Positions 1 through 64,000 of a stretch of DNA of 64,000 bases are shown in pieces. Every line of letters starts with the position of its first letter. The stretch's first letter is position 1. The notes under the pieces are model-generated. The model was not told the origin of the DNA and searched no databases. It saw only the letters and a program-made list of their open reading frames with translations. The DNA lies in assembly GCF_002940685.1 (NCBI RefSeq), contig NZ_PNFP01000009.1, forward strand, positions 62,001 through 126,000, given 5' to 3'. The position numbers and the translations under genes are program-made. The DNA is from Ensifer adhaerens. GTDB taxonomy: Bacteria > Pseudomonadota > Alphaproteobacteria > Rhizobiales > Rhizobiaceae.

Positions 1-454
1 AGCGCATGGTGCCGAAGCGCGGACGGATCTCGTCGCGGAACTTCAGCTGGATATGATAGAGGTTGAGCGGCAGATCGCGGTAGGACTTCACGTAGGAGCG
101 GAAGACGTCCGTGATCATTTCCTCGTTCGTCGGACCGTAAAGCATCGGCCGGTCCTGGCGGTCCTTGATGCGCAGCATCTCCCTGCCATAGGCGTCGTAG
201 CGCCCGCTCTCCTGCCACAACTCGGCGGACTGGAGCGTCGGCATCAGGAGTTCGACCGCGCCGGAGCGGTTCTGCTCCTCGCGGATGATCGCATTGACCT
301 TGTCGAGAACCCGCTTGCCCAGTGGCAGCCAGGTATAGATGCCCGAGGATTGCTGCCGGATCATGCCCGTGCGGAGCATGAGGCGGTGGGAAACGATTTC
401 CGCTTCCTTAGGGTTTTCCTTGAGGATGGGCATGAAAAAGCGGGACAGGCGCAT
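1..454 (-). CDS. proS: Prolyl-tRNA synthetase, N-terminal part (runs off the window)
   Basis: Class II aminoacyl-tRNA synthetase that charges tRNA-Pro in the cytoplasm. Only the first ~151 residues are present; the rest lies beyond base 1. The protein starts [15 protein letters not shown] and contains the ProS N-terminal catalytic region, with TNEEMITD followed by a class II motif 2 segment ending [13 protein letters not shown]. The ATG at 454 is the only start that keeps the conserved N-terminus; its ribosome-binding site is weak. The gene is preceded by a leader of about 280 bases from a promoter match at 743-771. In S. meliloti proS sits at the same place beyond the nuo operon (memory). 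Identity is near certain. Confidence 0.95.
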
Positions 455-742
455 AACGGGTTCCAGAACTTGATGAACGTCGCACTATCGGCGGATTCGG
501 GCGAAATGACGTTGAGCTTAGATGCCGGCTCACCTTTTGATGGTAAAGGCGACCGCTGCTTCTCGGGTCGGGCTCTTTCGTTTTCCATCGCCAGCGGAGC
601 CGGCAGGAACCTTTATGAGCCTTGCGTTCATAGCTGCTTCGCAGGCGGAAGAAAACCCTGCTCTCCGTTGTCACGGACAGAGAAGGCAGCCACGGATTTT
701 GAGGGGGAATGCGACGCCGCTCCTGCGTCAAAAGAGCACGCT

Positions 743-771
743 AGTAACAAGATTACGACAGGAATTGTCAA
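743..771 (-). promoter_or_regulatory. Candidate proS promoter with ~280-base leader
   Basis: On the minus strand a TTGACA box (766-771) is followed after exactly 17 bases by GTTACT (743-748). Initiation would fall near base 736, leaving about 280 bases of untranslated leader before the proS ATG at 454. In bases 455-735 I see no RNA gene or convincing small reading frame; minus-strand open frames there run on into proS in another frame. Confidence 0.5.
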
Positions 772-849
772 CGGGAATATTTTACTCGACTGTAGCAAAA
801 ATGCAAAAAAACAGGATGACAGCGCCCAATGTTTGGGCTAGTTTCGGCT

Positions 850-1001
850 CACAAAACAGGCATGAAGACTAAATTCTTGCCGACTTTCGCGGTCAAGTCT
901 TGGGAGGATAAGATCTTAGGCGCGCCTAGTCGCTGCCGCCGGAAACGGATTAAAGATCACGCGAAACTTGAAAAACAAGGCTTTCAGCCTTGTTTTTTTT
1001 T
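850..1001 (+). ncRNA. Candidate trans-acting small RNA, alpha-r9 (Smr9C) type
   Basis: The 745-base gap between proS and the DUF1467 gene holds a plus-strand unit with a weak sigma-70-like promoter (GATGAC at about 818-823, 17-base spacer, CTAGTT), two potential hairpins (CTTGCCG...CGGTCAAG around 876-897 and the palindromic TTAGGCGCGCCTAA-type element near 918-931) and a strong factor-independent terminator ending near 1001. Promoter to terminator gives about 150 bases. From memory, S. meliloti Smr9C is a ~149-base small RNA encoded beside proS; length and location match, but strand and sequence identity were not checked. It has no plausible reading frame. Confidence 0.55.
971..1001 (+). terminator. 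Rho-independent terminator of the small RNA
   Basis: A perfect 10-bp stem (973-982 with 986-995) around a TTC loop is followed by an uninterrupted T run on the plus strand. The A run on its left side gives five T on the minus strand, so it could also stop transcripts coming from the DUF1467 gene. Confidence 0.85.
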
Positions 1002-1199
1002 GCTTTTCAGCAAGCGGCGCTTGTGCGAAGCACTTTCAAAAATTGAACTATGTCAATTTCACGGCGGTCAATCCTGCAATTGCTCGGGTTTTGTCCGCAG
1101 CGCGTGCAGGGCCCTGTCAAGGCAAGGGCATCCCCCGTCAAATCCCGCAGAATATGTCGCAAGGAAAACAGCCACCGCGCGGCAGCCCCAATGAACGTA

Positions 1200-1469
1200 T
1201 CAATAGAATTTGGGGTAGAAACGCGGAATGGAATCGATGCCGTAGCCGAGCCTCACGGAGACGATGTACCAGGCAAGTTGAATGACGGCCGCAATCACCG
1301 TCGTCAAAAGCACGACGCGTTTGGCGTTGAACCGTGCCGGCGCGCTCTCGACACTGCCCGGAACGACGCTGTTTTCTTCGGCCTGGGTGCGGACGCCCAG
1401 GGGCAATACGGCAAAAAGCGTAATCCACCAGATGATGAAGTAGATGGCAAAGCTCGAAAAAAGCGACAT
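1200..1469 (-). CDS. DUF1467 family membrane protein
   Basis: Small protein of 89 residues with two predicted membrane helices, one at the N-terminus (about residues 4-23, rich in Phe, Ile and Trp) and one near residues 52-72. The pattern FxxYFIIWWITLFAVLP near the start is typical of DUF1467 proteins, which have no known function. The start at 1469 follows a GGAG box; an upstream extension exists in frame but lacks similarity to the family. It lies downstream of mce on the same strand, separated by 128 bases, and is probably the last gene of the rnj-mce transcript. Confidence 0.8.
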   Translation of the reverse strand: MSLFSSFAIYFIIWWITLFAVLPLGVRTQAEENSVVPGSVESAPARFNAKRVVLLTTVIAAVIQLAWYIVSVRLGYGIDSIPRFYPKFY

Positions 1470-1597
1470 TCTCAGCTCCGGATGAGGGCGATCGGCAAGG
1501 CGGCCAACAGCGCATTTCGCCACGACGTCCGCGACATTCTGCCCGCCTTATAGCGCCGCCGGCCCTTTCACACAAACGGCGCCCGCGCGATCAACTG

Positions 1598-2002
1598 TCA
1601 CACCTCTTCAAGTTCGATCAGTGTTCCCTGGAAATCCTTGGGGTGCAGGAAGAGCACGGGCTTGCCGTGCGCGCCGATCTTAGGCTCGCCATCGCCCAGC
1701 ACCCGGGCTCCCGCGGCACGCAGTGCGTCGCGCGCCGACAGGATGTTCTCCACCTCGTAGCAGATGTGATGCATTCCGCCCGAGGGGTTCTTCGCCAGGA
1801 AAGCCGCGATCGGCGAGCCTTCACCAAGCGGCTCCAGCAGCTCGACCTTGGTGTTGGCAAGCGTCACGAACACCACGGTCACGCCGTGTTCGGGCAAAGC
1901 CTGCGGCGCCGTGACCGAAGCCCCGAGCGTCGCACGATAGCTTTCCGCGGCGACGGCAAGGTCCGGCACGGCGATGGCGATATGGTTCACTCGTCCGAGC
2001 AT
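1598..2002 (-). CDS. mce: Methylmalonyl-CoA epimerase (VOC family)
   Basis: 134 residues, the usual family length. It interconverts (R)- and (S)-methylmalonyl-CoA in propionate and branched-chain amino acid degradation. The sequence starts MLGRVNHIAIAVPDL and shows the paired beta-alpha-beta modules of the vicinal oxygen chelate fold, with the metal-binding His in NHIAIAV, GMHHICYEV in the middle and a Glu near the C-terminus (LIELEE). The start is set by GGGAGG eight bases upstream. It lies 58 bases downstream of rnj on the same strand. In rhizobia mce is regularly found in this position rather than with methylmalonyl-CoA mutase. Confidence 0.92.
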   Translation of the reverse strand: MLGRVNHIAIAVPDLAVAAESYRATLGASVTAPQALPEHGVTVVFVTLANTKVELLEPLGEGSPIAAFLAKNPSGGMHHICYEVENILSARDALRAAGARVLGDGEPKIGAHGKPVLFLHPKDFQGTLIELEEV

Positions 2003-2060
2003 GGCGATCCTCCCGCGATAACGTCCGGTTCCGCTTACATGGCCGCTGGCGGCGCGCCAA

Positions 2061-3728
2061 TCAGACTTTGGTGACAAACACCGTGACGATCGGCTTCTTG
2101 CCCCAGATTTGGTTGGCGGTGCTGCGAACGGCGCGGCGGACCGCCTCCTGCAGCATCGCCAAATCCTTGCGCTTGGCACGCGGAATGCTCTCGACGGCGC
2201 CGAGCACGGCGTCATAGAGCGTATCCTCCATGTCCTCGCCCTCGTCGTCGAATTCCGGCAGACCGATCGCGACGATATCCGGATCTCCGAGGAAGTCGTA
2301 GCGGCTGTCGAGAACGACGTTGACCGCGACATGGCCGGCAAAGGAGAGCTTGCGGCGCTCGCCAATGCCCATTTCCTCGAAATCGCCGATGAGGCTGCCG
2401 TCCTTGTAGATGCGGCCGTGCGGCACTTCGTCGATCACCTCGGCTGGCCCCGGGGCCAGGCGCAGCATCTCGCCGTTTCGAAGCCGCGGCACGCTGGCGA
2501 TGCCGGATTGGCGGCCGAGTTCCCCATGCGCCGTCAGATGCGCCGCCTCGCCATGAACAGGCACGAGAATCTGCGGCCGCAGCCACTGATACATCTGCTG
2601 CAGCTCCGTGCGGCGCGGGTGACCGGACACGTGCACAAGCGCCTCGCTGTCGGTAATGATGTGGATGCCCTGTTCGACAAGGCCGTTCTTGATGTCGTTT
2701 ATCGCCTTCTCGTTGCCGGGGATCGTACGCGATGAAAACACGACCGTATCGCCGGCAGAGAAAGCGACGTTGCGCATCTCGTCTCGGGCGATCTTGGCAA
2801 GTGCTGCCCGCGGCTCGCCCTGGCTACCCGTCAGGATGACCACGACCTTGTCGCGCGGCACATAGCCGAACTCGTCTTCGGCCAGGAACGGCTTGATGCC
2901 TTCCATCAGTCCGAGGTCAGCAGCGACGGCGACGACCCGCTTCATCGAGCTACCGAGCAAAAGCACATCCCTGCCCGCTTCTTCAGCCGCCTCGGCGATC
3001 GAGCGGATGCGGCCGACATTCGAAGAGAACGTCGTGATGGCGACCCGCCCCTCGGCGTTGGCGATGATCTTCGTCAGGCTTTCGGAGACTTCCTGCTCCG
3101 ACGGCGAAACGCCGTCACGCATCGCGTTGGTGGAATCGCAGACCAGCGCCAGCACGCCCTCGTCGCCGATCTGGCGGAAGCGCGCCTCGTCGGTCAAGGG
3201 TCCGAGCGACGGCTGAAGATCGATCTTCCAGTCGCCGGTATGAACGACGGTGCCAACGGGGGTGCGAATGATGAGCGACATCGGCTCGGGGATGGAGTGA
3301 TTGACGCCAACCGCCTCGATCTCGAACGGACCGACATTGATGCGGTCACCCTGCTTGAAGATCGTCACGGGGATTTCGCCACGGCTTTTCTCGAAGTCAC
3401 GCTTGGCTTCGAGCATGCCCGCCGTAAACGGCGAGGCGTAGACCGGCACGTTGAGGCCCGGCCAAAGATCGTTCAGGCCGCCGTAGTGGTCCTCATGGGC
3501 GTGGGTGATGATGATGCCCTTGAGATTGCGGCGCTCTTCCGCCAGGAAGCTGATGTCTGCGAGAACCAGATCCACGCCCGGAAGCTCCGGTCCCGGAAAG
3601 GTGACGCCGCAATCGACCATGATCCATTGGCGGCTTCCCGGCCGTCCGTAGCCGTAAAGGCCCAGATTCATGCCGATTTCGCCGACGCCGCCGAGCGGCA
3701 AGAACACCAGTTCTTCTTCTTGCGCCAT
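2061..3728 (-). CDS. rnj: Ribonuclease J
   Basis: Metallo-beta-lactamase/beta-CASP ribonuclease of 555 residues, the normal size for RNase J. It processes 16S and 23S rRNA and degrades mRNA with combined 5' exo- and endonuclease activity; in alphaproteobacteria it coexists with RNase E. The zinc motif HAHEDH is at residues 76-81; further His residues occur in VNHSIPEP and VHTGDW, and beta-CASP motifs include the Asp of VCDSTNA and the region SGHPRR. A C-terminal domain follows, ending KPIVTVFVTKV. It lies between birA and mce, all on the minus strand, 26 bases downstream of birA. Identification is secure from motif order and length. Confidence 0.95.
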   Translation of the reverse strand: MAQEEELVFLPLGGVGEIGMNLGLYGYGRPGSRQWIMVDCGVTFPGPELPGVDLVLADISFLAEERRNLKGIIITHAHEDHYGGLNDLWPGLNVPVYASPFTAGMLEAKRDFEKSRGEIPVTIFKQGDRINVGPFEIEAVGVNHSIPEPMSLIIRTPVGTVVHTGDWKIDLQPSLGPLTDEARFRQIGDEGVLALVCDSTNAMRDGVSPSEQEVSESLTKIIANAEGRVAITTFSSNVGRIRSIAEAAEEAGRDVLLLGSSMKRVVAVAADLGLMEGIKPFLAEDEFGYVPRDKVVVILTGSQGEPRAALAKIARDEMRNVAFSAGDTVVFSSRTIPGNEKAINDIKNGLVEQGIHIITDSEALVHVSGHPRRTELQQMYQWLRPQILVPVHGEAAHLTAHGELGRQSGIASVPRLRNGEMLRLAPGPAEVIDEVPHGRIYKDGSLIGDFEEMGIGERRKLSFAGHVAVNVVLDSRYDFLGDPDIVAIGLPEFDDEGEDMEDTLYDAVLGAVESIPRAKRKDLAMLQEAVRRAVRSTANQIWGKKPIVTVFVTKV

Positions 3729-3754
3729 ATCGTGATGCGCCCTTGTTCTAAAGA

Positions 3755-4522
3755 TTATCCGAAAAATACGTCGCCGGCGGCAATCGCCTGCATCGTGCCC
3801 GAGCCGGTATCGAGCAACAATCGCCCGGCCTCATCAATACCGGCAAAGCGCCCCGAAAGCGATCGGTCCGGCAGGTTCACTGTTATCGCTTCGCCGATGC
3901 CGCGGGCGGCTGCCCGCCACTGTGCGATCGTTGCGGCGATGCCTGCGCCCCGGTCCCAGAGCGCCAAAGTCTCCGCCATCGTCAGGAACAGCCGCGCGAA
4001 CAGTTCGTCCGGCGAGACCGCAGCCCCCTCCTTCGCCAGCGACGTCACCGGATAAAGGGCTTCATCCGGCTCGACGGCAATGTTGATGCCGCAGCCGATG
4101 ACCAGCGCCCGGCGTCCGTCGGCAAGGTTTTCGCCTTCGAGCAGGATGCCGCAGGTCTTCTTGCCGTCGATCAGGATATCGTTCGGCCACTTGATCTCCA
4201 CGGGTGCCGAACCAGGCGGCATCACCTGGCGGATTGCCCGGTGGACGGCGACGGCTACGGCAAGCGGCAGAGAATGCAGGTGCTCGACCGGCGCCGGTTC
4301 GATGAGGAGAAGCGAAGCGTAGAGATTGCCAGGTTCGGAGAACCATGCCCGGCCGCGACGGCCGCGCCCGCCGGTCTGCCTGACGGCCGTCACCCAGAGA
4401 TTGCCCGGGTCGCCCTGGCGCGCCCGCGCCAGGCATTCGCTGTTGGTCGACCCGACCGCATCGAGAGCGACGTGCCGGAAATCGTCGAGCGAAATCCGGC
4501 CGCCGCTTTCAAGGGCGATCAA
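3755..4522 (-). CDS. birA: Biotin--[acetyl-CoA-carboxylase] ligase
   Basis: 255-residue biotin protein ligase that makes biotinyl-AMP and transfers biotin to the carrier subunit of acetyl-CoA carboxylase. The biotin-AMP loop GRGRRGR is at residues 52-58 and KWPND at 111-115, followed by GILLEGE and IGCGINI. There is no N-terminal winged helix, so it should be monofunctional and not a biotin-operon repressor. The start is a TTG that overlaps the TGA stop of nuoN (shared bases 4519-4522), implying translational coupling to the end of the complex I operon. Placement of birA directly after nuoN is conserved in rhizobia. Confidence 0.93.
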
Positions 4523-5961
4523 AAGAAGGTCCGCGCCGCGACTTCAGCGGCGTTTCCGAGCGGTCCGCCGATCAGGACGTATCCGAGAACGAACAGGCCC
4601 GAGAGACCGAACACCAGCCGCAGTTCACCGGCGGTGCGGGCGAACTCGCCCTTGGCATCGTCGAACCACATCACCTTGATGACGCGCAGGTAGTAGTAGG
4701 CGCCGACGACGGATGCGAGAACGCCGATGATGGCGAGCGCATAGAGCTGGGCTTCGATCGCCGCCATGAAGACGAAGTACTTCCCGAAGAAGCCTGCCAT
4801 CGGCGGGATGCCGGCGAGCGAGAACATTAGAACGGTCAGCACGGTCGCCATGAAGGGGTTGGTCTGCGAGAGACCGGCGAGGTCGTCGACGTTCTCGACG
4901 TTTTCGCCTTCCTTGCGGCGCATCGCCAGGATGCAGGCGAAGGTGCCAAGCGTCATGACCATGTAGATGAGCATGTAGAGCAGCACACCGCGCACACCCG
5001 CCATGGAGCCGGCAGCAAGACCGACCAGGGCGTAGCCCATGTGACCGATCGAGGAATAGGCCATCAGGCGCTTGATGTTCTTCTGGCCGATCGCCGCGAA
5101 GGAACCGAGCAGCATCGACGCGATCGAGATGAAGACAATGATCTGCTGCCAGTCGGCAACGACGGGCTCGAAGGCATTGATGACAATGCGCACGAGGATC
5201 GCCATGGCGGCAACCTTCGGTGCTGCCGCGAAGAAGGCGGTGACCGGCGTCGGCGCACCTTCATAGACGTCCGGCGTCCACATGTGGAACGGCACGGCCG
5301 AGATCTTGAAGGCGAGACCGGCGAGCACGAAGACGAGGCCGAAGATCAGGCCGAGCGAACGGCCTTCCGCCGTCAGTGCGGCAGCGATCTCGGTAAAGCC
5401 GGTGTGGCCGGTGAAGCCGTAGATCAGCGACATGCCGTAGAGCAGCATGCCCGAGGACAGCGCGCCGAGCACGAAATACTTCAGGCCGGCTTCCGTCGAG
5501 CGGATGCTGTCACGGTTGATGGCGGCGACGACATAGAGCGCGAGCGACTGCAGTTCCAGCGACAGGTAGAGCGAAATCAGGTCGTTGGCCGAGATCATCA
5601 GGAGCATGCCGAGCGTCGCCAGCACCAGGAGCACCGGGAACTCGAAACGGTCGATCTGGGCGGAGCGCGCATGGCCGACGGTCATCACCAGGGCGGTGAT
5701 GGAGCCGATCAGCGCCAGCACCTTCATGAACTTGGCGAAGGGGTCGGAAAGGAAGGCGCCGTTATAGGCCGCCCCTTCGCCGGTCTTCAGCACGAGCCAG
5801 AGACCGGCGATGATCAGAAGGGCAACCGCAAGACCGGTGACCGTCGACGCCGACTTTTCGCCGGAAAACACGCCAATCATCAGCAAGGCCATCGCGCCGA
5901 CCGCGAGGATCAGCTCGGGGATCGAGAGTTGCAGGCTTGCAAGGAGGGTTTCAGCAGTCAT
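4519..5961 (-). CDS. nuoN: NADH-quinone oxidoreductase subunit N
   Basis: 480-residue antiporter-like membrane subunit of complex I, one of three proton-pumping subunits (with NuoL and NuoM). Around 13-14 hydrophobic helices are visible, with the conserved Glu of [14 protein letters not shown] in the fifth helix and the central Lys residues of the proton path ([35 protein letters not shown]). The ATG at 5961 is preferred; a TTG at 5967 two codons upstream has better spaced AGGA, so the start is uncertain by two residues. It follows nuoM by 19 bases and overlaps birA. Confidence 0.95.
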
Positions 5962-5980
5962 GTCCAATCACGTCCTGTGG

Positions 5981-7492
5981 TCATTGCACCGAAAGCGCAA
6001 CGTTTTGCGCTGCCTGCAGGGCTGCGGAGTAGTTGTTGACGAGCAGATCCACGGAGGCCGCGGTCGCATCGAAGATCGGTGCCGGGTAGACGCCGAAGAA
6101 GATCGTCAGGATCACCAGCGGATAAAGAATGGCCTTTTCGCGCGCCGACAGATCGAGCAGCGACTTCAGGCTTTCCTTCTCCAGCGCGCCGAACACGACC
6201 CGGCGATAGAGCCAGAGCGCGTAGGCGGCCGACAGGATCACGCCGGAGGTCGCAAAGAGCGCAACCCAGGTGTTGGCGCGGAACGCACCGACGAGCGTCA
6301 GCACTTCACCAACGAAGCTGGACGTGCCCGGCAGGCCGACGTTCGCCATGGTGAACACCATGAAGGCGACGGCATATTTAGGCATGTTGTTGACGAGGCC
6401 GCCATAGGCCGCGATTTCGCGGGTGTGCAGACGGTCATAGACAACGCCGACGCAAAGGAAGAGCGCGCCGGAGACGATGCCGTGCGACAGCATCTGGAAG
6501 ATCGCACCCTGCACGCCCTGAACGTTGGCGGCAAAGATACCCATCGTCACATAGCCCATGTGCGCAACGGACGAATAGGCGATCAGCTTCTTGATGTCGG
6601 TCTGCATCAGCGCCACCAGCGAGGTGTAGATGATGGCGACGACCGAAAGCGTGAAGACGAACGGCGCGAAGTAATCTGATGCCAGCGGGAACATCGGCAG
6701 CGAGAAGCGCAGGAAGCCGTAGCCCCCGAGCTTCAGGAGAACGCCGGCCAGGATGACCGAGCCTGCCGTCGGCGCCTGAACGTGTGCGTCCGGAAGCCAG
6801 GTATGGACCGGCCACATCGGCATCTTCACCGCAAAGGAGGCGAAGAAGGCGAGCCACAGCCAGGTCTGCATCTGACGCGGGAAGTTATAGGCCAGCAGCT
6901 GCGTGATATCGGTCGTACCGGCCTGCCAGTACATCGCCATGATCGCGAGCAGCATCAGCACCGAGCCGAGCAGCGTATAGAGGAAGAACTTGTAGCTGGC
7001 GTAGACGCGATCCTTGCCGCCCCAGACACCGATGATGAGGAACATCGGGATGAGGCCGGCTTCGAAGAACACGTAGAAGAGCACGATGTCGAGCGACACG
7101 AAGACGCCGATCATGAACGTTTCCAGAACGAGGAACGCGATCATGTAGGCCTTCAGGCGCTTCTCGATCGACAGCCAGCTTGCGAGCACGCAGAACGGCA
7201 TGAGGAAGGCCGACAGCACGACGAACAGCATCGAGATGCCATCGATACCGAGATGGTAGGAAATGCCGGTGCCGAGCCACTCGTGCTTCTCGATCATCTG
7301 GAAGCCCGGGTTCGAGGAATCGAACTGGTACCAGATGTAGACCGACACCGCGAAGGTGAAGATCGTCGTCAGCAGCGAAACGTTCAGGATGTTCCGGCGG
7401 CCGTAGGCGCTGTCTTCCCTTGTGAGCAAGAGAAGCAGGACGCCGACGAGCGGCATGAAGGTGACCGCGGAAAGTACGGGCCAATCGGTCAT
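5981..7492 (-). CDS. nuoM: NADH-quinone oxidoreductase subunit M
   Basis: 503-residue antiporter-like membrane subunit of complex I. It begins MTDWPVLS and contains the conserved helix-5 Glu ([20 protein letters not shown]), the [12 protein letters not shown] motif and the helix-8 Lys of [17 protein letters not shown]. The start is fixed by a TGATG overlap with the nuoL stop at 7492-7494, so the two proteins are translationally coupled. An in-frame extension of nine residues upstream lies within nuoL and is not needed. The length matches rhizobial NuoM. Confidence 0.96.
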
Positions 7493-9483
7493 CAGAAGGA
7501 ACTCCTGAACATCATCCAAGTAACGAGCGCGGCAATGCCAATCAGCATCGCGAACGCGTAGTGATAGAGGTAACCAGTCTGCAGGCGGACGACGCGGTCA
7601 GTGACGTTCATCACGCGTGCGGCAATGCCGTTCGGGCCGTAGCCGTCGATCACGCGACCGTCGCCTTCCTTCCACAGGAAGGTGCCGAGCCACTTGGCCG
7701 GGCGTACGAACAGGAAGTCGTAGAGCTCGTCGAAGTACCACTTGTTCAAGAGGAACTGGTAGAGGCCGCGGTGCTGTTCTGCCAGATACTTCGGCAGTTC
7801 CGGCCGGCGGATATACATGTACCAGGCGGTGAAGAGGCCGAGCGCCATGGCGCAGAACGGGCTCCACTTAACCCACAGCGGTACGTGGTGGTACTCATGC
7901 AGGATTTCGTTTTCCGCCGAGGTGAACAGCGCGCCCTTCCAGAACTCGGCATAACCTTCGCCGAAGAAGTGGTCGTGGAAGAAATAGCCGGCAGCAATGG
8001 CGCCGACGCCAAGGATGTAGAGCGGGACCAGCATCACCTGCGGCGATTCATGGACGTGATGCATGACATCGGAGGAAGCACGCGGCTTGCCGTGGAAGGT
8101 CATGAAAGTCAGACGCCAGGAGTAGAAGCTGGTGAAGAGAGCGGCGATCACCAGCAGCGTGAAGGCAAAGCCGGAAACGACGCTATGCGACGCGAAGGTC
8201 GACTCGATGATCGCGTCCTTCGAGTAGAAGCCCGCCGTGCCGATAACGCCCGGAATACCGACGCCGGTCAGTGCGATCGTGCCGATGAACATCATCCAGT
8301 AGGTGACCGGAATGTGCTTCCGAAGACCGCCCATGTAGCGCATGTCCTGCTCGCCATCGACGGCGTGGATGACCGAACCGGCGCCCAAGAACAGTAGAGC
8401 CTTGAAGAAGGCGTGCGTGAACAGGTGGAAGATCGCCGCGCCATAGGCGCCGACGCCCAGTGCCACGAACATGTAGCCGAGCTGCGAGCAGGTCGAATAG
8501 GCGATGACGCGCTTGATGTCGTTCTGCACGAGACCGACGGTCGCGGCGAAGAAGGCGGTGATCGCACCGATGATGGTGACGACGGTCAGCGCATCCGGCG
8601 ACAGCTCGAACAGCGGCGACATGCGGGCGACGAGGAAGACGCCGGCGGTGACCATGGTTGCGGCATGGATAAGGGCCGAAACCGGGGTCGGGCCTTCCAT
8701 GGCGTCCGGAAGCCAGGTGTGCAGCAGGAACTGCGCCGACTTGCCCATCGCGCCCATGAAGAGCAGCAGCGATGCGGCGGTGATGGCATCAGCCTTGTCG
8801 AGGTGCATGCCGAACAGGGTGACGACCGCCTCCCCTGCTCCGGCACCTTCGGCCGGCAGATAAGTCTTGGCAGCAGCGAAGATCGTTTCCAGGTTGACCG
8901 AGCCGAACAGCACGAAGACGAGGAAGATGCCGAGCGCGAAGCCGAAGTCGCCGACGCGGTTGACGATGAAGGCCTTCATCGCGGCGGCGTTGGCCGACGG
9001 CTTCTTGTACCAGAAGCCGATGAGCAGGTAGGACGCGAGACCCACGCCTTCCCAGCCGAAGAACATCTGCACCAGGTTGTCCGAGGTGATGAGCATCAAC
9101 ATCGCGAAGGTGAAGAGCGACAGGTAGGCGAAGAAGCGCGGACGATGCGGATCGTGGTGCATGTAGCCGATCGAATAGACATGCACGAGCGTCGACACCG
9201 TATTGACGACCACGAACATGACCGAGGTCAGCGTATCGACGCGGAACGCCCATTCGACATCGAAGGTGCCGGACTGGATCCAGCGCAGCACCGAAACCTT
9301 GATCATTTCCTGGTGGCCCATGGCGACGTCGAAGAAGACGTACCAGGAGAGCGCAGCGGCGATGATCATCAGACCGCTGGTGACATATTCCGATGCCTTG
9401 GCGCCGATCGAATTACCGAAGAGGCCGGCGATCAGAAAGCCGATCAAAGGCAGGAAAACGATAGCCTTGATGATGGTATCCAT
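7492..9483 (-). CDS. nuoL: NADH-quinone oxidoreductase subunit L
   Basis: 663-residue antiporter-like subunit with the long C-terminal amphipathic helix that braces the membrane arm of complex I. Visible motifs: the [18 protein letters not shown] Glu segment, [27 protein letters not shown], the Lys of [18 protein letters not shown], and a variable C-terminal third with the lateral helix. The ATG at 9483 is seven bases after the nuoK stop. All three antiporter-type subunits here are single-copy and full length. Confidence 0.96.
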
Positions 9484-9490
9484 AGCCCAA

Positions 9491-9799
9491 TCAGCCCTTC
9501 ATCATGTTGACGTCTTCAACAGCGATCGAGCCGCGGTTGCGGTAGAAGACGACGAGAATTGCAAGTCCGATGGCCGCTTCCGCAGCCGCGACGGTCAGGA
9601 TGAACAGGGCAAAGACCTGGCCAGTGATATCGTTCAGGAACGCCGAGAAGGCGACCATGTTGATGTTGACCGCGAGAAGAATGAGTTCGACCGACATCAG
9701 GATGACGATGACGTTCTTCCGGTTCAGGAAGATGCCGAAGACGCCCAGCGTGAACAGGATGGCGCTGACGGTGAGATAGTGGGAAATTCCGATTTCCAT
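9491..9799 (-). CDS. nuoK: NADH-quinone oxidoreductase subunit K
   Basis: 102 residues, three membrane helices, exactly the family size. The two conserved buried Glu residues in helices 2 and 3 are present ([17 protein letters not shown] and [15 protein letters not shown]). The real start is the ATG at 9799 (MEIGISHYL); the 30-residue upstream extension is unrelated to the family. It follows nuoJ after 28 bases and precedes nuoL by seven. Confidence 0.96.
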
Positions 9800-9827
9800 T
9801 TTTTTGTTCCTCGATCTCGCGTCCGAC

Positions 9828-10442
9828 TTAGATGCCCTGGCCCGGCTTGACCGTGACCACTTCGACGGCGGTCTCAGGCGTGCGGGCAACCTGCTGCGGG
9901 ATGTTCTGGCGCTTGATGTTTTCGCGGTGGCGCAGCGTCAGCACGATGGCGCCGATCATGGCGACGAGCAGGACCAGGCCGGCGATCTGGAAGAAGTAGA
10001 CGTAGTGGGTATAGAGCACGTCGCCGAGGGCTGCCGTGTTCGTCCGCTCGGTGACGGCCGGGATTGGCATCGAGACCGCCTTGGCGATTTCCGGCGAAAA
10101 CGTCGCGCCGCCCACCACGATGATGAGTTCGGCGGCCAGGATCAGACCGATCAGAGCGCCAACCGGTGCATATTCGAGTACGCCGGCGCGAAGTTCCGCA
10201 AAGTCGATGTCGAGCATCATGACCACGAACAGGAAGAGCACCGCGACCGCGCCGACATAAACGACCAGCAGGATCATCGCGAGGAATTCGGCGCCGGTCA
10301 GCAGGAACAGGCCTGCCGAGTTAAAGAAGGTCAGGATCAGGAACAGAACCGAATAAACCGGGTTCCTGGCCGCAATGACCATGAATGCCGACGCCACCGC
10401 GATGAAGGCAAAGAGATAGAAAAAAAGAACCTGCAGACCCAT
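9828..10442 (-). CDS. nuoJ: NADH-quinone oxidoreductase subunit J
   Basis: 204-residue membrane subunit with five hydrophobic helices, including the glycine-rich third helix with [18 protein letters not shown] (the pi-bulge helix of complex I). The start [13 protein letters not shown] at 10442 matches the family; the 20 residues upstream in frame do not. It is separated from nuoI by an unusually long 138-base gap that holds two hairpins, whereas other joints in this operon are tight. Confidence 0.95.
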
Positions 10443-10503
10443 GATCGGTGCCTTCTTCGTCTTGCACGGCGTGAGGCGCTTTTGGCCCCACTCCACAGGC
10501 AAA

Positions 10504-10565
10504 GCCGGACACGCGTCCGGCCGTTGCCCAAACCTATGTCACATGCACCGCCCTCCCCGGGGCGG
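10504..10565. repeat. Two GC-rich hairpins in the nuoI-nuoJ gap
   Basis: A perfect 7-bp stem with a 4-base loop (GCCGGAC 10504-10510 with GTCCGGC 10515-10521) is followed by a second inverted repeat (CCGCCC 10548-10553 with GGGCGG 10560-10565). Neither is followed by a T run, so they look like mRNA-processing or stability elements, or remnants of a repeat, rather than terminators. Confidence 0.5.
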
Positions 10566-10580
10566 CGCTACGCAATGGCC

Positions 10581-11075
10581 TCAGCGATAGGGCGAGTCCA
10601 TTGCGATGTTACGTGCGATTTCCCGTTCCCAACGGTCACCGTTGGCGAGGAGCTTGTCCTTGTCGTAGTAAAGCTCTTCGCGCGTCTCGGTGGCGAACTC
10701 GAAGTTCGGGCCCTCGACGATGGCATCGACCGGACAGGCTTCCTGGCAGAAACCGCAATAGATGCACTTCACCATGTCGATGTCGTAGCGCACCGTGCGG
10801 CGGGTGCCGTCGTTGCGGCGCGGGCCGGCTTCGATGGTGATGGCCTGTGCAGGACAGATCGCCTCGCACAGCTTGCAGGCGATGCAACGCTCTTCACCGT
10901 TCGGATAGCGGCGCAGCGCATGCTCGCCACGGAAGCGAGGGCTGACCGGGCCCTTTTCGAAGGGGTAGTTCAACGTTGCCTTCGGCTTGAAGAAATAGCG
11001 CATCGACAGAAAGAAAGCGCCGACGAATTCCTTCAGGAACAGCGAGCTGACGGCTTGCGAAAGACCGGCCATCAT
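10581..11075 (-). CDS. nuoI: NADH-quinone oxidoreductase subunit I
   Basis: 164-residue peripheral-arm subunit carrying the two 4Fe-4S clusters N6a and N6b that pass electrons to NuoB. Two CxxCxxCxxxCP motifs are present: C64, C67, C70, C74 and C104, C107, C110, C114. An N-terminal amphipathic helix (residues 5-30) anchors it to the membrane arm. The length and sequence closely follow rhizobial NuoI. It is 61 bases downstream of nuoH and 138 bases upstream of nuoJ. Confidence 0.97.
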
Positions 11076-11136
11076 TTACCTCCAGAGTTGCCGGCCTGGG
11101 AGCGACCGGCGGTATGCTGCCAAACGTAAGCCATCG

Positions 11137-12180
11137 TCATGCGGCTCCCGTCAGCTTGAGAACGAACGCAGTGATCACGACCATTGCGAGAGAGATCGGC
11201 AGGAAGACCTTCCAGCCGAGACGCATCAGCTGGTCGTAGCGGTAACGCGGAACGAAAGCCTTCACCATCGCGAACATGAAGAACACGAAGGATGCCTTGA
11301 GCACGAACCAGATGATGCCGGGGACCCAGTTGAGGAACCAGACGTCGACCGGAGGCAGCCAGCCGCCGAGGAAGAGGATCGTCGTCAGCGCGCACATCAG
11401 GCAGATGGCGGCATATTCGCCGAGCATGAACATCATGTAGGGCGTGGAGCCGTACTCAACCATGAAGCCGGCGACGAGTTCGGATTCGGCTTCCGGCAGG
11501 TCGAAGGGCGGGCGGTTCGTTTCGGCCAGCGCCGAAATGAAGAACACGATGAACATCGGGAACAGCGCCAGCCAATGCCAGTCGAGGAACGACGCCGGCA
11601 GGCCGAGGTTCGTACCGATGCCCGTGGACTGGGCGTTGACGATGTCCGTCAGGTTCAGCGAGCCGACGCAGAGCAGAACGGTGACGATGACGAAGCCGAT
11701 CGAGACTTCGTAGGAAACCATCTGTGCTGCAGAACGAAGCGCGCCGAGGAAGGGATACTTGGAGTTCGACGCCCAGCCGCCCATGATGATGCCATAAACT
11801 TCAAGAGAAGATATGGCGAACACGAAGAGGATGCCGACGTTGATGTTTGCGATCACCCATCCGGCGTTGAGCGGGATCACCGCCCAGGCGGCGAGCGCCA
11901 GCGTCACGGAAACGAGCGGTGCGAGCAGGAAGATCGCCTTGTTGGCGCCGGCCGGGATCACCGGTTCCTTGAAGACGAACTTCAAAAGGTCGGCGAAGGA
12001 CTGGAAAAGTCCCCAGGGGCCTACCACATTCGGACCACGGCGGAGCTGAACTGCAGCCCAGATCTTACGGTCGGCGAGCAGAATGTAGGCGATGAAAAGC
12101 AGCAGCGCGACCAGGAGCAGCAGCGACTGGGCGACCATGATGATCGCGGGCCAGACATAGGTCGAAACGAAAGCGTCCAT
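11137..12180 (-). CDS. nuoH: NADH-quinone oxidoreductase subunit H
   Basis: 347-residue membrane subunit that forms much of the quinone-binding chamber between the peripheral and membrane arms. It has eight or nine hydrophobic helices and the conserved first cytoplasmic loop [21 protein letters not shown], followed by EVSIGF and [20 protein letters not shown], the acidic quinone-site loop. ATG at 12180 begins [12 protein letters not shown]. It lies 20 bases after nuoG. Confidence 0.96.
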
Positions 12181-12200
12181 GATACTCTATTCCTTCGCGC

Positions 12201-14282
12201 TCATTCCGCCGCAGCTTTGAAATTGTTGCGTGCCAAAGCCGAGCATTCGGCCATGACGGCGGATGCGCGCGCTATCGGGTTCGTCAAATAGAAGTCTTTG
12301 ACCGGAGACGCAAACACGGATTTGCCCATCTCACCGGCTTTTTGGCCAAGTGCGGCAATTTCGTCGCCGTTGCCGGCCGCGATCGCGTCGATATCGGCGA
12401 AATGCGGGTGGGCCGCATAGAGCTTCGAGCGCAATTCGCCAAGCGAATCAAAGGGCAGCTTCTTGCCGAGGACGTCGGACAGCGCGCGGATGATCGCCCA
12501 ATCCTCGCGTGCGTCGCCCGGTGCGAAGCCAGCGCGGTTGCCGACCTGAACGCGGCCCTCGGTGTTGACCCAGGTGCCGGACTTTTCGGTGTAGGTCGCG
12601 CCCGGCAGGATGACGTCGGCGGCATGCGCGCCGTTGTCGCCGTGCGAGCCGATGTAGACCGTGAAGCCGGACTTGCGTTCCGCAAGATCGATCTCGTCAG
12701 CGCCGAGCAGGAAGAGAACATCGGAAGCGGTGACCATTTCGGCCGCCGTCTTGCCGTTTGCACCTGGAACGAAGCCGAGGTCGAGGCCACCGACGCGGGA
12801 AGCAGCCGTGTGAAGAACGGCAAAACCGTTCCACTCGGCGGTAACCGCACCGGCGGCGCCTGCGAGCTTGGCGGCGGCAGACAGAACGGCAGCGCCGCCC
12901 TCCCCTGCAACAGCACCCTGGCCGATGAGGATCATCGGGCGCTGCGCCTTCTTCAAGGTGGCGGCAAACTTGCCCTTGCCGGAAACGAGTTCGGCAAGCG
13001 TTTCGGTGCCGGCGCCGAGATATTCGTATTCGTAGCGCAGTTCGCCGGGCTCGCCGATCACGGCGATCGGGAAGTTGCCCATGCGGTAGCGCTTGCGGAT
13101 CCGGGCGTTGAGAACCGAAGCCTCGAAGCGCGGGTTGGAGCCGATGATCAGCAGCGCATCAGCGCTTTCGATGCCAGCGATCGTCGGGTTGAAGAGGTAG
13201 CTGGCGCGGCCGAGCGAAGGATCGAGTGCTGCACCGTCCTGGCGGCAGTCGACACTCTCGGAGCCGAGCGCTGCGATCAGGCTCTTCAACGCGAACATTT
13301 CTTCGACCGAAGCGAGGTCGCCGGCAATCGCGCCGATCTTGTCGCCAGAGGTCTGGGCAACCGCGGCCTTGACCGCCTGGAAGGCTTCGGCCCAGGTGGC
13401 CGGCTGCAGACGGCCGTCCTTCTTGACGTAAGGACGATCGAGGCGCTGCGTCTTCAGGCCATCCCAGATGAAGCGGCTCTTGTCGGAGATCCACTCTTCG
13501 TTGATGTCCTCGTTGACCCGCGGCATGATGCGCATGACTTCGCGGCCGCGGGTATCGACGCGGATCGCCGAACCGAGCGCGTCCATCACGTCGATGGATT
13601 CGGTCTTGTTCAGTTCCCACGGACGGGCGGTGAAGGCAAACGGCTTCGAGGTCAGCGCGCCGACCGGGCAGAGGTCAACGACGTTGCCCTGCAGTTCCGA
13701 GGTCATCGCCTGCTCGAGATAGGTGGTGATCTCGGCGTCTTCGCCGCGGCCGATGAGGCCCAGCTCGGCAATGCCGGCGACTTCGGTCGTGAAGCGGACG
13801 CAGCGCGTGCAGTGGATGCAGCGGTTCATCACGGTCTTGACCAGCGGGCCGATATACTTGTCTTCGACGGCGCGCTTGTTTTCCTGGTAGCGCGACGAGT
13901 CGATGCCGAAGGCCATGGCCTGGTCCTGCAGGTCGCATTCCCCGCCCTGGTCGCAGATCGGGCAATCGAGCGGATGGTTGATCAGCAGGAATTCCATCAC
14001 GCCTTCACGGGCCTTCTTGACCATCGGCGTGGTCGTGAAGACTTCCGGGGCCTCGCCGTTCGGGCCCGGACGGAGGTCGCGCACGCCCATGGCGCAGGAA
14101 GCGGCGGGCTTGGGCGGCCCTCCCTTCACCTCGATCAGACACATGCGGCAGTTGCCGGCGACCGAAAGCCGCTCGTGGAAACAGAAGCGCGGAACTTCAG
14201 CCCCGGCCTCTTCGCACGCCTGAAGCAGCGTGAAATGATCCGGTACCTCGATCTCTTTTCCGTCGACTTTCAGCTTTGCCAT
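12201..14282 (-). CDS. nuoG: NADH-quinone oxidoreductase subunit G
   Basis: 693-residue iron-sulfur subunit of the peripheral arm. Cluster ligands are visible: C34, C45, C48, C63 for 2Fe-2S N1b; H103, C107, C110, C116 for 4Fe-4S N5; C155, C158, C161, C205 for N4. I see no extra N7 set. The C-terminal two thirds is a molybdopterin-oxidoreductase-like domain without catalytic role. The ATG at 14282 (MAKLKVDGKEIEV) is chosen; a TTG four codons upstream is in frame but its AGGA directly abuts it. Preceded by the HHH protein gene after 111 bases. Confidence 0.96.
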   Translation of the reverse strand: MAKLKVDGKEIEVPDHFTLLQACEEAGAEVPRFCFHERLSVAGNCRMCLIEVKGGPPKPAASCAMGVRDLRPGPNGEAPEVFTTTPMVKKAREGVMEFLLINHPLDCPICDQGGECDLQDQAMAFGIDSSRYQENKRAVEDKYIGPLVKTVMNRCIHCTRCVRFTTEVAGIAELGLIGRGEDAEITTYLEQAMTSELQGNVVDLCPVGALTSKPFAFTARPWELNKTESIDVMDALGSAIRVDTRGREVMRIMPRVNEDINEEWISDKSRFIWDGLKTQRLDRPYVKKDGRLQPATWAEAFQAVKAAVAQTSGDKIGAIAGDLASVEEMFALKSLIAALGSESVDCRQDGAALDPSLGRASYLFNPTIAGIESADALLIIGSNPRFEASVLNARIRKRYRMGNFPIAVIGEPGELRYEYEYLGAGTETLAELVSGKGKFAATLKKAQRPMILIGQGAVAGEGGAAVLSAAAKLAGAAGAVTAEWNGFAVLHTAASRVGGLDLGFVPGANGKTAAEMVTASDVLFLLGADEIDLAERKSGFTVYIGSHGDNGAHAADVILPGATYTEKSGTWVNTEGRVQVGNRAGFAPGDAREDWAIIRALSDVLGKKLPFDSLGELRSKLYAAHPHFADIDAIAAGNGDEIAALGQKAGEMGKSVFASPVKDFYLTNPIARASAVMAECSALARNNFKAAAE

Positions 14283-14393
14283 CTTCGTACTCAATCCTGT
14301 CTTCCGTCCGTCGGCCCATCGGCGACGGACAATTCCAACACAGCCTTGCTGCTTGCGGGCGATGGCCGTCTCCGGTCCCCCGCCCCTATTGTC

Positions 14394-15044
14394 TCAAGCG
14401 CCTTTCAGCGCCTTGGCCTGTCCAACCCAATCGTCCCGCTTGATCCGCCCGCCGAAACCGAGTTCGTCGTCGAAGCGGGCGACATCCGCCTCGCTCCAGC
14501 CGGCGATGTCGGCAAAGCCGCTGATCCCTTTAGCGTTCAGCACCTGCTCGAGCTTCGGGCCGATGCCGGAGATCAGCTTGAGGTCGTCGGTGGCTTTCGC
14601 CTTGGCGCGCGTCGCGCGAACCTTGACCGCCTTTTGAGCGGCACCCTTCTCGACTACCGGCTTTGCGGCTGCGCGCTTGGCAGGCGCGGACGGCTTGGCA
14701 ACCGGTTCCGGCTTTGCGTCGGCCTGCACCGTCTTTGCGACAACGGCGGTCGTCTTGTCAGACGCTGCGGGCTCTGCCCGCTTCTGCGCCGCCTCGACGG
14801 CCCCCTGCATCGCGCCGATCATGGCGCCTGCAATCTGGGTCGTGAGACCGAGGCCGATCGCGGTCGCCGCCGCAACTGCGGCTGCCGGATGAACCATCAG
14901 CGGATGCAGCGGCACCTGTGAAAGGCCCTTCATCCATTCGCCCATGCCGAACGGATCGGCCGGATCGCCGTCAAGCGGACGTGCGAACGGAATGCCTGTT
15001 TCGGCCTGTCCCTTCATCTGTCCCTCTTCGCGTGCGCCGGCCAT
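14394..15044 (-). CDS. Helix-hairpin-helix protein encoded between nuoF and nuoG
   Basis: 216 residues, no assigned function. N-terminal part with a hydrophobic Ala/Gly-rich stretch (about 53-82) that could be one membrane helix; a Lys/Ala/Pro-rich linker (about 87-150); and a C-terminal helix-hairpin-helix-like domain (153-213) with [18 protein letters not shown] and GRIKRDDWVGQAKAL. Nearly the same domain ends NuoE encoded two genes upstream. The start at 15044 uses GGAG inside the end of nuoF, seven bases after its stop, so it belongs to the operon. A role in complex I assembly or stability is inference. Confidence 0.85.
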   Translation of the reverse strand: MAGAREEGQMKGQAETGIPFARPLDGDPADPFGMGEWMKGLSQVPLHPLMVHPAAAVAAATAIGLGLTTQIAGAMIGAMQGAVEAAQKRAEPAASDKTTAVVAKTVQADAKPEPVAKPSAPAKRAAAKPVVEKGAAQKAVKVRATRAKAKATDDLKLISGIGPKLEQVLNAKGISGFADIAGWSEADVARFDDELGFGGRIKRDDWVGQAKALKGA

Positions 15045-15051
15045 CGTCGGG

Positions 15052-16356
15052 TTACTCCGCCGCTTCCAGAACCGCGCCATGCGACGACGCGTTGCGCGTG
15101 TATTCGTCGATGCGCGCTTCCATCTCCGGACGGAAATGCTTGATCAGGCCCTGGATCGGCCAGGCGGCCGCGTCGCCAAGCGCGCAGATCGTGTGACCTT
15201 CCACCTGCTTGGTGACGTCGAACAGCATGTCGATCTCGCGCTTCTGGGCGCGGCCCTGAACCATGCGTTCCATCACGCGCATCATCCAGCCGGTGCCTTC
15301 ACGGCACGGCGTGCACTGGCCGCAGCTCTCGTGCTTGTAGAAGGCCGAGAGACGCCAGATCGCCTTGATGATGTCGGTCGAGCGGTCCATGACGATGACG
15401 GCAGCGGTTCCAAGGCTGGAACCGACTTCGCGCAGACCGTCGAAATCCATGATCGCGTCCTTCATCTGCGCGCCAGGCACGCAAGGAACGGACGAACCGC
15501 CGGGGATGACGGCGAGCAGGTTGTCCCAGCCGCCGCGAATGCCGCCGCAGTGCTTTTCGATCAGCTCATGGAACGGGATCGACATCGCGTCTTCGACCGT
15601 GCACGGGCGGTTGACGTGACCGGAGACCGAATAGAGCTTGGTGCCGTGGTTGTTCGGGCGACCGAAGCTCGTGTACCAGCCAGCGCCGCGACGCAGGATC
15701 GTCGGGGTGACCGCGATCGACTCGACGTTGTTGACGGTCGTCGGGCAGCCGTAGAGGCCCATGTTCGCCGGGAACGGCGGCTTCAGGCGCGGCTGGCCCT
15801 TCTTGCCTTCAAGGCTTTCGAGCAGCGCCGTCTCTTCGCCACAGATATAGGCGCCGGCACCATGGTGCACGTAGATGTCGATGTCGTAGCCGAGCTTGTT
15901 GTTCTTGCCGAGCAGGCCATAGGCGTAGCACTCGTCAATCGCCGCCTGCAGCGCCTCGCGCTCGCGGACGAATTCGCCGCGGACGTAGATGTAGGCGACA
16001 TGGGCACCCATGGCGAAGCTGGCGATAACGCAGCCTTCGATCAGCGTATGCGGATCGTGACGCATGATGTCACGGTCCTTGCAGGTACCGGGCTCGGACT
16101 CGTCGGCGTTGACCACGAGATAATGCGGACGGCCGTCGCTTTCCTTCGGCATGAAGGACCACTTGAGGCCCGTCGGGAAGCCGGCGCCGCCACGACCGCG
16201 AAGGCCGGAAGCCTTCACTTCGTTGACGATCCAGTCACGGCCCTTTTCGAGCAGCTGCTTGGTGCCGTCCCAGTGGCCGCGCGCCATGGCGCCCTTCAGG
16301 GACTTGTCCTTGAGGCCGTAGATATTGGTAAAGATGCGGTCTTCATCTCTGAGCAT
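15052..16356 (-). CDS. nuoF: NADH-quinone oxidoreductase subunit F
   Basis: 434-residue NADH-oxidising subunit with FMN and the 4Fe-4S cluster N3. FMN/NADH-binding glycine motifs are GRGGAGFP (residues 54-61) and [13 protein letters not shown] (166-178); cluster ligands are C345, C348, C351 and C391. It receives electrons from NADH in the cytoplasm and passes them to NuoG. It follows nuoE by 11 bases and its end carries the ribosome-binding site for the HHH gene. Confidence 0.97.
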
Positions 16357-16367
16357 AATTCACCTCT

Positions 16368-17498
16368 TTACCGCGGCTTCTTGCCGAAGACCTTGATGTA
16401 TTCGGCTTCGCCGCCCTTGGCGAGCGCCTTGGCCTGCTTGACCCAGTCGTCGCGTTCGATGCGGCCCTTGAAATTCAGGTATCCGTCGACCCACTCGCGC
16501 TCCGCCTTCTTCCACGAAGCAACTTGCGCGTAGGTGTAGATGCCCAGTTCGTTGAGCGTACCTTCGATTTTCGGACCGACGCCCGAGATCAGCTTGAGGT
16601 CGTCGGTCGCCGCCGGCTTTTCGATGCCGGCCGGACGGTTCTTGTCCTCCAGCGACGGTTTCCCGGAAACGGCAGCAGCCTTGGCCGGCTTCGACTTGTC
16701 GACGGTGTCGCCTTCGACCTTGGCGTTGGCAGCGGCTTCCGCCTTTGCCGTCGCCGGGGTCTTCAGCGATGGGTCGGTCACGGCCGACGCGGTCTTGGCG
16801 CGACCGGCATTCGACGGCGGCACGGAGACGGCCGGAGCATCGCTCACCTTCTTGGCGGCGCTAGTCGCAGCCTTGGCCGGAGCGGCATCCACAAGCATGA
16901 GGGTTGTCGGGCCGCCTTCCGGAGCCGAATAGATGCGATCGATCTGCGGACCGGGGGTGATTTCAGCACCCTTGCCTGCTTCGAAACGGTCGATGATCTG
17001 CTCGAGTTGCTCGGGCGTCAGGTCTTCGAAGGTGTCCTTGAAGATCATGACCATCGGCGCGTTGACGCAGGCGCCCTGACATTCGACTTCTTCCCAGGAG
17101 AGCGTGCCGCCCTCGTTGAGGGTGAAGGGATCGTGGGCGATCTTCTTCTTGCAGACCTTGATCAGATCTTCGGCGCCGCGCAGCATGCAGGGCGTCGTGC
17201 CGCACACCTGAATGTGCGCACGGGTGCCGACCGGCTTCAGCTGGAACTGGGTGTAGAAGGTCGCAACTTCGAGCGCGCGGATGTAGGGCATGCCGAGCAT
17301 GTCGGCGATCGACTCGATGGCGGCCTTCGTGACCCAGCCGTCCTGATCCTGAGCGCGCATCAACAGCGGGATGACGGCGGACTGCTCACGACCCTTGGGG
17401 TATTTGTTGATCGTTTCCTTCGCCCAGGCGGCGTTCTCCTTGCTGAAGGCAAAGCTCGCTGGCTGGACGGTGTCTTCGGCTAGTCGACGAACGGACAT
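16368..17498 (-). CDS. nuoE: NADH-quinone oxidoreductase subunit E with C-terminal HHH extension
   Basis: 376 residues, about twice a minimal NuoE (~160-200). Residues 1-180 are the thioredoxin-like 2Fe-2S subunit with ligands C99, C104, C140 and C144 (cluster N1a). Residues ~203-297 are an Ala/Lys/Pro-rich linker, and residues 299-360 a helix-hairpin-helix-like domain ([30 protein letters not shown]) matching the end of the protein encoded between nuoF and nuoG. The ATG at 17498 is preferred over a GTG four codons earlier. Extended NuoE proteins are known in alphaproteobacteria (family knowledge); the tail's function is not. Confidence 0.95.
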
Positions 17499-17514
17499 TC
17501 TAGTGGACACCTTA

Positions 17515-17772
17515 TCAGTTAATCGAACCGCACCGCGATTTCGTCACCGAGACGAATTCGCAGGCATAGGCTGACTGGTCTTTCTGCAAAAATACGATGT
17601 AGCGCGTGCCATTGGCGACCGCGGCCTTGATCTCGTAGCCCTTGGCAACGAGATCGGCCATCGAGCCCCCGCGCATGCCGCCCGACGTCGTGCCCGTATC
17701 GAGCTGCTCCTGGGCGGGAGCGGCCGATGCGAACGCGAGAAGAGCGAGCGTGGCCAGGGGCGCGAGACGCAT
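17515..17772 (-). CDS. Small secreted protein encoded between nuoD and nuoE
   Basis: 85 residues with a clear signal peptide ([21 protein letters not shown], cleavage likely after the second Ala-Pro-Ala) and a mature part of ~64 residues that contains two Cys (YACEF and SRCGS), which could form a disulfide in the periplasm. No family recognised. Its ATG shares a TGATG overlap with the nuoD stop at 17772-17774, and it ends 16 bases before nuoE, so it is co-translated within the complex I operon. An assembly role is possible but only inferred from position. Confidence 0.85.
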
Positions 17773-18962
17773 CAGCGGTCCACCTCACCGAACACGATAT
17801 CGAGGGAGCCCAGCACGGCCGAAACGTCGGCAAGCTGGTGTCCCCGACAGAGGAAATCCATCGCCTGGAGATGCGCGTAACCCGGGGCACGGATCTTGCA
17901 GCGATAGGGCTTGTTGGTGCCGTCGGAGACGAGATAGACGCCGAACTCGCCCTTCGGCGCTTCGACGGCGGCGTAAACTTCGCCGGCCGGCACGTGATAG
18001 CCTTCGGTGTAGAGCTTGAAGTGGTGGATCAACGCTTCCATCGAACGCTTCATCTCACCGCGCTTCGGCGGAACGATCTTGCCGTCGAGCGACGAAACCG
18101 GGCCGACCTTGGCATCGCCGAGCAGGCGATCGACGCACTGGCGCATGATGCGGGCCGACTGGCGCATTTCGATCATGCGGATCAGGTAGCGGTCGAAGCA
18201 GTCGCCGTTCTTGCCGATCGGGATATCGAATTCCATATCCGAGTAGCACTCGTAGGGCTGCGAACGACGCAGGTCCCAGGCAGCGCCCGAGCCACGCACC
18301 ATCACGCCCGAGAAGCCCCAAGCCCAGGCATCGTCGAGCTTGACGACGCCGATGTCGACGTTGCGCTGCTTGAAGATGCGGTTGCCGGTCAAGAGTTCGT
18401 CGATGTCGTCGACGGTCTTCAGGAACGGATCGATCCACTTGCCGATATCTTCGACCAACTCGTGCGGCAGGTCCTGGTGGACGCCGCCCGGACGGAAATA
18501 GGCCGAGTGCATGCGCGCGCCGCAGGCACGCTCGTAGAACACCATCAGCTTTTCGCGCTCTTCAAAGCCCCAGAGCGGCGGCGTCAGTGCGCCAACGTCC
18601 ATGGCCTGCGTGGTGACGTTCAAGAGGTGCGACAGGATGCGGCCGATTTCCGAATAGAGAACGCGGATGAGCTGGCCGCGGATCGGAACTTCCGTCGCCG
18701 TCAGCTTCTCGATCGCCAGCGCGTAGGCATGCTCCTGGTTCATCGGCGCCACGTAGTCGAGGCGGTCGAAATAGGGCACGGCCTGCAGATAGGTCTTGGT
18801 TTCGATCAGCTTTTCGGTGCCGCGATGCAGCAGGCCGATATGCGGATCGACGCGCTCGACGATTTCGCCATCAAGCTCGAGCACCAGACGAAGAACGCCG
18901 TGCGCCGCCGGATGCTGCGGGCCAAAGTTGATATTGAAGTTGCGGACGTTGTGTTCGGTCAT
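17772..18962 (-). CDS. nuoD: NADH-quinone oxidoreductase subunit D
   Basis: 396-residue subunit related to the large subunit of NiFe hydrogenases; with NuoB it forms the quinone-reduction site. The N-terminal quinone loop GPQHPAAHG (HxxxH type), [18 protein letters not shown] and the C-terminal [12 protein letters not shown] are present. The start [16 protein letters not shown] at 18962 matches the family; the upstream 17 residues do not. nuoC and nuoD are separate genes, as usual in alphaproteobacteria. Stop overlaps the next ATG. Confidence 0.97.
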
Positions 18963-19019
18963 ACCGATTGCTCCAGGCCGGACGGCAGCCGCTTGGCGGC
19001 TACCGCGGACCATTTAGTC

Positions 19020-19625
19020 TCACCGTGCTTTCGCCTTCTCGTCGCCGGGGAGCACGTAGTCCGTGCCTTCCCAGGGAGACAGGAAGTCGAAGTTGCGGAA
19101 TTCCTGCTTCAGTTCGACGGGCTCGTAGACGACGCGCTTGGCTTCGTCGTCATAACGCACCTCAACAAAACCGGTGACCGGGAAGTCCTTGCGCAGCGGG
19201 TGTCCTTCGAAACCGTAGTCCGTCAGGATACGACGCAGGTCCGGATGGCCGGTGAACAGGATGCCGTACATGTCGTAGGCTTCGCGCTCGAACCAGTCGG
19301 CGCCGGGATAGACCGGCGTTGCCGACGGAACCGGTTCATTCTCGCCGGTCGAAACCTTGACGCGCACGCGCAGGTTCTGGCGCGGCGACAGCAGGTGGTA
19401 GACGACGTCGAAACGGTCCGGGCGCTGCGGCCAGTCGACGCCGCAGACGTCGACGAAGTTGACGAAGGCGCATTGCACGTCGTCGCGCAGGAACGTCAGC
19501 AGCGCGATGAGGTTCGCCGACGTCGTCGTCAGCGTCAGCTCGCCATAGGCCAGCGACGCGTCGGAGATCAGCGCACCACGCGTTTCGCGCAGGTAGGATG
19601 CAAGCTCGTTCAGGGCTTCACTCAT
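19020..19625 (-). CDS. nuoC: NADH-quinone oxidoreductase subunit C
   Basis: 201-residue 30-kDa subunit of the peripheral arm, without cofactors. The family signature is visible near the centre: [22 protein letters not shown] followed by [12 protein letters not shown]. Normal length. ATG at 19625, 18 bases after the nuoB stop; 57 bases before nuoD. Confidence 0.96.
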
Positions 19626-19643
19626 ATCAAAGACCCCCTGCCC

Positions 19644-20222
19644 TTAGCGCTCGATCGTGCCGGTCCGGCGGATCTTCTTCTGCAGCAGGAGCACGCCGTA
19701 AAGCAGCGCTTCTGCCGTGGGAGGACAGCCTGGCACGTAGATGTCGACGGGAACGACGCGGTCACAGCCGCGAACAACCGAATAGGAATAGTGGTAATAG
19801 CCGCCGCCGTTGGCGCAGGAGCCCATCGAGATGACGTAACGCGGCTCCGGCATCTGGTCATAGACCTTGCGGAGCGCGGGCGCCATCTTGTTGGTCAGCG
19901 TGCCGGCGACGATCATGACGTCGGACTGGCGCGGCGAGGCGCGCGGCGCAAAGCCGAAGCGCTCGGCGTCGTAGCGCGGCATCGACATCTGCATCATCTC
20001 GACCGCGCAGCAGGCGAGACCGAAGGTCATCCACATCAGCGAGCCGGTACGGGCCCAGTTGATGAGCTCGTCGGTCGAAGTGACCAGAAAGCCCTTGTCG
20101 GCGAGTTCATTGTTGATCTCGCCGAAGAATGCGTCATTGCTGCCGATCGGCTTGCCGGTCGAGGGATCGATGATCCCCTTGGCCTTCGGCGCAACGAGCG
20201 TGGTGCCGGATGCTAGTTCCAT
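19644..20222 (-). CDS. nuoB: NADH-quinone oxidoreductase subunit B
   Basis: 192-residue subunit carrying the terminal 4Fe-4S cluster N2, which reduces quinone. Ligands are the tandem C71-C72 ([11 protein letters not shown]), C136 (MGSCANGGG) and C166 (VPGCPP). The start at 20222 (MELASGTT) lies inside the end of nuoA: the two genes overlap by 10 bases (20213-20222), which suggests coupled translation. Confidence 0.97.
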
Positions 20223-20578
20223 TCCAGCGCTCCCTTCTTCCATTCATAGATAAAGCCGATCGTCAGCACACCGAGGAAGACCATCATCGACCAGAAGCCG
20301 AACCAGCCCAACTCATGGAACGAGACCGCCCAGGGGAAGAGGAAGGCAACTTCGAGGTCGAAGATGATGAAGAGGATCGACACGAGATAGAAGCGGATGT
20401 CGAACTTCATGCGGGCGTCGTCGAACGCATTGAAGCCGCACTCGTAGGCCGACAGCTTTTCCGAATCAGGAGCCTTGAAGGCGACGGCGAAGGGAGCAAT
20501 CAGGAGCGCCACACCGATCACCAATGCGATTCCAATGAAAATCGCGATCGGAACATAGGAACCGAGAAGTTCAGTCAT
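20213..20578 (-). CDS. nuoA: NADH-quinone oxidoreductase subunit A
   Basis: 121-residue membrane subunit with three helices and the conserved loop [41 protein letters not shown] (given here as its key residues Y-E-C-G and D-x-E in helix 2). First gene of the complex I operon. The ATG at 20578 starts [12 protein letters not shown]; a longer frame upstream is unrelated. A promoter match lies about 90-120 bases upstream. Confidence 0.96.
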
Positions 20579-20668
20579 TGTTATCCGTCCCTGCCTGCGG
20601 GAGGGCGCATGGGAGAGCGCCAGATCAACAAATCTCGCAGGCCGAAAAATATGTTGCAACGCCGGAGT

Positions 20669-20697
20669 GGTTAGCGCAGCCCGCGCCGTCGCGCAAG
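20669..20697 (-). promoter_or_regulatory. Candidate nuo operon promoter
   Basis: Minus-strand CTTGCG (20692-20697) and CTAACC (20669-20674) with a 17-base spacer resemble the rhizobial sigma-70 consensus CTTGAC-N17-CTATAT. Initiation would be near 20662, about 85 bases before the nuoA ATG. It is the best match in the gap between tRNA-Asp and nuoA. Confidence 0.45.
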
Positions 20698-20830
20698 CCT
20701 TGAGGGGCCATTTAAACCGGTTCGCGACACAGGATCAGACGGGTGGTACCGACAAAGCGCGGATTCGTGGGCCGACGGGAACTTTACGGTAAAACAAAGC
20801 AGGACGAGACAGATTGCCGCAGTGCACAAT

Positions 20831-20846
20831 CCAGCCCGAGGGCTGG
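20831..20846 (-). terminator. Hairpin downstream of tRNA-Asp
   Basis: CCAGCC (20831-20836) pairs with GGCTGG (20841-20846) about 30 bases beyond the tRNA 3' end. No T run follows on the minus strand, so termination activity is uncertain. Confidence 0.35.
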
Positions 20847-20877
20847 CACATTTCAAAGGAAAACCGGAGAGGAGAAA

Positions 20878-20954
20878 TGGCGCGAGTGACGGGGCTCGAA
20901 CCCGCGACCTCCGGCGTGACAGGCCGGCACTCTAACCGACTGAGCTACACCCGC
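20878..20954 (-). tRNA. tRNA-Asp (anticodon GTC)
   Basis: 77 bases including an encoded CCA (20878-20880). The acceptor stem GCGGGTG pairs with CACTCGC (one G-T pair), the D arm has GCTCAGTCGGTTAGAGT, the anticodon loop is CTGTCAC with GTC anticodon, and the T arm contains GGTTCGAGCCC. The discriminator base is G, as expected for tRNA-Asp. Confidence 0.97.
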
Positions 20955-21022
20955 ATCCTCTTGACTTGGTTGAGGCGTTTCCGCCCCGGCACCGAGCGGG
21001 CTTGCCCGTTCGATGAGCGGCT

Positions 21023-21051
21023 AACTAAGCGGTTCGCATTTGGGTGTCAAG
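21023..21051 (-). promoter_or_regulatory. tRNA-Asp promoter
   Basis: Perfect -35 CTTGAC (21046-21051, minus strand), 17-base spacer, -10 TTAGTT (21023-21028). Transcription would start near 21016, giving a 5' leader of about 60 bases before the tRNA. Confidence 0.65.
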
Positions 21052-21086
21052 CGTGTTTGAAGACAAATCCGTGACGGAATGAAAAT

Positions 21087-21277
21087 TGATCCACAGGGCG
21101 AAAATGATCCACAGGGCAGCAAGGCGACAAAGCTTGGCAGGTCCGGTTCATTTCACGGGACGCAGCCGCGTCGCCATTCCGATCGCCCTCCGTCCCGCAC
21201 GGCGAACTCGCCCGGCGATTCTTTTCCGCGCCCTCCCCTGCCACTCCTCCAAGAGAAGAGACGCTTTCTTGTCCACA
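21087..21277 (+). promoter_or_regulatory. Cluster of three DnaA-box-like 9-mers in a gene-free stretch
   Basis: The 467 bases between the two tRNA genes hold no gene I can support. They contain TGATCCACA at 21087-21095 and again at 21105-21113 (18-base direct repeat), and TTGTCCACA at 21269-21277. Each differs from the DnaA box TTATCCACA by one base. This might be a DnaA titration or regulatory site; it could also be chance. Confidence 0.3.
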
Positions 21278-21349
21278 GCCACGAACCCCTGCAATTCAGG
21301 GCATCGCGCAGGCGCTCGCAAAAAAAATCATAAAAACGATACAAATGCT

Positions 21350-21378
21350 CTTGCGGTTTTTTTCGGTTACGCCTAGAT
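21350..21378 (+). promoter_or_regulatory. tRNA-Val promoter
   Basis: CTTGCG (21350-21355) and CTAGAT (21373-21378) with a 17-base spacer, about 44 bases before the tRNA. Good match to the rhizobial sigma-70 pattern. Confidence 0.6.
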
Positions 21379-21421
21379 CACGGCCACCGACGCGGCGGAC
21401 TGAACCGGTCCAAACGCGGAA

Positions 21422-21497
21422 GGGCGATTAGCTCAGTTGGTAGAGCGCCTCGTTTACACCGAGGATGTCGGGAGTTCGAGTCTCTCATCGCCCACCA
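21422..21497 (+). tRNA. tRNA-Val (anticodon TAC)
   Basis: 76 bases with encoded CCA. The acceptor stem GGGCGAT/ATCGCCC is perfect, the D arm is TAGCTCAGTTGGTAGAG, the anticodon loop TTTACAC carries TAC, the T arm is GGGAGTTCGAGTCTC, and the discriminator is A. A 7-bp A/T hairpin (21497-21513) directly follows and may aid 3' end formation. Confidence 0.97.
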
Positions 21498-21718
21498 TTT
21501 TCTCCCAGAAAATAGACGTCATTCACCGCAGTTGAATTTGCTGTTCGCAATTTCCTGCCGCACTCGTATGTGCCTGCGCTTCCGGATGAGCACCAACCCT
21601 GAATGGCCGGATAAGGGACCAGACGGCCCAGTCGCGACGGCTTCCCGCGATTTGCGACGCTCGGCTCGCCACAAGCGCCAAGACCTTCAGCGCCGGCGAG
21701 CCCGCATGCGCGGCGCAG

Positions 21719-22117
21719 TTACGCGCCGCGGTACTGCTCGTCGCTCACATGCTCCAGCCAATCCACGGCCTTGCCGTCAAGCGCCTCCTGGATCGCCAGA
21801 TGCACCATGGCAGTGTCCGGCGCGGCACCGTGCCAATGTTTTTCGCCTGGCGGGAACCAGACGACGTCACCGACGCGAATCTCGCGCACGGGGCCGCCCC
21901 AGCTTTGGGCAAGGCCACGGCCGGCGGTCACGACCAATGTCTGGCCGAGCGGATGGGTGTGCCAGGCAGTGCGGGCGCCAGGTTCAAAGGTGACGCTGAC
22001 GGCACGGACGCGCGCCGGGGCCGCGGCCTCGATCACCGGGTCCTGACGCACCGTGCCGGTGAAGTACTCCGCCGGAGCGCGCATCGAAGGTCTCGACCCA
22101 CCTTGTATGATGTCCAT
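21719..22117 (-). CDS. Cupin-domain protein
   Basis: 132 residues forming a single small cupin barrel. Motif 1 is [17 protein letters not shown]-like with two His and a Gln, motif 2 is [12 protein letters not shown]; these provide a metal site. Similar stand-alone cupins include (R)-mandelonitrile lyase-like proteins and are often near oxidoreductases, but the substrate cannot be told from sequence. ATG at 22117 follows AGGAACGAGAG. It is monocistronic: the neighbour on its right ends 85 bases away. Bases 21514-21718 downstream hold nothing recognisable. Confidence 0.85.
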
Positions 22118-22201
22118 CTCTCGTTCCTCCGGTTTTTTTCAGGGCATGTATTCCCCGAAAATGCGTCACGGCCAGCGGGCACTGGCTTGGTCGCGAGCCT
22201 A

Positions 22202-25200
22202 TCATAACCTGTGGATCGTCACAGTCGGGCAGGCCTCACGGGCAATCTCGCAAAGATGCTCGTGGTGCGTCAGATAGATCACCTGGCCGACACGCGCCAT
22301 GTCTGCCATCTGCTCGAAGGCGCGGCCGGCCCGCCCGTCGTCGAAGGTCTCCATGATGTCATCGGCGATGAAGGGCAGCGATTCGCGCGCCGCGGCGATC
22401 TCGTGATAGCCGGCGATTCTCAGCGCGAGGTAGAGTTGGAATCGGGTGCCCTTGGAGAGATCCCTGGCAAGCTTCGATCCGCCGGCCGCCGCATTGGCGA
22501 TCAGGAACTCCTGCCCCCTGTCGGATTGCGCCGAGAGACCGGAGTACTCTCCGCCGCTGATCCGGCTGAAGGTTTCCGAAGCGCGGCGCATCATCGCGCT
22601 ACGGTGCCGCTCGCGGAAGAGCCGCAGCGCCGTCTCTGCGGCGATGACGCCGGCGCGCAGCCGCAGGTAGGCGAGCGCCTTGCCCTCGATGTCGAGAAGC
22701 AGCGTTCTGCGCTTCTGTTCGAGTTCTGCGACCGTATCGCCCCCCTCGACAGCGGCGAGCGCCTTTTCCCTTTCTCGCATCTCCGTATGCAGTTCGCTGA
22801 CGTCTCGGTCGCTTTCTTCGAGCGCCGCGTCCAGCCGCGCGAGTTCCAGCCTGACCTTCGCGTCATCGAGTTCCGCGAGCAGGGCCTCGGCTTGCTCGCT
22901 CCCGGCGACACCCAGGCGGGAAGCAAGATCCGCCTCCGATTCGGCGATGCGCTCGCGCAGGCGCTGCTGCTCCCGGCCGGCCTCAAACAGCTGCGCCGCT
23001 TCGTCGAGCGTTTCGCAACCGAAGAAATCAAGCACCAGGCGCCTGCGCGCGAGATGCAGCTCCCGTTCGGAGCAAGCGACACGCCGCTCCTCCTCCAGGC
23101 GCGCGAGTTCCGCGAGGAAGGTTGTACGGCGATCCGAAAGCCGTTGCGCCTCGGCTGCGCGCGCTTTCAGCGTCATGTAGGTCGTCAGGGTGTCGTCAGC
23201 GGTCGCCCCGCAGGCAAGCTCGGCAATGGCACGGTCAAACTCGATCTGGTCCTTGCGCATGCCGGCGATTCGATATTCGAGATCTGCCTTTCGCTGCGTG
23301 AGCTTGTCGAGCTCCTGCAGGATCGAGAGCATTGGACCGATCTGCTCCGGCGTCAAAGGCTCGCTGCGCGTGGCCAGCCAGCTTTTCGCAAGAGTATCCG
23401 TCCATTGCTCTTGCCAGGCGGCTATCGCGGCTTCCGAAACGTCGAGCGTGGATTGCCGGCTATCAAGGACCGTTTTCGCCCGCCTTGCCGCCTCACGGGT
23501 CGCATTGCGGGCGCCGTCCAGGGCGCGCGCCTGCGAGACGGCCTGCTCGGCGACAAGAAGAAGGCTGTCGAGCCGCTCCGGCAGGTGTCTGCCCATGTCT
23601 ATGGCCACAAGCTCCTCGCGCAGTCCGATGATTGCGTCGGTCTCCTCGGCATGAGCGCGATCGAAATCCTGGCGCGCGGAACGCAACTGGGCACGCAGCT
23701 CAAGTGCCACAAGCCGGACCGCCAACCACGCCTCCAGTTGAGTCAAGTCATTGACGCCGGGTAATCCGCAGGCCAAGGCGGCTGTTGCCAACACCTGCGC
23801 CTGCCTTGCCGCGTCAGCCAGAGATTGCCTCTCCTGTTCACGCAGCGCCTCGATGCGGGCACGCCGCTCGGCGATCGACAGCGAGAGGCCGCGCATGTCG
23901 GCAAGTCGCGTCGTTTCGGTGAGGCGCCGTGCGGTAAGCTCGTCGTCTTCGCCCATGACCCGTTCGAAGGCGATGGCCGTCTCGCAGACAAGCTGGGACC
24001 TGTGCTGCCGCCACGCTTCGTCCCGACGCTGGCGGAGCGCTGTGGCCGAGGCATCGTCCATCGTGCCGCCGACGGCGGAAAGCCCGGTCAGCCGTGCCTC
24101 CTCGCCCGCCAGCAATTCCTGCTCCGCGGCGATGCGGTCGACAACGCGCACGCGCCGCTCCTCGTGGCTGGCGGTCGCCTGGCGCCACGCCTCGAGCGCT
24201 GCCGGCGACGGGACGTCGAGCGCCAGAAGGTCATCGGCCATCCCGGCAAAGGGCCTCAGCAGCACGCGCTTGTCGGCGAGTTCCGCCTCCAGGCGGTCGA
24301 TGGCCTGTTGCGCCGCCTGTTTGCGCAGGGCGCAGTCGCTGCGCCGTAACAGCGACAGCCGCTCGGCAAGGCTCGTGACATCCGCTGCACCCTGCTCTTC
24401 GAGCCGGACCAGTTCGCGTTCGGCATCCCGATCGGATTCGACGGCGCTTTGCAACTCCTGGCGCGCCGAGGCCAGGCGCTCGACGAGCGCCGAGTGCCGG
24501 CGGGCGAGATCCTGAAGCTGGGCAGCGGTGCCTGCCGGCAGCAAAAGTCCCACGGGGTCGCGGTCGGCCGGTTCGCCAAGCCGCAGCAGGCAGCCGAGCA
24601 CTTCCGCCGCGGTCCTTGCCAGGTCCTCCAGTCGAGACGGCATGTCACGCGCCGCCGTGACGTAGCGCGCGTCAAGCGCTGTGTCCTGAAGCGCGGCCAG
24701 CCGCTCGATCAGGCAGAGACCTTCCTTGTCGATCGGCATTTCTTCGAGAGCGTCGCGGCGATGCTGGATCTCGCTGTCGCTTTGCCGCAGCCTGATCTCG
24801 ATCTCCGCCTCCCGACGGCGAAGCGCCGGCAGTTCGCTTGCCCACTCTGCCGGCGGGGCCGGCAGCGGTGGAGCGCTCGCCAGCTCCGCGCGGAGGGCGC
24901 GAAGTCGGCCGAAATGCGGCAGCGCCTCGATCTCGGCTTTGAGGCGAGCCCGTGCCAATCACAACTCACTGCGGCGGGTGATCGCTTCGTCGTGCCGTTC
25001 GCGCGCCTGCGTCAAGGTCTTGCGCAGCGCCGCATATTCGCGCGCATTGATATCGAGCGCGTTGCGCTCGGTCCTTAAGGACTCGAGCTCACCCTTGAGT
25101 TCCGCCAGTTGATGCTTGCGCGCCTGCGGACGGTAGAAGCCATCGGCCTGCCCGCGCAGGGCGGCAAGGATCGCCGTGCTGTCCGGTAGGCCAGAGCTCG

Positions 25201-25657
25201 CGGAAAACAGCAGCGATCCAAGTTCGCCCTCGCTTTTCAGGATCGCTTCGCCACCCTTCTCGATGCTCTCGTCATCAAGCGAGAACATCATCTGATAGGT
25301 GTCGCGATCGATGGCGCCGAGCGCGCCGGAAAACAGGTTGTCGGGCAAAGGTTGGTCGTCGGGACCGATCAGCGAATTCGTCTTTCGCTTGATCCGGAAG
25401 GCGCGGTCGGTGCGGCCGGCGGCTTCGATCGTGCCGCCGACGCGCATCGTCGGGTATGGATGCAGGAAACCATAGGGGCTCGAATGCTCGATACCGAAGA
25501 GCAGATCGAGGAAACCGGAAAACAGGGTCGACTTGCCGGCTTCGTTCGGGCCGTAGACGATGTGGAGATCCGGTGTACCGGGCACCCCGTCGCCGAAGTC
25601 GAGGCGGCGATCGGTGAACTTGCCGTAGCGGACGAGATCAAGTGCACTCAGCCGCAT
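22202..25657 (-). pseudogene. YhaN/SbcC-like AAA ATPase gene interrupted by an in-frame TGA
   Basis: One continuous frame of 1152 codons, normal for rhizobial YhaN-type proteins, except for a TGA at codon 233 (24959-24961). The N-terminal part (232 residues) has the P-loop GPNEAGKST at residues 36-44. The remainder (918 residues) has long Arg/Glu/Ala-rich coiled coils and the C-terminal half of the ATPase: the signature-like LSKGTRFQLYLALR, Walker B LPFIADDIMETFDD and the switch His in YLTHHEHL. No ribosome-binding site precedes the codon after the TGA. The ATG at 25657 overlaps the stop of the phosphoesterase gene (TGATG). With YhaO it would form an SbcCD/Rad50-Mre11-like complex. A sequencing error is possible. 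Confidence 0.85.
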
Positions 25658-26937
25658 CAGTTGGCCCCCTCGCCGGCGCCGCCACCATGAAGATGGGCAA
25701 GCACCTCGGCCGTTCCCGACACCCCGGCCTCGAAGGCCAGCCGCTCGACCGCCTCCTCATCCGGCGCGAGCGATTGGCGAAGTTCGGGCGGAAGCTGCTG
25801 CAAGACGTCTTCCACGGCTGAGAGCACATCCTGGCGAAAGCCGTGCGCCGGCAGGACATCCGTCTCGACCAGCGCTGCCAGCTCCTCGACGGGATCGAGG
25901 ATGGCGCCCGGCGTTTCAGTCCGGACGTTGCTGCAGGTCAGCTCGACCTTCTCGATCCAGCAGCCGGCGATGCCGGCAGCGATGTTGTCGATCTCTGCCC
26001 GCAGCAGGTCCGCGTCACGGCGAAGGCGCCAGGCCAAGGGCGTGGTGCCGCCAAGCATCAGACGCAGGATGACGTTCTGTGCCGATATCTCGCCACACAC
26101 ACGCGAAAGCGCCTGCCTGACGGCATCGAGCATGTCACGCCATTCCGCGAGCCCCGTCAGGTCGACGCGCAGGCGTTCGAAACTGGCAATGCCGATTGCC
26201 CGCTCGGCAAGACTGACATGGCCGTCGTCGTCGATCGTGACCAGAGACACGCTCTTTACGCCGACTTCATTGATGTCGCGCCCCTGCGGCATGCCCGGCA
26301 TGACGACGAAGGGCGCCGTCGCATGGACCTGCCGCTGATGAATGTGGCCGAGGGCCCAGTAGTCGAAGCCGTGGGCAATGAGGTCGGCGACGCTGCAGGG
26401 GGCGTAGAGATCATGGCCGGCGGCGCCTGCGAGACTCGTATGCAGCATGCCGACGTTCACCGCGCCGGGCACCGGTGGCTGGAAAGCCGGAAGCAGGCTT
26501 TCGGGCGCATGCGGGCTGGCGAAGCTCACGCCGTGCACGTAGACGTCGCGGCCGCTTGCCAGAGTCTTGGCGGCGACCGCCTTTGCCCTGCCTTTGAAGA
26601 CATGGGCGGACGGCGGCAGGGTCAGTTCATTGGTGACCTGGGACTGGGCATCGTGATTGCCACGAATGATGAAGACGCGGATACCGTGTTCGTCCAGCCG
26701 GCGCAGTTCCCGACCGAGAAACAACGCCGTGTTCATCGACGTCTGGCTGCCATCGTAGAGATCGCCGGCAATCAGCAGGGCATCGGCCTCTTCGGCGATG
26801 CAGAGGTCGACGATATTGACGAGGGCCTGCCGCGACGCCCCGCGCACGATCTCTGCGAGATCGGCATTTCTGAGGGCGAGGCTGCGGAGAGGCGAGTCGA
26901 GATGCAGGTCTGCGGTGTGGACGAAACGGAAGGGCAT
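25657..26937 (-). CDS. YhaO/SbcD-like DNA repair metallophosphoesterase
   Basis: 426 residues. Calcineurin-type phosphoesterase of the Mre11/SbcD group: FVHTADLHLDSP (D10, H12), AGDLYDG (D59), RGNHD (94-96 NHD), LGHIHQRQ in the middle, then a C-terminal regulatory part. Expected to be a Mn-dependent exo/endonuclease working with the adjacent SbcC-like ATPase on DNA ends. The start MPFRFVHTADLH at 26937 is chosen because the family begins just before the first metal motif; a GTG eight codons upstream is possible. The stop overlaps the ATPase start codon. Confidence 0.9.
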   Translation of the reverse strand: MPFRFVHTADLHLDSPLRSLALRNADLAEIVRGASRQALVNIVDLCIAEEADALLIAGDLYDGSQTSMNTALFLGRELRRLDEHGIRVFIIRGNHDAQSQVTNELTLPPSAHVFKGRAKAVAAKTLASGRDVYVHGVSFASPHAPESLLPAFQPPVPGAVNVGMLHTSLAGAAGHDLYAPCSVADLIAHGFDYWALGHIHQRQVHATAPFVVMPGMPQGRDINEVGVKSVSLVTIDDDGHVSLAERAIGIASFERLRVDLTGLAEWRDMLDAVRQALSRVCGEISAQNVILRLMLGGTTPLAWRLRRDADLLRAEIDNIAAGIAGCWIEKVELTCSNVRTETPGAILDPVEELAALVETDVLPAHGFRQDVLSAVEDVLQQLPPELRQSLAPDEEAVERLAFEAGVSGTAEVLAHLHGGGAGEGAN

Positions 26938-27317
26938 GACCGACCATGGCCGCCCCGCCACCGCCCGTCAATCAGTGCCAACGCGTCATCCACTTGGGAG
27001 ATGCGCCGCCCTCGCGCAAGCATATTTCAGATCACGAAAGTAAAGGCAGAGCTAATACAAATGCGGCCGGCTGCGATTGTTAACATCGCCCGTCCCTGAC
27101 AGCCAGAGGCTACCTGCAAATATCAGATTATACTCACTTTAATCGATTAGGGCTTTTGTAACATCTTGTTCGATAGGTTTGCGCCGGTTGCGTTTCAAGC
27201 GCGTCCAAGCACCGGAATGATTCCTGCTTCGGCTATCCGCTCCGTCATGACGATCAAGAGCCGGAATGACTTAATTCAAGTACAGTTTTACGGACGGCCG
27301 TCCTTCCGGGGGTACAC
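26938..27317. other. Gene-free divergent region between the nuclease and the chemoreceptor
   Basis: 380 bases without a supported gene. It must carry the promoters of the two divergent units. A perfect 12-base palindrome GGACGGCCGTCC (27292-27303) sits just before the ribosome-binding site of the chemoreceptor, where it could affect translation. I find no convincing -35/-10 pair. Confidence 0.4.
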
Positions 27318-29156
27318 ATGTCACGGCTCAAGATTTCCCACACGCTTATTGCCCTTTTCCTCGTGGTCGCCGTTATCGTCTCGGCGCTTGCCGTTTCCTC
27401 GCTCGGCGGCATCAAGATGATGAACGAGCGCAACAACGAGATCGCCACCACCTGGCTGCCGCGCGTCTCGCTTTCGCGCGCGCTCGAAACCCAGCTTTCC
27501 GATACCCGCATGGCCTTTGCCCGCCACCTGATTTCCTTGACCCCGTTCGAAAAGAAGGCCGCGGAAAAAGTCATCGGCCAGACCGTCGAAGGCTTCAACA
27601 AGCTCGCGGACGAATATTCGAGCCTGATGGTCACCGATGCCGACAAGGCAGCGCTCGACAGTGTGCGGGCGGCCTACCAGGCATACCTCTCGGTCGCCGA
27701 AGGCATGGTCAAGCTCTCCAACAACCTCGAAAACATGAAGGCGCAGAGCGTCTTCAAGGTCGAGATGCGCGAAACCGAAGGCAAGGTCGACGAGGCGATC
27801 AAGGAAATGCGCGCGCTGAACGTCGCCGGTGCGGATGCCGCGGTCGCCGCAAGCTCGGCCACGCATGACCAGATCCGCATGATCGAGATCGCCGTCATCG
27901 CGCTTGCCGCCGTGATCGTGCTCGGCGCCATCCTCTATGCCGTGCGCGGTATTGCCCGCCCGATCCAGATCATCACCCGCTCGATGGCACGCCTTGCCGA
28001 AGGCGACACCGACAGCAGCATCCCCTATGGCGCCCGCAAGGACGAAATCGGAGAGATGGCCCGCGCGGTCGAGGTCTTCCGCCAGGCGGCGATCAGCAAC
28101 CAGCACCTCGAGGCGGATGCTCATGCACAGCGTGCCAAGGCGGAAGCCGAGCGCGTTCGCGTGACCGAAGAAGCGGAAGCTGCTGCCCAGCGCCGCCTTC
28201 AGGAAGCGACCGCCGGTCTTGCCACCGGCCTGCGCCGCCTCGCCTCGGGCGATCTCGCCTTCCAGCTCAACGAACCCTTCGCGCCCGACTTCGAACAGCT
28301 TCGCCACGACCTGAACCAGGCCGTCGCCCAGCTTGCCGACACGCTCACCGCCGTATCGGCAGCCTCCGGCAGCATCGACAGCGGTGCCCGTGAAGTGAGC
28401 CAGAGCGCCGACGACCTGTCGCGCCGGACCGAGCAGCAGGCAGCATCGCTGGAAGAAACGGCGGCGGCGCTCGACCAGATCACGGTCAATGTCGGCAACT
28501 CGTCGAAGCGCACCAACGAAGCCCGCACCGTTGCCGGTCAGGCCAACGAAAGCGCCCGCAAGTCCGGCGCGATCGTCTCGGGCGCGGTCGATGCCATGGG
28601 CCGCATCGAACATTCGTCGAGCCAGATCTCCAACATCATCGGTGTCATCGACGAGATTGCCTTCCAGACCAACCTGCTGGCACTCAATGCCGGTGTGGAA
28701 GCGGCACGCGCCGGTGACGCCGGCAAGGGCTTTGCCGTCGTCGCCCAGGAAGTGCGCGAACTGGCACAGCGCTCGGCCAATGCGGCCAAGGAGATCAAGG
28801 ATCTGATCCGCAACTCCGCCGTTGAAGTCGAAAGCGGCGTCAGGCTCGTACGCGAAACCGGCGAGGCCCTGCGCACGATCGAAGGCTTCATCGTCACCAT
28901 CAACCAGCACATGGACGCGATCGCGGTCTCGGCGCAGGAGCAGTCCGCCGGGCTCTCCGAGGTCAACATGGCCGTCAACCAGATGGACCAGGTCACCCAG
29001 CAGAACGCGGCGATGGTCGAGGAGGCTAATGCGGCAAGCGCGACGCTTGCCCAGGAAGCCGGCCGCCTGCGCGAACTGATCGCGCGCTTCACGCTCGCTG
29101 ACGCCGGCGGCCACGGCTACGCGCAATCGATCAGCGGGTCGCGCTGGGCCGCCTGA
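27318..29156 (+). CDS. Methyl-accepting chemotaxis protein
   Basis: 612-residue transmembrane chemoreceptor. A first helix (about 8-30), a periplasmic helical-bundle sensor (31-185), a second helix (about 188-209), a HAMP domain (about 210-262), a charged coiled coil (262-297), a second HAMP-like segment (about 300-350) and the signalling domain. The hairpin tip with EIAFQTNLLALNAGVEAARAG starts at residue 446. It would control CheA through CheW. There is no C-terminal pentapeptide for CheR/CheB tethering. The ATG at 27318 follows GGGGG. A strong terminator follows. The ligand cannot be inferred. Confidence 0.94.
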   Translation: MSRLKISHTLIALFLVVAVIVSALAVSSLGGIKMMNERNNEIATTWLPRVSLSRALETQLSDTRMAFARHLISLTPFEKKAAEKVIGQTVEGFNKLADEYSSLMVTDADKAALDSVRAAYQAYLSVAEGMVKLSNNLENMKAQSVFKVEMRETEGKVDEAIKEMRALNVAGADAAVAASSATHDQIRMIEIAVIALAAVIVLGAILYAVRGIARPIQIITRSMARLAEGDTDSSIPYGARKDEIGEMARAVEVFRQAAISNQHLEADAHAQRAKAEAERVRVTEEAEAAAQRRLQEATAGLATGLRRLASGDLAFQLNEPFAPDFEQLRHDLNQAVAQLADTLTAVSAASGSIDSGAREVSQSADDLSRRTEQQAASLEETAAALDQITVNVGNSSKRTNEARTVAGQANESARKSGAIVSGAVDAMGRIEHSSSQISNIIGVIDEIAFQTNLLALNAGVEAARAGDAGKGFAVVAQEVRELAQRSANAAKEIKDLIRNSAVEVESGVRLVRETGEALRTIEGFIVTINQHMDAIAVSAQEQSAGLSEVNMAVNQMDQVTQQNAAMVEEANAASATLAQEAGRLRELIARFTLADAGGHGYAQSISGSRWAA

Positions 29157-29235
29157 TCGCAGGCCCGAAGCGACACCCAAGTCGTGCGGCGCGCAAACGG
29201 TCGCCTGTCACGAGAATTTCTTGCCGCTTCAAGTC

Positions 29236-29268
29236 AAACGGCCGCCAGAAATGGCGGCCGTTTCTTTA
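29236..29268 (+). terminator. Terminator of the chemoreceptor gene
   Basis: 11-bp perfect stem (29236-29246 with 29253-29263), six-base loop, followed by TTTCTTTAT. Confidence 0.85.
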
Positions 29269-29324
29269 TCGGTGACGGAGTTACCGTGAAGCGCCGGAGG
29301 TTTGTGTCGACAAATGCGGCAATT

Positions 29325-29344
29325 GTAACTATCACTAATGTTAC
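29325..29344 (+). promoter_or_regulatory. Candidate MarR operator
   Basis: Inverted repeat GTAAC (29325-29329) and GTTAC (29340-29344) with a 10-base AT-rich spacer, 42 bases before the chosen start of the MarR gene. MarR proteins usually bind such palindromes in their own promoter; the assignment is inference. Confidence 0.4.
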
Positions 29345-29385
29345 TGCCATTTCACATGGCACCTCATGAAATTCCAGCGACGATC

Positions 29386-29862
29386 ATGAAGAAGACATTC
29401 GAAGTTTCCGATAGACTGTTCGAGCTTTACCACCGGGTTCACCGGCTGGTGAACGAGTCCATGACCGAAGAGGGCGTGTCGCTGGCACGCAGCAAGTTCC
29501 TCTTCTTCCTCAACAAGCTCGGCCCCTGTCGCTCGACCGACATCGCCTGTGCGCTGAACTTCGCGCCGCGCACGGTGACGGAAGCGATCGACGGACTGGA
29601 GCGCGACCGGCTGGTCATGCGCAAGCCCGACCCCGAGGACCGGCGCGCCAAGATCGTCTCAATCACCGAGACGGGCCGCGTCGTGCTCGAGGCCGCCGAA
29701 CATCCCCGCAAGCAGTTGCTTGAGGAAATCTTCTCGGCACTCGACGATGACGAACTCGACGCGCTCTTTGACATCGTCGGCAAGCTGGTCGACCGGACGG
29801 ACGAGATCCGCAAGCGCAAGGACGAGGCCGAAGAGGCGGCGCAGGTCGCGATCGCACGCTAA
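29386..29862 (+). CDS. MarR family transcriptional regulator
   Basis: 158 residues from the chosen start. Dimerisation helix (about 1-30), winged helix with the recognition region STDIACALNFAPRTVTEAIDGLERDRLVMRKPDPEDRRAK (key features: ARTV-type helix and the DPEDRR wing), then a C-terminal dimer helix rich in Glu. Effector unknown. Starts at 29338 and 29356 are also in frame; 29386 is preferred because the candidate operator would otherwise lie over the start codon, and because the N-terminus MKKTFEVSDRLFELYHRV fits the family. Monocistronic between two terminators. Confidence 0.88.
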   Translation: MKKTFEVSDRLFELYHRVHRLVNESMTEEGVSLARSKFLFFLNKLGPCRSTDIACALNFAPRTVTEAIDGLERDRLVMRKPDPEDRRAKIVSITETGRVVLEAAEHPRKQLLEEIFSALDDDELDALFDIVGKLVDRTDEIRKRKDEAEEAAQVAIAR

Positions 29863-29903
29863 CGTCCTATCGCCCGTCGCAAATCACAAGTGCCGAAACA
29901 GAA

Positions 29904-29932
29904 AGAGGCCGGGACGTCATGTCCCGGCCTCT
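29904..29932. terminator. Bidirectional terminator between convergent genes
   Basis: 12-bp perfect stem (29904-29915 with 29921-29932) and a five-base loop, lying between the convergent MarR gene and the phytase-like gene, with CCCGTTTT on its right side. Confidence 0.75.
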
Positions 29933-29956
29933 CCCGTTTTCTCCGGGCGCTAACGC

Positions 29957-32152
29957 TTACATCGCGTTGATGGCGCCAATGGAGAAGAACAGGGTTTCAC
30001 CCGAGGAGTCGTCGACACCGTCATTGTCGGTGACGACATAGCCGTTGCCGGCGGCGTCGATGGTGAAGCCTTCGACCTTGTCGACGACATAACCGTTCAG
30101 CGCCTTCAGGTCGGGAATGAGATCACGAACCTCTTCCTTCTTGACGACAGGAAGCTCGCCACCGAGTGCGGCCGGCTTCAGTTCCGAAAGCGCAACACGG
30201 TAGATCTTCTTCAGCTTGGCAGCCTGACCGATCAGATTGTCGCGCTCGATGATGTAGGCGTAGTCGCCATGAACGGAGATTTCCGACAGGCCGACCCAGC
30301 CGTCACCGGCCTTTTCCAGCGGGTAGCGCACGGCGCCCCACTCTTCGCTCTTCGGGTTGTAGGAAACGAGCTTGACGAAGCCCTTCTCGTCACCCTTCCA
30401 CTCGCGCTGGACCGCCATCCACAGCGTCTGCTCGTCGCCTTCGCCAACGACGGTGATGCCTTCGAAGCCGAACCGGGTCTCGCCGGCGCGCAGTGCTTCC
30501 GGCAGGGCGATTTCCTTCTTGATCTCGCCCTTCTTGTTCACGTGGAAGATCGCGTGGCTGTAGAGCTTGTCGGAATTGCCCTCGGAGGCGAGCCAGAAGC
30601 CCCCTTCCCCGTCATTGGCGATGCCTTCGATGTCGAGCTTCTGCGCCGGTGCTCCGTCCCGAGTGATGGCGAGCGCCTCGGTGATCAGCGCCGGCTTCTT
30701 CGTGGCGTCGATCGTGAAGATCGTCGGTTGCGACGAGTAGACCGAATCGTTGACGGCGCGCAGGAAGCCGGGCTTGTCGGCGACCGCAGCGAGACCGGAG
30801 AGCGCGCCGAAGCCAATCGGCAGGCCATCCTTCTCGGTGGAGCGGATCTGCGGATAGGCGGCTTCGCCCTCGGCACGCTCGTAGATCATCACATGCGAAC
30901 GGGCACCACCGTCCTCGCCGAGGTCGACTTCGTTTGCGGTTGCAAGCAAGTTGCGCGCAGGGATCGCGACGGCGCCTTCCGGCGAAATGCCCGACGGCAG
31001 CAGCTGCAGCAGTTCGGGCTCGGTGCCGGTGTCCTTGTAGACGCCGACAACCGAAGCGCGCTCGGACAGGACGAAGAACAGGTTGTCGTCGCCGAACTTC
31101 GCCGCTTCCAGCCCCTCGGGCTCGACGCCCTTGGCCGAAGAACGCTTCTCCGGATAGTGGCCAATCGCGGCAATCGCATGCTCGAAGCTGGCGCCCGATT
31201 CGAAGAGGACCTTGCCGGTGGTGTCGAAGATTGTGAAGCCGCGCGAACCGCCTTCGTAGTCACCTTCGTTGGCGACGACGATGCGGTTGTCGTCGAGCCA
31301 CTTCACGGCGTCCGGCTCGCGCTTGCGGCCCGGCTGCTCGTCCTTGAAGGCGATCGCGCCGTTGCGCTTGGTGTCGATGTTCTTCAGATCGACGGCGCCG
31401 GCGGAGAAGTGCGTCTTCACCGTCCCCGTCTTGCCGTCGATGATGACGATGTGGTTGTTCTCCTGCAGCGTCAGCGCAATCTCGTCCTTGCCGTTGAACG
31501 AGACGAATTCCGGCTCCGGATCTTCGCCGGCAATCTCGGAAAGACCGGTCAGCGTCACGCGCTTCAGCGAACCGCAATCCGCAACGCCGTCCTTCAGGGA
31601 CAGGATCACCAGGTCGCCGGCCGGCATCTGCGGGATCTTGCCGTCGTTCACGTCCTCGTCGCGCTCGTTTTCGATCGCGATGGCTGCAAGCGTGCGGTCC
31701 TTGTTGACGGCGACCGAATCCGGCTGGCCGCCGAGATCGCAGCTCGCATCCACCTTCTTCGACGCCAGATCGATGATCGCCAGAAGACCTGATGGCTTGA
31801 CGAAGCTTTCGCGCGTGTTGACCGCGACGAGTGCCTTTGCACCGGCGATGGTGACCGAGGTCGGCTCGCCGTCAAAGGAGACCGTGCCGGCTGCCTTCGG
31901 CGCCTTGGCGTCGGTGATGTCGATCAGGCCGACGCGCTTGCCGGGGCTGTCGGAATAGACAAGCAGGTTGCCGTCTTCGCTGGCCGTGATGATTTCGGCA
32001 GATGTCGGCGCCTTGCGCGCATCGCCTTCCGGCAGGTTATCGGCAACAGCAAAGGATGCAATGCGGTTGAAGACGGGTTCGGCCGCCGCAGGAAATGCTG
32101 CGGATGCAAGAAGAACGGCCGCAAGCGCGGTCACGCGCGAAGTGATGGTCAT
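29957..32152 (-). CDS. Secreted phytase-like esterase / choice-of-anchor type phosphatase
   Basis: 731 residues. Signal peptide at the N-terminus (MTITSRVTALAAVLLASAAFPAAAE) followed by a beta-propeller-like part with repeated xVxVNxxxxSV and VAN-EGDYEGG elements (about residues 22-380), then an esterase-like phytase domain (about 400-725: DIEGIANDGEGGFWLASEG, FEGITVVGEGDEQTLWMA, ERDNLIGQAAKLKKIYRV, VEGFTIDAAGNGYVVTDND). Expected in the periplasm, possibly releasing phosphate from organic phosphates. The ATG at 32152 has GGGGGA five bases upstream. Substrate not established. Sits alone between a terminator and ribN. Confidence 0.85.
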   Translation of the reverse strand: MTITSRVTALAAVLLASAAFPAAAEPVFNRIASFAVADNLPEGDARKAPTSAEIITASEDGNLLVYSDSPGKRVGLIDITDAKAPKAAGTVSFDGEPTSVTIAGAKALVAVNTRESFVKPSGLLAIIDLASKKVDASCDLGGQPDSVAVNKDRTLAAIAIENERDEDVNDGKIPQMPAGDLVILSLKDGVADCGSLKRVTLTGLSEIAGEDPEPEFVSFNGKDEIALTLQENNHIVIIDGKTGTVKTHFSAGAVDLKNIDTKRNGAIAFKDEQPGRKREPDAVKWLDDNRIVVANEGDYEGGSRGFTIFDTTGKVLFESGASFEHAIAAIGHYPEKRSSAKGVEPEGLEAAKFGDDNLFFVLSERASVVGVYKDTGTEPELLQLLPSGISPEGAVAIPARNLLATANEVDLGEDGGARSHVMIYERAEGEAAYPQIRSTEKDGLPIGFGALSGLAAVADKPGFLRAVNDSVYSSQPTIFTIDATKKPALITEALAITRDGAPAQKLDIEGIANDGEGGFWLASEGNSDKLYSHAIFHVNKKGEIKKEIALPEALRAGETRFGFEGITVVGEGDEQTLWMAVQREWKGDEKGFVKLVSYNPKSEEWGAVRYPLEKAGDGWVGLSEISVHGDYAYIIERDNLIGQAAKLKKIYRVALSELKPAALGGELPVVKKEEVRDLIPDLKALNGYVVDKVEGFTIDAAGNGYVVTDNDGVDDSSGETLFFSIGAINAM

Positions 32153-32231
32153 GAAATCCCCCATGTGCGAACACTGAAAACATGGGGGTTCTGCGCGATG
32201 CCGATGACAGCCGAATGACAACGCCTGGGTT

Positions 32232-33146
32232 TTACACCGTTCCGGTTGCAGGCGCGGCGCGCTCACGCCGCATCTCGTTGCGCATGATGAACAGCGACGC
32301 TGCGAGGATCAGCACCGCGCCAACCCAGAGATACCCTGTCGGCGCGTAGCCGAAGACCAGCCAGCCCGCAAAGACGTTGAGCGGCAGCTTCAGGTCGTCG
32401 AAGGGCTGCACATAGGCGGCGTCGGCAACCGTATAGGCAAGCGTCAGCAGATACTGCGCGACGACGGTCAGGATCCCGGCGAGCAGCAGAAAGCCGAGTG
32501 CTGCTCCGTCGGGCATCGCGAAGCCGGCCGAAAACGCGATGGCGCCGTTGATCGGCGTCAGGAGCACAAGCAGCCAGACGGTGATCGTTTCGGGACGCTC
32601 CAGACTGGTGAGGCTCTTGGTGATCAGCGACGAGGCTCCCCAGAGCAACGCCGAGAGGACCGGCAGGAGGGCAGCCCAGCTGAAGCTGTCCGACCAGGGT
32701 TCGAGAATGATCATTGCCCCGGCGAAGCCGACGGCGGTTGCGGCCCAGCGCGCCGCGCCGACGCGCTCGCCGAGAAACAGGCGGGCACCGAGAATGATGA
32801 AGAACGGCGAGGTCATGACCAGCGCGATCGCCTGCCAGATCGGCACATGCGCAAGACCGGAGACCCAGGCTCCGACGCCGAAGGCGGCGAGCACCACCCG
32901 CACGACGTGACGCCACGGATACTCGGTGCGCATGGCCGAGAGCCCGGCGCGCCTGAGGAACGGCAGCGAAAACAGAAAGGCAAAGGCATATTGCCAGAAC
33001 GCCATGGAGGTGGCGGGAAAAGCGAGCGTCATCGTCAGCCATTGGGTGACGACATTGAGGCCGGCAAAGGCAATTCCGGCGAGCACCATGAAGGCGGCTC
33101 CGGCCATGGCGCGGGAGGAGGAAAAGCCGAGGGAAGTCTGATTCAT
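32232..33146 (-). CDS. ribN: Riboflavin transporter, RibN type (EamA/DMT permease)
   Basis: 304 residues with ten hydrophobic helices arranged as two EamA repeats, typical of drug/metabolite transporters. By itself the sequence would only say EamA permease; the function comes from the FMN riboswitch in the 5' leader, which marks riboflavin genes. RibN-family riboflavin importers with this arrangement are known from Rhizobium and some pathogens (memory). The ATG at 33146 (MNQTSLGFSSS) has AGGG eight bases before it. No ribosomal or biosynthetic rib genes are nearby. Confidence 0.88.
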   Translation of the reverse strand: MNQTSLGFSSSRAMAGAAFMVLAGIAFAGLNVVTQWLTMTLAFPATSMAFWQYAFAFLFSLPFLRRAGLSAMRTEYPWRHVVRVVLAAFGVGAWVSGLAHVPIWQAIALVMTSPFFIILGARLFLGERVGAARWAATAVGFAGAMIILEPWSDSFSWAALLPVLSALLWGASSLITKSLTSLERPETITVWLLVLLTPINGAIAFSAGFAMPDGAALGFLLLAGILTVVAQYLLTLAYTVADAAYVQPFDDLKLPLNVFAGWLVFGYAPTGYLWVGAVLILAASLFIMRNEMRRERAAPATGTV

Positions 33147-33197
33147 GTCATGCACCCTGAAAGCGGACCAAACACAAATCAGGACGCATGAGCGCAC

Positions 33198-33230
33198 GGC
33201 ACGACGCCGGGCAGCCCTGCCCTTCGTGCC
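33198..33230 (-). promoter_or_regulatory. Expression-platform hairpin of the FMN riboswitch
   Basis: GGCACGA (33198-33204) pairs with TCGTGCC (33224-33230), with an inner GGGCA/TGCCC stem. It lies directly after the aptamer and before ribN. No T run follows, so control is more likely at translation or by a Rho-type mechanism than by intrinsic termination. Confidence 0.55.
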
Positions 33231-33237
33231 AGCGACC

Positions 33238-33411
33238 ATTCTCTTTCATCCGGACTGTGACCGTCGGCTCCGGAGTTGCACCGGATCTGCTGACCCTTTC
33301 CCCAAACGGAGGAAAGGCGCTCGCGGGCTTGGGCCACCTTCGCGCGTCTTCAACGACGCAACACTGTCGTGCCCTTACCGCCGGTGGGGACTTTCACCCC
33401 GCCCTGAGAAT
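33238..33411 (-). promoter_or_regulatory. FMN riboswitch (RFN element)
   Basis: On the minus strand the conserved RFN core is present in order: closing stem ATTCTC (33406-33411) with GAGAAT (33238-33243); GGGCGGGGTGAAAGTCCCC; ACCGGCGGTAAG; AGCCCGCGAGC; a variable arm near GGAAAGGGTCAGCAGA; GGTGCAACTCCGGAGCCGACGGT and AGTCCGGATGAAAGAGAA (each quoted only as key pieces). This is the six-helix flavin mononucleotide sensor. It lies in the leader of ribN, about 90 bases before its start, and should lower expression when FMN is abundant. Confidence 0.95.
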
Positions 33412-33468
33412 GGGCAAGCCGTAGAGCAAATGGCGGAAGCCCGCAAGGGCTACCCCCGAAATGCGAAA

Positions 33469-33490
33469 GGGTCCGGCTTGCGCCGAACCC
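33469..33490 (-). terminator. Candidate hupB terminator
   Basis: 9-bp stem with one G-T pair (33469-33477 with 33482-33490) and a four-base loop, 50 bases after the hupB stop. On the minus strand it is followed by TTTCGCATTT, a poor but U-rich tail. It also separates hupB from the riboswitch transcript. Confidence 0.5.
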
Positions 33491-33539
33491 TCGAATACCT
33501 GGACTGCCGGCCTCGTGTCCGGCCGCCAAGCAAATCTCA

Positions 33540-33815
33540 TCAGCCGTTGACGGCATCCTTCAGGCCCTTGCCGGCCGTGAACTTCGGCACGTTGCGTGCC
33601 GGGATGTCAACTTCCGCACCCGTGGACGGGTTACGGCCCTTCGAGGCTTCGCGGCGCGAAACCGAGAAGTTGCCGAAGCCGACCAGGCGAATGTCGCCGC
33701 CGTTCTTCAGCTCAGCCTGGATGGTCTCGAAAACTGCATCAACTGCAGAAGATGCGTCGGTCTTGGAAAGTCCGGCCTTCTCAGCAACGGCAGACACGAG
33801 CTCATTTTTGTTCAT
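33540..33815 (-). CDS. hupB: DNA-binding protein HU-beta
   Basis: 91-residue histone-like protein that bends DNA and compacts the nucleoid as a dimer. The sequence MNKNELVSAVAEKAGLSKTDA, the GFGNFSVSRREAS hinge and RNPSTGAEVDIPARNVPKFTAGK arm are canonical (positions about 46-83). The ATG at 33815 follows GGGGTGG. The order lon-hupB is conserved in many proteobacteria; here the lon terminator lies between, so hupB has its own promoter. Confidence 0.97.
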   Translation of the reverse strand: MNKNELVSAVAEKAGLSKTDASSAVDAVFETIQAELKNGGDIRLVGFGNFSVSRREASKGRNPSTGAEVDIPARNVPKFTAGKGLKDAVNG

Positions 33816-33944
33816 GTTTCCACCCCTTTCAGATTGGTTCGAAACGACTGTGTTTTAAGGCGCGGCGGCTTGCGCTTCGCCCGCGTCTTGCCTTTCCCAA
33901 TTGCGCCTAATCCCTTGGAATGCAAGGCTTGCAGGGTGCTTTTA

Positions 33945-33975
33945 CAACAAAAAAGACCGGCCAATGGCCGGTCTT
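33945..33975 (-). terminator. lon terminator
   Basis: 10-bp perfect stem (33953-33962 with 33966-33975), AAT on the plus side as loop, followed on the minus strand by six T, GTTG and more. Sixty bases beyond the lon stop. Confidence 0.85.
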
Positions 33976-34036
33976 CCCAATTTTTCTGCAAAATGAGCGC
34001 CGCGCGAGCCGCGCTGCGCCCATTTTCAAGCACCCG

Positions 34037-36457
34037 TCAATGGGCGACGGAGGAGCCCGCTTCGTCCTGCGAATCAACCGGTGCAACGGTTGCCGGCTCG
34101 TTTGCCGGGTCCCATTCGATCGGTTCCGGCATGCGCACCAGAGCGTGTTCGAGCACCTCGCCCACCCGCGAAACCGGGATGATTTCGAGCGCGTTCTTCA
34201 CGTTGTCCGGGATCTCGGCGAGATCCTTGGCATTCTCTTCCGGGATCAGCACCTTCTTGATGCCGCCGCGGAGCGCCGCCAGGAGCTTCTCCTTGAGACC
34301 ACCGATAGGCAGCACGCGGCCGCGCAGCGTGATCTCACCGGTCATGGCGACATCCTTGGAGATCGGGATACCGGTCATGATCGACACGATCGCGGTTGCC
34401 ATGGCGACACCGGCCGACGGGCCATCCTTCGGCGTCGCACCTTCCGGCACGTGCACGTGGATGTCGCGCTTGTCGAACAGCGGCGGTTCGATGCCGAAGT
34501 CGATCGCGCGCGAGCGGACATAGGAGGCCGCTGCCGAAATCGATTCCTTCATCACGTCGCGCAGGTTGCCGGTGACGGTCATGCGGCCCTTGCCGGGCAT
34601 CATGACGCCTTCGATCGTCAGCAGCTCACCGCCTACCTCGGTCCATGCCAGGCCCGTGACAACACCGACCTGATCGTCGCGCTCTGCTTCGCCGTGGCGG
34701 AAGCGCGGGACGCCCAGATAGTCGTTGATGTTGGCAGCGGTGACCTCGACCTTCTTGGTCTTGCCCTTGATGATCTCGGTCACGGCCTTGCGGGCGAGCT
34801 TCATCAGTTCGCGCTCGAAGTTACGTACACCGGCCTCGCGGGTGTAGGTCTGGATGACCGCCATCAGCGCGCCGTCGGTGACCGAGAATTCCTTCGGCTG
34901 CAGCGCGTGGTCGCGGATCGCCTTCGGCAGCAGGTGCCGCTTGGCGATTTCCAGCTTTTCCTCTTCGGTGTAGCCGGCGATGCGGATCACTTCCATGCGG
35001 TCCATCAACGGCGCCGGGATGTTCAGCGTGTTGGCCGTGGTGATGAACATCACGTTGGACAGGTCGTACTCGACTTCCAGGTAGTGGTCCATGAAGGTCG
35101 AGTTCTGTTCCGGATCCAGCACCTCGAGCAGTGCCGACGACGGGTCGCCGCGGAAATCCTGGCCCATCTTGTCGATTTCATCGAGCAGGAAGAGCGGGTT
35201 CGACCGCTTCGCCTTCTTCATCGACTGGACGACCTTGCCGGGCATCGAACCGATATAGGTGCGGCGGTGGCCACGGATTTCGGCTTCGTCACGAACGCCG
35301 CCGAGCGCCATGCGCACGTATTCGCGGCCGGTCGCCTTGGCGATCGACTTGGCGAGCGAGGTCTTGCCGACGCCCGGAGGGCCGACGAGGCACAGGATCG
35401 GGCCCTTGATCTTCGACGAACGCGCCTGCACGGCGAGATACTCGACGATGCGCTCCTTGACCTTGTCGAGGCCGAAGTGATCCGTGTTGAGCACGTCCTC
35501 GGCATGGTTGAGGTCGGTCTTGATCTTCGACTTCTTGCCCCACGGCAGGCCGAGCAGCCAATCCAGATAGTTGCGAACGACGGTCGCTTCCGCCGACATC
35601 GGGCTCATCTGGCGCAGCTTCTTCAGCTCCGCGTCAGCCTTTTCGCGTGCTTCCTTGGAGAGCTTCGTCTTGGCGATGCGCTCCTCGATCTCGGCCATCT
35701 CGTCGCGACCGTCCTCGCCGTCGCCGAGTTCCTTCTGGATCGCCTTCATCTGTTCGTTGAGGTAGTACTCGCGCTGGGTCTTCTCCATCTGGCGCTTGAC
35801 GCGCGAGCGGATGCGCTTTTCCACCTGCAGGACGGAGATCTCGCCTTCCATGAAGCCGAGCGCCTTTTCCAGGCGCATCTTCACGCTGGTGGTCTCCAGC
35901 ATTTCCTGCTTTTCGACGATCTTGATCGACAGGTGCGATGCGACCGTGTCGGCGAGCTTCGAATAGTCCTCGATCTGGCTGGCAACGCCGACGACCTCGG
36001 GCGAGATCTTCTTGTTGAGCTTTACGTAGCTTTCGAACTCGGAGACGACCGAGCGGCTGAGCGCCTCGATCTCGACCGGGTCTTCCTCCGGCTCGCTCAG
36101 CGTATGCGCGGCAGCCTCATAGAATTCCTCGCGCGGCGTGTAGCCGTCGATCTTGGCGCGCGCGCGGCCCTCGACCAGAACCTTGACGGTGCCGTCGGGC
36201 AGCTTCAGCAATTGCAGAACGTTGGCGATGGTGCCGACTTCATAGATCGCGGAAGGCTCCGGATCGTCGTCGGTGGCGTTGATCTGGGTGGCAAGCATGA
36301 TCTGCTTGTCGGTGCCCATGACTTCCTCAAGCGCACGGATCGATTTTTCGCGGCCAACGAAAAGCGGCACGATCATATGCGGGAAGACTACGATGTCGCG
36401 GAGCGGCAGGACCGGGTAGGTCGCGCTTTCAGTCGCCGGTGACGTTTTGTTCGTCAT
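34037..36457 (-). CDS. lon: ATP-dependent protease Lon
   Basis: 806-residue LonA protease. N-terminal substrate domain (about 12-210), coiled-coil middle, AAA+ module with Walker A GPPGVGKT at residues 359-366 and Walker B FLLDEIDK (423-430), then the protease domain with catalytic Ser681 (PKDGPSAG) and Lys724 (GLKEK). Degrades misfolded and regulatory proteins in the cytoplasm; in S. meliloti lon affects exopolysaccharide and cell cycle control (memory). The ATG at 36457 follows AAGGAAATGAC. Preceded by a 373-base gap with a leader hairpin and a weak heat-shock promoter match. Confidence 0.97.
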   Translation of the reverse strand: MTNKTSPATESATYPVLPLRDIVVFPHMIVPLFVGREKSIRALEEVMGTDKQIMLATQINATDDDPEPSAIYEVGTIANVLQLLKLPDGTVKVLVEGRARAKIDGYTPREEFYEAAAHTLSEPEEDPVEIEALSRSVVSEFESYVKLNKKISPEVVGVASQIEDYSKLADTVASHLSIKIVEKQEMLETTSVKMRLEKALGFMEGEISVLQVEKRIRSRVKRQMEKTQREYYLNEQMKAIQKELGDGEDGRDEMAEIEERIAKTKLSKEAREKADAELKKLRQMSPMSAEATVVRNYLDWLLGLPWGKKSKIKTDLNHAEDVLNTDHFGLDKVKERIVEYLAVQARSSKIKGPILCLVGPPGVGKTSLAKSIAKATGREYVRMALGGVRDEAEIRGHRRTYIGSMPGKVVQSMKKAKRSNPLFLLDEIDKMGQDFRGDPSSALLEVLDPEQNSTFMDHYLEVEYDLSNVMFITTANTLNIPAPLMDRMEVIRIAGYTEEEKLEIAKRHLLPKAIRDHALQPKEFSVTDGALMAVIQTYTREAGVRNFERELMKLARKAVTEIIKGKTKKVEVTAANINDYLGVPRFRHGEAERDDQVGVVTGLAWTEVGGELLTIEGVMMPGKGRMTVTGNLRDVMKESISAAASYVRSRAIDFGIEPPLFDKRDIHVHVPEGATPKDGPSAGVAMATAIVSIMTGIPISKDVAMTGEITLRGRVLPIGGLKEKLLAALRGGIKKVLIPEENAKDLAEIPDNVKNALEIIPVSRVGEVLEHALVRMPEPIEWDPANEPATVAPVDSQDEAGSSVAH

Positions 36458-36492
36458 GTCATTTCCTTTCCGTCCCGATTTCGGGCCCGTTT

Positions 36493-36517
36493 CCGGGAGC
36501 CCTTCAGGCACTCCCGG
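36493..36517 (-). repeat. Hairpin in the lon leader
   Basis: CCGGGAG (36493-36499) and CTCCCGG (36511-36517) form a 7-bp stem about 36 bases before the lon start. Could modulate translation of lon; function not known. Confidence 0.45.
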
Positions 36518-36537
36518 CTGTCATATTTTCCACATGA

Positions 36538-36566
36538 AAGTGGAGTGCGACCGCGTCCATTTCAAG
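36538..36566 (-). promoter_or_regulatory. Possible heat-shock promoter of lon
   Basis: Minus-strand CTTGAA (36561-36566), 17-base spacer, CCACTT (36538-36543). The -35 fits sigma-32 (RpoH) promoters well, the -10 poorly. The rest of the 373-base gap (36567-36780) has no recognised element. Confidence 0.35.
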
Positions 36567-36784
36567 GCTCGACGCGGACATCCACAAACCGTGGCCGGGT
36601 CCTTCTGACTACGCATCAATGCTGTTGCGGACCTTGCGACGGACAACAAGCTCATGGACCGCAACCATGAAGGTCCTTCATTGAATCGTCACATCATTGC
36701 GTTGTTTGCGGCACTTTAGCAACAATCGAATTGTGAAATCTGCGCACCGGCGTTCGTGTCTCAACAGCTAAGTGTGCGGACACG

Positions 36785-36808
36785 AAAAAGCCCGCACGAG
36801 GCGGGCTT
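36785..36808 (-). terminator. clpX terminator
   Basis: 8-bp stem (36788-36795 with 36801-36808) with a five-base loop, followed on the minus strand by TTTTTCGTG; 22 bases after the clpX stop. Confidence 0.8.
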
Positions 36809-36830
36809 CTCAAACGACAATTCAGGGCGC

Positions 36831-38108
36831 TCAGGCCGAAACGTTGGTCTTTTCGTCCGACCGTTCGGAGTAGATGTAGAGCGGCCGGGCAGCGCCCTTG
36901 ACCACCTCGTCCGAGATGACCACTTCGCGAACGCCTTCGAGCGTCGGCAGCTCGAACATGGTGTCGAGCAGGATCTTTTCCATGATCGAGCGCAGGCCGC
37001 GGGCGCCGGTCTTGCGCACGATCGCCCGGCGGGCAATCTCGCGCAGCGCGTCCTCGTGGAAGGTCAGCTCCACGTCTTCCATCTCGAACAGGCGCTGGTA
37101 CTGCTTGACCAGCGCGTTCTTCGGCTCGGACAGGATCTGGATCAGCGCGTCCTCGTCGAGGTCTTCCAGCGTCGCCAGAACCGGCAGACGGCCGATGAAT
37201 TCCGGGATCAGGCCGAACTTGACGAGATCTTCCGGCTCAAGTTCGCGCAGGACTTCGCCGACGCGGCGATCTTCCGGCGCACGAACCGTCGCGCCGAAGC
37301 CGATCGAGGTCTTCTCGCCACGGGCGGAGATGATCTTGTCGAGACCGGCGAAAGCGCCGCCGCAGATGAAGAGGATGTTGGTGGTGTCGACCTGCAGGAA
37401 TTCCTGCTGCGGATGCTTGCGGCCACCCTGCGGCGGCACCGAGGCAACCGTGCCTTCCATGATCTTCAGAAGCGCCTGCTGCACGCCCTCGCCCGACACG
37501 TCGCGGGTTATCGACGGGTTGTCGGACTTGCGCGAAATCTTGTCGACTTCGTCGATGTAGACGATGCCGCGCTGGGCGCGTTCGACGTTGTAGTCGGCCG
37601 CCTGGAGAAGCTTCAGGATGATGTTTTCGACATCTTCACCGACGTAGCCGGCTTCGGTCAGCGTCGTGGCGTCGGCCATGGTGAACGGCACGTCGATGAT
37701 GCGGGCGAGCGTCTGGGCGAGATAGGTCTTGCCGCAGCCGGTCGGGCCGACGAGCATGATGTTCGACTTGGCGAGCTCGACGTCGCTGCCCTTGGCGGCG
37801 TGCGCCAGGCGCTTGTAGTGGTTGTGCACGGCCACCGACAGGATGCGCTTGGCCTGCTGCTGGCCGATGACGTATTCGTCGAGGACCTTGATGATTTCCT
37901 GAGGGGTCGGAACACCGTCGCGCGACTTGACCATCGAGGTCTTGTTCTCTTCGCGAATGATGTCCATGCACAGTTCGACGCATTCATCGCAGATGAACAC
38001 GGTCGGTCCGGCAATCAGCTTGCGGACTTCGTGCTGGCTCTTGCCGCAGAACGAACAATAAAGTGTATTCTTCGAGTCACCGCCGTTGCTTCCGCTGACC
38101 TTGCTCAT
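36831..38108 (-). CDS. clpX: ATP-dependent Clp protease ATP-binding subunit ClpX
   Basis: 425 residues. N-terminal zinc-binding domain with two CxxC pairs (YCSFCGKS and [10 protein letters not shown]), AAA+ Walker A GPTGCGKT, Walker [10 protein letters not shown], pore loops and RERGAR-like [10 protein letters not shown] sensor region near the C-terminus. Unfolds ssrA-tagged and regulatory proteins for ClpP; in alphaproteobacteria it drives cell-cycle proteolysis of CtrA. Start [10 protein letters not shown] at 38108 with GGAAG upstream; a GTG two codons earlier is less likely. Lies 283 bases downstream of clpP. Confidence 0.97.
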
Positions 38109-38312
38109 TTCCACTTCCTTCCAGCACGCCGGACACTTCAGACAAAGTATCGCGGACCACTCAATTTGCCCTGAGCCTCAACCTCAAACAGGGCTTCCGG
38201 GAGTACTCACCGCTTCAGGCAAACACGCCCGACGCAGCCGCAACGACTCTCCCAACTCCAACCGAACACTACGCGGACAGATTCCAACATAGCATTAATG
38301 GTTCATATTACC

Positions 38313-38335
38313 GGCTTTACCCTGTCGATAAAGCC
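38313..38335 (-). repeat. Hairpin in the clpP-clpX gap
   Basis: GGCTTTA (38313-38319) and TAAAGCC (38329-38335) form a 7-bp stem about 60 bases after the clpP stop. No T run, so a weak terminator, attenuator or processing site. Confidence 0.4.
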
Positions 38336-38391
38336 CTTGAGCCATTACAATTGTGTCACAATTACATCTATCCCGACACAAATGCGCGTTA

Positions 38392-39024
38392 TCAGGCCTG
38401 CTCGCCGCCTTCGATCTCTTCGCGCGACGTCAGCACCTTGTCGACGATACCCCAGGAGAGAGCCTCGTCCGCGCTCATGAAATGATCGCGGTCCAGCGTC
38501 TGCTCGACTTCCTCATAGGTCCGTCCGCAATGCTTGACATAGACCTCGTTGAGGCGGCGCTTCATCTTCAGGATGTCCTTGGCATGGCGCTCGATATCGG
38601 AGGCCTGGCCCTGGAAGCCGCCGGACGGCTGGTGAACCATGATGCGCGCGTTCGGCGTGGCAAAGCGCATGTCCTTGTGACCGGCGGCCAGAAGCAGCGA
38701 GCCCATCGAGGCCGCCTGGCCGACGCAGAGCGTCGAAACGGCCGGCTTGATGAACTGCATCGTGTCGTAGATCGCCATGCCGGAGGTCACGACGCCACCC
38801 GGCGAATTGATGTAGAGCGCGATTTCCTTCTTCGGGTTTTCCGCCTCGAGGAAAAGAAGCTGGGCGCAGACGAGCGTTGCCATCTGATCTTCGACCGGGC
38901 CGGTCACGAAGATGATGCGCTCCTTCAGAAGGCGCGAAAAGATATCGTAGGAACGTTCACCGCGGTTGGTCTGCTCCACAACCATCGGCACCAGTGCCAG
39001 GGCGGTATCAACGGGATTTCTCAT
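38392..39024 (-). CDS. clpP: ATP-dependent Clp protease proteolytic subunit
   Basis: 210-residue serine protease that forms the tetradecameric chamber used by ClpX and ClpA. The catalytic triad is visible as Ser106 (GQAASMGS), His131 (MVHQPSGG) and Asp180 (LDRDHFMS). ATG at 39024. A heat-shock-type promoter and an inverted repeat lie upstream. Some rhizobia have several clpP copies; this one, paired with clpX and lon, is the housekeeping type. Confidence 0.96.
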
Positions 39025-39094
39025 ATCGAACCTTCATCAATCGGGTTCACAAAACCTTTGCGAACCGGGAATCACGGGATTGCCTTCTGCTCCT

Positions 39095-39124
39095 ACATAG
39101 AGTGTCAACACCCTTCACTTCAAG
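39095..39124 (-). promoter_or_regulatory. Heat-shock (RpoH) type promoter of clpP
   Basis: Minus-strand CTTGAA (39119-39124), 16-base spacer, CTCTATGT (39095-39102), matching the alphaproteobacterial sigma-32 pattern CTTGAA-N16/17-CYTATNT. Initiation would be near 39088, about 65 bases before the clpP ATG. Confidence 0.6.
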
Positions 39125-39132
39125 TCGCGAAG

Positions 39133-39153
39133 CTTCGATAAGCTTAATCGAAG
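39133..39153 (-). promoter_or_regulatory. Inverted repeat upstream of the clpP promoter
   Basis: CTTCGAT (39133-39139) and ATCGAAG (39147-39153) with a seven-base spacer containing AAGCTT, nine bases upstream of the -35 box. Candidate regulator-binding site; no protein can be named. Confidence 0.4.
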
Positions 39154-39310
39154 GCGCGCTTCGCATCGAAGTTCGGCCGTCCTCCACACATGGTTGGCGA
39201 TAGAACATTTTTCCATCGATATCCCCGGTTGAAGCAATGGGTGCAAACTCTGCGCACAGGCTTCGGCGATATCGGTAAACGAAGCGCAAATCCGGTAACC
39301 AGGCGCCTGC

Positions 39311-40870
39311 TCAAAGCTGGGACTCGATCGGCAGGATGCGGATCACGCCGGCAATCATACGCCTTGCAAGGCTCGCGTCCGGCTCGTGGCGCACCAGCCG
39401 CTCGGATCCGTTGGCACGATCCCGCCAGACAAGACGTGCCTCTTCGATCCCGACCCTGTAGCTGATCGCCGGCGAGGTTTCCTCCTCGAACATCAAAGCC
39501 AGCTCGCCGGCAAGCGCGGCGTCCTCGAAGACGACGCCCATTTCAGTGTTGAGCGAGGCGGAACGCGGGTCGAAGTTCATCGAGCCGACGAAGCCGTTCA
39601 GACCATCGACCACGAAAGCCTTGCTGTGGAGGCTCGCATTGCGGCGTCCGAACAGCGTCATGCGGTGCCCCTCGGCGACGTCGCCCTGCTCCTTCAACTC
39701 GAAGAGCGCGACGCCGGCCTGGATAAGCTTCCGGCGATATTTGACATAACCGCCGTGAACGGCGGCAACATCGGTCGCTGCAAGCGAATTGGTGAGGACC
39801 GCCACTCGAGCGCCGCGCGAAACGATGGCGGCGAGTTCCCGTGTGCCGGCAACGCCGGGGATGAAATAGGGCGAGATGATCCTCAGGTCCCGCGTCGTCG
39901 CCTCGATCAGCGGGAAGAGTTCGCGCAGCAGCCAGTTCTGGCGACGCTGCATCAGGGCTTTTTCCGGCGGATCGGACGCGAGCCGGATCTGCGAACTCCA
40001 GTGAAGCCGTCGCGTACCGTGATAGATGTCGGCCTCCTCCACCGCCCTGTCGACACGCTCCAGATAGAACCGGCCCGCCGGTGTGCGGGCCAACCCGTCG
40101 ACGGCCTCGCGCAGCGCCGGCAGATACTGCTTGCGCGGCGTGCGCAGCGCCGCGATCGGAAGCACGGAAGCGCTGTTCCAGTAGCGATCGAACATGGCCG
40201 ACGCCTGCTCCAGCACCGGCCCCACCATCCAGACGTCAAGGTCGCGGAAATTGGAGAGTTCCGCGGCGTCGAAATAGGCGTCGCCGATGTTGCGGCCGCC
40301 GGCGATCGCGACCCGACCATCCGCCACCCACAGCTTGTTGTGCATGCGGCGGGTGGCGCTGAAGGCACGGATCGCCATTTCGAAGCCACGGCGAAAGCGG
40401 TCGGTGCGCGCCCGGCTCGGATTGAAGAGCCGCACGTCGATTTGGGGATGGGCGTCCAGCGCAATGCACATGCGGTCGTGAATGCCCGCATTGATGTCGT
40501 CGAGCAGTAGCCGGACGCGCACGCCACGGTCGGCGGCGGCCAGGATCTCGCGGGCGAGCAGAAGACCGGTCAGGTCGTCCTTCCAGTAGTAATACTGCAG
40601 ATCGAGACTGCGGCCGGCCCGCCGCGCCGCATGGGCGCGCACCACCAGAGCCTCGATGTTGTCGGAAACGAACGCCACCCCATTGGCACCCGCGTGGCTG
40701 GCTAAAAGCGGCGCCAGATGCCGGTCGAGATCGGTGCCGCCATCGGCGAGCGGAAGTGCCGTTGACGGCGGCCCATGCGGGCGGCGGCCGAACCGGCCGT
40801 AGACATAGAGGAGCGTCGCCACGACCAGGCCGAGGATGAGGGCAACGGTGAACAGGACAGAGGACAACAT
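39311..40870 (-). CDS. Membrane-anchored phospholipase D family protein (cardiolipin synthase-like)
   Basis: 519 residues. N-terminal membrane helix (about 4-24) followed by two phospholipase D domains. HKD motif 1: H177, K179, D184 (RMHNKLWVADG). HKD motif 2: H415, K417, D422 (SLHSKAFVVDG). Both are intact, so it should be a phosphatidyltransferase or phospholipase; cardiolipin synthases usually have two N-terminal helices, so a lipid hydrolase or other transphosphatidylase is also possible. The ATG at 40870 is 19 bases after the EEP gene, with which it forms an operon. Confidence 0.88.
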   Translation of the reverse strand: MLSSVLFTVALILGLVVATLLYVYGRFGRRPHGPPSTALPLADGGTDLDRHLAPLLASHAGANGVAFVSDNIEALVVRAHAARRAGRSLDLQYYYWKDDLTGLLLAREILAAADRGVRVRLLLDDINAGIHDRMCIALDAHPQIDVRLFNPSRARTDRFRRGFEMAIRAFSATRRMHNKLWVADGRVAIAGGRNIGDAYFDAAELSNFRDLDVWMVGPVLEQASAMFDRYWNSASVLPIAALRTPRKQYLPALREAVDGLARTPAGRFYLERVDRAVEEADIYHGTRRLHWSSQIRLASDPPEKALMQRRQNWLLRELFPLIEATTRDLRIISPYFIPGVAGTRELAAIVSRGARVAVLTNSLAATDVAAVHGGYVKYRRKLIQAGVALFELKEQGDVAEGHRMTLFGRRNASLHSKAFVVDGLNGFVGSMNFDPRSASLNTEMGVVFEDAALAGELALMFEEETSPAISYRVGIEEARLVWRDRANGSERLVRHEPDASLARRMIAGVIRILPIESQL

Positions 40871-40889
40871 CGAAAGCCCGCCAGCGCCG

Positions 40890-41747
40890 TCAGACCGACC
40901 CCGCGCGACCGGCTTCGACCCGCCTGCCGTCTCTCTGTCCCTGATGAGCCGCCTTCAGGTCGATCGAAGCCTTCACCGGCAGGTGATCCGAGGCGATCCG
41001 CGCAAGCGGCGAGTCGTGCACGGCAACCGACGTCACCAGGCTGTGTGGATTGCCGAGCACGCGGTCGAGCGGCAGCAGTGGGAACCGCGATGGGAAACTC
41101 GCGACGGTCGCGTGCGACGGATCGAAGACCGGGCTCAGGAATGACAAGGACGAGCGCCGGCCCATCCGCCATTCGTTGAGATCGCCGATGAGCAGAGTGG
41201 GCCGCCCCTTCGCGTCGGACGCTGCTTCCAGTATCGCTTCCGCCTGCTGGGCGCGGGAATGCCGGAGAAGACCGAGATGCGCGGCGATGATGCGCAACGG
41301 GCCCACGTTCAGGTCGAGATCGACGACAAGCGCGCCACGCGGCTCTACTCCCGGCAGCTTCAGTTGCCGCACGTCGGAAACGGCACCTTCACGCAAGAGC
41401 AGGACATTGCCGTGCCAGCCATGTCCCTTGCTCGAAAAGCCCGAAATCGGCACCGACACGAGATGGGCCTCGCGGCGGAGATGCTCGAGATCGAGAAGCC
41501 CGGCACGCTCACCGAAACGCTGGTCCGCCTCCTGAAGCGCAACGATATCGGCACCCAATTCACCGATGACATTGGCTGTTCGACCGGGATCGAAACGGCC
41601 GTCGGTGCCGACGCATTTGTGGATGTTGTAGGAGGCGATGACGATATCGCCGCGGCTGACCGCGGCCTCGCGATGAACGACGGTGGGGCGTCTCTTGCGG
41701 ATTGCAGCGACGATCCCCGCCGATAGACTGGACTGGTTTTTTGCCAT
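40890..41747 (-). CDS. Endonuclease/exonuclease/phosphatase (EEP) family protein
   Basis: 285 residues with the DNase I-like metal-dependent phosphodiesterase fold: ASYNIHKCVG (Asn), LQEADQR (Glu), GHGWHGN, AHLGLLRHSRAQQ, GDLNEWR and a final SDHLPV (catalytic His). Substrates in the family range from DNA to phospholipids and sphingomyelin. No signal peptide is apparent. The gene precedes the membrane-anchored phospholipase D gene in one operon, which favours a phospholipid-related substrate (inference). The ATG at 41747 follows GGGAG. Confidence 0.85.
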   Translation of the reverse strand: MAKNQSSLSAGIVAAIRKRRPTVVHREAAVSRGDIVIASYNIHKCVGTDGRFDPGRTANVIGELGADIVALQEADQRFGERAGLLDLEHLRREAHLVSVPISGFSSKGHGWHGNVLLLREGAVSDVRQLKLPGVEPRGALVVDLDLNVGPLRIIAAHLGLLRHSRAQQAEAILEAASDAKGRPTLLIGDLNEWRMGRRSSLSFLSPVFDPSHATVASFPSRFPLLPLDRVLGNPHSLVTSVAVHDSPLARIASDHLPVKASIDLKAAHQGQRDGRRVEAGRAGSV

Positions 41748-41886
41748 GCCGCTCCCTGTCTTCTGTCTGCATCATTGCGCAAATAGGTCACCGGGCGCCA
41801 CTGAAAAAGAGCGGTATGGACAAGTTGTTCGCAAGCGCGGCATGGCGCCGCATCGGCGGTGCCATGCCGCATCGTTGCTTTCCCCC

Positions 41887-42534
41887 TCAGTCTGCCGGCC
41901 CGGCGAACAGGATCAGATTCCCGTCGGGATCGAGCACGATGAACGTACGCGCGCCCCAGGGTTCCGTGCGCAATGGCTGATGAAAGCGCACGCCGGCCGT
42001 CTGGTAGGCAAGGAACAATTGCTTGATATCGCTGGCTGTATCGAGGGCGATGGCGGCCGACAGCAAGTCTTCGCGCTGCCGGATGTCGCCGACGAAGACC
42101 GGTTCGCACACGAGACGCAAGGCAAGCCTGGCGCTGTCCCGGATCACCTGGCCATAGAAGGGCGGATCGCCGTAGACGAAGTCGACGGCAAAGCCGAGCT
42201 TCTCGGTGTAGAAGTCGCAAGAGGCCTTGATGTCGGCAACGAACAGCTGCGCGGCCGTCGATTGCAGGACCGGCCGCGACGCGGTCGGATTGGCTTTCAT
42301 GGTCATTGTCAGGGCTCCTGATCTGAGCGCCTGCCAACTGTCGAAACCGGATTGGCGCGCGATGAGTTCCTGCGCGTCGGCGAGCTTGAACTCCGCCTTG
42401 AGAATGGCGTCGTCATCAAGATCGCGGAAGCGTGGCAAGGCAGCCCTGATTTCGGCGGCGACCGGATGGTACCGGTCGCGATGCCATTTGAGGTACTGTT
42501 TCGCCTGCTTCTTCAGGTTTTCGAGGTTGGGCAT
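41887..42534 (-). CDS. VOC (glyoxalase-like) protein with N-terminal helical domain
   Basis: 215 residues. Residues 1-75 form an Arg/Lys/Ala-rich helical domain (NLKKQAKQYLKWHRDRYHP, ADAQELIARQSGFDSWQAL) seen at the N-terminus of some ankyrin and glyoxalase proteins in rhizobia. Residues ~93-215 are a vicinal oxygen chelate domain of the bleomycin-resistance/lactoylglutathione lyase type (AAQLFVADIKASCDFYTEKLGF ... FIVLDPDGNLILFAG). The conserved start MPNLENLKKQ at 42534 is preferred over a 72-residue extension. Substrate unknown. Divergent from the P450 gene. Confidence 0.85.
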   Translation of the reverse strand: MPNLENLKKQAKQYLKWHRDRYHPVAAEIRAALPRFRDLDDDAILKAEFKLADAQELIARQSGFDSWQALRSGALTMTMKANPTASRPVLQSTAAQLFVADIKASCDFYTEKLGFAVDFVYGDPPFYGQVIRDSARLALRLVCEPVFVGDIRQREDLLSAAIALDTASDIKQLFLAYQTAGVRFHQPLRTEPWGARTFIVLDPDGNLILFAGPAD

Positions 42535-42739
42535 GGGCGCAGCTACGGTTTGTCTTCCGTAGGCGGGCGTCGCCCTTTCAGCCTCAAGCCGATGCGCCCT
42601 ACGCAGCAACGGGAGAGTGACCGCCAAGGCTCGCGCTGTCAACGTCCCGATCGCGGTGGCGGCGGATATCTGCGCTTGCCGGTCGAACCGCGATACCCTT
42701 AGACATAGAGGCCGTTCCAATGCTGCGAAGAGCCCTGCC

Positions 42740-43978
42740 ATGCCTGCCATCTCAATCGACGGTGCCCAGAGGCGCGTTTCAATCGATACGCGCGATCCTG
42801 CCTTCTTTCGCGCACCGATCGCGGCCTATGCCGAGATCCACGCCCAGTGTCCGGCCTTCTTCTGGGAGGAGCGGCAGCAATGGTATTTCGCGGGCTACGA
42901 TCAGGTAAGCGCGCTGCTGCGCGACAGGCGCTTTGGCCGGCAGATCCTGCACGTGGCCACGCGCGAAGAGCTCGGCCTGCCGGCGCCGAAGCCGCACCTG
43001 AAGGATTTCGACGCGCTCGAGGCGTATTCCCTGCTCGAACTCGAGCCGCCGGCGCACACGCGGCTGCGCACGCTGGTCAACCGGGCCTTCGTCTCCAGGC
43101 AGATCGAGCAGCTGCGGCCGGACATCGAGCGCCTGTCGCATACGCTGATCGACGGTTTTGAGGCCGACGGCGAGGTCGAACTGTTGAAGACCTTTGCCGA
43201 AACGCTTCCCGTGACGATCATCGCCCGTATGCTCGGCATCCCCGTCGAGGCGGCGCCCGACCTTCTCGACTGGTCGCACCGCATCGTGCGGATGTATGTC
43301 TTTAATCCGAGCTTCGAGACCGAACTCGACGCCAACCAGGCCTGCGCCGATTTTGCCAGCTATCTTAGCGGGATCATCGCCGAGAAGCGCCGCAGGCCCG
43401 CCGACGATTTGCTGACACACATGATCACCTCGGAAAAGGATGGCGAGCGGCTGTCGGAGCCAGAATTGGTCTCGACAACGGCCCTGCTCCTCAACGCCGG
43501 GCACGAGGCAACGGTGCATCAGATCGGCAATGCGGTCAGGACCATTCTGCAATCCGGGCTATCGGCCGCGGCGATGTTCGCCAATCCTGGGGCGACGGAG
43601 CTTGCGGTGGAAGAATGCCTGCGCGTCGCAGCGCCTCTGCATATTTTCCAGCGCTACGCCTTGTCGGACACCGACCTTGACGATGGCATCACGCTGCGAA
43701 AGGGCGACAAGATCGGCCTGTTGCTCGGAGCGGCGAACGTGGATCCGAAGAAGTTCACCGATCCGCAAGCTTTCCGGCCGACCCGCGACGAAGGGACCAA
43801 CGTCTCCTTCGGCGCCGGCCTGCATTTCTGCATCGGCGCGCCGCTCGCCCGGTTGGAGCTCAACATCTCTCTGCCGATCCTGTTTCAGCGACTGCCGAAC
43901 GTGCGGCTGAAGAACGAGCCCGAGGTGAAGGACGCGTTCCATTTCCACGGGCTGGAGCGCCTCGACCTCGTCTGGTGA
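42740..43978 (+). CDS. Cytochrome P450
   Basis: 412-residue soluble bacterial P450. I-helix oxygen-activation motif AGHEAT (253-258, with His in place of the usual Asp/Glu), K-helix ExxR E292-R295, and the haem-binding loop FGAGLHFCIG with Cys364 as thiolate ligand. No N-terminal membrane anchor. It needs an external ferredoxin and reductase, which are not adjacent. Substrate unknown. The ATG at 42740 follows a weak Shine-Dalgarno; 41 extra in-frame residues upstream are not family-like. Ends 39 bases before the convergent cupin gene. Confidence 0.92.
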   Translation: MPAISIDGAQRRVSIDTRDPAFFRAPIAAYAEIHAQCPAFFWEERQQWYFAGYDQVSALLRDRRFGRQILHVATREELGLPAPKPHLKDFDALEAYSLLELEPPAHTRLRTLVNRAFVSRQIEQLRPDIERLSHTLIDGFEADGEVELLKTFAETLPVTIIARMLGIPVEAAPDLLDWSHRIVRMYVFNPSFETELDANQACADFASYLSGIIAEKRRRPADDLLTHMITSEKDGERLSEPELVSTTALLLNAGHEATVHQIGNAVRTILQSGLSAAAMFANPGATELAVEECLRVAAPLHIFQRYALSDTDLDDGITLRKGDKIGLLLGAANVDPKKFTDPQAFRPTRDEGTNVSFGAGLHFCIGAPLARLELNISLPILFQRLPNVRLKNEPEVKDAFHFHGLERLDLVW

Positions 43979-44017
43979 CCAGCACCGAAGACCGTGCAAT
44001 CTCCGGTGCCTGTATGG

Positions 44018-44362
44018 TCACAGGCGGATCACGTAGTCCTTGCGGGTCGTCTCCACCACTTCCCAGGTGCCTTCGAAGCCGGGGCGCAGGATCATGCTGT
44101 CGCCGGCTTTGAGATGCGCCGCCTCGCCGCCATCCTGCGTGACGATCGAATAGCCGGAGATGATGTGGAAATACTCCCACTCCTCGTAGACGATCCGCCA
44201 TTTGCCCGGCGTCGATTCCCAGACCCCGGCATAGAGGCCGCCTTCGGCTTCCTCGAGGTTCCAGGTCCGGAACTGTGGCGCCCCAGAGATCAGCCGATCC
44301 GCAGCGGGCGTGCCGGTTTCCGGTTCGAGAGACGACAGATCGAACTTCTGCATGTTCGTCAT
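44018..44362 (-). CDS. Small cupin protein (cupin_3/DUF861 type)
   Basis: 114 residues, one cupin barrel: WRIVYEEWEYFHIISGYSIV with the EWEYFHIISG motif, HLKAGDSMILRPGFEGTWEV near the end. Proteins of this group resemble ureidoglycine aminohydrolase-type and ethanolamine-utilisation cupins, but function here is unknown. The start at 44362 follows AAGGG; an alternative ATG lies three codons in. It is 50 bases downstream of metY on the same strand, possibly co-transcribed. Confidence 0.82.
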   Translation of the reverse strand: MTNMQKFDLSSLEPETGTPAADRLISGAPQFRTWNLEEAEGGLYAGVWESTPGKWRIVYEEWEYFHIISGYSIVTQDGGEAAHLKAGDSMILRPGFEGTWEVVETTRKDYVIRL

Positions 44363-44412
44363 GGTGGCACCCTTGCGAAGGGCGCGCTGAAGCGCCCCTC
44401 GCGGCTAGTGTT

Positions 44413-45696
44413 TCAGAGCTTTGCCAGCGACTGTTCGAGATCGGCGATGATGTCGGAGACATCCTCGATGCCGACCGAGAGACGCACGACGTCAGGACCG
44501 GCACCGGCCGCCACCTGCTGTTCGGGCGTCAGCTGGCGATGGGTGGTCGAGGCCGGGTGAATGACGAGCGAGCGCGTGTCGCCGATGTTGGCAAGGTGCG
44601 AGAACATTTCCAGCCCCTCGACGAAGCGCTTGCCGGCCTCGTAACCGCCCTTGAGGCCGAAGGTGAAGACGGCACCGGCTCCCTTCGGGGAATAGCGCTG
44701 CTGCAGGGCGTGGTTGGGATCGTCCTCCAAGCCCGCATAGTTGACCCACGACACCTTGTCGTTCGTCTTCAACCACTTGGCGACCGCAAGCGCGTTGTCG
44801 CAATGGCGTTGCATGCGCAGCGGCAGGGTCTCTGAGCCGGTCGCCAGCATGAAGGCATTGAAGGGCGAGATCGCCGGGCCGAAGTCACGCAGGCCGAGAA
44901 CGCGCGCGGCGATGGCAAAGGCGATGTTGCCGAAGGTCTGGTGCAGCACGACGCCCGCATACTCCGGACGCGGCTCCGACAGCATCGGATACTTGCCCGA
45001 CTTCGACCAGTCGAAGGTGCCGCCATCGACGATGACGCCGCCCATGGAGTTGCCGTGGCCGCCGATGAACTTCGTCAGCGAGTGCACGACGATGTCGGCG
45101 CCATGCTCCAGCGGCCGCAAGAGGTAGGGCGTCGCCATGGTGTTGTCGACGATCAGCGGCAGATCGTGCTTGCGGGCAACCTCGGCAATGGCGGCAATGT
45201 CGACGAAGGTGCCACCGGGGTTGGCGAGGCTCTCGATGAAGATCGCCTTGGTGCGCCGGTCGATCTTCGCCTCGAAGGAAGCCGGATCGGCAGGATCGGC
45301 CCAGCGGACCTGCCAGTCGAAGGACTTGAAGGCGTGGCCGAACTGGTTGACCGAGCCGCCATAGAGCCGGTTGGCGGCGACGAAATTGTCACCCGGGCTC
45401 ATCATCGTGTGGAAGACGAGAAGCTGGGCGGCATGCCCCGAAGCGACCGCGACGGCCGCCGTGCCGCCTTCGAGCGCCGCAAGTCGCTCTTCCAGCACCG
45501 CCTGGGTCGGGTTCATGATGCGGGTATAGATGTTGCCGAACTGCTGGAGGCCGAACAGTGCCGCGGCATGGTCGGTGTCGTTGAAGACGAAGCTCGTCGT
45601 CTGGTAGATCGGCGTCGCCCGCGCGCCCGTGGTCGGGTCGGGCTGCGCCCCCGCATGGATTGCGAGCGTGTTGAAACCTGGATTGTCTTTCGTCAT
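44413..45696 (-). CDS. metY: O-acetylhomoserine sulfhydrylase (aminocarboxypropyltransferase)
   Basis: 427-residue PLP enzyme of the Cys/Met metabolism family, in the cytoplasm. It makes homocysteine from O-acetylhomoserine and sulfide. The PLP lysine is K209 in VHSLTKFIGGHG; FNTLAIHAGAQPDP at the start, YTRIMNPTQAVLEERLAALEGG and the SVGIEDVSDIIADL end are typical. The long C-terminal insert and 427-residue length fit MetY rather than the ~390-residue O-succinylhomoserine enzymes (MetZ). The ATG at 45696 follows GGGAGGGG. Its leader contains alternative hairpins. Confidence 0.9.
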   Translation of the reverse strand: MTKDNPGFNTLAIHAGAQPDPTTGARATPIYQTTSFVFNDTDHAAALFGLQQFGNIYTRIMNPTQAVLEERLAALEGGTAAVAVASGHAAQLLVFHTMMSPGDNFVAANRLYGGSVNQFGHAFKSFDWQVRWADPADPASFEAKIDRRTKAIFIESLANPGGTFVDIAAIAEVARKHDLPLIVDNTMATPYLLRPLEHGADIVVHSLTKFIGGHGNSMGGVIVDGGTFDWSKSGKYPMLSEPRPEYAGVVLHQTFGNIAFAIAARVLGLRDFGPAISPFNAFMLATGSETLPLRMQRHCDNALAVAKWLKTNDKVSWVNYAGLEDDPNHALQQRYSPKGAGAVFTFGLKGGYEAGKRFVEGLEMFSHLANIGDTRSLVIHPASTTHRQLTPEQQVAAGAGPDVVRLSVGIEDVSDIIADLEQSLAKL

Positions 45697-45765
45697 CTAC
45701 CCCTCCCGTGATCGAAACGCGGCCGCCTGCTGGCGCGCCAGAAACGTTCTATCACCTTGAATCTG

Positions 45766-45842
45766 CGCGGTATCCGCGAGCGAACTTCCGCGGATCTGGG
45801 CGGAAGCCGCGGCACTATTCCAGAGCCTTGGCGCGCGGTCAA
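45766..45842 (-). promoter_or_regulatory. metY promoter and leader with competing hairpins
   Basis: TTGACC (45837-45842, minus strand), 17-base spacer, AATAGT (45814-45819) form a good sigma-70 promoter. In the following leader three complementary 5-mers occur in order: CCGCG (45789-45793), CGCGG (45774-45778), CCGCG (45766-45770), as read on the minus strand. The middle one can pair with either neighbour. No known riboswitch was recognised. Confidence 0.45.
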
Positions 45843-45897
45843 AGAGGTTTTTCTCGAAACTGACGGTTGCGGAGACGTCAGCAGATCTCAGCCGGGG

Positions 45898-46326
45898 TCA
45901 GCCGATCAGGCGCGGATACTCGATCGCCGGACAGCGGTCCATGACCACCTTGATACCGGCTGCCTCCGCTTTTGCCGCCGCCCCATCATGGTGCACGGAA
46001 AGCTGGCCCCAGATCGCCTTCGGCAGCGCCTCGAGCGCGAGAATCTCGTCGACGAGCGCCGGCAAGGCGTCTGCGGCGCGGAAGACATCGACCATGTCGA
46101 TCGGTTCCTTGATGTCGGCCAGCCTGCCGACCACGGCCTGGCCCTGGATCGACTTGCCGACATGCCCGGGATTGATCGGGATCACCCGGTAGCCCTTACG
46201 CAGCAGAAACGCCATGACCCGATGGCTCGGACGCTCAGGATTGGGCGAAGCGCCGACGAGGGCGATCGTCTTGGTCTCGCGCAAAATGTCGGCGAGATAA
46301 TAGTCCGGGTAAGCGTCGTGGTTCAT
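45898..46326 (-). CDS. CoA-binding (YccU-like) protein
   Basis: 142 residues consisting of a single Rossmann-type CoA-binding domain as in the alpha subunit of succinyl-CoA synthetase: TIALVGASPNPERPSHRVMAFL, GYRVIPINPG, VGRLADIKEPIDMVDVFR, ending VVMDRCPAIEYPRL. Such stand-alone domains have no established role. The start MNHDAYPDYYL at 46326 is the family's; the frame remains open far upstream. Often found beside metY in rhizobia, so a link with sulfur amino acid metabolism is possible; 200 bases separate the two. Confidence 0.88.
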   Translation of the reverse strand: MNHDAYPDYYLADILRETKTIALVGASPNPERPSHRVMAFLLRKGYRVIPINPGHVGKSIQGQAVVGRLADIKEPIDMVDVFRAADALPALVDEILALEALPKAIWGQLSVHHDGAAAKAEAAGIKVVMDRCPAIEYPRLIG

Positions 46327-46512
46327 CTGCGGCTTCGGATCCGTTCGTGTTAAACGGTCGTATAATGATGGCGGGGTCGGCCAAGTCAACCGTGCGCCCC
46401 GTTCGTCCCCCGTCAAAGATTGCCGCTTGCGCAAGACTTTCCGGTTGCTTTTGCGCCCGTGCGGCGCGACAAGCATCACAAAGCCTGCCACATCGTTTTC
46501 CGAGGTCTCATC

Positions 46513-47349
46513 TTGCCTGTTGAAGTCATTGCGCTCGTCCTGTTCGGGGCGTTGTTGCACGCGACCTGGAATGCACTGGTCAAGGCGGGCTCGGAAAAAT
46601 CGCTCGACGCGGCGATGATCGCGCTCGGGGCCGCGGTCGTGGCAATCCCCTTCCTCCCCTTCCTGCCGCTGCCTCAGCCGGAAGCCTGGCCCTATATCCT
46701 CGTCTCGGCGCTGTTCCAGTTCGCCTATTTCCAGCTCGTCGCCGCTTCCTACCGCGCCGGCGACATCGGCCTCGTCTATCCGCTGATGCGCGGCACCGCG
46801 CCGCTGATCGTTGCGGCCACCAGCGGCGCGCTGATCGGCGAAGAACTCACCTTCGGCACGTTGCTCGGCATCCTGACGATCTCCGCCGGCGTGCTGACGC
46901 TCGCCTTCGAGTCCAGGAAGGGCGGCAAGAACGCGATCGTGCTCGCCCTTCTCAACGCCTGCGTCATCGCCAGCTACACCTATGTCGACGGTATCGGGGC
47001 GCGCGTCTCGGGCAACGCGATCTCCTATACGCTTTGGATGGCGTTGCTGCCGCCGGTGCTATTGTTCACCTGGGCCTTTGCCCGCCGCGGCATCAAGCCG
47101 GTCGCCCGCCACGTCTACAAGAACTGGTGGCGTGGCCTCATCGGCGGCGCTGGCTCGATCGGAGCCTATGGCCTGGCGCTCTGGGCCATGACCAAGGCGC
47201 CGGTCGCAACCGTCGCGGCGCTCCGCGAAACCTCGATCCTCTTTGCCGTGGTGATCTCGGTCGTGTTCCTCAAGGAGCCGGTCAGCATCTGGCGCATCGC
47301 GGCTGCCTGCGTGATCGCACTCGGCGCGCTGCTATTGAAGCTCGCCTGA
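46513..47349 (+). CDS. EamA/DMT family permease
   Basis: 278 residues, about nine or ten hydrophobic helices in two EamA repeats (EVIALVLFGALLHATWNALVKAG at the start; LRETSILFAVVISVVFLKEP near the end). The start is taken as TTG at 46513 with GAGG seven bases before it, because the first helix begins three residues later; earlier TTG (46420) and GTG (46459) codons are in frame. Solute unknown. Ends three bases before the convergent enoyl-CoA hydratase stop. Confidence 0.82.
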   Translation: MPVEVIALVLFGALLHATWNALVKAGSEKSLDAAMIALGAAVVAIPFLPFLPLPQPEAWPYILVSALFQFAYFQLVAASYRAGDIGLVYPLMRGTAPLIVAATSGALIGEELTFGTLLGILTISAGVLTLAFESRKGGKNAIVLALLNACVIASYTYVDGIGARVSGNAISYTLWMALLPPVLLFTWAFARRGIKPVARHVYKNWWRGLIGGAGSIGAYGLALWAMTKAPVATVAALRETSILFAVVISVVFLKEPVSIWRIAAACVIALGALLLKLA

Positions 47350-47352
47350 GCC

Positions 47353-48174
47353 TCAGTCGTCCTTCCATTCCGGCATGCGCTTGCCGAGGAATGCGCCGAT
47401 ACCGTCCTCGGCATCACGCGCGAGCATGTTCTCGACCATGACGCCGACGGCGTATTCATAGGCCTCCGGCATGTTCATTTCCGCCTGGCGATAGAAGGCT
47501 TCCTTGCCGATCTTCAGCGCCTGCGGCGACTTCGAGGCGATCACGGCAGCGTACTTGTCGACCACCTGTCGCAGGTATTGCTGCGGCACGATGCGGTTGA
47601 CGAGGCCGAAATCCTTGGCGGTCGAGGCGTCGATGGTCTCGCCGGTCAAGAGCATCTCCATCGCCTGCTTGCGGTGTGCGGCACGTGTCAGAGCGACCAT
47701 CGGCGTCGAGCAGAAGAGGCCGATATTGACGCCCGGCGTGCAGAAGGTGGAGCTGTCGGTGCAGATCGCCAGGTCGCAGCTCGCCACCAGTTGGCAGCCG
47801 GCCGCGGTCGCGAGCCCGTCGATTTCGGCGATGACGGCCTGCGGCAGCCGATTGATCTTCAGCATCAGGTCGGCGGCAAGGCGGATCGTTCGTTCGAAGA
47901 AGGCCCTGCCCCGATCGTCGCCCCCACGATGCGCCGTCATTTCCTTGAGATCGTGGCCGGCGGAAAACAGCTTGCCCGTCGCGGCGAGTACGACGACCTT
48001 GATGTCTTTGGAGGCGGCAATCGCATCGAACTCGGCGTGCAGCGCCTCCATCATGGCGATCGACAATACATTGGCCGGCGGGTTGTTGAGCGTCAGCCGC
48101 AAGACGGGTCCAGACTGTTCACGCAGCAGCAGGCCATTCGGCTCTTCCTTCTTGAACGATACGACATCGGCCAT
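47353..48174 (-). CDS. Enoyl-CoA hydratase/isomerase
   Basis: 273-residue crotonase-fold protein. The CoA oxyanion hole segments are FSAGHDLKEM and IDGLATAAGCQLVASCDLAI; the general catalytic Glu at the second position of classical hydratases is replaced (VNIGLFCSTP), so it may be an isomerase or decarboxylase-like member. MADVVSFKK at 48174 follows GGAG; the longer frame upstream is not conserved. Monocistronic. Confidence 0.88.
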   Translation of the reverse strand: MADVVSFKKEEPNGLLLREQSGPVLRLTLNNPPANVLSIAMMEALHAEFDAIAASKDIKVVVLAATGKLFSAGHDLKEMTAHRGGDDRGRAFFERTIRLAADLMLKINRLPQAVIAEIDGLATAAGCQLVASCDLAICTDSSTFCTPGVNIGLFCSTPMVALTRAAHRKQAMEMLLTGETIDASTAKDFGLVNRIVPQQYLRQVVDKYAAVIASKSPQALKIGKEAFYRQAEMNMPEAYEYAVGVMVENMLARDAEDGIGAFLGKRMPEWKDD

Positions 48175-48340
48175 GGTCTTCTCCTGAAACTTGAACTGGC
48201 TTGGTGGTACGCCGGGCGGGCGTGCGGCGCAAGGTGACCGGAGAACTGGTCGGCGCATTGCGTCTTAGACCTTTTTCCGCCTTGCGTCCGACCGCCTGCC
48301 GGTTTCAGGTGGCGGCCAGCCATATTGAAGGATGCATCGC

Positions 48341-48772
48341 ATGACCATCGCGCCGATCATGACCGTCGACGACCTCAACCGCTTTCTCGACACGGATTTC
48401 CCGCAGGTCCACACCGACGGCAAGGTCTTTCACGTCACGGCGGTCGGCCCGGGCTTTGCCACCATGCGGCTCGATCCGAACGAACGGCACGTCCGCCCGG
48501 GCGGTACCGTCTCGGGCCCCACCCTCTTCGCCCTTGCCGACGTTTCCGCCTATATCGCGCTGATCGCGCACATCGGTCCGGTCGCGCTCGCGGTCACCAC
48601 CAACCTCAACATCAACTTCCTGCGCAAGCCTGAGCCGGAACCGCTCGAATGCACCTGCCGGATCCTCAAGCTCGGCAAGCGGCTCGCCGTTCTCGACGCG
48701 TCGATCGTCAAGGTCGGCGACGACGATCTCGTCGCGCACGCAACCGCGACCTACTCGATTCCGCCGCGCTAA
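48341..48772 (+). CDS. PaaI-family thioesterase
   Basis: 143-residue hot-dog-fold protein: RHVRPGGTVSGPTLFALADVSAYIAL contains the conserved HxxPGGxxxGGxxxxxAD-like active-site segment, followed by the long VTTNLNINFLRKP strand. Expected to hydrolyse acyl- or phenylacetyl-CoA type thioesters in the cytoplasm. The ATG at 48341 is preferred over 48332 because AAGG directly abuts the earlier codon. Divergent from the enoyl-CoA hydratase gene, which suggests a shared role in CoA ester metabolism (inference). Confidence 0.85.
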   Translation: MTIAPIMTVDDLNRFLDTDFPQVHTDGKVFHVTAVGPGFATMRLDPNERHVRPGGTVSGPTLFALADVSAYIALIAHIGPVALAVTTNLNINFLRKPEPEPLECTCRILKLGKRLAVLDASIVKVGDDDLVAHATATYSIPPR

Positions 48773-48848
48773 TTTGTGGTAACAAAATACCTCACTACTA
48801 ACATATTGTTTTTACTAATCTTTATTTCCACCGTGCAGATTTCGCGTT

Positions 48849-48877
48849 CTTGACGCTTGTTTCGCGCTTGCGTATAA
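48849..48877 (+). promoter_or_regulatory. rplM-rpsI promoter
   Basis: CTTGAC (48849-48854), 17-base spacer, GTATAA (48872-48877): a near-consensus promoter, as expected for ribosomal protein genes. Initiation near 48884 leaves a leader of about 113 bases. Confidence 0.75.
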
Positions 48878-48916
48878 GCTGCCGCAGATCGCGGTCCCCA
48901 AAGGGCCGCTTTCTCT

Positions 48917-48977
48917 TTTGTCCGGGAAACCGGGCAAAACCAAGCAACAAGAAACGCCCAACGGTTCGCCGTTCGGG
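48917..48977 (+). promoter_or_regulatory. Structured leader of rplM-rpsI (two tetraloop hairpins)
   Basis: Hairpin 1: 9-bp stem (48917-48925 with 48930-48938, one G-T pair) closed by a GAAA loop. Hairpin 2: 8-bp stem with one bulged base (48957-48964 with 48969-48977) closed by TTCG. Neither is followed by a T run. Such leaders are typical sites of ribosomal-protein autoregulation; binding by L13 or S9 is inference. Confidence 0.55.
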
Positions 48978-48997
48978 TCCAAAGAAAGAGTTTTGAT

Positions 48998-49462
48998 ATG
49001 GCAACCTTCGTTCAGAAGCCTGCAGAGGTGGAGAAGAAGTGGATCATCATCGACGCCGAAGGCCTCGTTGTTGGTCGCCTCGCTTCCCTCATCGCAAACC
49101 GCCTGCGCGGCAAGCACAAAGCTACCTTCACCCCGCATGTTGACGACGGCGACAACGTCATCGTCATCAACGCCGAGAAGGCAGTTCTGACGGGCAAGAA
49201 GTACACCGACAAGAAGTACTACTGGCACACCGGCTACCCCGGCGGCATCAAGGAGCGCACCGCTCGCCAGATCATCGAAGGCCGCTTCCCGGAGCGCGTC
49301 ATCGAGAAGGCCGTCGAGCGCATGGTTCCGCGCGGTCCGCTCGGCCGTCGCCAGATGAAGAACCTGCGCGTATACGCAGGCGCCAACCACCCGCATGAAG
49401 CACAGCAGCCGACCGTCCTCGACGTCGCCAAGCTGAACAGCAAGAACACAAGGAGCGCCTGA
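48998..49462 (+). CDS. rplM: 50S ribosomal protein L13
   Basis: 154 residues; canonical L13 with [33 protein letters not shown] and [20 protein letters not shown] (quoted as key pieces). Early-assembling protein of the large subunit. ATG at 48998 after AGAG. First gene of a two-gene operon with rpsI, which starts two bases after its stop. Confidence 0.98.
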
Positions 49463-49464
49463 TA

Positions 49465-49932
49465 ATGGCTGACCTTTCCGCTCTCAAGGACATCGCCACG
49501 ACCGCGGAACCGGCTGCTCCGGTTCACGTCAAGAAGGTCGACGCCCAGGGTCGCTCCTACGCGACCGGCAAGCGTAAGGACGCTGTCGCCCGCGTATGGG
49601 TCAAGCCGGGTTCCGGCAAGATCACCATCAACGGCAAGCCCTACTCGGACTACTTCGCCCGTCCGGTTCTGCAGATGATCCTGCAGCAGCCGATCGTCGC
49701 AGCTGCCCGTGACGGCCAGTTCGACATCGACGCGACCGTCGCTGGCGGTGGTCTTTCCGGCCAGGCCGGTGCCGTTCGTCACGGCATCTCCAAGGCACTC
49801 ACCTACTTCGAACCGGGCCTGCGCTCGGTCCTGAAGCGTGGTGGCTTCCTCACCCGCGACAGCCGCGTGGTCGAGCGTAAGAAGTACGGCCGTGCGAAGG
49901 CACGTCGTTCGTTCCAGTTCTCGAAGCGTTAA
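49465..49932 (+). CDS. rpsI: 30S ribosomal protein S9
   Basis: 155 residues; S9 signature [19 protein letters not shown] and the C-terminal tail ending RRSFQFSKR, whose final Lys-Arg reaches the P-site tRNA. An N-terminal extension of ~25 residues ([15 protein letters not shown]) is typical of alphaproteobacteria. Translationally coupled to rplM; followed by a strong terminator. Confidence 0.98.
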
Positions 49933-49954
49933 TCGCTTCCAAACTGCGACTTGG

Positions 49955-49985
49955 AAAGGCGGGGCTATGCTCCGCCTTTTTTTGT
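49955..49985 (+). terminator. rplM-rpsI terminator
   Basis: 8-bp stem (49955-49962 with 49972-49979) with a nine-base loop and a run of T starting in the 3' arm. Confidence 0.85.
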
Positions 49986-50038
49986 TATTGTGCCCACACG
50001 AATCGACAGCGTCGCAACGCCGATCTTCCGAGGCCCCC

Positions 50039-50377
50039 ATGGCAAATCCATCCGTCGCCAAGACCCCTGAGCCGCCCTATTACATCGTCACCTTCTCGTC
50101 GCATCGAACGGCCGGCGACCATGGCTACGGCAACATGGGAGAGGAAATGGAACGGCTCGCGCGCGAACAACCGGGCTTTCTCGGGCTTGAAAGCGTGCGC
50201 GGCGCCGACGGCTTCGGCATCACCAATTCCTACTGGTCGGACGAGGAAAGCATCGCCGCGTGGAAAAGCGACGTCCGCCATCTGACCGCCCAGCGGCTTG
50301 GCCGCGAGCGCTGGTACGAGGATTATCAGGTGCGCGTCGGAAAGATCGAACGGCAATACGGGTTCGAGCGCTCCTAA
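50039..50377 (+). CDS. ABM-domain protein (antibiotic biosynthesis monooxygenase-like)
   Basis: 112 residues with a ferredoxin-like dimeric alpha-beta barrel fold as in the ABM/YdhR group: YYIVTFSSHR strand, EEMERLAREQPGFLGLESVRG helix-strand, GITNSYWSDEESIAAWKSDVRHL (W-x-x-x-E/S-A-A-W pattern), ERWYEDYQVRV end. Homologues are often called heme-degrading or monooxygenase-like without proof. ATG at 50039; 62 bases after the rpsI terminator, so separately transcribed or read-through. Confidence 0.82.
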   Translation: MANPSVAKTPEPPYYIVTFSSHRTAGDHGYGNMGEEMERLAREQPGFLGLESVRGADGFGITNSYWSDEESIAAWKSDVRHLTAQRLGRERWYEDYQVRVGKIERQYGFERS

Positions 50378-50401
50378 TTCCCTGCCATCCCTCGGCCGGT
50401 T

Positions 50402-50875
50402 CTAGATCGGCAGCTCCGTCGTCGACTTGAGCTCCCGCAGGACGAAGCTCGACACCACGGTGCGCACATGCGGGTTGCGCATCAGGTAGCGCGTCATGAA
50501 GACGTCGTAGCTCTCGACGTCGTTGGCACGGATCTTCAGCATGTAATCGAACGTGCCGGATAGGGCATAGCATTCCATGATTTCCGGCCGGTCACGCACG
50601 ACCGCCGAGAAGGCAGCAATCGCCTCGTCGTGGTGATCCTCGAGCGTCACATGGGCGATGATGCAGAGTTTCAGATCAAGCTTTGTCGGATCGAGCAGCG
50701 CCACCCGCTTGCGAATGACGCCCTCGGCCTCCAGCTCCTGCAACCGTCGCCAGGCCGAGCTTTGCGACATGCCGGCTTTCTCGGCGAGGTCGGAGAGCGA
50801 CTGGCCGCTATCGGCCTGAATCAGCCGCAGCAGCCTTCGAACCGGCTGAAGATTTTCTTTCATATCGGACGGCAT
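50402..50875 (-). CDS. Lrp/AsnC family transcriptional regulator
   Basis: 157 residues. N-terminal winged helix (about 12-60: LLRLIQADSGQSLSDLAEKAGMSQSSAWRRLQELEAEGVI, key features SQSSAWRRLQELE recognition helix) and a C-terminal RAM ligand domain (YALSGTFDYMLKIRANDVESYDVFM). It is divergent from phhA with 113 bases between starts and is the obvious candidate regulator of phenylalanine hydroxylase, as seen for Lrp-type proteins in aromatic amino acid catabolism (inference). Start at 50875 has GGGAGG ten bases upstream; ATG at 50863 is an alternative. Confidence 0.88.
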   Translation of the reverse strand: MPSDMKENLQPVRRLLRLIQADSGQSLSDLAEKAGMSQSSAWRRLQELEAEGVIRKRVALLDPTKLDLKLCIIAHVTLEDHHDEAIAAFSAVVRDRPEIMECYALSGTFDYMLKIRANDVESYDVFMTRYLMRNPHVRTVVSSFVLRELKSTTELPI

Positions 50876-50988
50876 TTCGGATTTTCCTCCCGCCAGCAGG
50901 CCTCCACCTGGCAACTGTGGAACAAATACTCGCTCCATCCGCGATACAATTGCAACAGGAGAAGTGTTCTGGCGAATGAGGAGACGTC

Positions 50989-51780
50989 ATGACCAAGGAA
51001 AGCACATACACCGCCAGGCTGCCGGAGCCTGACGGTACCTATCTCTACACCCCGGAAGAGGATGCGATCTGGGGAGAGCTTTACCAGAGGCAGATGAGGC
51101 TTCTGGCCGACAAGGCGTGCGACGAATATCTGGAAGGTGCCAGGACGCTCGATCTCGGCCCTGATCACGTGCCGCAGTTGAAGGACGTCAACCGGCGCCT
51201 TGCCGAAACCACCGGCTTTGGCGTCGAAGGCGTTCCGGCGCTCATTCCGCCGTCCCGTTTCTACGAGCTTCTGTCCCAGGGCAAGTTTCCGCTGGCCACC
51301 TTCATCCGCCGTCGCGAGCACATCGACTACATTGAAGAGCCCGACATCTTTCACGAAGTCTTCGGCCACTGCCCGCTCCTGACCAACCAGAGCTACGCCA
51401 ATTTCGTGCGCCGCTTCGGCGAGAAGGCGGTCTCGCTCGGCAAGGGCTATTCCTGGCACATGTTCCGGATCTTCTGGTTCACCGTCGAGTTCGGCCTCAT
51501 CAACACGCCGAAGGGCCGCCGCTGCTATGGCGCCGGCATCGTGTCTTCGCCGAACGAGACACGCAATGCCATGGAAACATCAGGCATCGAGTTTCGCCCG
51601 TTCGACCTGATGACCGTGCTCAGAACACCCTATCGCATCGATATCGTCCAGCCGATCTATTACGTGATCGACAGCTTCGCCCAGCTCGAAACGATTATCG
51701 AAGAGGATATCGCCGCGCGCATCACCGAAGCGAAGGCGCTCGGCGACTTCGCCCCGACCTACGAGGCCAAGGCCTCGTAA
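50989..51780 (+). CDS. phhA: Phenylalanine-4-hydroxylase
   Basis: 263-residue non-haem iron monooxygenase that converts phenylalanine to tyrosine with tetrahydropterin and O2. Iron ligands are H122 and H127 (DIFHEVFGHCPLL) and E167 (WFTVEFGL). Length and motif order match the bacterial single-domain enzyme without a regulatory ACT domain. ATG at 50989 follows GAGGAG. The pterin recycling gene (phhB) is not adjacent. Confidence 0.95.
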   Translation: MTKESTYTARLPEPDGTYLYTPEEDAIWGELYQRQMRLLADKACDEYLEGARTLDLGPDHVPQLKDVNRRLAETTGFGVEGVPALIPPSRFYELLSQGKFPLATFIRRREHIDYIEEPDIFHEVFGHCPLLTNQSYANFVRRFGEKAVSLGKGYSWHMFRIFWFTVEFGLINTPKGRRCYGAGIVSSPNETRNAMETSGIEFRPFDLMTVLRTPYRIDIVQPIYYVIDSFAQLETIIEEDIAARITEAKALGDFAPTYEAKAS

Positions 51781-51858
51781 CTGCCGAAGAATTGGCCGGC
51801 AGGGCCTTGCCTTGCCGGCAACGATTGTCCAACGTCTCGCCACGAGAGGGAGAGCGGA

Positions 51859-52866
51859 ATGGCCGGCCATCGCGCCGACATCCGCCCAGGCAAGAGGCGG
51901 GACATGGCCAACAGGACAATCGATCACGCGCTGACGGCGCGCTCGCTCACATCGGCGGCATCCGATCCGACGCATGCCGGCATTCTCTCCTTCATGCGCC
52001 GAAAGTACTCCAAGCAACTGAAAGGCGTCGACGCCGTCGTCTGGGGCATTCCCTTCGACGCCGCCACCTCGAACCGCCCCGGTGCCCGTTTCGGGCCGCA
52101 GGCGATCCGCCGCGCTTCGGCGATCTTCGACAACGATCCGCAATACCCGTTCGAGCGCGACCTCTTCGCGGAGATGGCGACGATCGACTATGGCGACTGC
52201 CTGCTCGACTACGGCAATCACCAGAAGACGCCGGCAACGATCGAGCGCGAGGCGGCGAAGATCCTGAAGAGCGGCGCCTATCTGCAGACGCTCGGTGGCG
52301 ACCACTTCGTCACCTATCCGATCCTGAAGGCACAGGCAGCCATCCACGGCCCCCTCGCCCTCGTTCAGTTCGACGCCCATCAGGACACCTGGCCGGACGA
52401 GCGCGGGCGGATCGACCACGGCTCCTTCGTCGGCCGTGCGGCGCGCGAGGGCCTGATCGACACGGACGCGTCGATCCAGATCGGCATCCGCACCCATGCG
52501 CCTGACGATTGCGGCATCCGCATCCTCTATGGCTATGACGTCGAGGATATGAGCGCCGCCGAGATTGCCGAGACGATCATAAGGCAAGTCGGCGAGCGCA
52601 AGGCGTACCTTACCTTCGATATCGACTGCCTCGACCCGGGTTACGCCCCTGGCACCGGCACACCTGTCGCCGGTGGTCCGTCGAGCGCCAAGATCCTCTC
52701 GGTGCTGCGCAAGCTCGGCGCGCTCACAATCGTCGGCAGCGATGTCGTCGAAGTGGCGCCGGCCTACGACCACGCGGACGTCACCGCGATCGCCGGCGCG
52801 ACGGTTGCCATGTACATGCTGGGGCTGCACGCCGAAAAGCTTGCCGAGCGCGCGCCGCTGCGCTGA
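51859..52866 (+). CDS. speB: Agmatinase
   Basis: 335-residue ureohydrolase that splits agmatine to putrescine and urea. Mn-binding motifs are GGDHFVTYP, DAHQDTW and DIDCLDPGYAPGTGTP, all intact. The start at 51859 has GGGAG six bases upstream; the ATG at 51904 (MANRTIDHAL), nearer the conserved region, is also plausible. In S. meliloti a speB paralogue lies at the same place before argC (memory). Some relatives act on guanidinobutyrate or guanidinopropionate, so the substrate is not certain. Confidence 0.9.
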   Translation: MAGHRADIRPGKRRDMANRTIDHALTARSLTSAASDPTHAGILSFMRRKYSKQLKGVDAVVWGIPFDAATSNRPGARFGPQAIRRASAIFDNDPQYPFERDLFAEMATIDYGDCLLDYGNHQKTPATIEREAAKILKSGAYLQTLGGDHFVTYPILKAQAAIHGPLALVQFDAHQDTWPDERGRIDHGSFVGRAAREGLIDTDASIQIGIRTHAPDDCGIRILYGYDVEDMSAAEIAETIIRQVGERKAYLTFDIDCLDPGYAPGTGTPVAGGPSSAKILSVLRKLGALTIVGSDVVEVAPAYDHADVTAIAGATVAMYMLGLHAEKLAERAPLR

Positions 52867-53017
52867 GATTGAGCGCTGCCGTTGCGACCAAGGGCAGCTG
52901 CTTGTATAGGAACTGACGGGGCTGGCGGCGGTCCGCCCGCCTGTTGAGAAATTGATTCAATTCTATGCCAGACTGATTCTGGAACGATCCGTAAGACACT
53001 GGCAGAACGGGAAAATC

Positions 53018-53950
53018 ATGAAACCGAAGATCTTCATCGATGGCGAACACGGCACCACGGGCCTGCAGATCCGCACCCGCATGGCCGGCCGTAGCGATCT
53101 CGAACTGCTTTCCATTCCGGAAGCGGAACGACGCAACGCCGCGATGCGCGAAGATCTCCTGAACGAGGCCGACATCGCGATCCTGTGCCTGCCGGACGAC
53201 GCCTCGCGCGAGGCGGTTTCGATGGTTTCCGGTAACAACAAGGTCCGCATCATCGACACGTCGACCGCGCACCGCATCGCGCCCGACTGGGCCTATGGCT
53301 TTGCCGAAATGGACAATGCGCAGCCGGCAAAGATCCGCGACGCGCGCCATGTCGCCAACCCCGGCTGCTATCCGACGGGCGCGATCGGCGTGATCCGGCC
53401 GCTGCGCCAGGCCGGCATCCTGCCCGACGGTTACCCGGTCACGGTCAATGCGGTTTCCGGCTATACCGGCGGCGGCAAGCAGATGATCGCGCAGATGGAA
53501 GACGAGACCAATGCGGAGCACATCAGCGCGCCGCACTTCCTCTACGGCCTGACGCTCAAGCACAAGCACGTGCCCGAAATGAAGATGCACGGCCTGCTCG
53601 ATCGCGCGCCGGTCTTTGCCCCCTCGGTCGGCAAGTTCGCGCAGGGCATGATCGTCCAGGTGCCGCTCTATCTCGAAGACCTCGCCGCCGGCGCAACGCT
53701 CGAGACGATCCACGCCGCCCTCGTCGCACACTATGCCGGCCAGTCGATCGTCGAGGTCGTGCCGCTTGCGGAAAGTGAAAAGCTCGCGCGCATCGACGCC
53801 ACCGAGCTTGCCGGCAAGGATACGATGAAGCTCTTCGTCTTCGGCACCAGCGGCGGCAATCATGTCAACCTCGTCGCCCTGCTCGACAATCTCGGCAAGG
53901 GCGCCTCGGGTGCAGCCGTCCAGAACATGGACCTGATGCTGTCTGCCTGA
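53018..53950 (+). CDS. argC: N-acetyl-gamma-glutamyl-phosphate reductase (type 2)
   Basis: 310 residues, the short type 2 form. It reduces N-acetylglutamyl phosphate to the semialdehyde in arginine synthesis. The active-site Cys117 is in [12 protein letters not shown]; the NADP-binding start is [15 protein letters not shown] with the type 2 H-G-T-T-G loop. Start [12 protein letters not shown] at 53018; the open frame extends 22 residues upstream without similarity. Its 15-bp terminator is shared with the convergent ctaA. Confidence 0.95.
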
Positions 53951-53972
53951 TCGGCAAATGCGTTGCAAAACA

Positions 53973-54005
53973 AAAGACCCCGGCGAGCCGCTCGCCGGGG
54001 TCTTT
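53973..54005. terminator. Bidirectional terminator between argC and ctaA
   Basis: 15-bp perfect stem (53973-53987 with 53991-54005), three-base loop, A run on the left and TTTCTGTT on the right, so both convergent genes can stop here. Confidence 0.9.
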
Positions 54006-54029
54006 CTGTTGACGGCATCCAGATTGATG

Positions 54030-55133
54030 TCAGTCCCGATACGCGATCGCCGTCGGCCGCGGATACTCGCCGTAGAAGCCGCGCCAGTGGGCGATGGCGA
54101 AGCCGAGCACGACCAGCGCGCCGCCCTGGTGCGCCACGCCCCAGCCGATCGGCACCTGCAAGACCAGCGTGGTGATGCCGATCACCGCCTGGACGCTGAT
54201 CAGCAGGAACAGCAGCACCGATCGCCGCGCATGGGTGGTCTCGGGCGCTGCCCGCAGCGAGGCGATCATGTGCATCAGCGCGAAGGCGAAGAGCACATAG
54301 GCGCCGACGCGGTGGACGAACTGCACCGTCTTCGGGTTCTCGAACAGGTTGATCCACCAGGGCTGCTGCAGGAACAGGTCCTGCGGGATGATCGCGCCAT
54401 CCATCAGCGGCCAGGTGTTGTAGCTGAAGCCGGCGTCGAGACCTGCGACCAGCGCGCCGAGGTAGATCTGGAACAGGCTGAAGATGGCGATGATAGCAGC
54501 CATCTTGCGCGAGCGGTCGGTCGGCGCCGTGTCGTTGGAATGAGAACTCAGCCCGCGGAAAATCCACATGCAGGCGGCAAAGATCAGACAGGCGATGACG
54601 AGATGCGTCGCCAGCCGATACTGGCTGACCTCGGTGCGCTCGACGAGACCCGAGGAAACCATCCACCAGCCGATGAACCCCTGGAAACCGCCAAGCGCGA
54701 GGATACCGAGAAGCGGCATCCGCAGCCGGCGCTCGACCTTCCCGGTGAACCAGAAATAGGCAAGCGGCAAGGCGAAGATCAAGCCGATGGTGCGGGCCAG
54801 CAGCCGGTGCGCCCATTCCCACCAGAAGATGGTCTTGAATTGTTCCACCGTCATGCTGTTGTTCATCTGCTGGTATTGCGGAATGCGCTGGTAGAGCTGG
54901 AACTCCTCTTCCCACTCTGCGGCCGAAAGCGGCGGGATGACGCCGTGGATCGGCTTCCATTCGGTGATCGACAGGCCCGATTCCGTCAGCCGCGTCGCGC
55001 CGCCGACGAGCACCAGGGCAAAGAGCGTAAAGAGCACGACGGCCAGCCAGCCGCGGATCTGCCGGCGATTGCGGTCGGTCTTGCCGATCTCGTTTCGAAG
55101 CATTTGTTCAGTCGCCAATTCGACGCCGGCCAT
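54030..55133 (-). CDS. ctaA: Heme A synthase
   Basis: 367-residue integral membrane protein with eight hydrophobic helices, of the COX15/CtaA type. It oxidises the C8 methyl of heme O to the formyl group of heme A for aa3 oxidase. Conserved His residues are in [30 protein letters not shown] and [35 protein letters not shown] near the N-terminus is the family signature (first loop). Start at 55133 ([10 protein letters not shown]) chosen; ATG at 55136 is one codon earlier. GAGGG precedes both. Confidence 0.95.
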
Positions 55134-55305
55134 CATGTTCCCTCTGGTGTCGCAGGGTTGTCGGCGGCGCAACCGGACGGATCAACGGTCGCACCTTCAG
55201 GAAAGCCGTTGATTTGCACCAGAGCGGCATGCAAAACAAGGCCGAAACCTTTGCGGCATGCGGTCGCGGCCGTCCGCGTCCATTTGTCCCTGTGAAAGAT
55301 ATGAA

Positions 55306-55518
55306 ATGCCCGTACGCCTCAGAAAGCTGATCGGCACGATCCTGATCATCATCCTCGTCGTCGTCTATGCACTGGCCGCCGTCACCTTTGCCTCGCTGCT
55401 GCTCGGTGCCGCCCCCTGGTACGTGCATCTGGCCTACTTCTTCTTCACCGGGCTGCTCTGGATCTTGCCGGCGATGCTGATTATCAAATGGATGGAAAAG
55501 CCGGCGCGCGACCGCTGA
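55306..55518 (+). CDS. DUF2842 membrane protein
   Basis: 70 residues with two hydrophobic helices (about 7-28 and 38-60) and the end IIKWMEKPARDR, a pattern of DUF2842 proteins found mainly in alphaproteobacteria. No known function. ATG at 55306 follows GAAAG. Divergent from ctaA, which may be meaningful, and 33 bases upstream of the phosphoesterase gene. Confidence 0.8.
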   Translation: MPVRLRKLIGTILIIILVVVYALAAVTFASLLLGAAPWYVHLAYFFFTGLLWILPAMLIIKWMEKPARDR

Positions 55519-55551
55519 GCCTGAGCGCGGCAGCCATTCGAGGAGACGCCC

Positions 55552-56292
55552 GTGAAACTTGCGGTCATCGCTGATATCCATGGCAACGATCTCGCACTCG
55601 AGGCCGTGCTCGCCGACATTGGCGCGCTCGGCATCACCGACATCGTCAATCTCGGCGACCACTTGAGCGGTCCGCTCAATGCGGCGCGTACCGCCGACAT
55701 CCTCATCGAGCGGGAGATCCTCTCGATCCGGGGCAATCACGATCGTTATCTCGTGACGATCGATCCCCGCGACCTGCCGCTGTCGGATCGCACAGCCTAC
55801 GATCAATTGCAGCCACGGCATCGTGAGTGGCTCGCCACCCTGCCCGTCGCGCACGTCCACGAAAACACGTTCTTCCTGTGCCACGCGACGCCGACCAACG
55901 ACGAAACCTACTGGCTGGAGGCATTGACGGCCGACGGCACCGTCCATATGGCGCAGCGTTCGGCCATCGAGGCGAAAGCAGCCGGCATCGATTATCCGGT
56001 TATCCTGTGCGGACACACCCATATCCAGCGCGCCGTGCGGCTTTCCGACGGCCGGCTCGTCGTCAATCCCGGCAGCGTCGGCTGCCCCGGCTATGACGAC
56101 GACCAACCGGTGCCGCACAGGGTCGAGGCAGGTTCGCCGGACGCACGCTACGCCATCGTCGAGCGGGCGGTTTCCGGGTGGCACGTCACCTTCCGCAGCG
56201 TCCCCTATGACTGGATGGCGATGTCTCGGCTTGCGGCCAGCCGCAACCGCATGGAATGGGAAAAGGCATTGGCCACGGGCTTTCTCGATTAA
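55552..56292 (+). CDS. Metallophosphoesterase (YfcE-like)
   Basis: 246-residue calcineurin-like phosphoesterase: MKLAVIADIHGN (D, H), IVNLGDHLSGP (D), IRGNHDRY (N-H-D), ILCGHTHIQRAV (GHxH) and VNPGSVGCPGY, all metal ligands intact. Substrates may be nucleotides or protein phosphates. GTG start at 55552 with GAGGAG seven bases before it. Likely co-transcribed with the upstream DUF2842 gene. Confidence 0.87.
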   Translation: MKLAVIADIHGNDLALEAVLADIGALGITDIVNLGDHLSGPLNAARTADILIEREILSIRGNHDRYLVTIDPRDLPLSDRTAYDQLQPRHREWLATLPVAHVHENTFFLCHATPTNDETYWLEALTADGTVHMAQRSAIEAKAAGIDYPVILCGHTHIQRAVRLSDGRLVVNPGSVGCPGYDDDQPVPHRVEAGSPDARYAIVERAVSGWHVTFRSVPYDWMAMSRLAASRNRMEWEKALATGFLD

Positions 56293-56444
56293 AATCTGCG
56301 AGCACTTCACATGCCTCGCTTCACGCTTTGCTAACCGCGTTCGCCGGTTCTTCCCAATCGGCTTCATAAGTATTCCCGAATTAAAGCGATCGTAGCGGGC
56401 TTGAGGTTCAATCACTCCGCAACAAGGACCGGACGGCAGCCGCA

Positions 56445-57689
56445 ATGACGAACTCGGAAATCACCATGGACGGCTCCGGCGATAGCCGCGCGCATGCGTC
56501 CCTGCGTGCAGGCCCGACCGAGGCCGCAGGCCGTTTCGAGGTCTCCCTACACCCCAGCATGGAGCCGCTCGAAGCCGAGTGGCGCATGCTCGACGGCCTT
56601 TCCGGCAACTCGCTGCACCATGCCTATCAATGGTGCCGCGCCTGGGCCGCGAACCACGCAAGCCACCTGGCGCTGCTGCGGGTTACGTTCGACGGCGAAC
56701 TCCTCCTCATCCTGCCGCTCGAGGTGAAGCAGGGGCGCCTGTTTCGAACGGCCCGCCTTATCGGCACGGAGCACAGCAACCTCAACACCGGCCTCTTCGC
56801 GCACAACGCCTCGGGCGTCATCACCTCGCCCGCGCGTGCCGACGCGCTCGCCGGGGCGATTAGCGGCGCGCTGCGTGGTCTTGCCGACATCGTCATGCTC
56901 GACCGTCTGCCGGGCAACTGGCGCGGCGCCCCCAACCCGTTCGCCCTGCTTCCAGGCGTTGCAAATCCCAACCCGTCGTTTCAGCTTCCGCTGCTTGGCA
57001 GCATTCAGCCCACACTGGCGCAGATCAACGCCAAGCGCCGACGCAAGAAGATGCGCACGTCCGAGCGCCGTCTGGCGGAAATGGGTGGCTACGACTACGT
57101 GATTGCCCGCACCCGCGATGAGGCTCACGCGCTGCTCGATACCTTCTTTCGGCAGAAGGCGGAGCGCTTTGCGACGCTCGGCCTTCCCGATGTCTTCCGG
57201 GACCCGGAAACGCAGGCATTTTTCCACGCGCTCGCCGCCCGTGTGGACGACGACGTGCATCTCATGGAACTCAATGCCATTCGCCTCCGGGGCGAGCATG
57301 ACGGCCGGATCGTCGCTGTCGCCGGGCTTTCTCGCAAGGCGGATCACGTGATCTGCCAGTTCGGATCGATCGACGAGGCGCTGGCCGGTGATGCCAGTCC
57401 GGGTGAATTGCTGTTCTACCGCATGATCGAGCGCCTGTCGGCCGAAGGCGTACGCCTGTTCGACTTCGGCGTCGGCGACCAGCCCTACAAGCGTTCCTGG
57501 TGCTCGATCGAAACGCCGCTGCGCGATATCGTCTTGCCGGTGACGCTCGCCGGCCGGCTCGCAAGCCTGCGGCATCATCTCGTCGTGCGGGCAAAAAGGA
57601 TGATCAAGGCGAACAGCGCGATTTACGCCCGCATCCAGCGCACGCGGCGGCGCAGGCAGGGCAAGACCTTCGTCAACGGCGCAGACTGA
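56445..57689 (+). CDS. FemAB/BcsL-like acyltransferase of the polysaccharide locus
   Basis: 414 residues with the GNAT-type acyltransferase module of the CelD/BcsL group (about residues 170-345: KRRRKKMRTSERRLAEMG, ETQAFFHALAARV, GRIVAVAGLSRKADHVICQFGSIDEAL, GELLFYRMIERLSAEGVRLFDFGVGDQPYKRSW). Members are linked to cellulose and exopolysaccharide synthesis. The acyl donor and target are unknown. Its location beside the EPS genes supports a role in polysaccharide modification (inference). ATG at 56445. Convergent with the co-polymerase gene. Confidence 0.82.
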   Translation: MTNSEITMDGSGDSRAHASLRAGPTEAAGRFEVSLHPSMEPLEAEWRMLDGLSGNSLHHAYQWCRAWAANHASHLALLRVTFDGELLLILPLEVKQGRLFRTARLIGTEHSNLNTGLFAHNASGVITSPARADALAGAISGALRGLADIVMLDRLPGNWRGAPNPFALLPGVANPNPSFQLPLLGSIQPTLAQINAKRRRKKMRTSERRLAEMGGYDYVIARTRDEAHALLDTFFRQKAERFATLGLPDVFRDPETQAFFHALAARVDDDVHLMELNAIRLRGEHDGRIVAVAGLSRKADHVICQFGSIDEALAGDASPGELLFYRMIERLSAEGVRLFDFGVGDQPYKRSWCSIETPLRDIVLPVTLAGRLASLRHHLVVRAKRMIKANSAIYARIQRTRRRRQGKTFVNGAD

Positions 57690-57745
57690 GCACGCGGTCT
57701 CAAGGCACGCCCCCTGGGCGCGCGGTGGCCGATGACCGGCGCCGC

Positions 57746-59929
57746 TTACGCAGCGTCGCGGTCCGGGTAGTCGGGATCCGATTGCACCTGACCCGTCATC
57801 AGCACGATGTCGCGATAGCCGGCAGCACCGAAACTGGTCAGCACCTCGACGATGCGTTCGTCGCTCACCGACGGCGCCGACAGGATGATTTCCGCGCCAT
57901 CGCGGCCGGCGATCTTCTCGACAGCCATTTCGTCAGCCGGGCCGCATTCGAGCAGGACAAGATCATAGGCGTTGGTCAGGGCGTCGATGATCATCTTCAG
58001 CCGCTCGATGCCGCGCATCGCCTGACGCGGATCGGCATCGCCCTGAGGAATGATATGGGCGTCGGAAAAACGATCCGCGTGGATCGTGTCCGTGAACGGC
58101 ACCTCCCCTGCGAGCAGGTTGGTGATCCCCGGAAGCTGCTGCGCGCGTGCCATCAGGCGTGTCGGGCAGGCCGAACCCGTCAGGTCGATCAGCACGACCT
58201 TCAACTCCTCTTCGGCCAGCAACCGCGCCAGCATCACCGTGGCGGTGGAGCCCTCGTCGCCGCCCGGCGATACCGAAATCGCAACGCGCACATTGGTGGC
58301 GCGCAGATGCTCGGCGACGGCCTCGATCGAGAAATCCGCCTCGGCGGCCTCTCCTGTCTCTTGCGCGAGCGGTGATGTGTCCGCCGCCGGCGGCTGGTCG
58401 ACCGCGTCATCGACGGCGGGCGAAACCGCAGGCGAGGCCTCGGCCATCGCGACCGGCGGCAGATCGGCGACGCTCGCGGCAAGCGCCGGCCGCGGGCGGA
58501 CCGGTGTTCGCTCACCCGTTGCCGAGACGGGCCGCAGTGCCCGTCCGCTGAAAAGCTCGCCAAGCATGATGGCGACGCAGGTCAAGAGGAATGTGGCAAG
58601 CGCCGCAACGATCGTGATCGGCAGCACCTTCGGAAAGCTCGCGCCGGTTGGAACCACGGCACTCGAAATGACGCGCGCATCGGCCGGTGTCGCGTTCTCG
58701 ACCGTGCGCGATGTCGCCTCGCGATAGCGTGCGAGATAGGTCTCCAGCAATTGCCGCTGCGCGGTCGCTTCACGCTCGAGCGCGCGCAGCCCCACCTCTT
58801 CCTCGCCGGCCTGCGCCGACTGCGCCTTCAGCGCATTCAGCTGCTGGGTCAACTGCTGTTCGCGCAGTTCGCCGACCTTCGCCTCGTTTTCGAGGCTCGT
58901 CAGGATCTTGCGGGTCTCCGTGCTGATCTGGCCGCGAATGCCCTCGAGCTGCGACTTCAGCGCCTTCAGGCGTGGATGGCCATCGAGCAGGGTCGTCGAA
59001 AGATCGGCGACCTGCGCCTGGAGATTGGCCTCGGTCTCCTTCAACCGCTGGATCATCTGGGAACCGACGACGTCGGCAATGGTGTCGGGCGCGCGGCCGC
59101 TCGCAAGCGCCGAACGCACGCCGGCGGCACGCGCCTCGGCATTGGCGCGCTCGCCGCGTACCCGGGTCAGCTCCGTCGAAATGTCCGTCAGCTGCCGCGT
59201 CGCAAAGTTCGTGGTCTCGCCGGTCGGCAACAGGTCGGACGAGGCGCGATAGGCTGCCACCTTCGCCTCGGCATCCCGCACCTTCTCACGCAGATTGGCG
59301 ATCTCCGGCTCGAGCCAGCGCGTCGCCTCGGAATTGGTGTCGAGCTTTGCGCCGCTCTGAAGTGCCAGGAAGACCTTCGCCATCTCGTTGGGCACGGCGG
59401 CCGCGAGCTGGCGATCCTTGGAGGTGAAGCCGATCGCGATCACCCGCGACTTCTCCACCTGATAGACCTGCAGTTTGTCGGAGAATTCCTTGAGCACCCT
59501 CTCCTCGGGCGGCATCTCCAGCGGGTTCTTCTTGAGCCCGAGCATGACGAGAAGATCCGAAAGCGCCGAGGGCGCCGACGACGGATCGAATTCCTTGAGC
59601 TCGTAGAGCTTCATGTTGCGGGCGACCTGCTTGATGAGGTCGGCCGACTTGAGCACCTGCACCTGGCTGAGGATGCCGGATTCGTCGAAGACGCGGTCGG
59701 CGCCGGCCTGCGAGGCCTGGTTGGGGCCGCTGAACTCCGGCTCGCGCGATTCGATGAGCACGCGGGTTTCGCTCTGATAATCCGGCGCGATCATCTTCGC
59801 GGCGCCGAAGGCAAGCGCCGCGACACCGGCGGTGGCGAGCAAAACCTTGACGCGCCGATCCCAGACGGCGCGAAACAGGCCGCCGAGGTCGATATCCACA
59901 TCCTGCTGTGCGCCGCCGCTTCCCGACAT
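57746..59929 (-). CDS. Polysaccharide co-polymerase (Wzz/ExoP-like) with degenerate kinase domain
   Basis: 727 residues. Inner-membrane helix 1 (about 28-48), a long periplasmic coiled-coil domain (50-432), a Pro-rich segment before helix 2 (435-457), a Pro/Ala-rich linker and a C-terminal BY-kinase-like domain (from about 545). The P-loop region reads SPGGDEGSTA at 554 and lacks the Lys of the GKS/T motif; Walker A' is VVLIDLTG (578-585) and Walker B-like YDLVLLECG (655-663). There is no terminal Tyr cluster. It probably controls chain length and export without kinase activity. Start at 59929; divergent from the export lipoprotein. Confidence 0.88.
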   Translation of the reverse strand: MSGSGGAQQDVDIDLGGLFRAVWDRRVKVLLATAGVAALAFGAAKMIAPDYQSETRVLIESREPEFSGPNQASQAGADRVFDESGILSQVQVLKSADLIKQVARNMKLYELKEFDPSSAPSALSDLLVMLGLKKNPLEMPPEERVLKEFSDKLQVYQVEKSRVIAIGFTSKDRQLAAAVPNEMAKVFLALQSGAKLDTNSEATRWLEPEIANLREKVRDAEAKVAAYRASSDLLPTGETTNFATRQLTDISTELTRVRGERANAEARAAGVRSALASGRAPDTIADVVGSQMIQRLKETEANLQAQVADLSTTLLDGHPRLKALKSQLEGIRGQISTETRKILTSLENEAKVGELREQQLTQQLNALKAQSAQAGEEEVGLRALEREATAQRQLLETYLARYREATSRTVENATPADARVISSAVVPTGASFPKVLPITIVAALATFLLTCVAIMLGELFSGRALRPVSATGERTPVRPRPALAASVADLPPVAMAEASPAVSPAVDDAVDQPPAADTSPLAQETGEAAEADFSIEAVAEHLRATNVRVAISVSPGGDEGSTATVMLARLLAEEELKVVLIDLTGSACPTRLMARAQQLPGITNLLAGEVPFTDTIHADRFSDAHIIPQGDADPRQAMRGIERLKMIIDALTNAYDLVLLECGPADEMAVEKIAGRDGAEIILSAPSVSDERIVEVLTSFGAAGYRDIVLMTGQVQSDPDYPDRDAA

Positions 59930-59985
59930 GCTCCTGGCTCCGAACCTTCAAATCTCGCCGGACCGTAAAGGAACATGGTAACGCA

Positions 59986-60080
59986 AGGGTTAATGCGATC
60001 AACCTACGGACGATATAGGACCGGTGGCGGTGCCAGCCTCCCGCGAAAATTCTACTGCGAGTTTACCGCCTATTAACCCT
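59986..60080. promoter_or_regulatory. Inverted repeat in the divergent EPS promoter region
   Basis: AGGGTTAAT (59986-59994) and its exact complement ATTAACCCT (60072-60080) flank the centre of the 194-base gap between the divergent co-polymerase and export genes. Each copy is 43-58 bases from the nearer start codon, as expected if one regulator controls both promoters. Confidence 0.4.
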
Positions 60081-60123
60081 AACGGATCGATAACGTCACA
60101 AAAGCTGGTCGTTTCCGGAGCCT

Positions 60124-60708
60124 ATGAACCGCATGTCCACCGCAGCTATCAAGACGGGTCTCGCGATCACAGCGGCAGCGCTGTCGATGTTGCTCGGCGG
60201 CTGCACGAGCTACCAGCCCGCACCCAAGGCCTTCAGCGAAGCCACGATCCAGCCCTACCGGCTCGACAGCGGCGACCGGCTGCGCATCAATGTCTTTGAA
60301 CAGGCCGGTCTCAGCGGCACCTACACGGTCGATCAGGCCGGCTACGTCGCCTTCCCCTTGATCGGCACCGTCGCCTCGCGCGGCAGGACCCTGCCCGAAC
60401 TCGAGGGCACGATCGCCGCCAAGCTGAAACAAGGCTATCTGCGCGATCCTGACGTCACGATCGAGGTCGATCGCTACCGTTCCGTCTTCATCATGGGCGA
60501 AGTCGGCCAGGCCGGCCAATACGCCTACGTGCCCGGCATGACGGTGCAGAACGCGATCGCGGTCGCCGGCGGCTTCTCCCCGCGCGCCAACCAGTCAAAC
60601 GCCGACATCACGCGCAAGATCAATGGCCGCATCATCACCGGCCGGGTGCCGATCACCGACGCGGTTCTTGCCGGCGACACGATCTATGTTCGCGAACGCC
60701 TGTTCTGA
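60124..60708 (+). CDS. Polysaccharide export outer-membrane lipoprotein (Wza/ExoF type)
   Basis: 194 residues. Lipoprotein signal with lipobox LLGGC (Cys27), a poly-export domain (about 42-118: YRLDSGDRLRINVFEQAGLSG) and one SLBB domain (about 122-190: FIMGEVGQAGQYAYVPGMTVQNAIAVAGGF). Short members like this pair with a co-polymerase to export capsule or EPS. GGAG precedes the ATG at 60124. First gene of a rightward operon: the GT4 gene starts five bases after its stop. Confidence 0.92.
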   Translation: MNRMSTAAIKTGLAITAAALSMLLGGCTSYQPAPKAFSEATIQPYRLDSGDRLRINVFEQAGLSGTYTVDQAGYVAFPLIGTVASRGRTLPELEGTIAAKLKQGYLRDPDVTIEVDRYRSVFIMGEVGQAGQYAYVPGMTVQNAIAVAGGFSPRANQSNADITRKINGRIITGRVPITDAVLAGDTIYVRERLF

Positions 60709-60713
60709 CCTCG

Positions 60714-61886
60714 ATGCAACAAGAGCGGCCCTTGCGCATCATCCACTGCTTCAGGTCGCCTGTGGGCGGGATATTCCGCCACGTTCGCGACCTGGCCGAG
60801 GCGCATGCCAAGGCTGGCCATGAAGTCGGCATCCTCTGCGACAGCACGACAGGCGGCAGCCACGAGGATCGGCTGTTCGACGAAATCCGCCCCCATCTGG
60901 CGCTCGGCCTCACACGGATGCCGATCCATCGCTCGGTCGGGCCACAGGATTTTGCCGCGCTCTGGCGCGGCTACAAGGAAATCAGAAGTTTGCGACCGGA
61001 TGTGTTGCATGGGCACGGCGCCAAAGGCGGCGTCATTGCCCGGCTCATCGGTTCAGCCTTGCGGGTCAACAGGTATCGCGTAGCCCGCCTCTATTCGCCG
61101 CATGGCGGCAGCCTGCACTACCGCCCCGGCTCCATGACCGGACGGTTGATCTTCCCGGCGGAACGGATCCAGCAGCGGATTACGGACGCCCTCGTCTTCG
61201 TCTGCGATTTCGAGCGGCAAACCTATTTCGCAAAGGTCGGCAAGCCGCGCGAACGCAACGAGCTGATCTACAACGGCATCGACGACCGGGAGTTCGAAAT
61301 CGTCCCGCCCAGTCCGGATGCGGTCGACTTTCTCTATATCGGCATGATGCGGGACCTGAAGGGTCCCGATCTCTTTGTGGAAGCATTCGCGCAGACCGAA
61401 AGGCTTGTCGGCAGGCCGTTGTCGGCGCTGATGATCGGCGACGGTCCGCAGCAGCAGGAATATATCGACCTGGTACTGCAGCAGGGTCTCGGCCGCCGCA
61501 TCCGCATGCAACCGGCGATGAAGACGCGGGAGGCTTTCGCACTGACGCACAACATCGTCGTTCCCTCGCGCGCCGAATCCATGCCCTACATCGTGCTTGA
61601 GGCACTGGCGGCGCGAAAGCCAGTCATCGCCAGCCGCGTCGGCGGGATTCCGGAAATTCTCGGGCGCGACAGCACCGCGCTTGCCGAGCCCGCCAATGCC
61701 CGGTCACTCGCCGCCATCATGGCGCGCGCGATCACCGAGAAAGACTGGGCGGCGCGTGTGATGCCTGATCCGAGCACGTTCAAGTCGCAATTTGCAGCTT
61801 CGGTAATGTCGGCGGATATGCTAAGGCTCTATCGGGAATTGTGCCGTTACCAGCCGCCCGCCGATAGCGTGTTGCCCACAACGTAA
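60714..61886 (+). CDS. Family 4 glycosyltransferase
   Basis: 390-residue GT-B fold enzyme. N-terminal acceptor domain starts RIIHCFRSPVGGIFRHVRDLAEAHAKAGHEVGIL; the C-terminal donor-binding domain has the GT4 signature FLYIGMMRDLKGPDLFVEAFAQ and the ESMPYIVLEALAARKPVIASRVGGIPEIL (E-x7-E motif). Adds one sugar to the lipid-linked EPS repeat unit in the cytoplasm; sugar unknown. Tight spacing to the export lipoprotein gene indicates one operon. Confidence 0.9.
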   Translation: MQQERPLRIIHCFRSPVGGIFRHVRDLAEAHAKAGHEVGILCDSTTGGSHEDRLFDEIRPHLALGLTRMPIHRSVGPQDFAALWRGYKEIRSLRPDVLHGHGAKGGVIARLIGSALRVNRYRVARLYSPHGGSLHYRPGSMTGRLIFPAERIQQRITDALVFVCDFERQTYFAKVGKPRERNELIYNGIDDREFEIVPPSPDAVDFLYIGMMRDLKGPDLFVEAFAQTERLVGRPLSALMIGDGPQQQEYIDLVLQQGLGRRIRMQPAMKTREAFALTHNIVVPSRAESMPYIVLEALAARKPVIASRVGGIPEILGRDSTALAEPANARSLAAIMARAITEKDWAARVMPDPSTFKSQFAASVMSADMLRLYRELCRYQPPADSVLPTT

Positions 61887-61945
61887 GCGTTTCTTAGTGG
61901 CTTTCTGCTATCCCGGCTGAGGGACTTCAGCGCCGGAAGACAGCC

Positions 61946-63508
61946 ATGAACAAGTTTGACCGCCCGGGTTCGTTCGACCCCGAAGCGCTTCGCAAGAAGA
62001 TTTCGGAGATCCGCGCCCGCGCGCCTGGCGAAGAGCCGGACGAAAAGACGAGCAAGGATCTCAATCCGCTGGCGCGGCAGATCGCCGAGCAGTTCAGCGC
62101 CGATACCTATTCGCCGGCGATGATCATGGGGCTGATGCGCCTGTTCGAGTTCAGCGCGCTCTTTGCGATCGGCTATGCCATCAACGCGCTCTACGTCCAG
62201 CCGGGTCTCGATCAACTGCCGCTCTACCTGGCCATCCTCGTCGGCGGCTCGGCGCTGGCGGTCGCCGCCATGCAGATCGCCGACACCTATCAGATCCCGG
62301 CACTGCGCGCCTGGCTGCGGTTCATGCCGCGCATCCTCGCTTCCTGGGCAGTCGCCTTCGGCGGCATCGCCGTCGCGCTGTTCTTTCTGAAATCCGGTCA
62401 CCAGTATTCGCGCGTCTGGTTCGGCGGCTGGTTCATCGGCGGCGCGGTCTTTCTCATCGCCGAGCGCGCCTTCATCGCCTATTCCATCCGCCACTGGGCC
62501 CGCAACGGCACCATGGAGCGGCGCGCCGTCGTCGTCGGCGGCGGTCAGCCAGCCAAGGACCTGATCCGCACGCTCGAGGACCAGCCCGACAACGACATCC
62601 GCATCTGCGGCATTTTCGATGATCGCGACGAGCGCCGCTCGCCCAATGTGATCGCCGGCTATCCGAAGCTCGGCACCGTCGACGAACTGGTGGAATTCGC
62701 CCGCCTGGCGCGCATCGACATGCTGATCATCTCGCTGCCACTGACGGCGGAGAAACGCATTCTCCAGCTTCTGAAGAAGCTCTGGATCCTTCCTGTCGAT
62801 ATCCGGCTCGCCGCGCACGCCAACAACCTGCGCTTCCGCCCGCGCAGCTATTCCCATGTCGGCGACGTGCCGATGCTCGACATCTTCGACAAACCGATCG
62901 CCGACTGGGACTCGGTTGCCAAGCGCGGCTTCGACATCGTCTTCAGCCTCGTCGCCCTGGTGCTGCTGTGGCCGATCATGCTCGGTGCGGCGATCGCCGT
63001 CAAAACGACGTCGCCTGGCCCGATCATCTTCAAGCAGAAGCGGCACGGCTTCAACAACGAGACGATCGAGGTCTACAAGTTTCGCTCGATGTATACGCAT
63101 CTGGGCGACCCGACAGCCCGCAACGCCGTGACGAAGGGCGACCCGCGCGTCACCCCCGTCGGACGCTTCATCCGCAAATCCTCGATCGACGAGCTGCCGC
63201 AGATCTTCAACGTGCTGAAAGGCGAACTCTCGCTCGTCGGTCCGCGTCCGCACGCCGTTCTGGCGCAGACCCAGAACCGCACCTATTCCGACGTCGTCGA
63301 AGGGTACTTCGCCCGCCACCGCGTCAAGCCCGGCGTCACCGGCTGGGCGCAGATCAACGGCTGGCGCGGCGAGATCGACAATGACGACAAGATTCGCCTG
63401 CGCACCGCGTTCGACCTCCATTACATCGAGAACTGGTCGCTGCTCTTCGACCTCAAGATCCTGTTCCTGACGCCGTTCCGGCTTCTCAACACCGAGAACG
63501 CGTATTGA
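61946..63508 (+). CDS. Undecaprenyl-phosphate sugar phosphotransferase (WcaJ/ExoY type)
   Basis: 520 residues. N-terminal five-helix membrane domain with a Rossmann-like middle (RRAVVVGGGQPAKDLIRTLED, about 190-290), a further helix (about 335-358) and the C-terminal sugar-transferase domain: KRGFDIVFSLVALVLLWP, KFRSMYTHLGD, RKSSIDELPQIFNVLKGELSLVGPRPHA, KPGVTGWAQINGWRG. It starts the repeat unit by moving hexose-1-phosphate, usually glucose or galactose, onto undecaprenyl phosphate. Length and layout match WcaJ-type enzymes rather than the short ExoY type. Start at 61946 after 59 bases. Confidence 0.92.
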   Translation: MNKFDRPGSFDPEALRKKISEIRARAPGEEPDEKTSKDLNPLARQIAEQFSADTYSPAMIMGLMRLFEFSALFAIGYAINALYVQPGLDQLPLYLAILVGGSALAVAAMQIADTYQIPALRAWLRFMPRILASWAVAFGGIAVALFFLKSGHQYSRVWFGGWFIGGAVFLIAERAFIAYSIRHWARNGTMERRAVVVGGGQPAKDLIRTLEDQPDNDIRICGIFDDRDERRSPNVIAGYPKLGTVDELVEFARLARIDMLIISLPLTAEKRILQLLKKLWILPVDIRLAAHANNLRFRPRSYSHVGDVPMLDIFDKPIADWDSVAKRGFDIVFSLVALVLLWPIMLGAAIAVKTTSPGPIIFKQKRHGFNNETIEVYKFRSMYTHLGDPTARNAVTKGDPRVTPVGRFIRKSSIDELPQIFNVLKGELSLVGPRPHAVLAQTQNRTYSDVVEGYFARHRVKPGVTGWAQINGWRGEIDNDDKIRLRTAFDLHYIENWSLLFDLKILFLTPFRLLNTENAY

Positions 63509-64000
63509 GCACCGTCGACTCAGGCCGGCTCCTGATCGCCCGTCCCCAGCTTGCGGCGCTTTCGCTGCTTGGCTCCGGGCTGGTGGCGTTTACAGTGTTT
63601 CTCTCCGGCTTCGTCATCTTCGAGCCGGCGCCCTATGAGCTGTTCCTGGTGGCGCTCATCTGTCTTTGGGCGTTGTTCGGGCTTAAGATATCGCGCAGCG
63701 TCGCTCCTCTGCTTACGCTTCTGACGCTGTTCATGATCGGCGGCATCCTGTCGCTGACCGTCATGGTCGACCTGACCAAGGGCCCGATGTACATGGCGGT
63801 CTCCGGCTTCCTTGCATTGTCGTCGGTCTTTTTTGCCGCGATCATCGAGGATCGCCACGAGCGGTTGCGGTTGATCTTCAATGCGTGGACGGTCGCGGCC
63901 GTCATCACCGCCACGCTCGGTATCCTCGGTTACTTCGGCGCCGTGCCGGGGGCGGAAAACTTCACGCTCTATGGCCGCGCCAAGGGTGCCTTTCAGGATC
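63505..64000 (+). CDS. O-antigen ligase/polymerase-like membrane protein, 5' part (runs off the window)
   Basis: At least 165 residues in frame, starting at a TTG that overlaps the stop of the previous gene (63505-63508). The translation is almost entirely hydrophobic helices (ALSLLGSGLVAFTVFLSGFVIF, ELFLVALICLWALFGL, LLTLLTLFMIGGILSLTVMV, MYMAVSGFLALSSVFFAAII, AAVITATLGILGYFGAVPG), followed by NFTLYGRAKGAFQD, a segment typical of Wzy/O-antigen ligase family proteins where a long periplasmic loop begins. It would polymerise EPS repeat units or ligate O-antigen. No ATG start is available, so the TTG is inferred. Confidence 0.78.
   Translation, partial: MSTVDSGRLLIARPQLAALSLLGSGLVAFTVFLSGFVIFEPAPYELFLVALICLWALFGLKISRSVAPLLTLLTLFMIGGILSLTVMVDLTKGPMYMAVSGFLALSSVFFAAIIEDRHERLRLIFNAWTVAAVITATLGILGYFGAVPGAENFTLYGRAKGAFQD

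Follow-up and report, generated by a model that had tools for sequence, protein, structure and literature searches.

We propose, with a probability of roughly 0.7, that a recent nonsense mutation truncated the YhaN/SbcC-type ATPase of this strain, a soil bacterium, after residue 232 of 1151. In the window, by which we mean the whole stretch of 64,000 nucleotides that was analysed, the ATPase frame runs on the minus strand from 25657 to 22202 and comprises 1152 codons including the final stop. It is open apart from a single TGA at 24961-24959, which divides it into 232 and 918 residues and on both sides of which the frame remains in phase. The interruption of this frame, as first described in the initial annotation, is real in the given sequence. 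The features considered here are as follows.

24959..24961, minus strand: in-frame TGA, codon 233 of the ATPase frame; an arginine codon in 15/15 other genomes of the genus
24962..25657, minus strand: 5' fragment of 232 aa, the ABC-type head N-lobe (Pfam AAA_27) and the start of the first coiled-coil helix
22202..24958, minus strand: 3' fragment of 918 codons plus stop, covering what remains of the coiled coil together with the C-lobe; no match to a Pfam family at E 0.001
25657..26961, minus strand: intact partner, a phosphoesterase of SbcD/Mre11 type; one base of its final TGA is shared with the start codon of the ATPase
24959..24970, minus strand: 12-base block in which five bases are window-specific, two within the stop codon; nowhere else in the gene are such differences so dense

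The N-lobe domain is complete before the break, matching PF13514 (AAA_27) at E 1.4e-67 over residues 1-208 of the 232-residue fragment. The arrangement of motifs given in the initial annotation, a P-loop before the TGA with signature and Walker B after it, held up: the Walker A stretch GPNEAGKS is read upstream, and stretches that we take to be signature-like and Walker B-like are read in the 918-residue part downstream. This 3' fragment alone gave no Pfam match at E 0.001, and the kinship of the C-lobe to Rad50/SbcC was supported weakly, by a profile of 14 intact relatives against Rad50 C-lobes at E 5.2e-4 to 9.2e-3; these matches make up five of the six listed sequences, the sixth being an unrelated chain at E 0.0015. 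No CxxC zinc-hook motif was found in the window's ATPase frame or in the 14 aligned relatives. Where a YhaN/AAA_27 SbcC-like ATPase is one continuous polypeptide, the window's is stopped at codon 233, and a search of the strain's own genome with 401 bases around the TGA returned one place, the site itself.

Among relatives the gene is whole. The counterpart of the 3' part is present in all 16 genomes of the genus (Sinorhizobium and Ensifer being synonyms; the window's genome included), and the frame is uninterrupted in the other 15, at 1168-1194 codons from stop to stop, which answers the concern that the two parts might always be separate proteins in homologues. Alignment with the genus homologues, suggested earlier as the way to find the expected residue, gave arginine at the site in 15/15 (14 genomes in one alignment and L005 in a separate comparison), written with four different Arg codons in nine, four, one and one genomes. 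A wider alignment of 14 intact frames, not confined to the genus, shows Arg there in 13 and Gly in one. As for a second isolate of the same species, a contig search that possibly omitted records very near the window's own gave two loci only, the counterparts in G003 and G011, and the plasmid collection gave seven records of 60-80% identity, each covering less than 80% of the query.

The partner phosphoesterase (Pfam Metallophos, E 4e-15) lies directly upstream of the ATPase, and such an adjacent SbcD/Mre11-like partner was found in 16/16 genus genomes, the window's included. YhaN and YhaO are the gene names for the ATPase and the nuclease of such a pair; none of the literature titles listed dealt with the pair in rhizobia. 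A promoter scan of 21600-27400 found none, with 0.5 expected in shuffles, so this absence says nothing.

If the TGA ends translation at codon 233, what is left over would be an N-lobe followed by a short stretch of coiled coil, lacking the half that carries signature and Walker B. No active head dimer would be expected to form without that half, the partner nuclease would be produced without its ATPase, and the ATPase gene would be an incipient pseudogene.

Age of the stop and the question of error

How long the stop might have been in place was considered from three-taxon Nei-Gojobori estimates over 1151 codons, with G009 or G001 as the outgroup. With G009, omega after the stop was 0.160 on the window branch (bootstrap 95% 0.113-0.229) and 0.129 on the branch of relative G003; with G001 the two values were 0.149 (0.104-0.213) and 0.143. 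These differences between the two branches include zero. Supposing that neutrality of the stretch set in with the stop, the post-stop share of the window branch would be no more than about 8-12%, both figures being upper bounds. Before the stop, the window-branch omega is lower (0.050 and 0.037), and the post-stop part is thus faster in relative terms. The ATPase gene is fast overall, its omega of 0.137 being close to the 90th percentile, which is 0.135 for the genes compared on the contig, whose median is 0.055 (usable omega in 204 of 213 trios). The 14 intact relatives are invariant at 162 columns, 100 of them beyond the stop, and the window departs from them at a single one, likewise beyond the stop. 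Judging from these substitution patterns, constraint still appears to act on the sequence past the stop, and the stop would therefore be young, or an artefact; the missing relaxation fits equally well an artefact or a still-functional product.

The second of these possibilities, a sequencing or assembly error with the gene intact in the strain, ranks next after a nonsense mutation in our consideration, and we regard it as unlikely. It draws on the source of the sequence, a single isolate in an 81-contig draft, and on the lack of relaxation downstream of the stop. What weakens it is the nature of the change itself. Two of the three bases of the stop codon differ from the three nearest relatives (G003, G009 and G001), so that a single wrong base alone does not explain the TGA unless the other difference is real. 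All three bases of the codon three before the stop also differ from the same relatives. Together there are five window-specific changes in 12 bases, the sole 12-base interval in the gene with five. In a conditional shuffle with the two stop-codon changes given, five were reached in 2.06% of 20,000 trials (0.0206), a test selected after the block had been seen. A one-base error is less likely in the presence of a two-base codon difference within this block, although five odd bases in 12 could also mark a local assembly fault.

We note that the window branch is the more heavily changed over 22202-25657 generally, with 150 branch-specific changes against 108 on the G003 branch, and 10 codons changed at two or more bases (one of them at all three) against one. 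A template switch or gene conversion as the origin of the block was also considered and rejected: among exact words of 10-18 bases that share eight or more bases with the block, none occurs elsewhere on the contig, and a 20-mer allowed up to three mismatches matched the strain's own genome once, at the site itself, a backward control pattern likewise giving one match.

The frequency of such interruptions along the contig bears on the same question. In 400 kb of G003, 325 open frames were picked, 244 of which have a counterpart at 65% identity or more on the window's 328-kb contig. Thirteen of the 244 counterparts were flagged, and only in the ATPase does a clear stop lie deep within the frame, which speaks against error. 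The first stop of nine flagged frames comes in roughly the first 50 residues, and we took these as probable over-extended starts. Two more, with stops near residues 68 and 101, look like over-extended starts as well, because G009 also has stops near their starts; the remaining ones are a tandem copy without a stop and the ATPase gene. In the reverse direction 249 of 266 frames had counterparts, and the 11 flagged were each so within about 40 residues of one end. One of the nine, outside the window at C81:23038-24959 (L021:3038-4959; counterpart G003 54402-56327), may have a frame change near residue 117-120 of 641, with G009 open throughout. It is possibly a second broken gene on the contig, or else an over-extended start, and a frame change there would fit decay or assembly faults alike; this possibility moved the odds slightly towards error.

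The initial annotation had offered three options, namely a recent nonsense mutation, a sequencing error or read-through. The first is the one we favour, the second has become less likely in its one-base form, and the third found little support, as described next together with restart.

Restart and read-through

Could the second part nevertheless be made as a separate chain, with translation restarting at the TTG beside the stop and the two lobes assembling without a covalent link? We consider such a functional two-chain protein very improbable. The codon after the TGA is TTG, with no other in-frame TTG up to codon 320; the next in-frame ATG is codon 307, 74 codons on, with no GTG before it. 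Pairing with the anti-Shine-Dalgarno sequence is -4.7 kcal/mol at this TTG, a value reached by 35.5% of the tested codon positions of the gene, compared with -10.7 kcal/mol at the gene's own start; the earlier remark that no ribosome-binding site accompanies the TTG therefore stands. In the AlphaFold model of the intact relative G003, the break falls inside a predicted helix (residues 181-244, block means 76-77); the model is poor overall (mean pLDDT 64.9, with N-terminal head blocks at about 31-51 and the C-terminal head at about 38-62), and only the helix around residue 233 was used.

What can be said for two chains is that the break comes only after the whole N-lobe domain (1-208), that crystals of Rad50 heads have been obtained with the N and C parts as separate pieces, with separate Rad50 B chains among the structure matches listed, and that one relative encodes the ATPase in two genes. 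In G028 (2.0 Mb; L086:3054-5911, minus strand), the one genome examined for its genus, the ATPase appears as two translationally coupled genes, the first of 460 residues with the N-lobe and the second of 492 residues with the C-lobe and a hydrophobic stretch at its start; they are joined by a 4-base ATGA overlap with AAAGGAG upstream (-8.8 kcal/mol). In a search with the G028 C-lobe that matched 46 of 151 genomes, C-lobe frames of fewer than 1000 codons were found in G028, G080 (broken), G038 (a remnant) and G267 (fragmentary). The G028 arrangement looks like a real two-gene form and makes a two-chain version conceivable. It differs from the window in its signals, and its split lies much further along the chain. 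The more specific scenario, in which YhaN-type ATPases tolerate a two-chain form and stopping at the TGA with restart at the TTG would give one chain with the N-lobe and another with coil and C-lobe that still assemble, a step towards the two-gene form of G028, strikes us as slightly more doubtful again.

Read-through of the TGA, by a near-cognate tRNA or with selenocysteine, often enough to supply the full-length protein, is about as remote as that scenario. In an E. coli reporter study, TGA is the leakiest stop, with mean read-through in minimal medium from 0.52% (42 degrees) to 5.58% (18 degrees) of wild type, and single premature stop contexts reach up to 80% under stress; the same study reports that T after the stop favours termination (PMC11126739), and T is the base that follows the TGA here. 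A tRNA-Sec gene is present in the genome at 74 bits against a cut-off of 47; weak matches also turned up in every one of the 14 control genomes, exceeding the cut-off in five of them, and only the 74-bit match was used. On the other hand, the 52-nt fold after the UGA shows no SECIS-like hairpin above background (z -0.48, 54 of 200 shuffles being as good), as judged by general folding. Neither Cys nor Sec occurs at the aligned site in the genus genomes or in the wider 14. With arginine there in genus relatives, selenocysteine was rejected in spite of the tRNA-Sec, and with their frames uninterrupted, read-through is not a conserved feature. Both read-through and a functional split are thus unlikely, and we return to a recent nonsense mutation as the preferred reading.

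Dispensability and comparison with known systems

The strain would tolerate a truncating mutation of this kind because it can dispense with the YhaN-type complex and also carries a canonical SbcCD. For the first point, N-lobe homologues were found in 70/199 family genomes at E 1e-20 and in 68/297 order genomes at E 1e-25. Both counts include the window's genome, which is one of five with matches in the two lists; there are 134 distinct matches in all. The frame is shorter than 1000 codons in eight of these 134: the window's, three running to contig ends (G154, G218, G310), three broken ones and the split one of G028. In G080 the ATPase changes frame between residues 660 and 735 with its partner intact, in G173 the match of a second copy ends near residue 603, and G289 (L091) carries a decayed pair, with a frame change in the partner nuclease and another in the ATPase. 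G379 (L093), of the same genus as G289, has an unbroken ATPase frame of 1146 codons. G038 retains only a C-terminal ATPase remnant, with no partner found in the 9 kb examined. We consider the complex dispensable because the N-lobe was not found in many relatives, which often do without the gene, and because it is broken in G080, G289 and the second copy of G173 and reduced to a remnant in G038.

For the second point, a separate SbcD/SbcC pair is located in the window's genome at L062:1-2882 on the minus strand (contig C11 of G000, a different contig from the window's). Its SbcD scores 158.1 bits with TIGR00619 (cut-off 77.65) and adjoins an SbcC frame of 1032 codons, whose best TIGR00618 score, 118.7 bits, was obtained on a scanned part of 561 residues and does not reach the whole-protein cut-off of 478.5. 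Given this pair, the strain should still have some Mre11-Rad50-type function. The earlier suggestion that the strain would lack this DNA-end processing complex with its nuclease intact is accordingly retained for the partner, which is intact, and narrowed for the loss, which would be limited to the YhaON-type complex, the N-lobe of which was not found at E 1e-20 in 129/199 family genomes.

Provided that the stop is real, the strain would be a naturally occurring mutant for the YhaN-type ATPase in which the nuclease partner is intact and canonical SbcCD is encoded separately. Such a mutant would be useful for asking what role the second complex plays; beyond that, the gene is an ordinary lineage-specific pseudogene.

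Lastly, we compare the locus with what is known. It resembles a YhaN/YhaO-type SbcC/SbcD-like pair in the nuclease directly upstream with overlapping stop and start codons, in the AAA_27 N-lobe and in an ATPase frame of about 1150 codons, and differs from it in the stop at codon 233. With canonical SbcCD and Mre11-Rad50 it shares a phosphoesterase, a split-lobe ABC ATPase with a long coiled coil and, through the profile of 14 intact relatives, a match to the Rad50 C-lobe (E 5.2e-4); unlike them, the window's frame has no CxxC zinc hook at the coil apex, and the strain's canonical SbcCD is the separate locus. With bacterial single-nonsense pseudogenes it shares a lineage-specific in-frame stop, a dispensable gene and an otherwise intact downstream frame. 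The window's stop differs in sitting within a small cluster of substitutions, with nothing else distinctive about it, and the event is most likely an ordinary lineage-specific loss-of-function mutation.
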